The translations under genes and the position numbers were made by a program. DNA of 64,000 nucleotides from Paramacrobiotus metropolitanus (taxonomy: Eukaryota; Tardigrada; Eutardigrada; Parachela; Macrobiotidae): positions 434,001-498,000 of the forward strand of contig NW_026570283.1 of assembly GCF_019649055.1 (NCBI RefSeq). Reading direction: 5' to 3'. Below the pieces are notes generated by a model. That model ran no database searches. It was given only the letters and a program-made list of their open reading frames with translations, and was not told the DNA's origin. Shown piece after piece: positions 1 through 64,000 of this stretch (position 1 is the first letter of the stretch; each line of letters opens with the position of its first letter).

Positions 1-7
1 GCAAAGG

Positions 8-15
8 TATAAAAG
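8..15 (+). promoter_or_regulatory. TATA box candidate, upstream of the BET gene
   Basis: The string TATAAAAG is a perfect TATA-box core on the + strand, about 0.7-0.9 kb before the first coding exon of the BET gene. It could drive a long 5' leader, or belong to something left of the window. No initiator is obvious, and the call rests on the motif alone. Confidence 0.35.
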
Positions 16-288
16 GCGTCAAGACAGCCGCGACGGAATTTCAAGCGGCGTTTCAGTTCAGTTGAGGAAATTTTGCGTGTACGGTTGGAATTTTAACCTA
101 CGCCAGTACGCCATACGATTTACACACAGCATATTTTACACACACGACGTACTCAACATACGAGCCTGCCGGATTATAAAACACGGCGGTAAGCGTTAGA
201 GCCCTGTCTCGCATAACGTGTGTTGATACGAATCGTTTTGCTGCGTTGATTGTTCCGATCAACCGTTGTGCATCAGAAATGCTCTGGC

Positions 289-296
289 TATAAAAG
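289..296 (+). promoter_or_regulatory. second TATA box candidate for the BET gene
   Basis: A second TATAAAAG lies closer to the BET coding start, in moderately GC-rich flanking DNA. Two such cores within 300 bp suggest alternative promoters of one gene. Transcript 5' ends are not visible from sequence. Confidence 0.35.
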
Positions 297-725
297 CGCC
301 CAGGAACTGATAACCCGCTTTTTATTAGTCACTCTCTCGATTCCCATGTAGGCAAAATTAATTTGTTGCATTTTTTTCGACTTGTTCCCTATAATTGTTG
401 TTTATTGATTGATATTGGGCACCAAAAATTGTTACGGATGTTTTTCTTGTCGTTTATTGTGGAAGGATTTGGCGGAATAGCCTAAGCATTTTCGTATCGA
501 TTTTCAATTGACTGGGTACTTTAGCGTATGGGTTTTGGAGATCATCAGTTCCGTCATTGTTTCGCTGTTTCCCTGCCAGTTTCTGTCTAAACCCATACCT
601 GTAACAGCCCTTTTTGAAGATTATATCATCAGCCAGCTGGTCGCGGAATTCCCCTGGCACCAGTCTGTTCCATGTTAATCCCACATTGTCTCCAGCAGTG
701 AAGGACAGGCTGTGACTGTGGCGTC

Positions 726-886
726 ATGTCAGCAGCTGTGGACATGTCCGTCTCCTCCACGGTGCCGTCCCTAGAGCACTCCGAGGTGGACATGCCACTG
801 GAGAGTCAGCAGAATGATGCAGCGCAGTACAACGGTAGCATGGAGGTGAGCGAGGAGGCATCGCCTCCCCTGGACTGCCACTGGTG
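726..886 (+). other. acidic upstream ORF, probably the true N-terminus of the BET protein
   Basis: An ATG at 726 opens a 53-codon acidic, Ser-rich ORF ending at a TGA inside the same GC-rich exon. The downstream BET frame, open from 839 and with its own ATG at 908, overlaps it in the -1 frame. Composition (Met/Glu/Asp/Ser rich) continues smoothly across the switch. Either this is a regulatory upstream ORF or one base is missing near 870-880 and translation starts at 726. I favour the missing base, because the same gene has two more breaks of the same sign. Confidence 0.45.
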
Positions 887-907
887 AATTCCCCGCGGAA
901 ATTATCA

Positions 908-3900
908 ATGAGTGAGGATCATCTGGCTGCCGCGTCGGAGGAGGCGCTGGAGTATAAGCCCATGGTGTCGGATGTGGAGATGGCCGAGGAACCCACGGGA
1001 CATCCTGGGGAACATCTCAGCTCGGAACTGGGCTCGGGATCGGAGGCTACATTTACCTCACCGCCACCACCCGTGGATCCGTCGGTAAGTTGTTCGTAAT
1101 AATTTTTCGTGAGAGGTTTAATGAGGGCGGCAACGGTTGACAACTGTGTTTTGGCAAATACTGTAAACAGAGGACCTGAGTTTTCCCATTTTGTTTGTTT
1201 CGTTGTTAAGATCTTAGGCTTTCGCCAGGGGCCAGTGATGTAATGAAATGTAAAAACTGCTTTCTTTTATTAACGATTTTCATATATCTCGATTATAGAT
1301 GTGCTCTCACTGATGCAGTATAAATGTAAATCTATCAAAAGTGCGTAACAAATTTTTGGTCTGTATGAGCGATGTATTTCATTATGGATCGAGATGGATG
1401 TTTTCCGTGTTTGATAGTGAACATTTGTTTATCATGAGATCTAATCAGAGATAAAAAAAACTGCAATGGCAGCAATGCGATAATTGTTGTGGTGAAATTT
1501 AGGATACAGACGCCGACAATGGCGGGCCGCCTTCAGAAGCCGACGTCAGCATCGACGGCGATACTTCCGGCAGGACCTTGCAGCATGTCGGGGGTGTTGT
1601 CCAGCCGCCTTTCAAGCCACCCGTGGGTCAGACCCTGCACACGACGAACCAGTTGGAGTTCATTAAGAAGAACATCTTCAAAGCACTGTGGAATCACAAG
1701 TTTGCCGTGCCATTCAAGCAACCCGTGGATGCGGTTCGTCTTAATCTGCCGGATTATCATACCATCATAAAAAATCCCATGGACATGGGAACCATTAAGA
1801 AGCGCCTCGACAACGGCTGGTATACCAAAGCTGAGCAGTGCATTAAAGGTAAATTCTGAATAAGCTGCAGTTGTTTGTTAAGCGTAGCAGCGTACCATCA
1901 GTGTTCGATGCTTTTAATTTTCCTTTACTGTTCTTGCTGCGTGCGTTTGCGGCTTTTAGAGTACGTTCTGTTTCGTTGCATATTGGTTTGTAGATTTTTT
2001 GACCACGGTTGATAGTGAGCGCTTTTGCAGTTACGTTGATGTTTTTTCTCAGATTTCAAGGAGATGTTCCACAACTGCTACACGTACAATCCACCGGGAC
2101 ATGTGGTGTATCAGTGGGGCAGTAAATTGGAGAAGGATCTCATCGCTAAGTTGGCCTTGATGCCGGCACCGGAAATTGAAGTGCCCTGGCCGGAGAAGCC
2201 GCAGAAGGGACGGAAGAAGAGCAGTGTGGCACGAGCTCCTCGTCCACCGGTGCAATCGCATGCTTTGACGGCTCCGCGCTCGGCCTCGTCTCATTCGCAT
2301 GTTTCCTCTACCAGTATTACCGGTGGTGGCCCACCATCGATTACTAATGTACAGTCTTTCCCCACCAACGCTTCCGCGGTAAGTTTTTCGGTTTTTGAAA
2401 TTAAGTTACTTCAAAAATGTAAGATGTTATGGAAACTTATGGCAGTGTGACGAATTCGTATTTATACAATCATTTAATTTTTTATAGGTCTCAATGACAC
2501 CAAAGACAACCCCAAAGCCTGCCGCACCTCCTAGATCGCTCCCGGCAACTCCCATCTTACCGAACCCCGTCGCTCCTGATATGGTTCTCCAAACACCCAC
2601 CTCTGCGACGATGCCGCGTGCTCAACCAAAGAAGGGTGTCAAGCGTAAAGCGGACACCACCACCCCCGGCCATTTTCCTGAAGAAACGGCAGGATACCGT
2701 CGTCCCTCGGCTGACAGTGAGGAGTTGCCGCGGAAGCGCGTTATTAAACCGCCTGCTCGCGATCTCCCCGATGAGCCAGTGCAGCCGCTGGCCAAGCCCA
2801 AATTCAAGGGACCGCTGCCGGAGCCGCTGCGCTACTGTCGGCAAGTGCTGAATGAGCTGTTGAGTCAGAAGCATGACCGGTACGCGTGGCCGTTCTATCA
2901 TCCGGTGGATGTCAAAAATTTGGCTCTGGATGATTATCATGATATTATTAAACATCCAATGGATTTGGGAACGGTGAAGGCGAAGCTGGAAGACAGACAG
3001 TATAAGAATACGCATGAATTCGCGGCGGATGTGCGGTTGATGTTCACCAACTGCTATCGGTATAATCCGCCCGGGCACGATGTAGTCAAAATGGCAAAAC
3101 AACTGCAGGTGATGACTTGACTCTAGGTTTTTTTTTAACATCTGTGGTAGGGGATTCTGTTAATTTTTCAGTTATTTGTGAGAAACAAATAAGTAAGCTC
3201 TAAAATTTCTATCCTAAAGTTACGGAATGTTGGTATACTAGAACGGAAAAGGATCCATTAAATAATGTAAGTTTTTATTGAAATGCTTCCGTGTTTTTGC
3301 AGGAGGTGTTTGAAATTCGCTTAGCGAAGCTGCCGGATGAAGCGTTCCACGATGTACCCGATGTTGTGGTACGTCCGGCCACTTATCGTCCACCGCAGAC
3401 TCCTCCCGCATCCACCAAGCCGAAAGGTGCCGGCAAGCGGCCGCATGAGTCGGAAAGCGAGTCTGAAGATGAAGAGAGTGATTCGGAGGCCGATAATACT
3501 ACGCTGATGAATTTGCAACAGAAACTGAAAGAGGTTGGCGGATTTGCTTTAAGAAGTTACCTCGGATAAAGAGTTACCTCTGAAATTTTGGTTTTCAAAA
3601 AGAACTTTTGAGCTGGAGCGGATGTTTTATTTGCATATTGTCATGCAGGTGCAGGATCAGATCACACAGTTGGCCAGTGGCGGGCGGCTGCGCAGGCATC
3701 CACCGCAAAGAAACAACCGGCCAAGAAGAAGAGCAAAGCGGGCAGTGAGGACGAGCGGAGTAGTATGCGCGGTAAGACATTGTCAGCCAAAGAGACCAAA
3801 GCCAAACCAAAGGGCAAGGGAAAGGCCAAGGAGGAACGGACACCGCTGCCGGCCGCAGTAACACCCGCTTCCAAAAAGGGCAGGCAGACTACGACGGGAA

Positions 3901-4895
3901 AGAAAGGCAAAAAGGACTCACCGGACCGGCGGAAGCCGGAAGTAGTGCCGATAAGTCTGGAAAGTCAACAAAGAAAGGCAAGAAGGAAAAAGCGGAAACT
4001 GGGGGACGAAAGTAAGCTATAGCGTGACTGTTAATGGAAATGTCCTTTGCCTATTTATCGTTAGAAACTTACCTTTAAAACTATAGTTTGACGAATCATT
4101 TTGCCTGTGTTTGCAGGTCACCGGCAAAGCAAGGCTCTGGAAATGGGCGCAAAAAGAAACAGCCCGTGCCACCGGAAATGCCGGTCGTCGCTGCGTCAGC
4201 AGTTTATGACAGCGATGAAGAGGACAATGCGCGACCGATGACGTATGATGAAACGCGTCGTCTGAGTTTGGACATCAACCGTCTGCCACCGGATAAGCTG
4301 GGACGCGTTGTTAACATCATTCAACAGTAAGTTTCTTACGATTTTGACAAACTACAGTAAATCGAAAAACCATCCAGAACTTTCTTGAATGTCTGATCCG
4401 CTTAAGAAACTGCAAATTTTTAAAAATTGATCGTGGTTAAATTTTCGGTTTAGTAGTAGTACCTATTCGTGAAATTTTGGCTCATATAACACATAGATTC
4501 TGAACCGGTCCCTTATTTGCAGACGCGAACCGGGTCTGAAGGATTCCAATCCGGATGAGATCGAAATCGATTTCGCCACATTGAAACCGGCCACACTGCG
4601 CGAACTGGAGACATACGTCAATTCCATCCTGCGCAAACGCGGTCGTAAACCCGGCAGCCTGAACAAGAAGCCCAGCAAGGCACAGTTGGCCAGAATGGCC
4701 AAACAGGATGAGCCCAGTGGAAAGAAGTCTGCCGGTAGTCCCGCCACGGCGTCCGGGAAAGCCAGCAAGGCGGCCAAGGAAAAAGCGGCGGTGGCCGGGG
4801 CCAATAGTGGCCGGCTGAGTGTCAGCAGCTCGGATTCGGACAGCGAAAGCAGCTCGGGATCCAGTTCGTCCAGCTCAGATTCGGATAGCGAGTAG
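908..4895 (+). CDS. BET family protein: two bromodomains plus NET (ET) domain
   Basis: Acetyl-lysine reader that binds acetylated histones and couples chromatin to transcription elongation (BRD2/3/4, fly fs(1)h). Eight exons: 908-1084, 1503-1848, 2053-2378, 2488-3108, 3303-3533, 3649-4011, 4117-4326, 4523-4895. Bromodomain 1 (about residues 103-200) and bromodomain 2 (about 391-500) both keep the acetyl-lysine-binding Asn in YNPPGH. The NET domain (about 725-795) is split over the last two exons and is followed by a Lys-rich stretch and a Ser/Asp/Glu tail ending SDSDSE, as in short BRD4/BRD2 forms. No long CTD of the BRD4-L type follows. Exon 6 (Lys/Ala-rich linker) changes frame twice, near 3675-3684 and near 3910-3940, each equal to one missing base. 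With both allowed for, the exons give about 882 codons. The start could instead be 726. Confidence 0.9.
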
Positions 4896-5656
4896 GATGG
4901 TGGTGTGCGAACATGCCGGCGTCAGCAGCCCCTTTTTTGTTGCTTTGATTTGTGTGTATATTTTTTTGCGCGCGCCTCTTTTGTTTCGATTTTTGGCACT
5001 TTTGGTTACTGGGTGAAAAGGTGACAGATTAGTTTAGTGCTGCTTTTTTGGAGGTAATTTGCTGTGGATTTGATTGTGGGGCTTTTTCTGGAATGTTGAT
5101 ACTTATTACTTTTTCCTTTTTGGATAACTATGGCAACATGTGAAACTTGCGGACGAGCTGATGGAATTTTGTTTTGGTTTTTGGCTGTTTAACTAAGTCA
5201 ACAGCTATTTAATAACAATAAAATTATTGTTGAATTACTTGAAGCTTTCGAGGGAATGGTGTTCAGCGGATATGCTACTTTACCGTGGTCGCTTGTGTGC
5301 GTTAGTTCATTACAAATCTGCCTCACCAACTGGTCACGAATATGAAAAACGAAGGTGTTGAGTTTGACTGGATGAATGAATAAGTGCTGAAACGGACTCA
5401 GTATTGATACCAGTTACAGTAATTAATTTCCTTTTTTCATTTACTTTCAGATAACTTTCCGCAGCTGCATCATAATTATCAGAAATTCAAAGCCAACACA
5501 AAAACCCCAAAACCTAAAAGTTCAAGCAAATCAGCACCGTATCTGCAGTAAAATGACTAAAACCCTTCAAATATAAAACAACCCTAAGGAAATTTGCAGG
5601 TAGAAATCAGAAAACACAGACCCAATCAAAGTCCAATATATCACACTGCCAGTGCA
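4896..5656. other. 3' region of the BET gene and convergent spacer
   Basis: T-rich 3' untranslated DNA of the BET gene with a poly(A) signal at 5217-5222, then the spacer to the convergent ZDHHC gene. I see no further gene. Confidence 0.6.
5217..5222 (+). terminator. poly(A) signal AATAAA of the BET gene
   Basis: AATAAA lies about 320 bp after the BET stop codon in AT-rich DNA, which suits a short 3' UTR. A converging gene ends about 430 bp further on. Confidence 0.5.
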
Positions 5657-5858
5657 CTATTCGTTAACTAAAACAAGCCGCGGCTGATCCCGCTGATAAG
5701 ACTGGCGCTGCTGCGGGGGATTACTGGGGAAACTGGGTGCGTCCAGCGCGATGAGATTCGTCTCACCCGCATCCACATCCCGCCATCGCTGCGCCTCCAA
5801 AAGAGTGTGTTGGTCATCGGCACGGTGCCGGTTCGGAACAGAATATGCGTGGCCGTTA
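5657..5858 (-). other. alternative last exon of the ZDHHC gene
   Basis: Read on the minus strand, an acceptor ending in CTATAG precedes an open stretch of about 67 codons to a TAG stop. It starts in the same phase (one base completing an AG- codon to Ser) as the other last exon at 6144-6342. Its first residues (SNGHAYSVP) parallel [10 protein letters not shown] of the other exon, and both match the S-x-G-[ND]-G segment found at this point in ZDHHC2/15/20. The tail is Gln/Arg/Pro rich, without recognisable domain. Splicing exon 11 to this exon instead gives a 354-residue protein. Confidence 0.5.
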
Positions 5859-6143
5859 CTATAGCGCAAGCGGTAGAAATAAGAATCGAGAACTAATAGA
5901 CAAAAATAAATAAACACTGATAAAACCGATTCAAACATATCCGTATCCTATTCACGTTTTTTGCCTCAACGACAACCCGAACAAAATATATTTTGAAAAT
6001 AAATGAATTTGTTTACAGTAACGCAGTTTGCAAATTGTGGCGAATAAAAAATTGGAAACATCGAAACTTGCCAAAAATTTGATGGGATGCTACCATGACA
6101 TACACATCTACGTACTAGCGCAAAAAAATCAGAAATAAAAATC

Positions 6144-9100
6144 TCACGCCAACCTATTGGAATGTCCATTAGCATTCTGGAAAGATCTGAATCTCGGAGG
6201 AACAGGGGCGCTTGTGGTCTCGTTTCGTACATCCAGCGACACATGATGGGAAGGGAACTGGGAAGCAGTCGAGTCAGGGGCCGGAGAAACGTACGCCGAA
6301 TCACGAGAGGACCGCACCGGGTACTCTAAGCCGTTGCCTTTGCTGTAATACAAGTACGCAGTATTATTAATAGGGATAATTCGCATTTTATCCATGCCAT
6401 TAAAGTTACAAAAGAGCATATCCGGTCACACTTCACAACAAAACCGTTACGGATATACCAACCAACACTGTCAACGTCAACAGGAGTACCATCTCAAAAT
6501 TATCCGAATCAGAACATTTTAAAATGGCAAAACATTTAGAGAAAACTGAGACTGAAAATCGATTGTATCTCGCCGGTATTTCTGCAACTACAGCATTCGC
6601 GCATGCGGGAAACTGCCGAAATCTACTTAACCTCAGTTTTCCTGCTCCGAGACAAAATTCGTGGAACAGAATTTATAAGGATATACGTGTACCTAGTAAA
6701 CACCGGGATGAACCACAACAGCCAGTTATCGCCGAAGATCTGCGTGAAATTGTTGTAGTGACCCAAATGAAAGCCATTCTTATCGATACCTCCAGCGAAT
6801 ATAGGCGATCGATAACTTTCTACGGAAAATTGCAACATTTGGAAGTACCCGAGAAATTTTCACATAAGACAGGGCGTAACATTAAAAAATGCAGTAATGA
6901 GTTCAAACAAGGACCAATGTAACCAAAAACACAGAAAATAAGAACAGGTATATGTACATGGATTATATTTCATTCAAAAAATGAGAGACTGTACCGATTG
7001 TACTCCGATTGACCAGCGTCAAGTAGATGTGATAACTGAGAAGTGTTATCTACGAAAACAAATAAAGAAACTCAAACCAGACTGCCGAAAAATGCAGAAG
7101 GCATGTTATTGCTTACCAAACTGATCATAAACATGGCCGACACAAAGAATAAGAATAATATGTGGAATTTGTTTCCGCTTCCGGTCAACTCATCCTAGAA
7201 AATAAGAGTCATCACATTAAGTCACTAAAACTCATTCGCGTGTAAATTATTTTGTAAAATAAAACTGACAAAACAAGCGCCAGCTCATTAGCGCTTTTTT
7301 ACCCGCCAAAATCGGATGAAATATGGAAGATCCGTCAGAGCCGTATATAAGCAGAAGCACACAGCATATCCCAGAAACAGCACGAAGAACTTATAATTAT
7401 CGAAGCCTGTTGAATTCATAACACGAATCCTTAATCCTGTCTGACTGACAAAAGCTATAATATAACAATTCTGGACTTACAGACGCAATTATTCACCCTG
7501 TGAAAATAAAAATCAAGCAATTACATAAAATGACAAGCTTAAAATGCAAGGCGTTTTAGGTAAGGCCTAAGTGTTTGAATCAGCAGACATGGGCGATACA
7601 TCAGATACAATTTAGCAGGAAAGCGAAGACTCACCAGGGACTGCAACAAATAAAAAAAAGTCAGTGAAATACTGAACTTGTTATGCAACAAAAGAGTAAA
7701 AATTAATTACCAGTGATGATCCATTTTTAAAATACACCTGTAATGGACAGGCATGGCATAAGGATTAAGTAGACACCAGAACGTGAACATTTGGTCGTTT
7801 TTACCTCTCACAAACCGAGCAGTGGTGCGAACGATCGGGTTTGATGAGAAAGCATTTCTCGCAGTATCTAACATCTGGAAATAAGACGGCACTACAATGA
7901 TGCTAACGACACTATATTGCCGTTAGTGGAACGACAAAACAGCTCGGGGAGAGCGGACCTTGATTATAGCCTCTGGTGTGCACTGGAAGATTAGTGGCAT
8001 AGGAATTCAAAAGTTTCTTCACCGTTTCATGATCTCGCGCGGTCTGCGCCGAGTCCAGCTCGGCCATTTGTGTAGGTGAGAGATAAAACTACATAAATAG
8101 ACACAATATAGTATTACTGTACATACTGCATAGTACACACAAATGCCATATCCGAATGACTAATATGAGATCCAGAGTGCCAGTAAAATATATGACATAG
8201 ACTGTAATTAGGTATTTGTTTCCAAACTGTAGAAAAAATCGCAAAACTAATAAAACTTATTTTCCCAAATTCCCATGCTTCAAAGAAATGCAACCAAATA
8301 CGGAATACCCAACCATACTGTCTAAAATGCCTATCTCGTTCCATTTTCCTTGCATCCGTTGAAAAATTGCTTTCAATTTAAAAAAAATGACACAGCAAAA
8401 AACTGTACCATCTAATTCTTATCACAGAATATAAATTTCACTTTCCCAAGGCAACGTATGGACAAAAACCCGAAAATATACTTATGGTTAAACCTGCGAA
8501 ACTGGCTTACCCGGGATGGAATGTGGCCTCCATTAGTGAAGATGCACTGATAATACGACCAGGAAAACAGGAAGAAAAATACGTGGAAAAATATTAGATA
8601 AAATGCTACAAAATGAAAAACACACAAAAGATCACAGGAGGCTGAGGAGACAGGTGGTTTTGAAACTATTAAACGTAAGTCATGCTTTCCGAAAGCAATT
8701 CTTACTCTTCTCCGTTGTTGAATGGATTTCTTCTATAATTCAAGAGAAAAATTTGTTATGATCCCGTCTATCATTATAACAATTACATCGTGTAAGTGCA
8801 CTATACGTTACTTATAAGTTATATTAACCACAATTAAAGCAAGAAAAACGAAACTTCAATCGAAAATAAGGAATTATTGAATTATTCATTGGTCACTGCT
8901 GCCCTAACAGCCCAGTTGTGCAAGTTCAGTTTGCAGATGGTTTGCACTTAGCGGCGGTACTTAATTAGAAAAGATATTTTTCTATTTTTTCAAAGTAAAG
9001 CACAATTTTCTAAAGCACAATTTTCTAAAGTTGTAAACTTTTCTAATTTTAAATACCCCGCACTTATGCTTAGTAATAGTGACTTACGAATGCATAGTTC

Positions 9101-9205
9101 ATAAACATAAGCGTAGTAAGCCCATCCGACGACTGCGCTGATAAAAACAACAGGGAACCATTTGGCGATGGCAATGCACAATCGGAGGCACGGATGACGG
9201 AACAT
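6144..9205 (-). CDS. DHHC palmitoyltransferase, ZDHHC2/15/20 type
   Basis: Membrane S-acyltransferase that attaches palmitate to cysteines of Golgi, endosome and plasma-membrane proteins. Twelve exons on the minus strand: 9088-9205, 8511-8641, 7959-8088, 7805-7874, 7711-7737, 7635-7640, 7481-7497, 7303-7406, 7117-7194, 6995-7049, 6693-6819, 6144-6342; 353 codons plus stop, with all phases consistent. The N-terminus ([20 protein letters not shown]) is the first membrane helix typical of this subgroup. Zinc-binding Cys-rich residues [14 protein letters not shown] and the catalytic DHHCPWVNNCV follow, then helices 3 and 4 and the C-terminal DKNGFHLG segment. The DHHC core is spread over exons of 27, 6 and 17 nt. 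The usual Gly after NNCV is Cys here. Two alternative last exons are possible (see 5657-5858). The start is the ATG just before the first helix. Confidence 0.93.
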
Positions 9206-10542
9206 TATACCCGAATTTTACTACGAAGTACGAATAACGAAATTCGCAGGTCCCCAGCATCCGATAGACTATAATGCTTCAGACTCTGTCAGCAAACGGC
9301 AACTCCAGTTTCAGATTTCTTTTCGAAACGATTTTCCGGTTGCGCTTACACGTTACGGACGAGTTTATCATAAAATTATCAAATAAACTAAGAAACTATT
9401 CTACCATTATTATTTACTATTACCAGATTGTTTTAATATTCTTACTACAATAATAAAACTGTAAAAGTACTGGAAAATCGTAAAGAAACCTGTAAACAGT
9501 AAATTCTGTACAATGACGTCGAAATATTACGAAAACAATTATTAATTTTACAACCGAGACTACAAGAGGCGATAACAGGCTTAATGCGATAAAGAATCAG
9601 AAAAAAAGATAAATGAGTCACCACAAACCGAACGGGCAAAATTCCCGGCGATATCTTCTAATGTTGAAAGCAACTCGCAGTCGCGCACATGATTTCTGTG
9701 GACCCAAATTACGATTCTGCCCATGAGTCCGTGCCGCCCAAGCGCCGAGGTTTTAGCCTCACCACCGACGCACTCACCATTAAGCGGCATAATGCAGTCC
9801 CGCCTTCATATTTATGACAGACCAATGGCCACCCCGGGTGCTAGTTTATCGATTTATTTCATCCACTGTCCAATTATGAAAGGTGTGGCTGCACTTGTAC
9901 GCCTGACGAGTAGTTTGGGTTGGTCTACAGACTTTGCCCTACATTCACTCCTGTGAGGGAAACTTGCATTTTTGTGGACCTGCAGGCCACTTGTGAATGA
10001 TGTGGTCCATTGTAGTGATCCTGTGAAAAGCGATATGTGTTTATCTGTTTATCGATTTCTTCTTCATTCCACACTTTGCAGCGTTTTGTTGTTTGTTTTC
10101 TGTGGCGCCTGGTAGGAAAAAGTATATTTTCCTGATACTGATTGTACTGAGCGTTTGCGCCTAATTACGCCTTGTGCGATAGTCCACACCGTTGTGTACA
10201 GCCCTCAACTTACAGGTAGCGATCTGATCAAGGCATCAGGCCCAGTTTGCATCATTTCTGAACCGAGGAGTGCTCATTCCAGCGGAGTGTTGTCGAGTAT
10301 TGTTATCTTTTTAGCAGTGATTTTATTTGCAAACTGTTGACAAATTCATGTGGGTCAAATCGTTAGCATGATTCACGCGGCAGTGAAGCATCCGTTTTTC
10401 TTAATTGAATCGCAGCGCATTGCTGTGCATGTGTTGTCTCGGTGAGAGTTTGAGACTGTTGCCGTGTTGCGGATTGTGGAAATTTAGGGGAGAAATAGAA
10501 TTGTTCTGGTAATTCTCTCCGTGAAACGACGCTGCTACAAGG
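9206..10542. other. divergent promoter region between ZDHHC (-) and PTPN9 (+)
   Basis: Both genes start away from this 1.3-kb stretch, so it holds both 5' leaders and promoters. Open frames in it are short and unlike known proteins. I see no TATA core that clearly belongs to either gene. Confidence 0.5.
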
Positions 10543-13500
10543 ATGGCGCACCGTAAAAGCAGTGATGGCTGGCAACATCATGAGCCCGATTTAATATCCA
10601 GCACTTTATCGCTCACTCCGGCTGAAGAAACAGTACGTTGTTGTTATTGTCGAGACGAGTAGGAAAAAATGAATTTTCTTTTCAAGTTTTGCATTACTTA
10701 TGTCTTATTGATTTCTACTATTTATTTACCGTATACGTACTTAAAGTTTGCTTTTTATTAGTGCAGTGGTAATACTTACTTAATACGCAGTATCAATTGT
10801 TAAGAAAGGTACAAGTATTCCGAATACGAGTAAAGAACTGTAAATTGCTAACCCTGGTAAGTTAGCCTAAGTACACATTATTAGTTACGATTATTTTAGC
10901 AACTGTTATTATTGTTGTTAATTAGTAATGCTGGCATTTAGCAAAAGCATTAATAGCCGTTATTAATTTTTTATTGATGTTAATTGTTACTGTTAGTTAC
11001 TGAATTTGTTGTTCCTTGTTCTGCCCATAACTGTCGAGTGACGACTGAACCTATTATAATGATGTAGAACGGTGGAGCAAGCGCTGAGTAGTAATTTTGA
11101 AGCGCCACTAAAGTTTTTCATTTTTACGTGGATAACTTACAGTAAATTGATAAAGACAGGGTTAAAGCTGTGAGATGTTTGCACATGTACCCGGTACATG
11201 TTCCCGGAACTCGTACATAATCCTACGGTACATTGTACCGTAGGATTATGTACGAGTTCCTAGGAACTAAGGATTTGGGAGCATGACATTCTGATGACAG
11301 TAATATCTACCCAGAACATCTTTCTGATCATTCGACTGTTTATTTTACTTGTTGATGGCATTTATAAGTGCCATTATTCCCGATTTTCTTTCTCGTAATT
11401 TCAGTTTTTGAAGAATTGGTTCCAGAGGAAATTACTAGTCATGTAACAAGTGAGGAAGTATTCGAAGGACCTTATATTTTGATTCGCTTGAAGGGCCATT
11501 CGTTATGATTCAACTTCATACTTCGCTTAATTTTGTGGAGAATTTGAAATTAAAACAATTAGGTTTTGCTTTTAAACCGCTCTGGGTGCTTGGGGTTTTT
11601 TCGGTTGCATATACAGTAATTAATTATGTTGTCGGTTAGGCACTAGAAGAATTCACATTGAAAGCCAACCAGTGGCGTTTGACGGATGACAACGGTCAGC
11701 TGATGCAGCAGCTGGCCCGGGAACGAGACGCCAGCAATCAGCAGCAGCCGCAACATTCCGAAATTCCCCACGTTCACCACCATCCCAGCCTGGCAATTAA
11801 TAACTTGATCAGTAAACCGCATCCCCACGTCGGAGTTATCTCCAAGGCCATGGCGTTAAAGTTTCTCATGGCTCGCAAATTCGACGTCGCCCGGGCATTG
11901 GAATTATACCGGCAGTACCAGGTTTGTTTTGGCGGAGATTTTTCGGCTGAAAATCAGCTTCGCATGCTTCTGTAACGTTTTGTCCTTACTTTTCGTTTTT
12001 ATGAATTATAACTCGAACAAATTTTCCGCTTCACCAGTTTTTATCGTGTTGTACTCGGTAATAGTGATTTCTGGAAATTATTTAGTCATGAATATATTAG
12101 TGAGGTTTTTTAGTGTCCGTGATAGTTCTTTACGTATGATTTTAGTTAGTTTTATTCTGATTTTATTGCCACCGCCTCTGTTCGTTTCGTTATCTCGTTG
12201 GTTACTTTTACAACCTTTTGAGCGTATCTCAGAAAACGTTTCAGCCTGTTTCGAAGATTCTATCTTTTGGTTGGACAACTTCACTTTGAAAGTTCGCTAA
12301 ATTTATATGATCAATAATCGCGCACAGTTCTGGATTATTTGTAAAATGTCATCATGGAACGTCGATCGCCGTTTATCCAGATTTTAGAGTTCCCATCGGG
12401 ACTATATTGAGCGATGTCGCTGGAACCTTGCTGGATTCCGAGTACCTTTAGACTTTGATAGCTTAAGTTGCTGTTTTCGGTTTTATATGATTATCGATTT
12501 TTTCGAACTGAAAATAAAATTCCTTCGTTTTATGCTACGCATATCTGCTCTTTCTGCTTTTCAGGCAAATAATTCTGTTTGTTAATTGGCCATGTTTTTC
12601 CTTTCTCTTTTTTTTTGGCACAAAAAACTTTGATTTTTTCAGTGTGTCTTGTAGCGACCCAGAAATATGGCTTGATTTGTGCTGTTTTGCAGATTGTTCG
12701 TCACACAGTTGGATTAAATGGTTTGGACCCGCACAGTGAGCCACTGCGTTCGGAGCTCTACAGCGGACGGTTTACTGTGTTGGTATGAATTATTTACTGA
12801 AATAATTTTACAGCATTTGGAGAAGATACCTTATTAAAGTTATTATCGGCGCTGAACGGATCATCGTTGTAAAATGTAAATCCTCATTGCCGCAAAGTTA
12901 AGCACATGATTTAACGAGTATTGCCGCAGTGTTGGTTTGTGCTCAAGAAATTTGCATTGCATAATGGACTTTTATCAACAGTAAGATACAGAAAGCTATA
13001 TGCAGTCGAGCAGCAGACAGGCTGTGAAATACCAATTGCAAGCTTGATGTATCAGTGGATATATTGGAGAAATTAACTAACATTTAATCTTTACTGAATA
13101 CTGCTGTTTTACTTCTTGCGAATTTACTAACAACGGTCGCGGCAGGCAGTAACCCAGTACATTGCTTGCCATACTGGTTTGCTGATTGTGCTTCGTAATT
13201 TGTTTATTACCATAATTCGCTTTAGGATGCTAAGGATCTCCAAGGTGCCACAATCGGTGTACTGACCGCACGGCTGCACAACCCGGAAACGAAGCCTGCT
13301 ACGGAGAAGGAGCGAACGGTTACGATGCAGGCCGTGCTTTTTCAGCTGGATGCAGCCTTGGCTAGGTATGTTAAAGCGCTCCGGTATTTTTTTACCCTCC
13401 TTTATTTACAATGTTTTCTGTTATAAGTATTTTCAAAACGGTTTAGTCATTTTAGTGCTATATGATGAGACTTGTTTTTCGGCTTCGTAAAAGTTTCACC

Positions 13501-16500
13501 CTCCGAAAATCACCTGTATTGTGACGACTATTTTATGTGGATGTATATTAATCTGAAAATTTCGTTGTACGATTTTTTCATACTGCAGTACTGCCGGTTA
13601 GAGCATGTTTTGGAATCAGTATCAATTAATTTGTACTGATGCATATTAACAAATTTGGATACTGTTTATATTGTACAGGCACGAGTAGTAGCTGCCGTTA
13701 CATTACGTTTCTGTTATATAAAGTAATATTCTGTAGTTTCTATAATGCCGTTCGAAATCGCATTTGCGTGGTTAGTGATCCATCACTAAAAAATGCAGGC
13801 TGGCACAAATTGTATGTGAGTATTGAATTTTATGATACGGTCGGCAAGGTCTTCTCTGCTTTTTTCCAGTCGCGAAACCCAGCGCAACGGATTGACATTA
13901 GTGTACGACATGATGGGCGTACGATGGCTCACTGCCGACCTGCGTTTCGCCAAGCACTTGTTGAGCATTTTAAAGGTGAATAAATAGCACGTCATCTTGT
14001 TAAAGTCGAGGCGGATAAATTTGATCGTACATTTTTTATGTTATACATGATTGTGTGGTATAGGGGTAAATTTAGATTTCGATTGCCTTGCAAAAATCAT
14101 TGTTGAAAATAGAATCAGACATTGCGTGCTTTCGGCCTAAAATTAGTCAACTTTCTTTAAGTAGATTTTTTTCGGTAACGTAAATACTCTTATGTCTTCG
14201 ATATCTGGATCTTGCAATATTGAAGCAAAAGCGGAAATTCAAAGCAACAACAAAGCACACGGTATCTGTATTCCATATTGACATAATTTCTGACTGAGCA
14301 AGCAGTGAAGTAAGTTAATACCGTAATACCTACCGAATGGTTTCACAGCGCCGAAAAATAGTGTAAATGACGCTAGCGGAAATTGCACTGCCCTGAGAAT
14401 GAACAAAGTGAAGAGGAACACACTGCGGCCGTACACACGATTTAACTGATTGTCCTGACATGGCTGTAGGGTGGGTTTCCGGCACGCTTGAAGAAAATCC
14501 TGATCGTTGACCCGCCAAGCTGGCTGAGCATTCCACTGAGCGTAATTCGGCCGTTCATCACGCCCAAGATGTTGGAACGGGTACGCAGAGGAGCACGCAA
14601 CTCCATATAACTGCACAAACACAGTACTCCTTTCCACACAAAGTGTTGTTTGTGCATTTGATTGTTGCTCCGACTGGTCTAATTGCTGGACTTGTTTTCT
14701 GCGCGTACAGATATATCTCATCAATCGAGTGCAGTTACGGGAGCATATTGCGCCTCACAGCATCCCTGAGTCGCTGGGCGGCACACTGCGGCATGATCAT
14801 GCGCACTGGATCGGGCTCTGCGTCAAGAGGAACGTTAATGAACTGTCCACTGGGGATCCGCGGATACCGCCGTTGAATTTGGATGGAGGCGTGGATGTTG
14901 AGGGACGGTATCCGTTCCGCGATAATGGACATTCCGATCAGGTGGGTGGGCCCTTCGCTTTTTACTTTATTTTGCGTTGATGGCGTCTATGTTTATTTGC
15001 CCAACCTACTTGCGTACAAAATTTGTCAGTCGTAATTCTCGATTTTTTGCCTATTTTAATCAAAGATTTTTTTGGAATGCAGAGCTTCTTTGTGTAAGTA
15101 ATATTAATTATTGTCGTCTTGTCAGCGTTTGCCAATGACGTCGTTTTGGCTTGTGATAGTTGTGATATGTATTTTGTTTCAGCATTTTGTTTTTTTGCCG
15201 TAATATGCACATGGATAGGCGGATTGTGATTTTGTGGGAGAGCGCAGATATTGTGTTTCTGTTTTCTGTTCCATCTTTTTTATGCTTTTGAAGTTTTGCT
15301 TATTCTTTTTGTAGGCTTTGTTCTGCAAACGTTATTTGTTTCAGTTTCATTATTTTTATATGGTTGCTCAGTTACTTCCGAGAAAAAGTTAATAATGGTG
15401 TGGTTACCTTTACGTCATTTTGTTTTGTTGTCATTTGAAAGCCAATACAGAGTTAGGACTTAAACAGCGTCTGTAACGCGCCGCCTGTAAATTTATGTTG
15501 CCTTTCTCGTTACCACCGTGTACTGTAAGATTTGGGTATCAAACAGAGCCGCGGAAATGTGGGGAGTGTGGTCAACGGTGGGGGACTGGAGGAGAGCAAA
15601 GTGGCCATGAGCAGCTCGGTGCACCGGCGCAGTGATAAGGGCATGGGTGTGGCGCAGTTTGTCCAGCTCATTCGCTCCATGGGCAAGGAGGGGATCCTCC
15701 GCGAGTACGACACGCTCAGAGCCGCCGCACGGGCGCTACCGGATAAAGAGTTTATTTCCTTCAGGTATCGACTTGTGTATAATTTAATTATTATACGTAT
15801 TATTATTAAATTTTTGTTAGCGCAATCAGCGTTTTTCTTACATTTCCTTCTAAGGAAAAATTGAGTTCAGTTTTACCATTTCCACTGTTGACCATAAGGT
15901 ACTTATGTTGAAACGTCTTAAAAAGTTAAAAGGTCGACAAGCAGCTAAATTGACGTTTTGAAGGCGCACAGACGATTGAAAAATTTCGTTTAAATACGCT
16001 ATAGACGCTTCCTAGACATTACTGCTTCCCTTCCTACTGTAGACGCTGAAGCTATTGTTTATTATACCTCAGTCGTCAACTCTGGGTGCAGGTTAACCGA
16101 GAATCGCGCGAAGAATCGCTATGTGGATGTGCCGTGTTTCGAAGCGACACGCGTTAAACTCGTCCATGTTCCTGGTGGTGAAGATTACATCCATGCCAAC
16201 TTTGTCGATGGATACGAGGAAAAAAATGCCTTCATTTCCACACAAGGTAAAAGACACTTTGCTGATTGTGAGTAAAAGCATGGAGACGGAAATGTAAAAT
16301 ATACTCCTCTATGTAACAAACAAACAACGGTTTGTGGGTGCATTCTTGAATCTGCACGGCTATTATATGCTGTAGAATCAGATGGTTGTTTGATCTGAAT
16401 TTTCGTCCTTGTCAAAGTGTGTTTTAAATTTTTATTCATAAGAAATGCTTTTCGTCTGATTATTTTCAGTTGTCAAAATATTTGTTGCAGGACCAATGCC

Positions 16501-18006
16501 AAAGACCTTCGGTGATTTTTGGCTAATGGTGTGGGAGCAGGAATGCCGTGTTTTGGTTATGACGACAAGGTAGGTGTGTAGTGCGTACGTTTGTAGAATT
16601 TATCAGTTAGCACAGGCTGCAAGTTATCAGTATCCAGTCATATTTTCGTTTATATTCCATCTCAAGCTTCTTTATTTCGATTCATAATTAAGACAGTATT
16701 AACTGGAAGCTACTGCTACAAGATTAGGTACTACCAAAACATCCAATACCGTCATTAGCGTTATTGAACTGTTTAACACGCGGCAAAGTGCCCAAAACTA
16801 TTTATTCCCACGCGATATTTATTGCCCGTTGATATTTATTCCCACGCGATAAACGCGAGGCATCTGCTGGTGTCTGGTTTTGATTCATGTCGTACTTGAT
16901 GAAATTTGCACGTGCGGTATAACAGCTGTTCGCACCTGTAGAACGGTGGAAAGAGGCAAACAGAAATGTGGACAGTACTGGCCGGTGCAGCCGGGCGAGA
17001 GCATGGAGATGGGAGAATTCCATGTCGTCAATGATGGCGTCAAGCAATTGGCATACCATGTGGAGACCACGTTATTGCTCAAACATAACAAGGTACCGAT
17101 ATTACAGAATAACAAGGTTCTGAATTATTATTACAGCTGTTGTATATTTTCTTTCTATTGTATTTGCCCGTTTTTATTGATATCTCATCGTTTGATTCTA
17201 TTAATTAGAAGAGACTGCATTCATGAGAAAGCAGCAGATTTGCTGATTAAGTCGATTTTATTAAGACAAACGGTTTTTAGTCACGAGATAGCCGACAAGT
17301 GGTGCACCTGCAGTTCACCGACTGGCCGGATTACGGTGTGCCGTCCTCTGCCTCCTCCATGTTCGAATTCATCCAGGTTATGCGATCCAAACAGGTACGT
17401 GTAGTACGTATGGCAGCTAAGTTTTGACGGGAAATTTATTTCCGCTTCCTCTGTTTTGTTAAATGATAAATACTACAGTAGTAACGCATTTTAGCTGGCA
17501 TCAGTAATTTTTTTACAGGAGGAGGCTGTATGGAGAATGAAACCAGCCTGGCCTGGACCCGGCTCTGGTCCGCCCATCCTGGTGCACTGTAGCGCTGGGA
17601 TCGGTCGTTCAGGTGAGTTGAGATAGCAGCTGCGTGCTTGATTTTTCTTTTAGTTTAGATTGTGATGCAACGAAAATTCTTAGAACACAAGCTGTAATAT
17701 GAAAGACATTACTGAAAGGAAAGTAACTTGCTTAATTCGTTGGTTTTAAAAAGCTTATTGTTTATTGCAGGATCACTCATGTGCGTAGACATTTGTCTGC
17801 GCCGTCTGGACGATTGTGGTCTTGTGGATCTTCATCAGACCGTGCAGAAACTGCGTGGTCAGCGCTGTCAGAGTATCCAGATGCCGGAGCAGTATCTCTT
17901 CTGCTATCTGGCGCTAGTGGAGTACGCTGTGGACCGCGGATTGATCAGTCGCGAGACGGCGGATCTCGATTCGCTTCTGCCCTGGCTACATGATGAAGCG
18001 GACTAA
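10543..18006 (+). CDS. PTPN9: tyrosine-protein phosphatase non-receptor type 9 (MEG2): CRAL-TRIO plus PTP
   Basis: Cytoplasmic tyrosine phosphatase that binds vesicle lipids through an N-terminal Sec14/CRAL-TRIO domain. Fourteen exons: 10543-10632, 11640-11921, 12693-12782, 13226-13365, 13870-13975, 14470-14580, 14711-14941, 15547-15764, 16092-16246, 16491-16569, 16942-17092, 17281-17394, 17519-17612, 17771-18006; 698 codons. The lipid-binding part (about residues 100-330) carries the MEG2 signature [19 protein letters not shown]. The phosphatase domain has [22 protein letters not shown], the WPD loop DWPDYGVP (Asp about 568) and the P-loop [10 protein letters not shown] (Cys about 613). Ser replaces the more common Thr after the P-loop Arg, which the family tolerates. 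A His/Gln-rich insert follows the start. The acceptor of exon 8 is the least certain junction. Confidence 0.93.
11206..11260. repeat. perfect 27-bp inverted repeat with 1-nt centre
   Basis: Two perfectly complementary 27-nt arms (11206-11232 and 11234-11260) surround a single T inside PTPN9 intron 1. GGAAC/GTTCC blocks recur just outside the arms. It could fold as a long hairpin in the pre-mRNA, or be a tiny palindromic element. No target duplication is clear. Confidence 0.8.
16801..16851. repeat. short direct repeat in PTPN9 intron 10
   Basis: The 17-mer TTTATTCCCACGCGATA occurs at 16801 and again at 16835. It is a local duplication with no other visible role. Confidence 0.6.
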
Positions 18007-18966
18007 AATTAAGCGACTGACGCTGTGGTTGGGTATTATTCCGCGGTGGCGCTTGAGTCTGCTCGCAGCTTTGCAAAATGAAATGCTGTTATTTTCCGTT
18101 GCTTCTTTTGTTTTTATGGGGGATGTTTCTTGTTCAGTTTATATTTGTTGCTGAAAAAGGTTTTTATTCGTTGTTTTTACTTTTTCTCTTTGTTTCGGGA
18201 TTTGATTTTCATTTGCTGCAAGGTTATTTTTATAGTTAATGTGTTGCAGTTTTGACAGATTGCTGTAGTGATTTTAAGCGGACTGCTGTTTGTTTTTCCG
18301 TTGGAGATTAGCATATTTATTGTTCATCTCGTTCATGATGTATGCACAATTTCACATCGTAGTTCTATTAAAAATACATCTGATGCAAATTTAGTTACTT
18401 AGTAGAAACTGAAACCGTAGTTAATCATCGAAGTAAAAATAATCCACCGTTCATGCAAAATCAAAGCAATCTGAAAACATTAAATTGTGTCGATGCAATA
18501 ATACGATTCAAGTGTAAATAAAAAAACACACAAACCAAAATCATGCTTCTGAAATTTTAAATGGGATATTTGTTTCCAGTCCGAAATCTGAAGCTTTCGT
18601 TCTACACACCCAGTAGAGCTTGCAAATGTAATCGTCCGCCCAGCGGACTTAAAGGCGAATGAAGTGGTTCTTCAAGTACAACTGTACAAGTATCGGACTT
18701 GGAATTTGAACAATGTAAACTGTAAATACAGTGCCATTTGATAAACATCTTAATTCATCGAATTTATTATGAAATGCAGAATAAGAAAAACGCGCAGTAA
18801 GACTATTCCGTCTTCGAAATGTCGAATGATGTTGCCCTTGTGGTCCTTATGTACAATACGTAGTATAAGAAAATTCACCACGCGCGTGCCTTATGAACTG
18901 GATACATTATGAAATAGATATACCGTTGGAAATGCCAATTACATTGGTCCTGACTCCTGTGTCGCT
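18007..18966. other. 3' region of PTPN9 and convergent spacer
   Basis: T-rich 3' UTR of PTPN9, with an AATAAA at 18517-18522 as candidate poly(A) signal, followed by AT-rich spacer to the convergent minus-strand gene that stops at 18967. I see no other gene. Confidence 0.5.
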
Positions 18967-19548
18967 TTAACTTTGGGCTGGAGGCAGCAAAGCTCGTTCA
19001 GCATCTTCCGGGCTCGGTTGAATTGCCGCACCGTCATGGCGACATGATGCCTGATCGCGCGTTTTCCGGTCACTGCACCATTTTATAACCGCGGACTGCA
19101 CGAACACGGTGTATAACGATGTAGCTAACCCCGTTAGGATAGTTAAAGTCCCCGGGTACTGGTACCTCTCGGGCAAGAAGAACTCCACAAGCATATTGGG
19201 AAAGACCATACAGATGACCATCATGTACCCGAATGCAATCGCGAATATACACGAAAATATTCCACACATCCAGCACAAACACTTCATGTGCTCCGGCCTC
19301 TCTGATCTTGTTCCGAATATTGCTATTTATATTGTTCATTTTTGAAATCGAAAAATGAGGTTCTTACCTGGTTTAATTTCGGGCTTCGGCGGCACAGCCG
19401 GCACATGCAAAAAAGGTTTGGTCAATTTGGCTGGCAAAAATTTGCTACACACTCCGTAGCAGCACACGTCCAAAAGCAGAGAAAGCCACTGACATAATAA
19501 GAACGTCACCGCCGCCACCAACGGGAAAAGCGAGATCAAACACAACAT
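18967..19548 (-). CDS. unrecognised small multi-pass membrane protein
   Basis: Two exons on the minus strand, 19368-19548 and 18967-19322, joined in phase over a 45-nt intron, give 178 codons. I do not recognise the family. Visible are three hydrophobic segments: one at the N-terminus (LISLFPLVAAVTFLLCQWL), one after the splice (CLCWMCGIFSCIFAIAFGYM), and one near residue 130 (TLTILTGLATSLYTVFVQSA). Several Cys lie at the helix edges and a hydrophilic tail of about 35 residues follows. Two more exon groups rich in membrane helices lie just upstream on the same strand, so this may be one member of a small cluster, or the 3' end of a longer gene. Confidence 0.45.
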
Positions 19549-19756
19549 TACGCTCCACAGGAAAACCCGATGCCGCTTATCGATAGCACCAAATCATCTT
19601 GGGACGCAATGCTTGTGTTCCAGATAGAGCCGATTTCTATCCAATACGATAATTTCGCCCTCTCGTTGTCCATGACCTAAATTGTTTCCTCTTTGCAGTG
19701 AACTTGTAAAGGTGACAATAATATTTTTTTCTAAATTAAGCAAGGATTCGTACAAA

Positions 19757-20432
19757 CTATAAAGAGTGGATCGTTACCGTTGAGTTAGTAATGTTGGCCG
19801 TTTGGCGGTGAAAAATAAAGGTCAGGGATTGGGCAAATGCGTTTGCTGGAAATGCTGTTCTGACCAGAGGCCCTATGTTAATCCATACGGAAGCGCATCC
19901 AAAATACAGCATCAAGCCTTTCTTAATTAATGCCCCGCAGTGGTTCTGTCGTTCCGATTCTTTTGTTGCCTTTCTTGTAAGGACGTACTCAGCGAAGGAT
20001 GTAACCTTGATATATCGCTCGGGAACTTCGCTGTACAACATCAAACCCAACTTTCTGCAATAAAAAAATCAGTAATTTTTTTATTGATATTTTACACGTT
20101 TGTGTTGCATAGAATTTTTTTACATCGATTGTGCGTTTTTTGAAATATCATTATTGCCTTGACCTTTACGGTGCCGACAATGCATCTACATTGATTGATC
20201 CTTACTGCAATCTACGGAGGATCCAGTAACGGTAAGAACCCGGCATCCACCATCGCCAAATCCTACCCGTACAGTAAACAGCCGAAATCACGGTGAAGAC
20301 GGCATAACAGGGAAGTGTCGCGGCTTCTCCGTGCTCAAAAATTACTAAGCGCACAACAACAGAGAGCGAAAACCGGAGCGACCGACACCACCAACCACAA
20401 AAATATTGCGCTAAGCGCTGCAGCATATCCAA
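19757..20432 (-). other. possible coding exons of a membrane protein (minus strand)
   Basis: Two open stretches are preceded by plausible acceptors. One near 20330-20436 contains a long hydrophobic run (LSAIFLWLVVSVAPVFAL). The other, 19757-20058, begins KLGLMLYSEVPERYI and includes a second hydrophobic stretch around LMLYFGCASVWINIG. I could not join them in phase to each other or to the neighbours with good donors, so they may be exons of the genes at 18967-19548 or 20497-21109, or remnants of a related copy. Confidence 0.25.
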
Positions 20433-20496
20433 TGGTCGAGGAGAATATTACTATGAGGAAGCACTTTAATGAAGTCGCTGATTTGGATGAGGAGCT

Positions 20497-21109
20497 TTAA
20501 GTTCCGTCTTGAGGAGATTCGACATTGTTGTGATGACTATCACTGCTTTTGTTAAACCAGGCCGTAACTGTGTGGACTGCGGATATGTGCGCGCAGAAGT
20601 CTGGTATCGCCCAATCCCGGTTAACGAATACAGAGCAGAGTAGGGAAAGCAGCAAGATGGCTGTTGCCGACAGGGTGGCAAATAATCCAATGTAGCCGGT
20701 ATGTATCTGAGTATCATTCGGTGCAACCAAGGGTAGCGATTCATTCTGGCAAGATGTTTCTTCCATTGGTTTCCAGTAAGCCGTGACGCGGTCCCAAAAA
20801 CAGCCATTGGTTTCCTGTTTAAAACATGACCCTTAATTGTGCATTATGTTATTACTTATTTAGGAAACCATTCGACAACCTCAGCTGTTGCATGCTTACA
20901 TAACCAAAAAGTTTGCCAAACATGTCGTCAACTGGAGCACTGGGATCGACACGACTCGACCGCCAATCGGGAAAATATCTCTGCGCAAGTTGGATGGAAA
21001 TCTGGCTAGCTAGCCAAGCCACTAACAGCGCCTCCGCCAAGATTTCCGGATAGGTCCAGGATAAATCCCCGCAGAGAGTGGACTGAAACGTTGTAAAGAG
21101 TTTCTGCAT
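20497..21109 (-). CDS. unrecognised two-helix membrane protein
   Basis: Two minus-strand exons, 20900-21109 and 20497-20814, join in phase 0 across an 85-nt intron with a good donor (GTAAGC) and acceptor (AAACAG), giving 175 codons. One hydrophobic segment near residue 30 (EILAEALLVAWLASQISIQ) and one near residue 120 (IGLFATLSATAILLLSLLCS) flank a loop with two Cys and possible N-glycosylation sites (NES, NDT). This suggests a two-pass membrane protein of roughly the same size as the gene at 18967-19548. No family is recognised. Confidence 0.45.
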
Positions 21110-22362
21110 TTTCTTGAGAAACGGTCGAATTATGAAGGAAAGTTCAACCTTAAAATCCTGCTAAGGGCGTAAAGTACTGTATCTGAATATGCTTTTTCTT
21201 ATTTCATAAACTTTCGCTCGTGTTATGAGACGGATACGATACACCGCAGCTAAAATTACCGGGAAATTAACGACTCAAATGCTTGTTTGCGTCATAATTA
21301 TAATCCTCGATTCTTTTTAAAACCCAACATTTCCTTAATTCTACGTATTTCATATATACATATGGGCTAGAAAGGGGGAATCGTGTGGATAGGCCATGTG
21401 TACTCGACATCCATCCTTTACCAACAGCTGGCATATGCGCGTACAGCCTAGAGGGAAATCAATAAATTCAATACATCAGACGAGTGTAAGCACAAACAAA
21501 CACAACCACGGGATAAGAAGTGACCAGGACCACATTATCAGGCAGACGCTCTACTTTACAATATGGACTGATTTAGGGGGAATGCTATAGTCTGTACATG
21601 GTCTGTACATATACAGTCACTGCAATGCTGTAAAACCAAGCGTAACCGAGTTTTTGATAGGGGGACGGGGACGGATAGGAACTGCAGCATACAGAGCGTG
21701 TGTACCAACTTCTTCCGATATACTCTCTCTATGTTGAAGCATCGGGTGAAATCAGAGCGCTCCCCGACCACCGAGCAGAAACTCAGTTACGCTTGCTTTC
21801 GGTAAATTTCGGTCTGCTGCAGGGACTGTATACAGACCATGGTCTGTAGCAAAAACGGGTATGTGTATTCTGTAACTAAAAGATACACCATAAGACACGA
21901 TATAAACTCATACGGTGCTATGCGGTAAATTCATTCAGTAAGAGAGTTAATTATCACTGGCGCAAGGTTACAGATAGGAAGTTTCTGGTTGAAAAATTTG
22001 TTGCATGCACCCGTATATCGGTGCCCGCTGTGGTCGGTGCATGTGATAATGATACTAGAGTAGTGCGTGGTCGGTGCAGAGCATAACTGCAAAAATTACG
22101 GTTGTAATATGATTTGAACTGTTCAGTCTTCGGTACCTCTTCTGTATGTGTGAAGGAATGATGCTTACCCCATAAGATTCAAATGTTTAACGAAGCTTTT
22201 AGACATCTAGAATGCAGTTGTAATAATATCTGTACTGTACGCGTATGATCAGTAATGGGTAACAACGGGATGACACTCACACAGTCCAATGAGTCCATTT
22301 TATATTCACGAGAAAAGAATTGACACGTTATTATGAACCACAAAAAGTTAAATGTCAGCAGA
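21110..22362. other. AT-rich spacer containing a MITE
   Basis: Apart from the short transposon at 21597-21841 I see no gene or structured element. It separates the membrane-protein genes from the radical-SAM fragment. Confidence 0.4.
21597..21841. mobile_element. 245-bp MITE (copy 1) with terminal inverted repeats and 7-bp target duplication
   Basis: The ends are inverted repeats of about 25 bp (CATGGTCTGTA, then ATACAGTC, and TGCA), differing by a small indel and a substitution. The element is flanked by perfect 7-bp direct repeats GTCTGTA. A near-identical element of the same length lies in opposite orientation at 29306-29550 with its own 7-bp duplication. It carries no transposase, so it is non-autonomous. 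The superfamily is not assigned. Confidence 0.85.
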
Positions 22363-22962
22363 TTATAAAGCAGAAGTGTGATTACGCAACACCACATCTG
22401 CAGACAATTCCTTCAGGCGAGGCGCTTTGCACTCCCACAAGCGCAGAATGCGATCGTCTCCAGCCGTGATGGAAAAACGAAACAGCAGTTGACCTTTGTA
22501 ATCGGCAAATTCTTGCATAATGCGCTTGATGCAGCGACGCCACGGCTTCGTCACGATGATCACGGTGTTGCCGGCTTCCAGCAAAGCCCGCAGAACTGTG
22601 ATGCAGTCATCCAAGATGGTCGGGGTAATATCGTGCGTTGTTGGGAATTGGACCGGTCCGTCGCGTTTATAACTAGCTTTGGCGATGACCGGGGCTAAAT
22701 CCACTTTCTGCGGAGTGCGCCATTCACGCTCCGTCATTCCTTCGGCCAGTGCATCGTTGCGGACAAAACAGTAGCGACAGTCGTTCTCACAACCGAGGGC
22801 GGCTGACAGACCATCCACGCACGGTGGGCGGAAGTAGGATTCGTGATCCGGAATAGGCACAGCGGTGCGCTTTGGTTCTTCCAGGGCACACAGTTTGGGA
22901 CAGATTGTTGCTTCGGTAGCGTGCACGGTTTCAATTGTCGTGGGGCGAATAAGCACGGACAT
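22363..22962 (-). CDS. truncated radical-SAM protein, SplB-like (copy 1)
   Basis: Single open exon of 199 codons from the ATG at 22962; the frame is also open further upstream. It has the radical-SAM cluster motif CENDCRYCFVR (C-x3-C-x2-C), which binds a 4Fe-4S cluster and S-adenosylmethionine, preceded by YFRPPCVDGLSAALGC. Strand/helix repeats such as LLEAGNTVIIVTKPWRR and LLFRFSITAGDDRILRLWE follow. This layout matches the bacterial spore-photoproduct-lyase-like (SPL) radical-SAM family. The frame stops soon after LRLWECKAPRLKEL, where family members usually continue for over 100 residues, so the barrel is incomplete. No good donor is seen at the break. Probably a truncated or dead copy of a gene gained from bacteria. 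Confidence 0.7.
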   Translation of the reverse strand: MSVLIRPTTIETVHATEATICPKLCALEEPKRTAVPIPDHESYFRPPCVDGLSAALGCENDCRYCFVRNDALAEGMTEREWRTPQKVDLAPVIAKASYKRDGPVQFPTTHDITPTILDDCITVLRALLEAGNTVIIVTKPWRRCIKRIMQEFADYKGQLLFRFSITAGDDRILRLWECKAPRLKELSADVVLRNHTSAL

Positions 22963-23551
22963 TCTCGGAGGATTTTTGCAGTTTCGAAAACGGACACAAC
23001 GAAGAGATGACCGCACCGATGCACAAAAAGATGGAAAGAAAGAGGGAAAGAAAGAAAGCTCACTGCAGAATCAGAGTGTACCAAATTAACGAACAGTAGT
23101 CACATAACCATCTAAAACATCCTGCATAAGACGGTGGGTCTTATATATAGCGATAGCTGCGGTATATGCGGGGTGGGGTATGGTGACCCTGCTTGTCCGC
23201 TAAACTTCTATCTGGCAATTTTATGTGCCATTACTCACTGAATCTAATCTAGTGTCTAATTTGGGGGCTAGATCCTTTCTTTGCCAATGTCAAATTCTTC
23301 TTGCATAGTGCCTTATGATAAAATATGATATCATTGTGACATAATAATGGCCGACTTAGCCTTGCAGCTGCGACAGCGTTGACATCTGAATAATCATGGT
23401 TATTCAGGACTGACGTAAGTACATACTAATTTATTTTGTCGTCAACTGTCACCTGCAAGATTTAGTCAAAGGAATGGTGTGACAGTGTCAGCATTCCAGG
23501 CTTTTCCAGCTACATATATAATTGTAAAGAAAGAAAATGGATGGAGACATT

Positions 23552-23792
23552 CAGGCCCGTATTTAGCTTTTTGGAAGGGGGGTGCGCAAAACCTCGCGCC
23601 AGCTGCGCCAGTAGGGAAATGGCCGAAAATTTCAGGAAAATCGTAGAAAAGTGGCTCCAAAAAGCCACTTTTCTACGCTTTTCTCTTGTAATTTTCGTTG
23701 CGCCAGTCGCATTTTCTTGCGCCAGCGACAGCTCCCGGCACACCTTTTTCCCGTTTTCTCCCTCCGGAGTGCGCCCCTTAAAGACGGGCCTG
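23552..23792. mobile_element. 241-bp inverted-repeat element with CAGGCCCG ends
   Basis: The left end reads CAGGCCCGTATTTA and the right end, reverse-complemented, reads CAGGCCCGTCTTTA, giving near-perfect terminal inverted repeats. Both ends carry G/C runs next to the repeat. Flanks share GAGA next to each end, but a full target duplication is not clear. The ends resemble those of hAT-like or related non-autonomous elements; that is inference. No transposase is inside. Confidence 0.6.
23642..23677. repeat. hairpin: 15-bp arms, 6-nt loop
   Basis: Perfect 15-bp inverted repeat (23642-23656 and 23663-23677) with loop CCAAAA near the centre of the 23552-23792 element. It probably belongs to the element's structure. 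Confidence 0.75.
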
Positions 23793-25196
23793 GAGATACG
23801 AGTGGGTTGTTACTTATTACGAACGTTGGTGCAAAATCGCACAGTACAACGCATCATTGACAGCCTCAAAAGCCTTTCCCGCTTGCAACGCGTTTGCAGC
23901 CAGAAGAGTTTCCTTGTGCTGTAAAGGGACGCAATTTGACAATTTCCGGTCAACGGACGATCTTTGCGGCGCGAGTTCTCAGTTACGCTACACACTGGAA
24001 CTTAGGTTTGCGCAGGTTTGCAAAAGCGTTCAGAGTCTGAACATTTTGAAACATTAAATTTAATTCCGTTTCTATTTAATTTAATTTTATTGAGCTTGTC
24101 AAATTTCGGTCACGTCAAACGCACGCACATCCAGGAAGTGCGCAAACCCGTAAAGACAAGAACTTCTTTTCTGGTTACGTCAAGCTCTAGCGCGCGTTCA
24201 GTTCAGCACAGAAATAAGAAATTAATACATGAATAAAAAAGCTTACCCTCGGTAAGGAATATTTCGAAAAGGAACAAACACCTAACATTTCCTGATTAAC
24301 GAAGCAATCAAAGACGAAAGTACTTACGTACTGTCAGGGACTCAGGGTGCCGTGAGCGCCGGTGAGCGAGGGTGTCACGGTACTTAAACTTGGAAAACTC
24401 AAAACCCAAATAGGGATAAAAGCAACAGTAAGTAACATAAAGGTAGCTCTCGTCCGTGAGTTTTGTGTGGAAGTTCGGAGTGGCGCCAGCACTACCCTAC
24501 GTACTGCGGCCATATTTCATTCGGCGCTTCTCAAAGGAACTTGTGAGTGGCGTCTGTCGGAGTATGTCGGAGCCATGGGAGGTAGGTGACTGCCTGACTG
24601 GGATTGAAGCAGTATAGAAGGTCCTCAGGTAGCCTTTACTGGAACCGAAAAGCGTTAACGGTTTTTATTCTTACCTTTGTAGTCAGTACGAGTACGATAC
24701 TATTAAAAATAATTATTTCGCGAATATTACGAATTGTCAGGTATTCACTATTCACCTTTCAATTTTCAAGTGCTTGCCATTTTACTATTTGAGCAGTAAG
24801 TACTTTTTGTTTGTGCTGTACGTTAATTTTGATTACACTGTAAATTATATACATAGATACATCATACTCGTACATACAGTTTTTAATTTTTATAACGACA
24901 AGCACTACTAATACTTACGTTATTATTTACTGTTCCATACTTACTGCTGAGCTGTGTTGCATAGCTTGAATTTCTCGACATTTTCCCGTATTTTTGAATT
25001 GTGATCACGAGCATCAACCAGAGTTTCTGAATTTTCCCTGACGTGACGAGCTGTAAACTCTGCTAGAGAGTATAGGGTGTACCCGGCCGTCCCAAGACTC
25101 CAACGCGTCCACTCTTCAACTAACGTTTTATCTTGACAAAGGTTCTTGGTATCCCCACCCCACGTTGCGTGCGCCATCAGGAATCCTGTTGAAATA

Positions 25197-25402
25197 TGCG
25201 CGGTACCGCCACCCACGGACTGTTGATCCCGGACGCCGCAGAGGATCTGCAAAATGATCGGGGAAACGGCAACGCGACCGACCAACTTCCCTCACCGAGG
25301 ACGAAGACGCCAGTATGATGCGCTTTATCAAATATTTGAAACCCATCTGCTGGAACTGGAAACTGCGGACCTTCACACACTTTTTGACACATTTCGCTAA
25401 GG
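25197..25402 (+). other. possible upstream exon(s) of the transposase-derived gene
   Basis: Overlapping open frames on the + strand (an ATG at 25197 opening MRGTATHGLLIPDAAEDL, and an ATG at 25254 opening a frame with RRRQYDALYQIF) sit about 0.5 kb before the recognisable transposase region. Minus-strand frames of similar length also exist, and I could not choose between them. Confidence 0.2.
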
Positions 25403-25918
25403 ATATTGGTGCGTATTGGTTGTGATAGTAGGCGTTTTCAGTTGTGTGGCATAAAAAAAGGTTGCGCGAGTTGACTGACGGTGACTGTAAATATTCCGTG
25501 GTTTGAACGAATTTGTTGGTGCTTGGTTTTCTCGCTTTTGTGGTTTCCTTCAGTGACGCTCTTCTTACTTGCATGAGTTTCCTGAAATTTCTCCCTCCTT
25601 TACAAAATTTCCTACCCGGATAGACTGGCCTTGTGCTTCTCTTCGAGCAGCTTGAAATGTGCTTTTCCTAATATCTGTTTTTTCCACTTTGGAAATGGTT
25701 TTATTTTGCCACTGCACTATGAAAGGAAATAATTTAATGGAATGACTGCATAATTAAAGAAGAACTTCGTAGATTACTGTACATTAATTTTCAAAGAAAA
25801 TTAATCCTATAAAAAATGTATTAAATTTCAAAGAAAATTTTTTGTACCTTTGATACTTGGCATCATAACCGCGGAATCGGATTAGAATTCTAATTAGAAT
25901 GAACGCGCACGAAGTCGG

Positions 25919-28190
25919 ATGCGACATGCTGTTTCGTTTCCACGCTCCCTTGCTGAAAATCCTCATTTGCTGCTGTGCTGCAGTCTGAACGTTGTGATTC
26001 TATCGCTGGGTCTGCTACTGTCTGTAGGGGTGCGTGTACCGTTGACATCGGCATGGCGAGCACAATTCCTCGATTCCCACGAAGACGAAATTCCTCCGCG
26101 CATTGCGCCGATTCTGCAGCTGAAAGCGGGCAGACTTCCCGAACCAGTTACCCAGCAGGAATTCTTCTCGGTTGTGGAGGAGGTATACCGCGAACTGAAC
26201 GTGGGTGATAAGCCAGAGTCCATCTGGAATTTCGATACTACCAGTGTCATGCTGCCCGAACCGCAGAAGAAAGTGACAAAGAAGCGGAAGCATACGGCTG
26301 GAGACGAGGGTAAAAATTTTTCTGCACAGGATGCCGTTTAATTACTGTGCTATTCAGACACGACACTCAACGTTAGAATGCTTCAGCGTAATATAATTTT
26401 ATACCGATACGTGGCTAACTGATTTTCAATACACAAGTAGAAGTACAGATTTTTCAGGTATAGTATTTTTATGTCTGTGTAATAGCAGAAGCAAAAATCA
26501 GTAGTGGCAAACACTTTTGACTTGTAATTTGTAAAAGACATTTTCTTTTGACAACAGACAACTTCTTTTGACAGCTTCTTTTGACAATAGAACAGGTACC
26601 CTACTCGTATAGTAAAGCAGGTAACAGTAACTTGCTTTTAGTAAGTACTCTTCTATTGCAACAGTCGAACATGGAAAAGTCAACCTAATTTGACAACCGG
26701 CAAAAGCCTATGGTGAATGTAACCTGGTTACTTGTCTGATGTTACAACAAACAATATTATTAAGAATGCTCAATAAATGTGCGTCATTTTTTACATTTGC
26801 AGACGATGCCCCAAAAGAAGAGCCGACCAGCGTTTTGTACGCCGTTTCAGCCGCCGGCGAACACACTCCCGCCACCATTCTCTTTCGTGGCGTCCGCATT
26901 GCCGGCGAGTGGAAATCCATGCTGACTGACACGGATACAGAACGTGTTCAGTTGATGGTGAATAGTTACGGGGAGTTCGACTATCCCAGCGCACACAAGT
27001 GGCTAAAAAATATTCTCATGCGCAGCGCCCTGCCGCGACCGGTGAGGATCCCTGGAAAGCGTAATGATCTTCCTTTTGATACCGTGCTTGTTGTTATAGC
27101 TGGTCCTTTTCATGGATCCTCTATACAGCCATCTGGACAATTATGAGTTTATCAAGCAAGCCTTCGATGATAATATTCACTTGATCTGCATTCCTCCCAA
27201 GGTGCCCACGCTCAAACTGCCGCTGGGACTGACGGTTATGCCGCTGTTGAAGGATAAGTGGTATGAGGATCTGGATGAATTGCAGCTCGCTTCAACGCCT
27301 CGTAATCCGGTTGGTAGTCTTAGTACACTGTATTTTTCGTCGGAATATATATGCTGCATTTACCTTTGACAAATGACAATGCTTAATCCGTTCCGTGACT
27401 TGATGCTTTAGTGATCCTTTCCCTGTTATTCACCTGTCACATGTAGTTTACCGTATTACTTTCAGTAGTTTTTACTTGATTAGTTTTAGTAGCATTATTT
27501 GCCACACTCCGGCAGATGCAGTTCTATTATTGTGGCACACACAGCTTCTAATTTGTTCGCACTTACTCTTGCAGTACTTATAAAACATCGCCCACCGAAT
27601 GTGCCACTCTTTTGGGTCTTATAAAAGTGGATTTGATGTGATGGGCAATATATTGTATTTCCAACATAAATTTCCCAGTTTTTTCTACTAAAATTATGGT
27701 CAACTGTTTACAGTTGCTTGAACGAATTTTCTGTTGTGACAGTTGTCGCGGGCCCAGATAGTCAACGCCTTGATGCCGGCCGATACGGAGGCCTTGCAGG
27801 AAGAGAATATCAAGGCGGGTTTCGCTCGCTGTGGGCTGTTTCCCTGGAATCCCCATGCGGCGACCATTGAGGCTCAGAGAGCAGACGAGGCAGAAGCCAA
27901 CGCGGAAGGCCCATCGGAAGTGGATAAGGTCGGCAGAGAATCCGATGATTTCGATATGCCGCCCTTATCGCCCCGCCAACAGGAAGCCGTCAATCAGGCG
28001 TTTGCTGTATTCGCCCAGGCCGGTGTCAGCCTGAAAAGAGCGAAACGTCTCCTGCGCAATATGAATGTTCCCGGTAAGTAGGAATGTAATATTTTTTGTT
28101 TCTTCTCACACTGCATTGGTTGTACTACACTGTACAAGAGTTACTTAATGAGCCGCCGTTTCAGGGTTTGCTACTGTGAAGGATGAATGA
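25919..28190 (+). CDS. pogo/Tigger-type DDE transposase-derived gene, multi-exon
   Basis: Exons about 25919-26309, 26803-27041, about 27103 to about 27312, 27743-28073 and 28165-28190 join in phase to a protein of roughly 400 residues with DDE_1-family landmarks. KPESIWNFDTTS corresponds to the first-Asp region (usually IWNxDETG). A stretch like the central beta sheet ends LVLFMDPLYSHLDNY (second Asp). Then come IPPKVPTLKLPLGLTVMPLL, where family members have PPNxTxxLQPLDxxxF, and a C-terminal FARCGLFPWNPHA helix. The third catalytic acid (the D of QPLD) is Gly here, so DNA cleavage is unlikely. An uninterrupted spliced frame without visible terminal repeats suggests a domesticated gene. The N-terminal DNA-binding part was not located, and the donor of exon 3 and the 5' end are uncertain. 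Confidence 0.6.
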
Positions 28191-28967
28191 AAGTGTGGAG
28201 AGGAGACCTCATCTGCATGGAAGAAAGTTGTTGTTGTTTTGTTTGCTCAGGTGTTACCCGAATTTTCCCAGGAAGTGGGATTTCTTCTTTATTGATATTC
28301 GTTTAAATTTCTTGTGCTTTGCTGTTTTCTCCTGCACGCATTACAGATTTATGTTTGGCTGTACTTGTAACTGCATGACAACATTGGCACTTGCTACTGA
28401 TTGAATTTGTTTGTTTCTGTTTCTGGTTTTAATCGTTATAGTAGTTCAGTGGTATGTAGTGTGGTACATACTACTTGTATTATTGTCATATAATATTTGA
28501 ACCATTATTATAGCTTGGTTTTAGCAGCGCTTCTAAGGAAGTTACACGCTGAATGATTAATACAAAGACTATTTCGAATTAATTACTTTCATTGAATAAA
28601 CTCAATGAAATCACGTACAGGTACAAAGGAGTAATACGCTCAATGGTTTCTCTTTTTAGCAGGTATTATCCGTAGCGCCGCGTAAGTTTTGACTATACTG
28701 CATATGGCTGGGACTTGGAACTGGTCGTCCTTGATTTGCCGTCCCATAAACACGTAAACATTCATAAAATTATAGAAATTCTCGGAATTACAAAAATGCA
28801 GTGAGGTTATACCTAAACTCTTCATATGTATTGTATATGAAACTGCAAATGTGTATATTGAAAGACAAACCAAGCGCAGGATATCTAACCAAAAACTTTT
28901 TGAATCCCAGTTATCCATCTTATCGATTCCCTTGAATTACTGTACCATATTTTTGATACTGAGCAGA
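28191..28967. other. AT-rich spacer
   Basis: Follows the transposase-derived gene. It contains only short open frames and no feature I can support. Confidence 0.4.
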
Positions 28968-29663
28968 TTATGCGGCTTCCAGAACAGACTCGAACATGTC
29001 CACCTGCTCCATAAGCTGCGGTATCTGTACTTGCTGGTAAAATTGACGTGCGTATGCTGGATTAAAAAGTAATGCTGAAAACATTGGAAATCATTGGTGT
29101 AAATATGCACAATCAGCACAAAAAACAGAGATAAGTGGTGAAAAAAGTATGTGAAATTCAATTTTAATTCATTTAAATTTTAATTCAACGCAACCACATT
29201 TTTCGAAAATTAACTGGTAGTACTTTGTTGTTTGGAACAACGACTGGTAATCAGCAGTTACATTACTATATGCCAACTCAAAAAGAGCTCTACCGATCAT
29301 AAAACCATGGTCTGTATACAGTCCCTGCAGCAGACCGAAATTTACCGAAAGCAAGCGTAACTGAGTTTCTGCTCGGTGGTCGGGGAGCGCTCTGATTTCA
29401 CCCGATGCTTCAACATAGAGAGAGTATATCGGAAGAAGTTGGTACACACGCTCTGTATGCTGCAGTTCCTATCCGTCCCCGTCCCCCTATCAAAAACTCG
29501 GTTACGCTTGGTTTTACAGCATTGCAGTGACTGTATATGTACAGACCATGATAAAACTGATGAAACTCATGTAGATGGCCGGATCAAACAACACCGGCTT
29601 CCCATCCGCCGCTATGGCACGAAAGGTAATTAACGCAACGTACGATACAGTGTACTCTGTAGT
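28968..29663 (-). CDS. unrecognised coding exons, interrupted by a MITE
   Basis: On the minus strand, an acceptor (ATTACAG) at 29664 opens a frame containing VALITFRAIAADGKPVLFDP and AIYMSFISF. The MITE at 29306-29550 breaks it, and the same frame resumes as MIGRALFELAYSNVTADYQS. A further short terminal exon, 28968-29033 (QVQIPQLMEQVDMFESVLEA, then Ala and stop), could follow in phase 0 from a weak donor at SN/GTAACT. Without the transposon the frame would be continuous. I do not recognise the protein. The DGKPVLFDPA string is vaguely like fructosamine-kinase-type folds, but that is not enough for a name. 5' exons are not found. The locus is probably inactivated or spliced around the insertion. 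Confidence 0.3.
29306..29550. mobile_element. 245-bp MITE (copy 2), inverted relative to copy 1
   Basis: Same element as 21597-21841 in opposite orientation, almost identical along its length, with the same CATGGTCTGTA ends. It is flanked by perfect 7-bp direct repeats ATAAAAC. It sits inside an open reading frame of the minus strand; element plus duplication is 252 bp, a multiple of three, but the element brings an in-frame stop. Confidence 0.87.
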
Positions 29664-29880
29664 CTGTAATATATCTACCTTATAACAAACATATCATCAA
29701 AAAAATGTGAATCACAAAAAATACGGTAGTTCTCAAATAATATCTTATTCTACAAAAACAAAATTACTTCAACCAAAACAAAAGTATTTCAACCATCGAC
29801 TAGCTAGACAAAGTCACAAAAGTAGTCACTCGTACTTATACTGTACTTAATCTAGTAGTACGTTAAAATTATTAATTAGT

Positions 29881-29988
29881 AATAAGTTAATAACTATCAA
29901 TAAGATGACGCAAAAAATTACAAGTATAGACATAACGGTTCAACGTTATGCTTGTAAATTGTAATTTTCTGCGGCATCTTTACTTATT
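29881..29988. repeat. imperfect ~50-bp hairpin
   Basis: Left arm (AATAAG, GATGACGCA, AAATTACAA, CATAACG) and right arm (CGTTATG, TTGTAATTTT, TGCGGCATC, CTTATT) pair with a few mismatches around a 6-nt loop at 29938-29943. It may be a decayed short palindromic transposon or a structured RNA. No flanking duplication is clear. Confidence 0.55.
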
Positions 29989-30788
29989 ATTCGTTCGCGT
30001 CCGTGAAGTTGGAAGAAACATGTACAGCATGCACAAAAATGGTCACTAATTTTAGTTTTTAGAACTTTATAGTCCTTATTATAAACCAATAACAATAGCA
30101 GCGTTTAAATATCGACCATACGATAGTGACGTCAGAACGGTCAGTACCAAATTTCGTCCGGCGTGATCAGGATCAGGCGAACATATGCGCTTAATTTAAT
30201 GTGAAGCGTCACGTTGGGAAGGCGAACACTAAAAGAAAAATGTTGACCCACATCAAAATGCAGAGTTTGTGTTGCCGCGACACTTGGCAACCCTCAACTC
30301 GCCATAAGTAAAGTCGAAAACATTGGCATGTTCTTCACGGTTGCTGCTTGATGGCGTACTGTATAAATTATTTCGAAAATATTGTGATTTCATTAACAGC
30401 AAAATTTTTGGAGATGGACGATGGTCACACTTGCAAATGTTATTTTGCCGTTATTGTACAGTATTGCTATCGGAAAAATTTTGCCTTTACGGTAGCCGCT
30501 TACTGCTTGGCAGGAAATTTCGTGGATTTCTTTTGAATACCAGCTCGTATCTCTTGTGAGAGCAGTAACGTTACATCTGTCGTACTCGTTTCTGGTCGAT
30601 TCATAAGAATGAAACGCTTGCGGATACGTCTTGTCTGTGACATTCTCAAAGCTTCAAGCCAACGACCCTCTTCTCTTTCCCGCAGCGTCGTTATCCCCTC
30701 GAACTCACGGAATCTCTCGTCCTCAACGAACGACATCCAAAGCTTCCCCTTCGGTTGCCGCGGCCGCACTGTCACACCGAGCAGTCTC

Positions 30789-31396
30789 ATGGAAAAGTGC
30801 AACGTCATCTTCGTCCTAGGCGCACCGGGATCCGGCAAAAGCACCCTCTGCTCGCAGCTGGCCGCCTACCTCGACTATCAGCACCTCTCCGCCGGCGAAC
30901 TGATCCGCCAGGAAGCTGGCAATCCGCTGTCCCCGCACGGGAAGACGGTGGCGGAGGCCATCCGGGTTCCTGGGGCGTTTGTTCCGGCCGAGATCACCGT
31001 GGATCTTCTGCAGCGGGCCATGCAGAGCTCCAGCAGGAAAGAGTTCCTGATCGATGCGTTCCCGGTGAATATGGCCAATCTGCAGGCGTGGAACGCCAAG
31101 ATGGCCAGTGCGGCGGAGATCCCGTGCGTGCTGTTCCTGGAGGTGCCCATGCGGCTGGCCACGGAGCGCTGTTTGGGCAGGAAGCGCGGGGATGATACGG
31201 CGTTGGGACTGGAGATAGCGCTGGAAGTCGTACATGGACCAAACGCGGCCCGATGGTCGAGTTCTACAAAGAGAAGGGCCTCCTGCGCACCGTAGACGGC
31301 AGTCAGTCGCCCGAACAGGTGCTCGAAGCCACGAAGCGGATGCTGCCCGTTAAGGGGAAGGACACCGAGCCCGATAGGTCCAAATGGGGTGGATAA
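30789..31396 (+). pseudogene. UMP/CMP-kinase-like, intronless and frameshifted
   Basis: Nucleoside monophosphate kinase fold: P-loop FVLGAPGSGKST, then LSAGELIRQEAGNP, the NMP-binding region and LQAWNAKM, closest to cytosolic UMP-CMP kinase. Unlike nearly every other gene here it has no intron and is GC-rich. The DGFPR motif that grips the NMP reads DAFPVN, losing the conserved Arg. The lid is shortened (ERCLGRKRGDDT). The frame then breaks twice by one extra base, near 31215 and near 31250, with homologous sequence (RWKSYMDQTRP, then MVEFYKEKGLLRTVDG) continuing in the shifted frames to a TAA at 31394-31396. This looks like a decayed retrocopy; assembly error could explain the frameshifts but not the lost Arg. 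The frame is also open upstream to 30609. Confidence 0.7.
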
Positions 31397-32107
31397 AGTG
31401 TTGGGTTGTTTTTCTTTGTAGAAGTACGAGTATAGTTTCTTTTTTATATGCATATGCTGTTCGCATTCTAGAATACGGTGCCTGATTGATTGATTGTGGG
31501 AGATGACTGCAGGCTATAGCTTCTCATTTAATTGATACTTCTTGTTGATGTTTTTATTTGCCAGAACTGACAGTTGCACTTCGAATGCGAACTATGCGAT
31601 ATCTAGAAATTTCCTATGAGTTTATTGACTTATGTTGAACTGTTGATTACATTCCCGCGGCTAATAAAATTTTGCATGCACTGTGTAGTAATGCTGATTA
31701 TCTACTTCCTACGGTTCGGGAAATGCACAGGATTCACGTGGACCAGTGAAGTTGCTGAAGCATCTTATCTGAACTACTCCGTAATCATTGAACTACATTA
31801 ATACTCGTCCAACGAATTGCTCTTGCATTGTAGTATATTGTACTGCGTATAAATGATTAGAGTATTGTGGAATTTGAAGAAGGGCATTTCTGTAATGTTC
31901 TTAATTTTTATGTCTGCTACATGCAGAAGGTTTTTTAGTTGTATAACCAGCTATAGTAACGGCAAAACGGCACCGGGAATATCTTATTCAAAACATATCT
32001 GACCAATGCCGGTGGCGAGTTGCCATAAAATAAAGAACTCGAATACAATGGAGCGCAAGGTGCAAAAAGCACCATATAAAATTGCTTAAAATCAGGAACT
32101 GGATCAA
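31397..32107. other. spacer between kinase-like pseudogene and NIT2 3' end
   Basis: AT-rich DNA; short frames only. It includes the 3' flank of NIT2. I see nothing else. Confidence 0.4.
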
Positions 32108-34153
32108 TTATTGGTTAATATTTCGATAGCAGTCTGTTCGTCGCTGCTTTGCCAAAGGGATTTGTTGACGGGCATTGCGAACTGCGTCTAAATCTATGAA
32201 CCGCAAAAAATCTTATTAATAATCATTTTATACAGCTAGATTAACAATATCGTTATAATTATCTTCGCATATAGTATATGGATGATGGATCTACTGTACT
32301 TTGCCTACCCAGTACTTGTCGTAATATGCTTTCCTTTTCATCGGCTTCCGCGATAACATCGGCCCTGGAATAGTGCTGCAGCTTTGTAATCTTATTACTC
32401 GTACAAAGATGCATGGCTACTAGAGATGGCAGAGGTATTTTAAAATCAGTATATGATTGTTATGTCGTTTGGGAATACGCTTTCCGTACGTTTGACCCTA
32501 CCATGGACCAATCAGCGCACTGTGGCCCCACACGGGATAAGCGGACGCGTCGTGGCGCGCTGGTGCGGCGCCGACAACGTAAATCTGATTGTCTAAGGCT
32601 CTGGCTTGTAATGCCAGCTTCCAGTGTGCTTTTCCCGTAACCATTTCAAAAGCGGAGGGGTACACGATCATGTGACAACCTGTAAGAACAACGGGTCAAT
32701 TTTTCAAAGGGAAAAATTATAAAATGAATCACTTGCTTATACAGGCGCGGAGGAATGCAAGCCAACAATGGTACAGGCATTACAACGTGAACGTTCTTGT
32801 TAAAAGCGTACAACTGCGTACTACAAAAGCATAATATTTTTAACTGATACAAGTACTCATTTAATATTTACTATACCCTGCAAAGCATATGCAGTGGCCA
32901 TTTCCGGAAAGCGTACATCGTGGCATACACCCAGCCCGACTTTCCATTCTCCTGGCGTAAAAAAACACGTGTTTCAGGAAAAAGCATTCGTACGTTCATT
33001 TCTGAATGGTGCATACAAGCAGAATTACTGTGAATTTAAAATTGGTAATATTGGTGAAAAGAAATAACGACTTTACTGCTTTTTATTATGAGTGGACGGA
33101 TTATTAATTTTTATGATCAATGTTACCAGCTTGAAAGGTCGTAAAGGATGATCCGGATGCGAACACATCGGATTCACAATAGCGCCCACCAGGAAGATCT
33201 GCATCAAACATGTGCATCTTGCGATGTTTGGCGACAATTTTTCCATTGGGGTCGAACACAACGCAAGTGTTATAAATGAGTTTCCCGTCCACTTCAGGAA
33301 TTGATCCTAAAATTAGGCGGTACAACACTTATGGTAGAATCAAATCTAATTGCACATTACATTTGCATTATTGCGCAGGTTTTAATCGTAAGGCCTTTTT
33401 CCCCACTGAATATTGGTACGAGTATGGAAAAATTTTCGTAAACTGTCGGTTAAAGATTTGAAGGTACAGACTTCAGTCACTGGGGGTATGTTAATTCGAT
33501 CAAGTATCAAAATTAACTGACATCACGAGCACACAACACAGTTACAATACCGCGATACCGGCAATCACATAAATCCCAAATAGATCGGCGATTTTGCCAA
33601 TGGCATCGGTAGTCGGCCCAGGTATATGTTCGGCATTTTCAGCAATTTTTCCGAAATCATAGGGAGAATTAAAAAACTCCTGCAAGAAACGCCGCTCGAT
33701 CGGAAATACTGCGTTCGACTTTTTCTGTATCTACGTACTTCCAGATTGAAACTGCCATAATTGATAAACTACAGCCAAAATATTGTTATCGTTTAAGAGG
33801 CATATCACGTTGTAGATGTGGTAAAAGAACATGGATATATATCTCACAACGAACCCTGTGCTGCAGCCTGCAGAGCGGCTGACAATGAGTACTGTATAAT
33901 CAAATCAAATATAATGCAAAGAAACAAAAGAAGCATATGAAGTCTTTGCACCCACAGGCAAAACGATTAGGGTATTCGAAAACAAATCTGAGCGAGATGT
34001 TCGCTGTCCATTAACAATATCAGCGACCATTGCATCTGGCGAAGATACAGCCTGCTTAATCAAGTCCGCTGCAAGGGTTAAGTTGGTTCCCTTATGATAG
34101 GATATTTGCATTTGGATAACTATCAACCGCAGCTCCGATGTCGATGCCGACAT
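32108..34153 (-). CDS. NIT2: omega-amidase NIT2 (nitrilase family)
   Basis: Hydrolyses alpha-ketoglutaramate and alpha-ketosuccinamate, the products of glutamine and asparagine transamination, in cytosol or mitochondria. Seven minus-strand exons: 33956-34153, 33559-33679, 33127-33306, 32877-32951, 32502-32679, 32309-32364, 32108-32193; 297 codons, all phases consistent. The catalytic triad is visible: Glu in LPEFFNSPYD (E67), Lys in AKHRKMH (K136) and Cys in GLGVCHDVRFPE (C176). The NIT2 landmarks GSIPEVDGK, YPSAFEMVTGKAHW, ARALDNQIYVVGAAPAR and WGHSALIGPW are present. The C-terminus keeps DLDAVRNARQQIPLAKQRR. Relative to usual NIT2 the first exon holds about 23 extra residues before the catalytic Glu; 45 nt of it begin with GT and end with AG (GTATCT to GGACAG), so they may be a retained or optional in-frame intron. 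Confidence 0.93.
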
Positions 34154-34612
34154 TGTTCCTACTTTCTGTATAAACACAGAATTTACCGCGAGGCAGTAAT
34201 ATCCACTATCCACAATATTTCAATGCCGCTATGATAAGCTCGCTCAGGATACTCCGTAGACATGAATTTAGGGTCTCGCAAAACAGCAGAGCATCTATAC
34301 GGTCTGCATGTTTATCACTATAAAATCAGATGACTTTATTTTTATACAATCAGATGACTGTCTTGTCTATGTTGTGGAAATTTTTAATGCGTTTCAGAAT
34401 GTGCGATCACTGCGACGTCAAGATGAAGCCGCATGCCATCGCTACTGCAGCGGTGCTATATCGTGTACCAACCGGTACCGTGTACCGGTACTTACTATAG
34501 TGTGACTGTGTGAGGCTATTGCTTGGCTTTATTTTGTCGATCATAGCTCGTTATACTGGTACTTAACTTTCCTGCTCTTTTTTTGGTGTCTTTAAGACTT
34601 ACATCGGGGAAA
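34154..34612. other. spacer, 5' flank of NIT2 (-) and of radical-SAM copy 2 (+)
   Basis: Probable promoter region of NIT2. It carries a palindromic GTACCGGTAC-rich stretch around 34465-34495. No gene is seen. Confidence 0.4.
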
Positions 34613-35023
34613 ATGTCCGTGTTGGTTCATCCAAAAACATCATGTGGCGCTTCTGCTCCATCAACAATTTGCCCAAAATTGTGTGTGAATGAAACGCCCC
34701 AGCGTACCGCTGTGCCTATTCCGTGAATGAATGAATCCTACTTCCGCCCACCGTGCGTGGATGGTCTGTCAGCCGCCCTCGGTTGTGAGAACGACTGTCG
34801 CTACTGTTTTGTCCGCAACGATGCACTGGCCGAAGGAATGACGGAGCGTGAATGGCGCACTCCGCAGAAAGTGGATTTAGCCCCGGTCATCGCCAAAGCC
34901 AGTTATAAACGCGACGGACCGGTCCAGTTCCCGGAAACGAAGAAACACGTTGCCCAGTTTGAAGATCTATTTTCAAAAAGCGTTTCTCGTTCGACCAGAC
35001 TTTCTAACAGATGTCACGAGTGA
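34613..35023 (+). pseudogene. radical-SAM protein, partial copy 2
   Basis: Begins MSVLVHP like copy 1 (MSVLIRP). The first ~37 codons are only moderately similar to copy 1, then an in-frame TGA interrupts at VPIP-stop. The following ~200 bp, with the complete C-x3-C-x2-C cluster motif, is almost identical in DNA to copy 1. Identity ends abruptly after GPVQFP, and about 30 unrelated codons run to a stop. An ATG just after the TGA could start a short product with the cluster motif only. Most likely a broken, chimeric duplicate in inverted orientation 12 kb from copy 1. Confidence 0.7.
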
Positions 35024-37240
35024 GCAGACTTTAGAATATAATTATGTACAGAGTACTCAGTAGATACAGTAGTGGTGGACGAATAGCAACTTTATATGAA
35101 CAGGAAATTTGTTGAGAATTATCTTCGATACTGTCTCAACTTGGCTGAGTTACCCTGTGCACAATGACTGTTGGTAATTCTAGGGAACTATAGCAGTCAT
35201 TTTATTTGCTCTAGTTTGTATAATCGCTATTTAAGTTTCAGTTCTATAAATTACTTACATTGCATGTTCCAGTTTGAAACGAGATTTGTATTGCAGAAAA
35301 AAGCAGCATTAACTTATCGAACACCGATCTACTATAAGTAAAATTAAATGTAAGTATTTTTCTACAGCCTGCTCTGCTATGCTAGTTGTAAATAACACGT
35401 GAATTAGCGTAAACTGACTCTACAGCCTCGGATAACACCTTACATACGCTTCAATGTTCTGCAGACATTTACTTACATAATCTGCATAAAACGCTTGATT
35501 AATGCAGTTGCATAACTTGTATCTGTAGATTGTCGCTGCATGATCTCCTGCTGTATAACGAAGACAGTACTAATGGTTACAACACTTCTGGTTGCTGTCT
35601 AGTAGCTCGAGTCTTACGATAAGTGAAATGAGCAGATGTCGATATTTTTGACTTTGTGTATTTCAAACAAGAAACCAGCTTCACAAAAAAATTAATCGCC
35701 ACTGAAAGTATTGCATGAAACTGACCATGTGAATAATTCGCCATCATGAGAAGGGTCAGTGTAACCGTCAAAACCTTAACATTGCCCATCAGACACCAGT
35801 GAAAGTATTTTGTCTGTGAGCATAATTTCCTTAGGGCGAAATCAATGCCTTATGAGCAATAACAAAATACGTCAATGTCCGAACATTAAATTTTCTCACA
35901 TAAAATTTAAACGATCGTCAAACTGCGCATCAACATTAACGATTCATGGGTTGGATCTAGGTCATTGTCACCGGTAACATTGGAACACGTGTGTTAAGAC
36001 CAAAACATACGTACAGCAAGATCTTGTTCACTCGCCAGAAATTTGCGGTATTGTTAATGTTAATTAAATTTGTAAATTCAGCTGTAATAATACATACCGG
36101 TAATCAAGTGTTTTCATTTGATGATAGACATTGCACTTGCCTAGAAAAATCGCATTCCTATTGATTTATGGCCAACTAAAATTCAAAATTCTGTTGGTGT
36201 GCATTGCGCTAGTATATTGCATATTGCAGGGATATATTACATTCTACGTATATCTTAAACCTAGAGTAGTCAGGAAACATTCGAATACAAAAAACCTTAT
36301 GCACTTCACTTATGCACCCATAATCGTACCGAATTTATGTTGATAGAGCAGAAAATATAAGTGAATGGTTGGCTGGATGTTTAATTATTATTACTGCAGT
36401 ATTCCACCAACAAAACTGTCAGCGGACTTACCAGCGGAAAATGTTTTGTGAAATCCAAGCTATTCGTAGCTTGCAACCAACTCTACAGTGAACCGGAAAT
36501 GACCAAAACAGCAGTGCAGTACAAAAGGCGGACGATGTGCGTTTTTTCACTGTGTACTGAGCACGCATGAACGGATTAATAGCCAAGCGCCGGGTATCAT
36601 TAGCCAATTATCAGCGAAGCAGTGTTACGTTTGTCCAACTTGTCACCTTCGCATTCGGTAGCATTCTAAACGTTACACAGCGTAACTTGTGTCCAGTTGA
36701 GCGATCATTTCAGATGATGTACTGGTAGACGCTTGATTTCTTTGACGACCAGTGTTTGCGCTAATCAGTTATCATCCGAAACACTTTACCGGCACGTGTG
36801 GCCGTTTTCACATCCACTGCAGCTGACCCGTACCATAAATCTACATTACATGTTACAATTTGCTGCTTTTTATCGGTATTTTTGTGCATTTTTATTTTTT
36901 AGTTATTTTGCAAACAATCACAAATCGTAAATTATACAAGCCTCTTCGAAAATGGCAGACGCAACATAAGTCGCACAAGACGTAAGTGGTTAGCGCTACT
37001 GGAATTATTTTTTTACTAAAGACTTGTACAGTGTGCTTCTTTTCTGTTTACACGAACAATAAGGTATCTATAGTTGTAGTCTTTTACTACGTAGTTCCGT
37101 AAAAACGTGATAGTTTTTCATGATTTAAATTTAAATATAAATGTACACAAAAGGGCAAACAATATAACACAAAATGAACTATGAATGATTGACTGTTGCT
37201 GTCATGATTTGTATCTGCGCTCAATGAATAAGTGTTAAGA
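35024..37240. other. gene-poor AT-rich region
   Basis: No open frame with recognisable domain, and no transposon ends that I can support. It precedes the tandem duplication. Confidence 0.4.
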
Positions 37241-38069
37241 CGATGTTAATAATACTGAAATTGTGATTAAAAATATTGTTAATTTGAGCTTAGTAAGGAT
37301 GTGTTTCAAACCATTGTATGAACACATTTCTTCTGTAGAAGTACTGCAATAATTATTACGCGTCTTTTGGACATGCGCTCGTTTAATGTGAATTGGTTAC
37401 TTATAATTATTCCTTTGAAATGGTTATCATAACTCGTGTCGTGCTCGAAGTCTAGGGTAGTCCTAATTTATGAAATAGTTGGAGTCTGTTGTTTAGCTTC
37501 AATTTTTGGTGAAACGCAAGGGCACGAACCATTACTCTAATATAGCTATTACTCTGTTTTACTCCATTATAATTTTGTTCATTTTATCTTTAGATTTTTT
37601 CTATCTGTCGTTTCGAACTGTTTCATTAATTATAGGCAAATGATCTTCATGATCTCGCGTTTCGGTGCTGTTTGATTTTGGTAAATCATATTTCCATTTT
37701 TCGTTTCAAGAAGTCAATTTTCCGAAACATTTAACGGTTTGTAAAGAGCAAAAACTATTGTGAAATCGTTTTTTGTTGCGATGACCAATTACCGCTAATA
37801 CCGGATATTTTTTGATTGACAACGATGTTGGAAGCCGTTTACGTACTCTTTTGTGTGTATGCAACGTGCACGAGGTGAAGAATTATTGCACTTTCACTGA
37901 GCGCCACATCGCTGCATCATTCTGTCGCTATCTTCCATGTCAATGTCCGCGCAGATTCTCACTTGATTCTTGTTGATGCAATCGAAAATTTCACTTTTAG
38001 ATGTACATACATTTTTCCGGCAATACTGAACAGATTGCCTTACAGTCTGTGGATCTGATCTGTGATTGA
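37241..38069. repeat. tandem duplication, unit 1 (829 bp)
   Basis: This block is repeated immediately downstream (38070-38919) with only a few substitutions and 1-3-bp indels. The main difference is about 20 bp near the 3' end (AACTGCAATGTGGAAAGAGA) that unit 1 lacks. It is non-coding in all frames, and high identity implies a recent event. Confidence 0.92.
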
Positions 38070-38919
38070 CGATGTTAATAATACTGAAATTGTGATTAAA
38101 AATATTGTTAATTTGAGCTTAGTAAGGATGTGTTTCAAACCATTGTATGAACACATTTCTTCTGTAGAAGTACTGCAATAATTATTACGCGTCTTTTGGA
38201 CATGCGCTCGTTTAATGTGAATTGGTTACTTATAATTATTCCTTTGAAATGGTTATCATAACTCGTGTCGTGCTCGAAGTCTAGGGTACTAGTCCTAATT
38301 TATGAAATAGTTGGAGTCTGTTGTTTAGCTTCAATTTTTGGTGAAACGCAAGGGCACGAACCATTACTCTAATATAGCTATTACTCTGTTTTACTCCATT
38401 ATAATTTTTTTCATTTTTATCTTTAGATTTTTTCTATCTGTCGTTTCGAACTGTTTCATTAATTATAGGCAAATGATCTTCATGATCTCGCGTTTCGGTG
38501 CTGTTTGATTTTGGTAAATCATATTTCCATTTTTCGTTTCAAGAAGTCAATTTTCCGAAGCGTTTAACGGTTTGTAAAGAGCAAAAACTATTGTGAAATC
38601 GTTTTTTGTTGCGATGACCAATTACCGCTAATACCGGATATTTTTTGATTGACAACGATGTTGGAAGCCGTTTACGTACTCTTTTGTGTGTATGCAACGT
38701 GCACGAGGTGAAGAATTATTGCACTTTCACTGAGCGCCACATCGCTGCATCATTCTGTCGCTATCTTCCATGTCAATGTCCGCGCAGATTCTCACTTGAT
38801 TCTTGTTGATGCAATCGAAAATTTCACTTTTTAGATGTACATACATTTTTTCCGGCAATACTGAACAGATTGCCTTACAACTGCAATGTGGAAAGAGAAT
38901 GGATCTGATCTGTGATTGA
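38070..38919. repeat. tandem duplication, unit 2 (850 bp)
   Basis: Second unit of the pair. It ends about 130 bp before the start codon of the PAN-ZP gene, so it lies in that gene's promoter region and may duplicate regulatory DNA. The shared end string at both junctions is TGTGATTGA. Confidence 0.92.
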
Positions 38920-39051
38920 TTCCTTTATTAACGCCGCACCAAAATATTCTACTTACCGGCAAATCATCTTTGAACTGGATTGTTTTCCCGGAAGTATATC
39001 GTTCTCGCATTGACTTTTACCAAAGAAATACAAATTTATTGGAGAGTAATT

Positions 39052-42000
39052 ATGGCGGACATGACTGGCCGGCGCAAGCTTGTAGCAGTATTATTGTGGC
39101 TCTTTCCTATCCTACATTTTGCTCCCTGGAGCCTCGGTAAGTCACTTCTTAAGACCTTGTTCTGCCTGCCAGAAAAATCTTAGTCTCTGCAACTTGCGAT
39201 GTTACCTGAGTGTACACAAATTATCAGCCTGCATAAAATTCCGGAAGGATCTGTCTTAATATAAACTAAAGGAAGCAGATTTTGTAAAAACTCTTTGCTA
39301 AAATGAACAACAAAACAACCAAATTTATCAACTGCGTTTGATGTCTTAATATTATGTAAACACACTTTGCAATTACAAAGAAAATTAGCCTGAATTAGCA
39401 TACTCGTAGCGGAGCAACTCTTATACCGTAAATTAGTACCAGAATTCTTCCAAATCACGCCGGAAATTTTTATTATACGTAGCTTTCATTTAGCAGCTTT
39501 TATTGGTAATATGTGCAGCAAATTCGTTGGCTAAATATTTATCCACTTCATCGTTTGCTCTTTGCTACAGCAAGAGCGACGGCATGTTCGGATGGACAAA
39601 TAACGACATTTGAATTGATAACCGGCGCCATTTTCACCAGCGATAAGGGGAAGATTAACAGTTTCCAGACATTTGATCTAAACGAGTGCATCGCCTCCTG
39701 TCGGAACAATCCCAGCTGTGCGTCGGCCAATTTCGAAACCGGATTATGCACAACTTCACAGGCCACTGCGGCAGTCAATCCCGAAAGCCTCCGCACCGAT
39801 GACTTCCCGGTGTTCCCTAATTATCTGGAAAAACTCTGTCTTCGTATGTCGTCGCGTTTAACAAAGAAGAAAATAAATAGCCGTTTTGGTTTATTTGGAG
39901 ATTGTACTATACGCTTTAACTGATTCTACTTATTTTATTTTATAGATTATGTATATATGTTCAGATACAGTCAGCTGACTGTATTTGCTTTCGTGGAGCG
40001 AAATAGTTGAATAAATTGCGTGAATGAATGTTATCTCCCTTTGTTTAAGCGCCTAAATTCATTTATGTCGCTTTTCAGAAGCACCGAGTGATTCTTGTGC
40101 GAAAGATTGGAGTTTCCAGGGCGTAATTGGATATTACCTGCCGGGTTACGATGTCAAAGTGATTCCTGTGCAACGCAAAGAAGACTGTTTGAATGCCTGT
40201 CTGAAGGAAGACAGCTTCCAGTGCTTTTCGGCGGAAATGCGCTACAACAACATGACATGTGCGCTCAGTAATGTCAGCCAGTCGTCGCTACAAGTCAAAT
40301 TGCAAAAGGTCACCGACCCCACACTCCGCGTCGATTATTTCGAAAACAACTGTGCTTATGGTAAGAATGACATTTACTAAATATATATGGTATATGAGAG
40401 TATTTTTGATGAAGTTGGGAGTGGTAAAATAATGTGATGAAAGGACGCTTGATCTCGTTGTTCCACTCCATTGTTTTTGAGACGCATGTGATCACTGACG
40501 GAAGTTCAAATTTAAACAGAACAATACAATAAGATTGTGCCCATGCGTCAGATTTGTTATGCCAAACAGTCGAAGTATGAAATTCTGAAAAAGAAATTTC
40601 GGTGTATTTGTAATCGCTCATATTTCTCGAATTAGAAAACTTTTTAAAAGTTATTCAGCAGCTGTTATCAATATTATAACTTTATCCAGTTTATTTAACT
40701 ATTTGTTTCTGCCTCTGAAAAATGATACTGCCGCGCTGTTTATAACGTAGTATGTACTACAGTTAGCTTTCGAAACATTTCACAAAATAAAAAAATACAA
40801 AATGGTATTAAGGTACGAGTACAGAGCAAGTGATAAAACTTCTTAGTTCACCGTTCACTAGATCCCCGGATGTACTGCGAGTACAACCGCGTGCGCGGGC
40901 GGGTCCTAAAAGCCGCCGACATGGTGCGCAGTAAAGTGGCCAATCTGGAGGAATGCAAAGCTTTGTGCCTGTCGGCCAATTTCTCCTGCAACTACTACCA
41001 CTACGGCCAGCTGTCGGATGACGAGTGTAGTCTCAGCCATCACACCGCTGCCACCGTCTCCCACATCAACGAGCCCTACGTCTTCAGTGCCGACTTCGTG
41101 TCCTACGAGCTGAGGGCGTGCTTTGCGGGTACGTTAACTACAGGTTTCATGCAGTAGAAAAAACACTACACCGGCGCAAAAGGTGTTATTATCGTGTAGC
41201 TACGTGCAGCCGGCTTGGAAATTACGCGTGTAACGGCTGTTTGACCTCTGGGTGCGTAAGCACAGCTGCGCATATGTGGTCCGTTGGTGTAACTGTCAGG
41301 GCCGGCATTGTGCGATTAATGACGTTTGTCCACGTGTTGAAGTCTAGCTGCCGCTAACGTAATAATTATAAAATATGCCAAACCAGTTATTTTTAACAAG
41401 TAAAACAAATTTATTTTGCAGTAATACTTGATAAAATAAGTCTTGCAATACCAAATTGTATTTCAAAAATTGAAAACAAATATTTTTTATGCAAGCTTTG
41501 CAGTAACATTTCTTAGAATGTTCTTTTCAAAACCTAGTTACTGCAGTGTTTTTTCTTAGATCTAATGTCCGCAAACTTTAAAATATGAAGCACTTGGTAT
41601 TATATTATTAGATGTACATACTTAATAAAAAGGATTTGTTAAATGCAGACAAATTTCACAAACTGATTTTTTTTCTGCAGTGGAGTTAATTTGCGAGGCC
41701 AAGCGCATGACGGCTCGCATCGACACCAATCGGGTATTCGACGGACTCGTGTATGCCAAGCAGCAGCCCAAAGCCTGTCTGAACGATGTGATCAATTCTA
41801 CTGAATTTGAATTGAGCATGCCGCTGGACGGCACGCAGTGTAATACGGCCAACAATGGACACGGAAAATATTCCAACTATATCATGATTCAAAATAACGA
41901 CAAGATCGTCACCTCCAAAGATGTCGGACTCAGTGTATCGTGCGAGTACGACCTTTCCAGTCGGAACGTCACCGGCACTCTTAGTACAAATGGGTAAGCA

Positions 42001-44000
42001 GTACAAGTGCGCATCAGGTATAAATTTTAGAGCAATTGCAAATCTTATTTATGCATGTACATAATTTTATGTTTAAAACATCACGCTGTACCAGACATGC
42101 TCGATTGCTTCTTTGTAAGTGCGTATAGTAGCTTGACTGACATCAGTAACACCTAACATGCATCTACTGTACTGTAGCTGTACTATTTTTCGCAGATAAA
42201 GGTGTTTAATAATAATTTTTTTATGATAAGAATATAGTAAACTGTTGAAGCATAAATATTTTCAGTATGATTTACTTTTACCAAAGCATCTGTACTTATA
42301 AAAAGTGCGTAATTACATGGTTGTTTTGTTGTATAAATCAGTGCACCAAGCATAACCGAGAACGTCAACTACAAAGTGCCCTCACCCATCGTGCAGATGA
42401 GCATTCGTGACCTTAACGGCAATCCAGTCGTGTCGGCCACGGTTGGCGACAAGATCTTTCTGCAGTTCGACTTAGCGGCAGCCGGCTGTACGTGTGCGCA
42501 AAAAAGCGCGTTTATACTGTGTATCATTTCGGCCAATTGATCTAATTGGCCATCTCGTTGATTTTATGATCATGCGTTTACGGTTTATCGTCTGTGTAGC
42601 TGCGGATATTTACAACATCTTCGTGAAAGACGTCATTGCCGTAGACGGAGCGACTACGGCAGCGGGACGATCCAAGATTAAGATGATTGATTCCAACGGG
42701 TAAGAATAAAATTTTATCTGCGAGTATGGAATCAAAATGTTGTTCGCATTTTCAAATTGCATTAATGATACTTTGTAACTTCGAAAGCTAAAATCTGAGA
42801 CAGCTCTACCAAATCGCTTCGCAATGAATTATTCCATCAACAGTAAAAGAGAAAATGTCTGATTATTTTAGTTTGATTTTCATACGCACGTAATTGTATT
42901 TACGGTATTGTAGATGTCCTTCTGATGATATTGTCTTGGGCCCGGTGGAGTCCATCAACGACGGGAAGACCGTGCGTATTCCTATCGAAGCCTTCAAATT
43001 TCCCTCCAACGATGAAGTGGAATTCATGGCCATGGTCAAACCCTGCCAACGTCAGTGTGAACCCGCACAGTGCATCGACGAAGCCACGCAGATTGTCTAT
43101 AACAGCTACGGCCGACGTCGGCGCCGTCGTGACCTCACGACAGACGTCGACACTAGCGACACCGAATGGGTCCGCACCGTTGCTAACAACACTCACGACA
43201 ACGAATTCCCGAATGTCACTAAAGGGCCGGGAAAAGACAAAGATGTAATGGTCCGTCAACGGATCAATGTCAATGATTTCGCCACCAAAACTAACAAAAA
43301 TTGTCCGGGCGGGGAGTGTCCCGGAAGTGGTGCGTTATACGCCAGCCTTACAAGTAAGATATCAATAACAATATCGTAGCTTATTGATATTAAGTGCGTC
43401 TTATTTTTCATTAAATCTAAATCGGCTTATTTTTCATTAATTTTGTGAGGTGTTTCTGTTTTTTTTGCTGCTGGATAACAATCTACAGTATATTTAATTT
43501 GTTCTGTAATCAGTTTTCTTCGTGTGCTTATAGCAGCCGGCAATAGTGGCAAACTGGTCATGGACAGTACCGGCATCGTCTGCATCCACAAACTAGCCAT
43601 CGCCGTGGGCGCCTCCGTCGTGCTCCTCATCCAGGTCGTTTCAGCCGTGGCACTAGCCTTCATCTGCCAACGCTACCGCACCCAACGCACATCCCGTTTC
43701 AAAGCAAGCCTGGACATTTCCGCCCCCGTTAACCACCATCCCAACCCGGCCTCTACGATCACTTCCGGGAAGAGTAGCCGGGTACAGGCGTATCCGGAAC
43801 GTCAGCAGCGACTGGAGGTCCCGCTCAGCAGCGGCAGCAGTGATGGGCGTAGTGAGGCGGGAACACCCGGATGCTCTTCGGTGGCCGGGTACGAGACTTT
43901 CCCACACCAGGACCGGGATCGCGATGAGGGCGGCAGCACGCAGGTGGTGCTCAATAGGAAGAGTATGCATACGGAATTTGACAGTGGTCATTGTGCGTAA
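39052..44000 (+). CDS. PAN/apple plus zona pellucida (ZP) domain membrane protein, NompA/NOAH-like
   Basis: Secreted-face, cuticle-associated membrane protein; relatives link sensory dendrites and epidermis to apical matrix. Nine exons: 39052-39136, 39571-39843, 40079-40360, 40862-41128, 41681-41993, 42342-42487, 42600-42699, 42914-43353, 43534-44000; 790 codons. Order: signal peptide (VAVLLWLFPILHFAPWSL), three Cys-rich PAN-type modules, one per exon 2-4 (with motifs such as ECIASCRNNPSCASANF, DCLNACLKEDSFQCFSAEM and ECKALCLSANFSCNYYHY), a ZP domain from ELICEAKRMTARID to KPCQRQC, a polybasic furin-like site GRRRRRRD, a transmembrane helix in the last exon (AIAVGASVVLLIQVVSAVAL) and a Ser-rich cytoplasmic tail. 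This order (PAN-ZP-furin site-TM) is that of ZP matrix proteins released by cleavage. Confidence 0.9.
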
Positions 44001-44262
44001 CTGGACGCATGACCTTTGATGTTAATTATTAGCGTTGTGCTATTGTTTCCCCTTGTTGCCTGTTATAATTTTTATTCCTATTAAGTTTGCTGTTTTCTGG
44101 GTTCAGTTTTGTTGTATGGGTGAGATTTCGCGATCTGCTAAACATTAGATTTGCAGCGGATGACGTTCATGATTATCAAAAGCTTTTTTGCCGACAAAAT
44201 TCTTTGTACTGTACTGGACTAAAGAAATATTTCGCTCCATTGAATTTAAAAAACGAAAAGAT

Positions 44263-44268
44263 AATAAA
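44263..44268 (+). terminator. poly(A) signal of the PAN-ZP gene
   Basis: AATAAA about 265 bp after the stop codon, the first good signal in this 3' flank. Confidence 0.45.
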
Positions 44269-44457
44269 ATAACTGCAGACCCTGAAAAGTGACACAAAAA
44301 TTAAATTGGCTTATCTTACCATGTCAAAATAACAATACTCGACAATACATAATCGAAATGCAGCCTTTACAAGTTATAGCAGAACACAGGCACGACATAT
44401 TGCAGAAAGCACAGAAACATTACGTCGTTCTTTTGTTTCCCGGAGTTGTGTGTAAAG

Positions 44458-45541
44458 GCTGCCTCATAGTTCACCGAAAACGGCAGTTTCGACTAAAAGG
44501 TGTCCAAATTTCGAATAACTATGAGGACACCATTCCCCGACTCTCCGTCCCATTTTTACGGATGACTATGAGGGGGCATGATCGTGTTGAAACCGAAACG
44601 TCGAAATTCGTGGTTTCGACGACTTCGGTGTAGGAGAGGATGGCTCCTCCCTAATACAGTCTCCGTTTTTTTTCGCCCAATCATACGTTGGCCCAAGCGG
44701 CCACTGCCCAGTGTGCCCACCTGGACGCCCCGATTATTAATGCACTTATATATCATGTACCTATACATATAGATATGTACTAATTATTACTTAAATGATA
44801 AATGCACTCTTACACAACCCCCTTTTTGTTAAACAGACATTTTAATTACTAAAATAATTACATCTGTACGTACAGTACATTTTTCCATATATTGTAAGTT
44901 TGTACTTTGTAGTACATATTATACATGGTTTTCCATCTGTGAGCCGTTTGGAAAGTTTACGTAAGTTTAACATCGGCTTATTAAATTGTAGCAAAATGCC
45001 TCGTCAAACATTAGCAGTATAAAAAAATTAATACCGAATAACTCGGAATTCAGAGCAGCTGTGTGAAACACTGCAAGGCATTTTGGGATAATAATAAATA
45101 TGGAAAGCTACTAATGAGGTATCTTGTGCCAAAAAATTACCGTGAGTGGGTAGATTGCCAAACTGAAAGTTTATGAAAAATTTAGTTTCTCAGATTTGAC
45201 AAATTATACAGTATAAAGTGCATAATTACTTGTTACCAAATAATACGTACGATAATACTCGGCTTGCCATAAGCCTAATGCCGGCTTGCCATAATGCAGC
45301 CTTCAACCGCCCTGGGCGGTGACTTCCAACCGTTGCAACGGGCGGTTGCCTACTTCCTGTCAAACGAATATAGCCGAAGCACGGACAACTATGAGGAACA
45401 CAACTTTCGGACACAACGACGGGACGGGAAGTCGGAGTGACCGTGTCGTGGGAAATCCGTGACCACGGAAACTCCGTCAGTACCGTCCCGTCGAGAAACT
45501 TTTTCTCCGTCTCAGAAAACGGTTGACTATGGGGCCGCCTT
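44458..45541. mobile_element. ~1.08-kb element with inverted terminal arms
   Basis: The left end GGCTGCCTCATAGTTCACCG and the reverse complement of the right end GGCGGCCCCATAGTCAACCG agree at about 17 of 20 positions. Further paired blocks lie near both ends, with internal palindromes such as CGACGGGACGG/CCGTCCCGTCG around 45417-45493. No transposase frame and no clear target duplication are seen. A decayed non-autonomous DNA transposon is the simplest reading. Confidence 0.4.
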
Positions 45542-46205
45542 AACTGTGGTTTTGGATTTTTGAAATACTGTATACACCCTAATCGACCGAAGCGAAGGTA
45601 TTCTATGTCAAGAAAACAGAAATTCTGTCGGTCACGTCAGTCATGTCGGTCACGCAAAAATAATTTTATGTGAAATATTGGACAACACACCCAAAAATGT
45701 TAAAGTATCTTTAAACAGGTTAAGCAAACTCAGCAAAACAGTTTGTTAAACTTGGCTTCCCGCTTTGCTTCGGTCTTTTAGTGCAAGCCAACAGCGGTGC
45801 ACTTTCCTAGTAATAATTACTATCTGTCCCAGACTTCAGGGCTATCGTTATCCTTGTACGCACCGTACTAAGTCCAAAATTATGTCGTATTTTTCATGAA
45901 ATTTAAGTTCGCTGACGGCTGACCCTATCTACTCTTTTTACAGCAGTACCAATATCTTTCAAAAAATTTTTTTCATGGTTTCAGGCTGAGGCACTGATTC
46001 CGACGCTGTTCTTGTCAACTGAAAAATCGTTGAGAAGATACTGTCATATTTTTATCTCAAGCCAGCGCCAACCCTACCACAAACGTCAAGTACAGCAAAA
46101 TTCAGCGATTTCCACGATCTATCACAAAAATATCAGCAGAAATAAGCCACAAAAACAGTTCGATCCGAGCTGAAACGTTATTTAGAAAGTCCCCTCAAGA
46201 AAGAA

Positions 46206-48251
46206 TCAGCCGTTCTTAACGGCAACCAGTGCATACACCACCGCATCGCTAGCCCACCACCGCCACTCGTTGGTCAACGGATTATAAGCCATGCCCTGCG
46301 TCAAGCGCACATCCATGCCGCGCTTCTCCAGGTTCCGCTGCAGCTCTTCCACCCGCACAAATTTCCCCCACTGGTGGGTGCCACGCGGGATGAAGCGGCA
46401 GACGTACTCCCCGGCCACGATTGCCAAAGCGAAAGATGCCAGTGTGCGGTTGATGGTGGTGAAGACGACGATGCCACCAGGGCGGATGAGGGTGCAGACG
46501 CCGTCCAGGAAGGAGTTACTGTCCGCCACATGCTCAATCACTTCCGAGCACACGACCATGTCGAATGCAGCGGGGTGGAGGACGGCGAAGGATTCCACGG
46601 TGGTGCACTGGTAAGACAGACTGCCAGGAATGGCCTACCGAGAAAAAGGAAGCCGTCAACTGCTTCTATCACAAGCGTTCTGAGCAAGCATTTGACCTCC
46701 CAAGTACTTACACTACTTCAACTTACACTTACACTTCAACTTACACTTCAACTTTTCTTAATGTACCCTAAAAGTCATTAGGCAGATTTAAATCATTCCT
46801 TGTTCAGTTGTTCCTCACTTATTTAAGGTAAGGAATAATATGAAAGTTATGTATGACCACAGAATAAACCACTCCGGTCCACTCGACTGCAGACGTAACC
46901 AAAGCTTTGCACACTTACCTCCTTAATATGTTTATTGCCAACCGCAGCAAATATGGAATAATTATTAGCTTCTGAACGAATAATAAAGCTAATAATCAAC
47001 ATCAATACTTTATGGTTAAATTTCCCAGTAGTCAATAAATTTAATCGCTTCAGATAAATTCATAGATGGCACGTCTTGTTGAGTGTTTTACATAATAAAA
47101 CACTCGACACATGTGTTGTTTAATATTTATATTATTTTTAAAGCGGTGAAAACCACAGAAATCTTCTTCCTGGGCAATGGACATCGCCATATCGACAATT
47201 AACAAAACCACTTACACTACATTTAACACATGTACGGTAACACACACGCAAACAGCACCATCAAAATAACCAACATTTAATTTTTCAGCCAGCCATACTT
47301 CAAAATTTCAAATCATTTATGGAACCCACCTGCTTCCCACACAGTGCCTCCTCTACAGTATCCGCCCCTTTCCTTCTGCGCTGCTCCCAGTGCTGGCGCG
47401 CCGTCTGCACATTCTCCTCCACCACATCAATCCCGGTGACCTCCCCGCCCAACCGCACCAATGCCTCACTGAGGATGCCCCCGCCACAGCCCACATCGAG
47501 AATGCGGGTGTTCTGCAGAGGATAGGGGGCGTTGTGGAGATCCTTCTGGGCGGCCGGTTGGCCCCGGAAATGGTGAGCGATGCGGGCGTCGCGAATCAGC
47601 GGCACACGTAGCGCGTTCATGGCGTGCAGGGCCGGCATGGCCCGCGGCTGCCACCAGCTGCCGGCCAGACTGCGGAATAACGACTGATCGCGAGGGTCGG
47701 TCGAGGCCGAGGACGTTGCAGGGGCCGTCCTCGGCATCGGGGGAGGGGTCGTCGTGGTGGTGGTGAGGTGGCGAGGTGTGTCGTGCCATCCCGTTACTCC
47801 TGATATGCAGCGGAAATATATTATGAACTAATCCAAGTATTTTATTAAAGATTTAAATGTCGGAAATTTTATATTTTCTTTACTATTTATTACAACCGGT
47901 AAACTATGGCGCAGAGCATATGATTAACTTTGCTCGAGCTACCTATGTATGTATTCACTTTATATTCATTAACATCTTCTAAATGTAATCATCTAAGCAC
48001 AAACAACAGAAACCAGCACTTCACGAAAATAATATTCAATTCAAGCGCACAGTTTAGCTGCACAATTCCTGAAAGCCTTACAGCGAAAAAAAATCCGACA
48101 AGTTAAAAAAGTAAGCTCTCATGCTATTCTACGGCAACTCGTATCACTTTATGTCTTACTCTTGTAGGATTTTATATTTCGTTCTCTATGTAGTGCAGCA
48201 CTTACGTAGCCGCCTAAGGATGCGAAAACCGCTGAGCGGGATGTTATCCAT
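46206..48251 (-). CDS. COQ3: ubiquinone biosynthesis O-methyltransferase COQ3, mitochondrial
   Basis: SAM-dependent methyltransferase doing both O-methylations of the coenzyme Q ring, in the mitochondrial CoQ complex. Three minus-strand exons: 48206-48251, 47330-47799, 46206-46634; 314 codons. Exon 1 gives an Arg-rich amphipathic start (MDNIPLSGFRILRRLR), a mitochondrial presequence, followed by a Thr/Pro-rich linker. The fold carries motif I ILDVGCGGGILSEALVRLGG with acidic GIDVVEE, then DMVVCSEVIEHV, LIRPGGIVVFTTINRT and the COQ3/UbiG signature FIPRGTHQWGKFV, ending near YNPLTNEWRWW. Length matches animal COQ3. The second intron contains a CTTACACTTCAA simple repeat. Confidence 0.93.
46707..46753. 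repeat. simple repeat (CTTACACTTCAA-like) in COQ3 intron 2
   Basis: About four imperfect units built from CTTACA and CTTCAA, just upstream of the last exon's acceptor in + coordinates. A minisatellite with no other role visible. Confidence 0.6.
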
Positions 48252-49903
48252 TCTGAAAAAAAACGTAATAGTTACTTTGTCTTCGTGGAAGTAATAGTTA
48301 ACAGACTTAATAGCAGAAATGGATAAGTGATTAGTATTACTAATAAGTCCTTACTTTCAGCAGGGAAGAAAAGCCACTTCTGACTTGCGACACTTCTTAA
48401 TGAAGGCAAGATCCCAGGTATGACTCGTCAAGACGAGCCACTGGGTTCGCGCTGGTATTACGGGTATGTTGTTAACCTATTCACACTGCACAATGCCTTA
48501 TCACACAGCCATAGGCCCACAGATGGCACAGAATCTGCATACGAGTACCTAATGAATGTTTGGAGTCCTGTAGCTGCACCGATCTTTCGGGATTCTTTCC
48601 GTATTTGCTAGTGTACTCGTATCTTCCGTAGTCGCGCTTCACATCAAACAACTCATTCAAACACACGCCAATCCCAGAACCCAGTAGGATCAATCGATTA
48701 CGGGTTGAAAAACCACAATAGGTATGTCATCAGTCCGAAGCGTGCAATCCGCAAGCGGCAAGACTAAAATTACTGTAATATAACAGCCTATGAACACATA
48801 CTACTGTACATCACGCTACGGCCATTTCGCAGTGCTCAGCTCAAATCTCACAAAATCTGTGCTATGCAGGATGCACCTAATTGACACTAATAACGATAAG
48901 ATCTAAATCAAACCGCAAATAACTGAAGAAAAATAAATTAAGTATAAACAAGATAATCCAGATAGATAAATAAGATAATCCAGTTGGAGGAGAATTCAGA
49001 AAACTCAGAAATGCATAAGAATCATGACACGAAGATGAGAGATGCAAATATGTAGTTGGTAACTGCCGCCGCGACTTGAAGCGCAGGCCTTCCGGGGGGC
49101 GGTTTTGTTGCTAAACTTTAATTTTTTTTTCTGCCTACGCTTTTTGCTTTGTAATTATATTTCAGATTGGCGGTACAGCGCAATTGTACAAAACAGCCAC
49201 AAGTTTTCTATTAAAGTAAAAGATCTTTAATACCGATTTTAATAGCACATAATTATACCGTATAGAGCTATAGGACTACCGTTCATACAGAGATAGTTCT
49301 ATAATGTACCTACACCGCTGCTTTTAAACATACTTATTGTTAATTTTTTGTTGACGCCGTAAACTTATACGTTGGAACCGTCCATAGCTGCAAACTCGGT
49401 AATATGATTATCGTAAAAAGCCGATTGTCATACTGGATTCGCTCTTTAATTTTGCGGTACGGCTGTGCCCATAACAACCTTTCGTCCGAAAGATAATCTA
49501 GTTTTCAAGTTTGATATTGTTGTTACTTCTGAACAAAGCACGTTTTTTGTGCGTTAACATGATAATAGGAGAATAATTTTGCGATGGCACAGATGACTTA
49601 TATAAATCTGTAGCCGCTAAGCAATGCTTACAAGCTTGTCCAAAAAGTCGGATTTCGACAGAATTTTTGCTTGTTTGTTATCGACAGAAGAATTGTACAA
49701 GTATTCTGTCTAGCACAACAATTAATGACGGGATATTGTATCTCGCGCGTTAGAACGAAATCTATAAAGAGCCTGGATCTACCACGCTGCTGGAGAAAAA
49801 TGTAATGAAGTGTTGCACTCTAACTTTAAAAGCCAATATACCATGACCTCCGGGTAAATGGCTGCTCGCCAAATACTCTGCTCTCCATGGACGTCCGGCT
49901 GCA
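48252..49903. other. divergent spacer between COQ3 (-) and anoctamin (+)
   Basis: Must hold both promoters. Only short frames; a TACGAGTA/TACTCGTA pair lies at 48541-48615. I see no further gene. Confidence 0.45.
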
Positions 49904-52900
49904 ATGGGTGTGCGCTCTAATTCGCCCTTTCGAAAATGGATGCCGCAGTCTGGTCGTCACCCGCGGCGTCGTTCGGTGTCTACTGCATCACGCAAGGAAC
50001 GTCGAGAGTATCAGTATTCCCCGCTCAAAAATGAGGTTAGCGGCAGCAGCGGTTGGCTCCTACTAACAGCATCTCTTCGATAGTAATTCACGCAGCTCTA
50101 TAGAGCATTTGCTGCAGGAATTTGTCGACCCCAGTCCTTCGCAAGCGACGGTAGCGTCACGTTGGCTGTACACGAATGAAGGGAAGGCCTGGGTCACGGC
50201 AAAGCCCCCCGCTGACAAGAAGAGCGTCGTGCAGCAGGTCAATGTGGACGTCAGCACTATGGACACGGAGTCGCTCATGGACAATGATCGAGCGCGTGCC
50301 ACATATTTCAACGACGGACAGCGACCCATTGGTACGTTAGTGGTTTTGGAATAAAGCTTTTGAAAAAATATTTAAATCAACTGTACGTAGATTTCGTTCT
50401 GGTTTATGAAATCAAACGACACCATCTTGAAGCTCTGAATCCGTATCAAATTGATAAGCGTGAACGGTTTCTGCGAGGGGTGGAAGAAACTGGTATGCAA
50501 CTGGAAAAAGTATGTGGCACGTATGTGACCTTTACTAATCAATGCAGTGTATTGGTGCATAACCTAGCAAAATTAATTTTTTGGTATAGATGCATGCAGT
50601 GCAATACTGTGCATGGCTGAGCCAAGGTGTACCCCTATCCACCTTGGCTGAGCCATGCAGCCACCATGAGCCATGTTGGCTCATGATGGATCATGGCTGG
50701 ATATAGCTGCTGTTGAATTTGTTTAGTTACCATATTCACACATTGATTAGACGTTGCTTCAATTTATGACGTTGCATTATGAATTTCCAGATGAAAGCCA
50801 TGCAAAAAGCAGGTCACATATCCACCTTTGTGAAAATCCATTGTCCCTGGGACATACTGCAGGATTGGGCAGAAAAGCTTAGGATCCCGGCTCCGCTACA
50901 AGTGGGTGATGACAGCGGCATGAGGGTCATTGCCCATTGCCATTGTTACGCTTACACTATCCGTAAGGCGTAATGAATATCGGGTTTTAGCCACTTTAAT
51001 AATACTCAGCTAAGAACTAACAAATAACAAGTAAACATGAGCTTATATAACGGCCTAAGCCGGAAATAACAGGACATCCAGGGAAACGACCTAATATCAG
51101 ACAATCACTCATTGTCAGTACATCTGGCTCACAAGGGCATGAGAAAGGCAAAAACATGGACTATGACCATAGGATAAACGCACACATGACCATAGGTACA
51201 TGACCATAGGGAAAAACATATATGACCATAGGTTACATTACTACATGAGTAATCCGGTTATGTAACACCATTTGCACCACTATTATTACTGAAAGCCCAG
51301 TCGGTCATACAGCTGCAATTTCATTAGGAAGCTCCTGGTATAGTGGAAAACTGGTCTCAGAAAGTGTTGCAGTTTCTGAAAATCCCCTCCGATTGGAACA
51401 TAATGGCCCGCGAAGTACCCCACCTGCCTGTACATTATTATACTGCCCAGTTCCGTGCTGATCGGCTACAACAGTAAGTAGGTGGTCAGTGCCATCTGCC
51501 ACGTGCCACTCAGCCAATCAGCACCAACCAACAGGCCATGGGACATTAATGTACAGTTACGTTTTCAAGGACGATCCAACCAAGTTGTTCAGCCGTTCCC
51601 AGCGCAGTTATATCGTCAGCGAGATCCTGCAGACCGTTGTGTATGGGGATGAGCGGAAGGGGCAGATGGGGTTGCCGCGGTTGTTGTCAGAAGGCGTGTT
51701 TCAAGCGGCTTTTCCCTTACACGATGTAAGGTGATTTGGACCAGGTTTCTGTTGCAAAAATGTCACAAGTTTATAGACTTCGATAGATTTACGTCTGTTC
51801 TGATGCCCTCCACAGGGACCGCTAGATGCCGAGCTGACAGCAAGGAGACGAAATGCCCACTCAAATCAGAGGCAAATTTTACGCGATCACTGGGCTGATT
51901 TTAAGTGCTTCTTCCGCTATCAACCCATTGGACACATTCGGAGTTACTTTGGTGAACAGATTACGTTGTACTTCGCGTGGCTTGGTAAGCAAGTGCACGC
52001 TTCGGTAGCTTAACAAATACTAATTACGAGTAAAGTGTTCCTGGAATTACGAACATACGATTTCGCCTGGATGAAAAAATAACATTGCCCTTAAATATAT
52101 ATAAAAGATAAAATGCTGACCGACAAACGGTTAAATATATTAACGTGAATTAATCCAATAAACTATTTTATATCGTTGCTTGCTTTTTGTGGTGCCAGTT
52201 CGACCTCGTGCCCATAACGCACTAGCTGTAGTACATCGGTTGGCAATTTCACGCAGGCGAGATTTGCAACAGTTACATACACATTTTCGTATCTAATTCA
52301 TCATTATTTGTGGAAAGGTTTGTACACGGGCTGGCTGATACCCTTGGCGCTAGTGGGCATTGCTGCCTTCCTTTACGGTATTGTCACTATTCCCGAGGAC
52401 CCCATCGTCCAAGAAGTATGCAACAAAGGTGAACACTACCGCATGTGCCCGGTGTGCGACAATTGTCCATACTGGCAGCTTAAAGAAGCCTGCGGCGGAA
52501 AGAAGATTGGCTACCTTTTCGACAACTACGGGACCTGTGTGCACGCCTTCTTCATCTCACTTTGGTGTAGGTCAAACGCGTCGTGACCTTTGGAGAGTGC
52601 CATTTTCAGCCGTTTTTTATTGAATTTTAGCGGTTATGTTGGTAGAGTTCTGGAAGCGGAAGAACGCTGAGCTGACACACTTTTTCGACTGCGATGACCT
52701 GCAAGAAGAGATCGAGCACCCGCGGGCGGCGTTTACGCGGTTTGCGCCCATGATGAAACGAAATGTGGTCACCGGGCAGTTGGAACCGTTTGTACCGCGA
52801 ACGACATTGATACTGCGCAGGCTAACCAGTTGGATTGCTAGCATATCTTTCGTAAGCCGTTTACTGAATCAACAAAACATTATTTATTCTGGAAACAACC

Positions 52901-54815
52901 GTTGAATTGGAATATTTAGGTCCTACTCATATTTCTGGTGACCTTTGGTGTCATTCTAATACGGACACAATTACGGGCGGAACTTATAAGGAAGTATGGC
53001 TTAAGCAGCCTCCATGCGAAAATTGCCGGACCAGTAGCAACGTTGGTCAATCTGGCGACGATTTTAGCGCTGAATTACGTCTACGTTTATATCGCGGCGA
53101 AATTAACCGAATGGGGTACATTATTGTCAGTTACAGCCGACCTTATCTTTTTGAAATATTATATTCTGATTTTATATTAAACTTTCTTGAAACAGAGATG
53201 TACCGAACACAGCGAGAGCACGAAGAAAGTCTAGCTTGGAAAGCCTATTGGTTCCAGTTCGTAAACGTTTTCGCCCCTATGTTCTATCTGGCTTTTGTCA
53301 AAGGCCGCTTCATCGGCTCACCCGGTCACTATCGCCGCGTGGCCGGGATGATGCTGGAGACTTGCGATATCGGAGGGTGTTTTGCCGAACTGGGAGTACA
53401 GCTGATCATTACGATGTGCGGCAAGCAGATTATCTGCAATATTGCGGAATACGTTTATCCGTAAGTTAATACAGTGCATACGGTATCGAAGAAGTTAGCA
53501 AGCGCTAGGCTGAATTGGGAACAATTTGTTTCAAACAAATTGATTTCTTAGAATGCTTCAACGTACGGTGAAGATCCGCCGCGGCCGCATTCTTTCCACT
53601 ACGGAATTGAATGCCACGTTTCTGGATCAGCAGTACAAGTTGCTGCCGTATATGGGTTTAACTGGCGAATATATGGAAACAGGTTAGGAACCCATTCGCA
53701 GAGTGCATGACCGCAAAATTTAATCTAGCGAATACTGCAGTAATTCAGTTTGGATTTATCGTTCTGTTCGGAGCCGCATTTCCTTTGGGTGCTCTCGTGT
53801 CGCTCTTGAGCAACATATTCGAAATCCGACTTGACGCTCACAAGCTCATTGTCAACTGCCGGCGACCTTTGGCACTGCGAGCCCGGTCGATTGGTATTTG
53901 GTTACATGTACTGCGTTGGATGACGGTTTTATCGGTAATGCATTATCGGTTAAAAGATGGTAGATGGCGCTTGCTGTAGAAAGGGTATTAAATTAAATTT
54001 TTTCTTTAAACAGGTGTGGGTCAATGTAAGCGCTGACTATGGACCTAATGTACTGCTGAATTTCCGCTGGTAATGTGCGATCTTGTTCCAGGCTTTCCTA
54101 ATCGCATTCACCTCGGATACGCTAGCGGAGACTTTGTACGCCATAGAGCATAAGGGCTCCATGGTTGGATACATTAATCACTCACTGGCCATCACGCCGG
54201 TCGGCGTGGGACCTGAGCGATGTCGGTAAGAAAGAACGCACAATGCGTTTTAAAAACATTGACTGTATACATGACCTTTTCGTAGCATGCGCATTATGCG
54301 TCCAGAGTTGAATCGAATTCTGAGATAATCGTAGATAGCTATTTTCTGGTGAATAGTAAAATTAACATGAACCTGTTAAGTTTTGGTGGTTTATACTTTA
54401 TAGATACGAAAGTTTCCGCAATATCCAGGGGGATTTCAATAAATTCTACTACGAACTGACTGTCCTGCGATTATCGTTCGTCCTGATTTACGTGGTGGGG
54501 TCGCATTTCGTTTTGTTACGATATTGTGTATTTTGTAAACGCTTTCTATAGGCTACAGTATATGGAATATGCACTATCATTTCTTACATGATCCCCGACA
54601 TTCCCAAGCATGTTCTTGATGCACGGAAGCGCCGGCGGTTTCTTGCGGATCAAGCACTGCAGAGTACACCGGCAGCGGCAAACGAGGCGTATCAGCGTGT
54701 AAAGGCATCCATTCAGGAGAACCCCATGAGGATTAAACCATTGAAGCATCAGTCCAAATTCAAAATGAAAGCAAAAAACTATTATGATGACAAAGCGCGC
54801 AAAGCACGCCAATAA
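49904..54815 (+). CDS. anoctamin (TMEM16) calcium-activated channel/scramblase
   Basis: Ten-helix membrane protein of the ANO family. Sixteen exons: 49904-50035, 50070-50331, 50391-50509, 50791-50901, 51361-51473, 51557-51725, 51816-51984, 52318-52566, 52631-52851, 52920-53115, 53196-53460, 53552-53682, 53741-53934, 54092-54225, 54404-54494, 54552-54815; 939 codons. Landmarks: cytosolic IDFVLVYEIKR; RSQRSYIVSEILQTVVYG; IRSYFGEQITLYFAWLG before helix 1; the Cys-rich first outer loop MCPVCDNC with LFDNYGT; SLWSVMLVEFWKR; FYLAFVKGRFIGSPGHY; GGCFAELGVQL (calcium-site Glu on helix 6); SNIFEIRLDAHK (helix 8 Glu and Asp); SYMIPDIPK at helix 10. The first junction needs a 34-nt intron; alternatively one extra base lies there. 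Subtype (ANO1-7) not assigned, and channel versus scramblase cannot be told. Confidence 0.93.
50612..50657. repeat. inverted repeat in anoctamin intron 3
   Basis: CATGGCTGAGCCAAGGTG and CACCTTGGCTGAGCCATG form arms of 18 bp with one central mismatch and a 10-nt loop. Further CATG/GGCTCATG palindromes follow to about 50700. Confidence 0.7.
51171..51233. repeat. four copies of ATGACCATAGG in anoctamin intron 4
   Basis: The 11-mer ATGACCATAGG occurs four times in about 60 bp with uneven spacing. It is not a strict tandem array and may be a clustered protein-binding site. Confidence 0.7.
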
Positions 54816-54816
54816 A
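54811..54816 (+). terminator. poly(A) signal overlapping the anoctamin stop codon
   Basis: AATAAA spans the TAA stop (54813-54815). If used, the 3' UTR would be only some 15-30 nt long. No better signal occurs close downstream. Confidence 0.4.
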
Positions 54817-55406
54817 ATTGGGCTCACTTGATACTTATTTTTATGGTTTTATGAGTGTACTTTCTTGAACTGGAAAAATATCTGCTGGTTCCTTGAATTC
54901 GCTTCAGAAGTTAATCGTATTAATTTTTTCTAGTGTTTTAATAGAATTTTTGTACTCACGTATGCATAAATACAAATTACTGTACACGAAAACCAAACCG
55001 GTCCACATCAATGATAGATAGATACTTAATACAGAAATTCCACGGGTCGTTCATATGTACACTGAACAAGTACAGACTTGGTACAAAGAGATCGAAATCG
55101 GTCTCTGCTGCCGATCAACAGTATAGGATTATTTACAGCCCGAAAGGGAAGAGCTCCGGGAGATTTTCCTCTTCCAGACCCGGCTTTCGAGCTTTATCAT
55201 CAAGAGCCAGCAGCGTTGGTTTTATCCTAAAGAAGCCGTATGTCACATACTGTACCTATATATGCCCTTCGTTCTCGGTGGAAAGTTATGCTTCTGAACT
55301 AGTACCACAGCGCTTACAATTATATTACGAGAGGAGAGCCATGTTTTCTTTGAACGGAATGACCAAAGTATGCAACTAACTACCGTACTAAAACTTATAA
55401 GTTATG
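54816..55406. other. convergent spacer between anoctamin and erythromycin-esterase genes
   Basis: AT-rich spacer with one Ser/Lys-rich short frame near 55011-55379 that resembles nothing known. No feature supported. Confidence 0.45.
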
Positions 55407-58400
55407 TTATAGATATTTAAGAAAATACAGTTTCACAATATGAATAACGGCGTCGAACTGCTCGCTTAAATAGGCTTCAAAGAAGTGCGAATAACGCTCT
55501 GTTTCCGGCCGATAAATTACTGCAAAAAGATAAGACGCGTGTAAGTATAATTAACCGGTGAAATCATTCAGGTCGTCCCGTACCGCCAATAGCACGCTCC
55601 AGTGGAAAACTAAAACAAAAATAAACGATGCTGAAACAAAATCGCGCCTTAGACCGTTATACAACGGAAGCTCCCACCTAGTGATCGGAACACTCTTAAA
55701 ATCTTTGTTATCCGGCAGTTTAGGAAAGGGATGGGCGCCCGTCGCCGCCTTTTTCGGCTTCTTGTCGTCGGATATCTTCTTAAAGATGGTGAGGAAATTG
55801 TGAATGTTGTGTTCCATTGCTACTTCATGGAAGAACTTTTCATAAGATCCATCCATGGCGTTGTTCACAGTTTTCTTCTCAATACGCTTCTGGCCCCAAT
55901 CCGACGCACAAGTTACTTCGCCGTTGTAAGTGCTGTTGAAAAGAATCGCTTTAACTACTACCTGTGTAATTCCTGAACCCATTTATAAATCAAAAGTACA
56001 TTCAATCATTTCAATGTAAAGCCCTTCTTAGATTCACACTTTTTTCTATTTTGGTTCTGTCATGTTACTACATCATGCCATTATTAAAAGGAGAAGTAAC
56101 AACAGACGGGCTCTCGTCAACTTCTAACCTAAATCCAATGTTATAGACGTTGTTGTCGCCCCATTTTTCCCGGCACAACTGTCCGATATTATGTTCCTTT
56201 CGTCGACGCCCCATCTCCGTAAAGCGAGCATCGCCTGAACAGCCAGCAAATGTTGACACCGTTGAGTTACGCACAGGCCACAGCGGCAGAACATCTCCCA
56301 GGTTTAATACAGCGATTTTTAAACGCTACATCAACCTCCATGTACATGACTTACCCAAGTGACTGTTATGAGCCTGCAAAATAAAAGCAAAACTGTGATA
56401 CAAAAGATGTGGTTCCCTAAAGGCTTAAATAAGCAGTTTTACGACACGAGAGCTAATTTATCACGACTTTTATTTTTACAAAGTAAGCAACATAATACGT
56501 AGTAGCCAAAATCCCGGCGCTGATGATGCCCAGTAACACCAACGCTTACGATACCCAGCAACGTACCCATACTACCACTTTGGCGGGGCGGCCAAGCACC
56601 TCGGTTTTCCAGTGCATTAAGCGCTCTAACGCTGCCACCATGCATGAATCACTGGAATAGGGAAGAGCTGGTAAGTTTTTATGGGAACCGTGTAGACATG
56701 CTAATTTAGATTACTAAACTTTTGTAATTTTTGTTCTGACCCAAATTTTTTCTGTACAGTTCACACATCTACTTAACAATAAGAATCAGTCGAAGGCCGA
56801 TTGGGGCATCACGCGCACGCGCGAGGAAACTCATCAAACCTATGGCGCTTACCGGACATTCCAGCTGGTCGCGTCCGCATCCATCATGACACGATAATAC
56901 TGAAATCACCACTGCCTTAAAAGCAATGAAAGTTATTATGAATATTTCAATCAAACGAACCCGTTCCGCGCCTTCCACAACGGCAGCATTCATCAAACAG
57001 CCGAATAATTCACTCTCCATTTCCAGTCCATCTTTCGTCTTTTGCAGATACTCTTCCGTGTGCTCTTTGAGAGCCTTTAGCACATTCATCGCTTCCTTTT
57101 CGCAGGTCTAAAATATGTACGTACATGCTCAGTCAGTCCTTTATATCAAGAAACATGGCACATACATGTTCTCTAATTATTTATAAAACACACAGCCATT
57201 CCGAAGATGTACGTCATCTTTAATTCCATTAGACCAGCTTTAACAGATACCGTGTTTTCTTTTCTGACCGCTAGCGATCTATCGATACATTTTTCTCATC
57301 ATAAAGAAAGCTACTATCAATGTACAAATAGGTTTCATATGTTTGCGCGGTGTCATACGCAAATACATCAATTCCTTAACGAAATTGGACGACGCTACAG
57401 TCGCACCGATTACTTAAGTATGCATAAGAGTATAGCATTTCCTTTACAGTTCCTTTCGACAATTACAGTCGCACCGATTACTTAAGTATGCATAAGAGTA
57501 TAGCATTTCCTTTTTTTGTAGCACTCATTACATCGCAGCGTTGCACCTATAATGTCTACTGTCTAGTAAACTGAAAAAAGTCAGAAAATCAAAATAATAC
57601 CCGCAAACGCGCTGAAAATACAGAGCTGGACATTAAAAGATCACTTACAGAGGTCAGATTGTAGCGTGCCGCGAAGGCGTACATCGTGGTGTCATCGCCG
57701 AACTTCTCAAAGCACTCATACTGATCCCGTGCTGCCTTGGCTGCTTTGGGATCCACGCGCTCCAGGTACTCGATGACGGCGTCGGCCGAACGGTGTAACG
57801 AATAAACATCCAGGCCACATAAAACGGACTTCTCCTTGTCACCTCCGCTCTTTCCTACCCGGTCGTTGTGATGGCGCAGCCATTCAACAAAATTCAGCAT
57901 GACGTAGTTCCGCCACATCCACAGCTAAAAATATCAAATTAGTAATTTATGCGCTGATTACTTACTAGCATTATGGGGCAAAAATAAAAGCCGACTGGAA
58001 ACACAACTTGAAAGTTCCTGCTATTTTCATAAACGTTTTGCGCTAAATTGTGCAATGCAGAGCGCTGCGTGAAATACTGGCAAAACACTAACTCTAAAAA
58101 CATTATGACCGACGACATATTCATACTTAATATTTTTTTGGCAGACAGCGTATTACCGGGAAGCGGTTGTACTCTTCCAGTGCTTCACGAGCAGATTTCG
58201 GAGCATTCGTCTGCTTGTTCAATTGCTGAACATAGCGATTAACAGTGAACGTGTCCGGAAAATCTCCTTCGACCGCTGCAATCACAAAACATGCCTAAAA
58301 CTAGTCAGTTGTCAGCCTATCGCCAGAATGGCAGGATTAATGTGGTGTTTGGATAGATGGAACAAACGTAATGAAGAAGAAACAAAACGGAGCACAGCAA

Positions 58401-59190
58401 TAAAGAAGCAAAATAAAAGATGCGTTAATGAACCTTCAAAATTCGATAGCGAATAACTCGCGTTTTCGTTCTTTATCAATTTCATTGACAAAAACCACAC
58501 AAATTTGTGTTAAACCCCGAGCAAATAACACTTTGCAGGGAATTCCGGAAATAAACACAGAGCCGCACTCACCAATGCATGTGAAATCCTTCTCCTCAAT
58601 CAGACGTTTCGTAATCAAAGCCCGCTCACGATAAAATTCTAAAACGCCACGCACGTTGTAATCGGCATTCACAGGCGAAAATCACCACTCTTGATATTCT
58701 TGGCATTTCTTGCACTTGTGTTGATTACTGTACTCACCATGCGTTCCATGGCTGGCTTCGCCTGCAATGAAAACATCAAAATATAATTTTAATAGATAGA
58801 AACGTAAGCCAGTAGTCTTTTTATTTTTTTAACAATAAAGCACAAAGCAAACTTGGTTCGTTTTGTTAGTTCGCATTGTTAATTGAAGCACCAAAATAAT
58901 AATAATAATACTGTTTCGATAAAAACTTGGGAAAATTGCATTAAAACGGAAGTGCTTTACCGATAAGCACGACACGGGCACTGCCAATGGCTTCCATTAA
59001 CTCGTCGTAATCCCGCTTTCTTGGGAATGAGATGCAGCGGAACAGAGTGGCGCGCGATCTCATCGCGGCTGGCTTTGTTGAAGATATCGATGGCCATTTC
59101 GCGATTCTTGCTCTTGGATCCTGGTGAGACAGCAGCTGCCGTGGATAAGGATGCTTCGGCGATGCGCGAGCAAAAACGTTTCAACGACAT
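55407..59190 (-). CDS. erythromycin esterase family protein, multi-exon
   Basis: Member of the EreA/EreB-like hydrolase family, common in bacteria; substrate here unknown. Thirteen minus-strand exons: 58961-59190, 58738-58761, 58573-58638, 58157-58275, 57649-57924, 56961-57107, 56853-56899, 56567-56651, 56355-56373, 56129-56234, 55678-55932, 55584-55609, 55407-55519. Family landmarks in order: DYDELMEAIGSARVVLIGEA; SHGTHEFYRERA (active-site Glu/His region); AVEGDFPD with VNRYV; LWMWRN; GLDVYSLHRSADAV; TSWNVRD; VVVWAHNSHLGDAR; TYNGEVTCASDW; LERAIG; VIYRPETERYSHFFEA; EQFDAVIHI. Exons of 24, 19 and 26 nt carry three of these motifs. About 503 codons once one extra base in exon 1 (near 59007, in GCGGGATT) is allowed for; otherwise the frame is lost there. 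The start at 59190 is tentative, since an earlier exon is possible. A bacterial origin with later intron gain is inferred. Confidence 0.88.
57396..57513. repeat. 50-bp direct repeat within an intron
   Basis: The same 50 bp, beginning TACAGTCGCACCGATTACTT and ending CATTTCCTTT, occurs at 57396-57445 and 57464-57513 with an 18-bp spacer, in the intron between exons 5 and 6 of the erythromycin-esterase gene. It appears perfect, hence recent. Confidence 0.9.
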
Positions 59191-59857
59191 CCAAAAATGT
59201 CTTGGCTTCCTCCCAATCCAACAAAAATTCTGTGTAAGAATAAAGATGCAAGTCCAAATTACAGCACTGAATAGGTAAAAGAACGATCAACTAGTTTGAG
59301 TTACAAATGGATCAACTGCACAGATGCAAAAAGGACTGATTGGAAATTTCCATACTGTGTTGTCAGCTTGCCAATCAGCTGTGGTTGCGGGCAGCCAACG
59401 CACTGCTGTTTGTAAAATGTAAAATAAAATGCTTGTCGGCCAGAGGTAACGTAACGCCGACCGATATGGGCGGTTGCAATGAAGACTCCTTATTGTTAGC
59501 GTTTCCGTTTGTTCAACGTGCTTTTGTAATTTAATCAAGTAATTATGTATTTAGGTGTCTTAGGGTTTAAAACAACGGTACGTCTTGATTACCAGTAAGT
59601 ATAAATACCTTACTCAGACGCACTGTACAATCTAGTGAACGAACACAATATTACGGATCCAAAGACTGGATTTCAACCTTTCGCAAGATCAGAATTTTCT
59701 ATTCACTCAAAATAAATTTCAGGCGCAAGTGAGAAATGATTCCAATCTGCAGCGTATCAATAAAAAACCTTGAAGTGCAAGGAACGGATCACACGACTGT
59801 ACGGATCGTTAACGCCCTTAGACCGGGAAAATACCAGTATAAAAAACATAAAAAATG
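59191..59857. other. 5' flank of the erythromycin-esterase gene and spacer
   Basis: May contain an upstream exon: an acceptor TTACACAG near 59233 keeps a frame open into the ATG at 59190. No other gene seen. Confidence 0.35.
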
Positions 59858-61591
59858 CTAAGCGGATTCTGAAGGTTTAGAATTGAACTTTTGTGTAGGC
59901 TGGTTAAAGGGATTGTCGGGGGATTTCTGCCATTCTTTTTTCAGCATTTGTTTCAGCTGGGAAAGGCGAAAATCGGGGTACTCTTTCTTCAAGCGCGCCA
60001 TCTCGCGCTCCTCAAAGGCCAGATAGGCCGCTTTCATTCGACGCTCGGGATGCTTCTCCATATCCGCCGCCGCATCTTTCACGCTAAACACCAAAAAAGG
60101 GCAAATGAACAATAAAATATCAACAACCGCAGAGCAAGTGCATACTATACTCTACGAACTACGTGTGCTATTTTTAATTTTCATCACTGCAGTTTACGTT
60201 CTTGCCGTACAACGATCAAGTATTAGTATTATAAAGGCTGGGACGTAAATAATATGATAGCTATCGTTAAAATACATAAACGCGTTTCATGAATTGCACA
60301 TACCGAAGTACGTATATTTTGCTTTATACCACAGTACACAGCGACTGTAAAAGCTTACCGATTGTACTCGTAAAGTATCCGACCAAAGAAAAAAGCAACC
60401 ATAAGAAAAATTCGACAATACCGACAAAGTAAGTATCACTTTGCTGTTTGCAAATCGTTAACATTGAAGGGACATTATATCTACATTATTCTACAGTAAA
60501 TGTATAAATATATGCACAAGAGCAACGCACCTGAGCACGGCCAAAGCTTCGTCAACATTTCTCGCGTGGTGGCCCTCGCCAATTTCTCGATTCAGATTCT
60601 CATGGAGAACGTCTTCGGTTTGCGCGATCAGTGATTTGTCTTTTGGGGCTTGGGCAGCTGAAAATAACTGCCGTCTGTTACATCTGTCAAGGTACTGAGG
60701 AAGAAAATATCGCCCAAAGAGGAATTATTAGAATATTTTAAAACGTAGAGTGAGCGTAACGTAGAGATGCAACGCCTATTTCCTTGCATAATTCAAAATT
60801 TTACAAAATGCAAAAACGTCATCCGTATCCATCCATACAAGAGCAAATCTTTGACACCCTTCACCACCGGCCATACAAAAGCGCGCCTTGCAATATTCAA
60901 AAATGAACCAGTATTTCCACAAAATAGATACAGTACTTAGTACTTAAATAACCTAATTCCAGTCATAGCCAAAAGTCTAGGCAGCTTACAATTAGTTGTC
61001 CGTAAGACTTGTTATTCTTTTGGCAAAGTGTTTCCGCAGTCATTAGAAAGTAAATACGCTTCGTACAGTATTTAAATACTTCGTACAGTATTTAAATAAT
61101 TCGTACAGTATTTAAATTTGAAGTCTGTAAGTGCCCAGCTCTATATACCTATCTTAGCTTCGAGATCCTGTCGAGCTTGGACATGTGCGTCGATCTGAGC
61201 GCGCGTCACTTTGACAGGAGCGGGTTTCGCTCCCTTCAATGCACTTGTCTCCTCTTCCAGCAGCTTCTCTCGCTCCAACTTCTTCTGCAGAGTCTCCTGC
61301 TGCTTACGTTCCTTCTCATCCTGCAACAGAGTTGCAATTACATATTGTAATCACTTAATTAACATCAAGAGCGAACTCATTTCAAATTTCTTTATAATCC
61401 TGCCATTCAATCATCAACCAGGGTATTGTCACCTTGCGTTCCAGTTTGCGCTGAACGTGCTTATCGTTATCTTCCCATAATTTATCTTCATCTTCCTTTT
61501 CCTTGCGCGCTTTAGCCTCCTGTTTTACGGCATCCTGTCGAGCGCGGGCTTCGGCTGCTTTGGAATTCTCACCGTGAAATTTCTTGGGCAT
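59858..61591 (-). CDS. CCDC124: coiled-coil domain-containing protein 124 (CCDC124/Lso2-like)
   Basis: Small conserved ribosome-associated protein that binds idle 80S ribosomes and aids their recovery. Four minus-strand exons: 61433-61591, 61149-61320, 60531-60657, 59858-60083; 227 codons (human about 223). It opens MPKKFHGENSKAAEARARQ, the characteristic ribosome-binding N-terminus, then a long charged coiled coil (KLEREKLLEEETSALKG), KVTRAQID, and the conserved C-terminal block HPERRMKAA, RLSQLKQMLKKEWQKSPDNP. It sits head to head with PRMT3 about 0.6 kb away. Its first two exons are duplicated at 63527-63969. Confidence 0.95.
61057..61125. repeat. three tandem copies of a ~21-bp AT-rich unit
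   Basis: The unit TTCGTACAGTATTTAAATA is repeated three times in CCDC124 intron 2. The same array, slightly degraded, is present in the second copy near 63437-63500. Confidence 0.8.
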
Positions 61592-62200
61592 TCCTCAGAC
61601 TGGCCAGAAAATACAATACACGAGGCCAGGACCAGTAAGGTATATAATTATATAAATAAGCAGACCAGGAGTTACTAGTAGATGAGTATGGCAGATCAAC
61701 CAAGAAGAACTGCGAGAGTTTTTAGCGAAGATTATGAAGAAAGGACACTGCTAATAGAATCCAAAATCAAAGAAACTGGGAAAAGTAAGGGAAACCTTCA
61801 GCCTCAAGTCACTCCAAAATGAAAACACTTTTTTCCGTTTCATTTTTCCGACTGTCAAGTTGTCAACACAAATTTTCGACACAATCATGAGCATTGCACG
61901 CACTCACGAAATGCGCATTTATGCACGATGCGCCGCGATTGCGTCAGAATGCTGTCAAAGGAAAACCGTATAGGAAATTTTAGGATCAAATTTAAATCAC
62001 TTAACGTTGGACCAGTCACAGTCGTGGATTGGTTTGTAATCTAATAATGGTTTGTAATCTAGAGCTAGCTTGGTGTTTTTTGTCGTTGTAGTAAATTTGA
62101 CCATGTGAGTTAATTTGCTAAATTCCCACAGTCCCTACAAATTTTCTTTGCTATTGAATTAAGTACGTGGCATTGCGATTTGCGATCAAAATAAATCATT
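61592..62200. promoter_or_regulatory. bidirectional promoter region CCDC124 / PRMT3
   Basis: Head-to-head start codons at 61591 (-) and 62201 (+) leave 0.6 kb for two promoters. An AT-rich TATATAATTATATAA run lies near 61640. A short open frame on + (61682-61822; begins MSMADQPRRTARVFSEDYEE) has a donor-like AGTAAGG near its end and could be an extra small exon or gene. I cannot confirm it. Confidence 0.45.
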
Positions 62201-63249
62201 ATGGACGATTCGGTGCCTGATTTGGAAGTTGTGGATGGCATGGACCAGTTAACGCTGGACCATTCTTCGCATCGGCCTTTCCAGCCGAACAGCGCCGAAA
62301 ACCTCTCCAACAACAGCGATGATGACGGTAAGGGTTTTATTTTTCCTGGCGTGTTTTAATTATTAAGTAGCATGCTAAAGCTTGTAGATCATAATTCATA
62401 AAAATTGTTAAAAAAATTCATAAAAACAGGTTTTTAAAGTTTTCAGTGGCTTTTTTTTAGTCCAGCATGCGCATGCAAAAAGTTCTGCCCAAGAAATTGT
62501 TTCGATAAGATAGAATGAAATAAACTTGTCTTGAGTGCCTGTTTGACGATTGGTAGACGACATGGAAGAGGATTACGAAGAGCCGGAGATGGTCCAGTCG
62601 GAGCCGGTCTCCTGCTTCTTCTGCCTTTTATCCGACACGCCGGAAACGATTCTCGCTCACTGTTTGGAGAAACACAATTGTGATTTCCGGGGGTTCGCTA
62701 GAAAAAATCGTTTGCCCACAGAAGAGATCATCCGAATGGTTAACTTTTTCCGAAAGACAGTAAGAATTAAACTTTTAACTTTAAAGGAAGGGTGCACCGG
62801 GTGCTGACTCATGAGTGCGGTGCTTTTGAAACTAAAGTTACACCGTTAGCTCTGATGCAACTATGTTTACTGCATGGTTAGAAAATATAACCTAAATTCT
62901 CACCTTTTGCAAAATATGATTAGTACGAGTATATCCTTCGTGACATATTGACTGTTGACTTCTAGAAATGGGAACCATTTATTTTGCAAATGAAATTGTA
63001 AAGTACTGAATTCGAAGAAACCCGATATAGCTCTAATTACTGTAGTAGCCTTTTCTATGGTAGTAGAATATGTTGCGTTTACTGTTTTGCCTTTTCCCTA
63101 CTGAAGCGACCCAGTCCAGAAGGCTTAGCCGTGAACATCTCTACCGGATCGTGGACCGACAGTGATTTGCGGGCCTTTCGTAACAGCTGGGTCGATGATA
63201 TTTGGATGACGCCGGTGGATTCTGCCGACCACGGAATTGTTTCTTGTAG
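62201..63249 (+). CDS. PRMT3: PRMT3-like arginine methyltransferase, 5' exons only
   Basis: Three exons: 62201-62327, 62557-62759, 63107-63249; phases 1, 0 and 2, 157 codons so far. An acidic start (MDDSVPDLEVVDGMDQLTLD) and SNNSDDD lead into a C2H2 zinc-finger-like segment SCFFC...HCLEKHNCDF with IIRMVNFFRKT, which is the substrate-recognition N-terminus of PRMT3, the ribosomal protein S2 methyltransferase. No methyltransferase exons follow; instead CCDC124-copy sequence on the other strand begins 150 bp downstream. It is therefore probably the truncated PRMT3 of unit 1 of the tandem duplication, the intact gene being expected beyond 64000. Confidence 0.75.
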
Positions 63250-63395
63250 GTAATCAAGATATTACATTTCTCCTTGCATTACCGTTTCAAAATTAGTTTT
63301 GAAATCGTTAGGATTAGCACGTTTATTTGTTCTGGTAAAGTGAAACTATTTTTTTGCAAATAGTTGCGAGATAGTTGTAGAGTAAGATAATGTAT

Positions 63396-64000
63396 CTTTT
63401 GGTAAAGTGTTTCCGCAGTCATTATAAAGTAAATACGCTTCGTACAGTATTTAAATACTTCATACAGTATTAAATAATTCATGCAATATTTAAATTTGAA
63501 GTCTGTAAGTGCCCAGCTGTATATACCTATCTTAGCTTCGAGATCCTGTCGAGCTTGGACATGTGAATCGATCTGAGCGCGCGTCACTTTGACAGGAGCG
63601 GGTTTCGCTCCCTTCAACGCACTTGTCTCCTCTTCCAGCAGCTTCTCTCGCTCCAACTTCTTCTGCAGAGCCTCCTGCTGCTTACGTTCTTTCTCATCCT
63701 GCAACAGAGTTTCAATTACATATTGTAATCATTTGATTAACATCAAGAGCGAACTCATTTCAAATTTCTGTATAATCCTGCCTTTCAATCATCAACCAGG
63801 GTATAGTCACCTTGCGTTCCAGTTTGCGCTGAACGTGCTTATCGTTATCTTCCCATAATTTATCTTCCTCTTCCTTTTCCTTGCGCGCTTTAGCCTCCTG
63901 TTTTACGGCATCCTGTCGAGCGCGGGCTTCGGCTGCTTTGGAATTCTCACCGTGAAATTTCTTGGGCATTCCTCAGACTGGCCAGAGAATACAATACACG
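63396..64000. repeat. segmental tandem duplication, start of unit 2 (runs off window)
   Basis: Matches 61017-61620 almost base for base, with scattered substitutions and single-base indels, and continues to the last base of the window. The left boundary at CTTTTGG is sharp: upstream sequences differ completely. Confidence 0.88.
63527..63969 (-). pseudogene. CCDC124 exons 1-2, partial duplicate
   Basis: Exons 63811-63969 and 63527-63698 repeat CCDC124 exons 1 and 2 with intact frames and splice sites (a few amino acid changes, for example DSHV for DAHV). After exon 2 the copy ends inside the intron, where PRMT3 intron sequence is joined. Exons 3-4 are absent downstream unless transcription reads through PRMT3 exons (about 2 kb) to the first copy. 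It could start an alternative CCDC124 transcript, but most likely it is a truncated duplicate. Confidence 0.75.

Follow-up and report, generated by a model that had tools for sequence, protein, structure and literature searches.

A DHHC active site split over three consecutive micro-exons in a predicted palmitoyltransferase gene of the tardigrade Paramacrobiotus metropolitanus

The gene and its joined active site

The window analysed here is a stretch of 64,000 nucleotides from Paramacrobiotus metropolitanus (RefSeq assembly GCF_019649055.1, contig NW_026570283.1, positions 434,001 to 498,000 of the forward strand) with a mean GC content of about 42%. On its minus strand lies a gene whose 13 exons, when joined, give one unbroken frame of 405 amino acids, with the ATG at position 9205 and the stop at position 5657. 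The exons and one candidate exon are as follows:

9088 to 9205, minus strand: coding exon 1, 118 nt, with the start codon and the first hydrophobic helix
8706 to 8732, minus strand: candidate extra micro-exon, 27 nt, located after the first helix, with AG/GT borders and frame-neutral; the open frame does not need it
8511 to 8605, minus strand: coding exon 2, 95 nt, open frame
7959 to 8088, minus strand: coding exon 3, 130 nt, open frame
7805 to 7874, minus strand: coding exon 4, 70 nt, encoding the first half of the cysteine-rich domain
7711 to 7737, minus strand: micro-exon 5, 27 nt, supplying the third base of an Arg codon, then CILKMDHH and bases one and two of the codon for the catalytic Cys
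7635 to 7640, minus strand: micro-exon 6, 6 nt, completing the Cys codon with its third base, then Pro and bases one and two of the Trp codon
7481 to 7497, minus strand: micro-exon 7, 17 nt, completing the Trp codon with its third base, then VNNCV and one base of the codon that follows
7303 to 7406, minus strand: coding exon 8, 104 nt, open frame
7117 to 7194, minus strand: coding exon 9, 78 nt, open frame
6995 to 7049, minus strand: coding exon 10, 55 nt, open frame
6693 to 6819, minus strand: coding exon 11, 127 nt, open frame
6154 to 6342, minus strand: coding exon 12, 189 nt, open frame
5657 to 5858, minus strand: coding exon 13, 202 nt, including the stop codon

Two other features of the window were recorded. 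An open frame on the minus strand (22363-23067) carries a radical SAM domain (PF04055; its 32.9 bits exceed the cut-off), and an anoctamin gene, pieces of which match Anoctamin-1 and -6, occupies positions of about 52200-53500 on the plus strand and the flanks. A partial look at the anoctamin gene revealed no clear missing micro-exon. In the genome, neither SL1 RNA nor the Col_cuticle_N domain gave a match, the controls being silent in both cases.

A phmmer search identified human DHHC20 (PDB 6bml) as a colinear match of the 405-residue protein (E 7.3e-92, residues 8-286), and the entry 6bms, which is listed as Palmitoyltransferase, matches about as well. The cysteine-rich domain and the DHHC, NRSTIES and NGF stretches of human DHHC20 are all aligned with the Paramacrobiotus protein. 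The comparison with human DHHC20 was made at the level of the protein; in the Paramacrobiotus gene, the active-site segment is spread over exons of 27, 6 and 17 nt. The matches to ZDHHC5 (E 1.3e-20) and ZDHHC9 (E 1.5e-18) are weaker. Since the match to DHHC20 is far better than these two, in a comparison of classes with solved structures only, the gene was assigned to the class of DHHC20, which we take to be named ZDHHC2/15/20; the listing itself names DHHC20. The gene product is a predicted palmitoyltransferase of this class, and the gene is the sole intact member of the class that was found in the genome (533 contigs, 169,799,020 bases). Directly after the NNCV motif, the Paramacrobiotus protein has a cysteine (NNCVC), whereas human DHHC20 has a glycine (NNCVG), and the junction between exons 7 and 8 (7481|7406) is for this reason slightly less certain than the others. 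When Pfam was searched exon by exon, the gene was left without a match above the cut-off of the family. Thus, it may be taken as a warning that gene models in the P. metropolitanus genome may lose DHHC active sites. With 13 exons in 405 codons, the gene is also dense, given the mean of about six exons per gene that was reported for two other tardigrades (PMC5531438).

Micro-exons were defined as exons of at most 30 nt with GT-AG introns on both sides. The 27-nt (7737-7711), the 6-nt (7640-7635) and the 17-nt exon (7497-7481) are of this kind; their AG/GT borders are exact and the flanking introns have lengths of 67, 70, 137 and 74 nt. When joined, the three exons encode the catalytic DHHC stretch of 16 residues. 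The gene is a clean case because the codon of the catalytic residue is split by one intron and the codon of the next conserved Trp by another, six bases on. A preliminary description of the locus had named these three exons, and its coordinates and lengths turned out to be exact. It had also claimed that the invariant motif is restored by their joining only. To address this claim, splice chains were enumerated from the fixed donor of exon 4 to the donor of exon 8, allowing no more than four GT-AG introns with a minimum length of 40 nt. DHHCPW is encoded by 9 of the 780 open chains, and all nine use the 27- and the 6-nt exons, in agreement with the claim. Moreover, only the chain through the 27-, 6- and 17-nt exons continues via NNCV to FDNYKFF without insertion or loss. 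Exons 5 and 7 are 213 nt apart, and this stretch contains a single copy of the 10-base string AG-YCCNTG-GT, which could restore Cys-Pro-Trp; the string was present in 10 of 20,000 dinucleotide shuffles. As far as the sequence can tell, the split active-site arrangement is confirmed as real and well supported.

The lengths of the 27- and the 6-nt exon are multiples of three, and therefore skipping either of them keeps the frame. The computed products have 396 amino acids without the 27-nt exon, 403 without the 6-nt exon (reading DHHWVNNCV) and 394 without both exons (33 nt), and all of them have lost the catalytic Cys. By contrast, the four combinations that omit the 17-nt exon all cause a frameshift with a stop after residue 140-151. 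Retention of any one of the four flanking introns likewise stops the frame within the core, after residue 138, 147, 149 or 162. Thus, the earlier statement that skipping any of the three exons would frameshift or kill the enzyme is correct with respect to the active site, which is lost without the 27- or the 6-nt exon, whereas the frameshift arises from the 17-nt exon only.

The stretch 8732-8706 is probably a further micro-exon upstream. Human DHHC20 is longer by 12 residues after the first helix in the alignment, and inclusion of the stretch increases the phmmer score to human DHHC20 from 312 to 330 bits. The global score rises from 164 to 178; this intron offers 10 other candidate exons, and one of them also reaches 178.

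Constitutive joining or regulated skipping

With a probability of roughly 0.85, we favour the reading that the only intact ZDHHC2/15/20-class gene found in the genome has had its active site cut by introns and that the resulting micro-exons are joined constitutively via intron definition. The active-site segment would have been cut up by introns that accumulated through intron gain, leaving exons of 27, 6 and 17 nt. These exons would be recognised by intron definition across the short introns of 67, 70, 137 and 74 nt and would be present together in every productive transcript. Failures would then have different outcomes: skipping of the 27- or the 6-nt exon would yield an in-frame, nearly full-length protein without the catalytic Cys, and skipping of the 17-nt exon or retention of an intron would lead to an early stop. 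The gene offers a test of how the spliceosome copes with several micro-exons in a row in a transcript whose product seems to be indispensable.

The splice sites were ranked with a small leave-one-out matrix built from 24 introns of the DHHC family, which were chosen to have GT-AG borders throughout; the window gene contributed 12 of them, and the other 12 came from C4 and six further loci. Among the 24 acceptors, that of the 27-nt exon ranks 16, that of the 6-nt exon 6, that of the 17-nt exon 1 and that of exon 8 19. As for the 24 donors, that of exon 4 ranks 19, that of the 27-nt exon 9, that of the 6-nt exon 11 and that of the 17-nt exon 5. The strengths are thus mixed: among the eight sites that border the micro-exons, three rank 16-19, and the best acceptors belong to the two smallest exons. 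Furthermore, a genome search for the eMIC domain (SRRM_C, PF15230) gave no matches at E-values up to 10, although such a search may overlook a domain that is short and split. The eMIC-dependent exons of flies were reported to have short introns and extremely weak 3' splice sites (PMC8797185). The short introns are common to both systems, but the acceptors of the 6- and the 17-nt exon are unlike the extremely weak sites of the fly exons; that of the 27-nt exon, at rank 16, might still be of the fly type. In Caenorhabditis elegans, micro-exons with very short introns were found to be independent of PRP-40, which was ascribed to intron definition (PMC8378409). Taken together, constitutive joining by intron definition is favoured because the introns are short, the splice sites are mixed and partly strong, the 6- and 17-nt exons do not resemble the eMIC type and an eMIC domain was not found. 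As a background for micro-exons in this genome, Prp8 was sampled and its PROCN domain lies in long exons. There are two PROCN loci, C48:264016-265115 on the minus strand and C48:427814-429334 on the plus strand, both with long exons, which possibly represent two Prp8 copies.

The preliminary description had suggested that splicing at this site could act as an on/off switch. If so, the 6- and/or the 27-nt exon would be a frame-neutral cassette whose skipping, depending on tissue or state, would give a stable, nearly full-length enzyme without the Cys that is perhaps dominant-negative. The in-frame Cys-less products of 403, 396 and 394 amino acids, which result from the omission of 6, 27 or 33 nt, are compatible with such a switch, and so is the weakness of some sites near the 27-nt exon, which are 19th and 16th of 24. 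It has also been reported that 283 of 411 micro-exons in the exon-microexon-exon arrangement are alternatively spliced in Drosophila (PMC8042270). However, the adjoining 17-nt exon is not frame-neutral, the flanking introns are short, the 6-nt exon has a good acceptor (6th of 24, next to the 1st-ranking acceptor of the 17-nt exon) and the eMIC search of the genome, in which a short, split domain can escape detection, was negative. The analysis gave no evidence for a switch, which appears unlikely even though the acceptor of the 27-nt exon ranks 16th and the donor of exon 4 and the acceptor of exon 8 both rank 19th.

The DHHC gene family and a broken duplicate

In the genome, 13 loci with a DHHC cysteine-rich domain were examined, which correspond to ten gene types when the broken copy described below is dropped and three tandem copies on C61 are counted as one. 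The list may be incomplete, as five weak Pfam matches were left out (C33, C30, C14, C34 and C146; at most 19.1 bits), and the exon borders of the family were read by eye, assuming GT-AG introns. In six of the ten gene types, an intron is located in or directly before the catalytic Cys codon. It lies just before the codon in C20 and C40 (phase 0), after the first base in C3:2174k, C3:2356k and C142 (phase 1) and after the second base in the window gene (phase 2). In C24, an intron interrupts the next codon (Pro), and in C4 one directly follows Trp; the cores of C28 and C61 are without introns. Core exons of at most 27 nt are present in four of the ten gene types, namely C20 (17 nt), C40 (17 nt), C3:2356k (16 nt) and the window gene (27/6/17 nt). 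The three tandem DHHC genes at C61:553887-558383 are very similar and have uninterrupted cores, and two of them show stops or a frame change in the Pfam search. Searches of the genome with splice-donor patterns gave nine matches, of which six are in DHHC genes or the broken copy; the patterns missed the known case C20 owing to its codon choice. C9:370900, C3:2345004 and C8:2319022 were rejected as DHHC genes because they look like chance, a simple scan having detected no motif of the cysteine-rich domain in 3 kb.

Why introns lie at the catalytic Cys codon in six of ten DHHC gene types is a question raised by these data. When introns were placed at random and genes were counted, at least six of ten had an intron at the Cys codon in 1 of 200,000 trials and at any codon in 26 of 200,000, with shared descent being ignored. 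When each shared position entered the count a single time, introns occupied every one of the three slots of the Cys codon in 876 of 200,000 trials and those of some codon in 18,664 of 200,000. Both the stretch and the codon for this test were chosen after looking. The latter values indicate that shared descent may explain much of the excess at the Cys codon. It is a very improbable idea that introns have repeatedly been placed at the Cys codon in this lineage and that the small exons let splicing make Cys-less palmitoyltransferases of almost full length, the inclusion of the exons being tuned jointly in several DHHC genes, by tissue or dehydration, as a palmitoylation switch.

A broken duplicate of the window gene is present on contig C421 (24 kb), at C421:11000-15500, and is 84-85% identical in two blocks. 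Within this stretch, nothing aligns with the first two exons or with the beginning of exon 3, and the copy lacks exons 7-10. There is also a small insertion in its 27-nt exon, and its 6-nt exon no longer has an acceptor. Apart from these lesions, the alignment of the two runs through exons 4 to 6 together with the introns, from which we infer that the micro-exon layout is older than the duplication and no accident of the assembly. Selection was assessed with 7 of the 13 exons (part of exon 3 and exons 4, 5, 6, 11, 12 and 13), comprising 669 sites. Among the 70 exon differences between the gene and the copy, 32 are synonymous, while random single changes would be synonymous in 22% of cases (binomial P 9e-6). 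Transition bias, which raises the share of synonymous changes, does not enter into this test. Third positions differ more often (37 of 222) than first and second positions (33 of 447; P 4e-4). The excess of synonymous and third-position differences indicates that the frame has been under selection in at least one copy, for which the intact gene would be the natural candidate.

This excess also bears on the possibility that the gene itself is decaying, no longer makes an enzyme and carries the micro-exons as remnants. The broken copy elsewhere in the genome and the Gly-to-Cys change after NNCV relative to human DHHC20 would fit such a decay, and the exons of the two copies are barely more alike than the introns (599 of 669 versus 821 of 947 sites), meaning that both diverge almost equally. 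However, all 13 exons are open and separated by GT-AG introns, the synonymous and third-position differences are in excess and the similarity to human DHHC20 is strong and colinear, which makes decay very unlikely. An assembly or base-calling error that splits one larger exon is highly implausible: polishing errors are possible should this be the published long-read assembly (PMC8277472), but the copy on another contig aligns via exons 4 to 6 and their introns with about 85% identity and paralogues have introns at the same codon.

Comparison with known micro-exons

A literature search for micro-exons in DHHC palmitoyltransferases, judged partly by titles and the openings of abstracts, did not uncover such an instance or the family pattern, and a search for tardigrade microexons and alternative splicing found nothing. 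The gene is an extreme yet not unprecedented case, as micro-exons of this kind are known. The view that 6 nt is near the lower limit for splicing, put forward in the preliminary description, is dated. An exon of 6 nt was the smallest constitutive exon known until 2015, when a constitutive exon of 1 nt was reported for the Arabidopsis APC11 gene (PMC4674806), and the human MPC1 gene has a constitutive 4-bp exon (PMC9929638). These two genes resemble the DHHC gene in having very small exons, which are constitutive there, but they are cases of single micro-exons. The MPC1 micro-exon has long flanking introns and was explained by exon definition (PMC9929638), whereas the introns of the DHHC gene are short.

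Three micro-exons in a row across an active site had also been called very unusual. The RPS24 gene provides a precedent for the row, with three consecutive micro-exons of 3, 18 and 22 bp (PMC12686416). However, the RPS24 micro-exons are alternatively spliced and lie outside an enzyme active site, and the position across an active site thus remains without this precedent. Peptidase M1 of plants and algae has adjacent exons of 5 and 12 nt, for which gradual intronisation was described (PMC11096116, PMC8831610). Like the exons of the DHHC gene, they are neighbouring micro-exons inside a conserved domain. They belong to another enzyme in another kingdom, there are two of them rather than three, and the cited passages state no split catalytic codon. 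The Peptidase M1 exons have RNA-seq support and were missed by de novo annotation (PMC11096116, PMC8831610).
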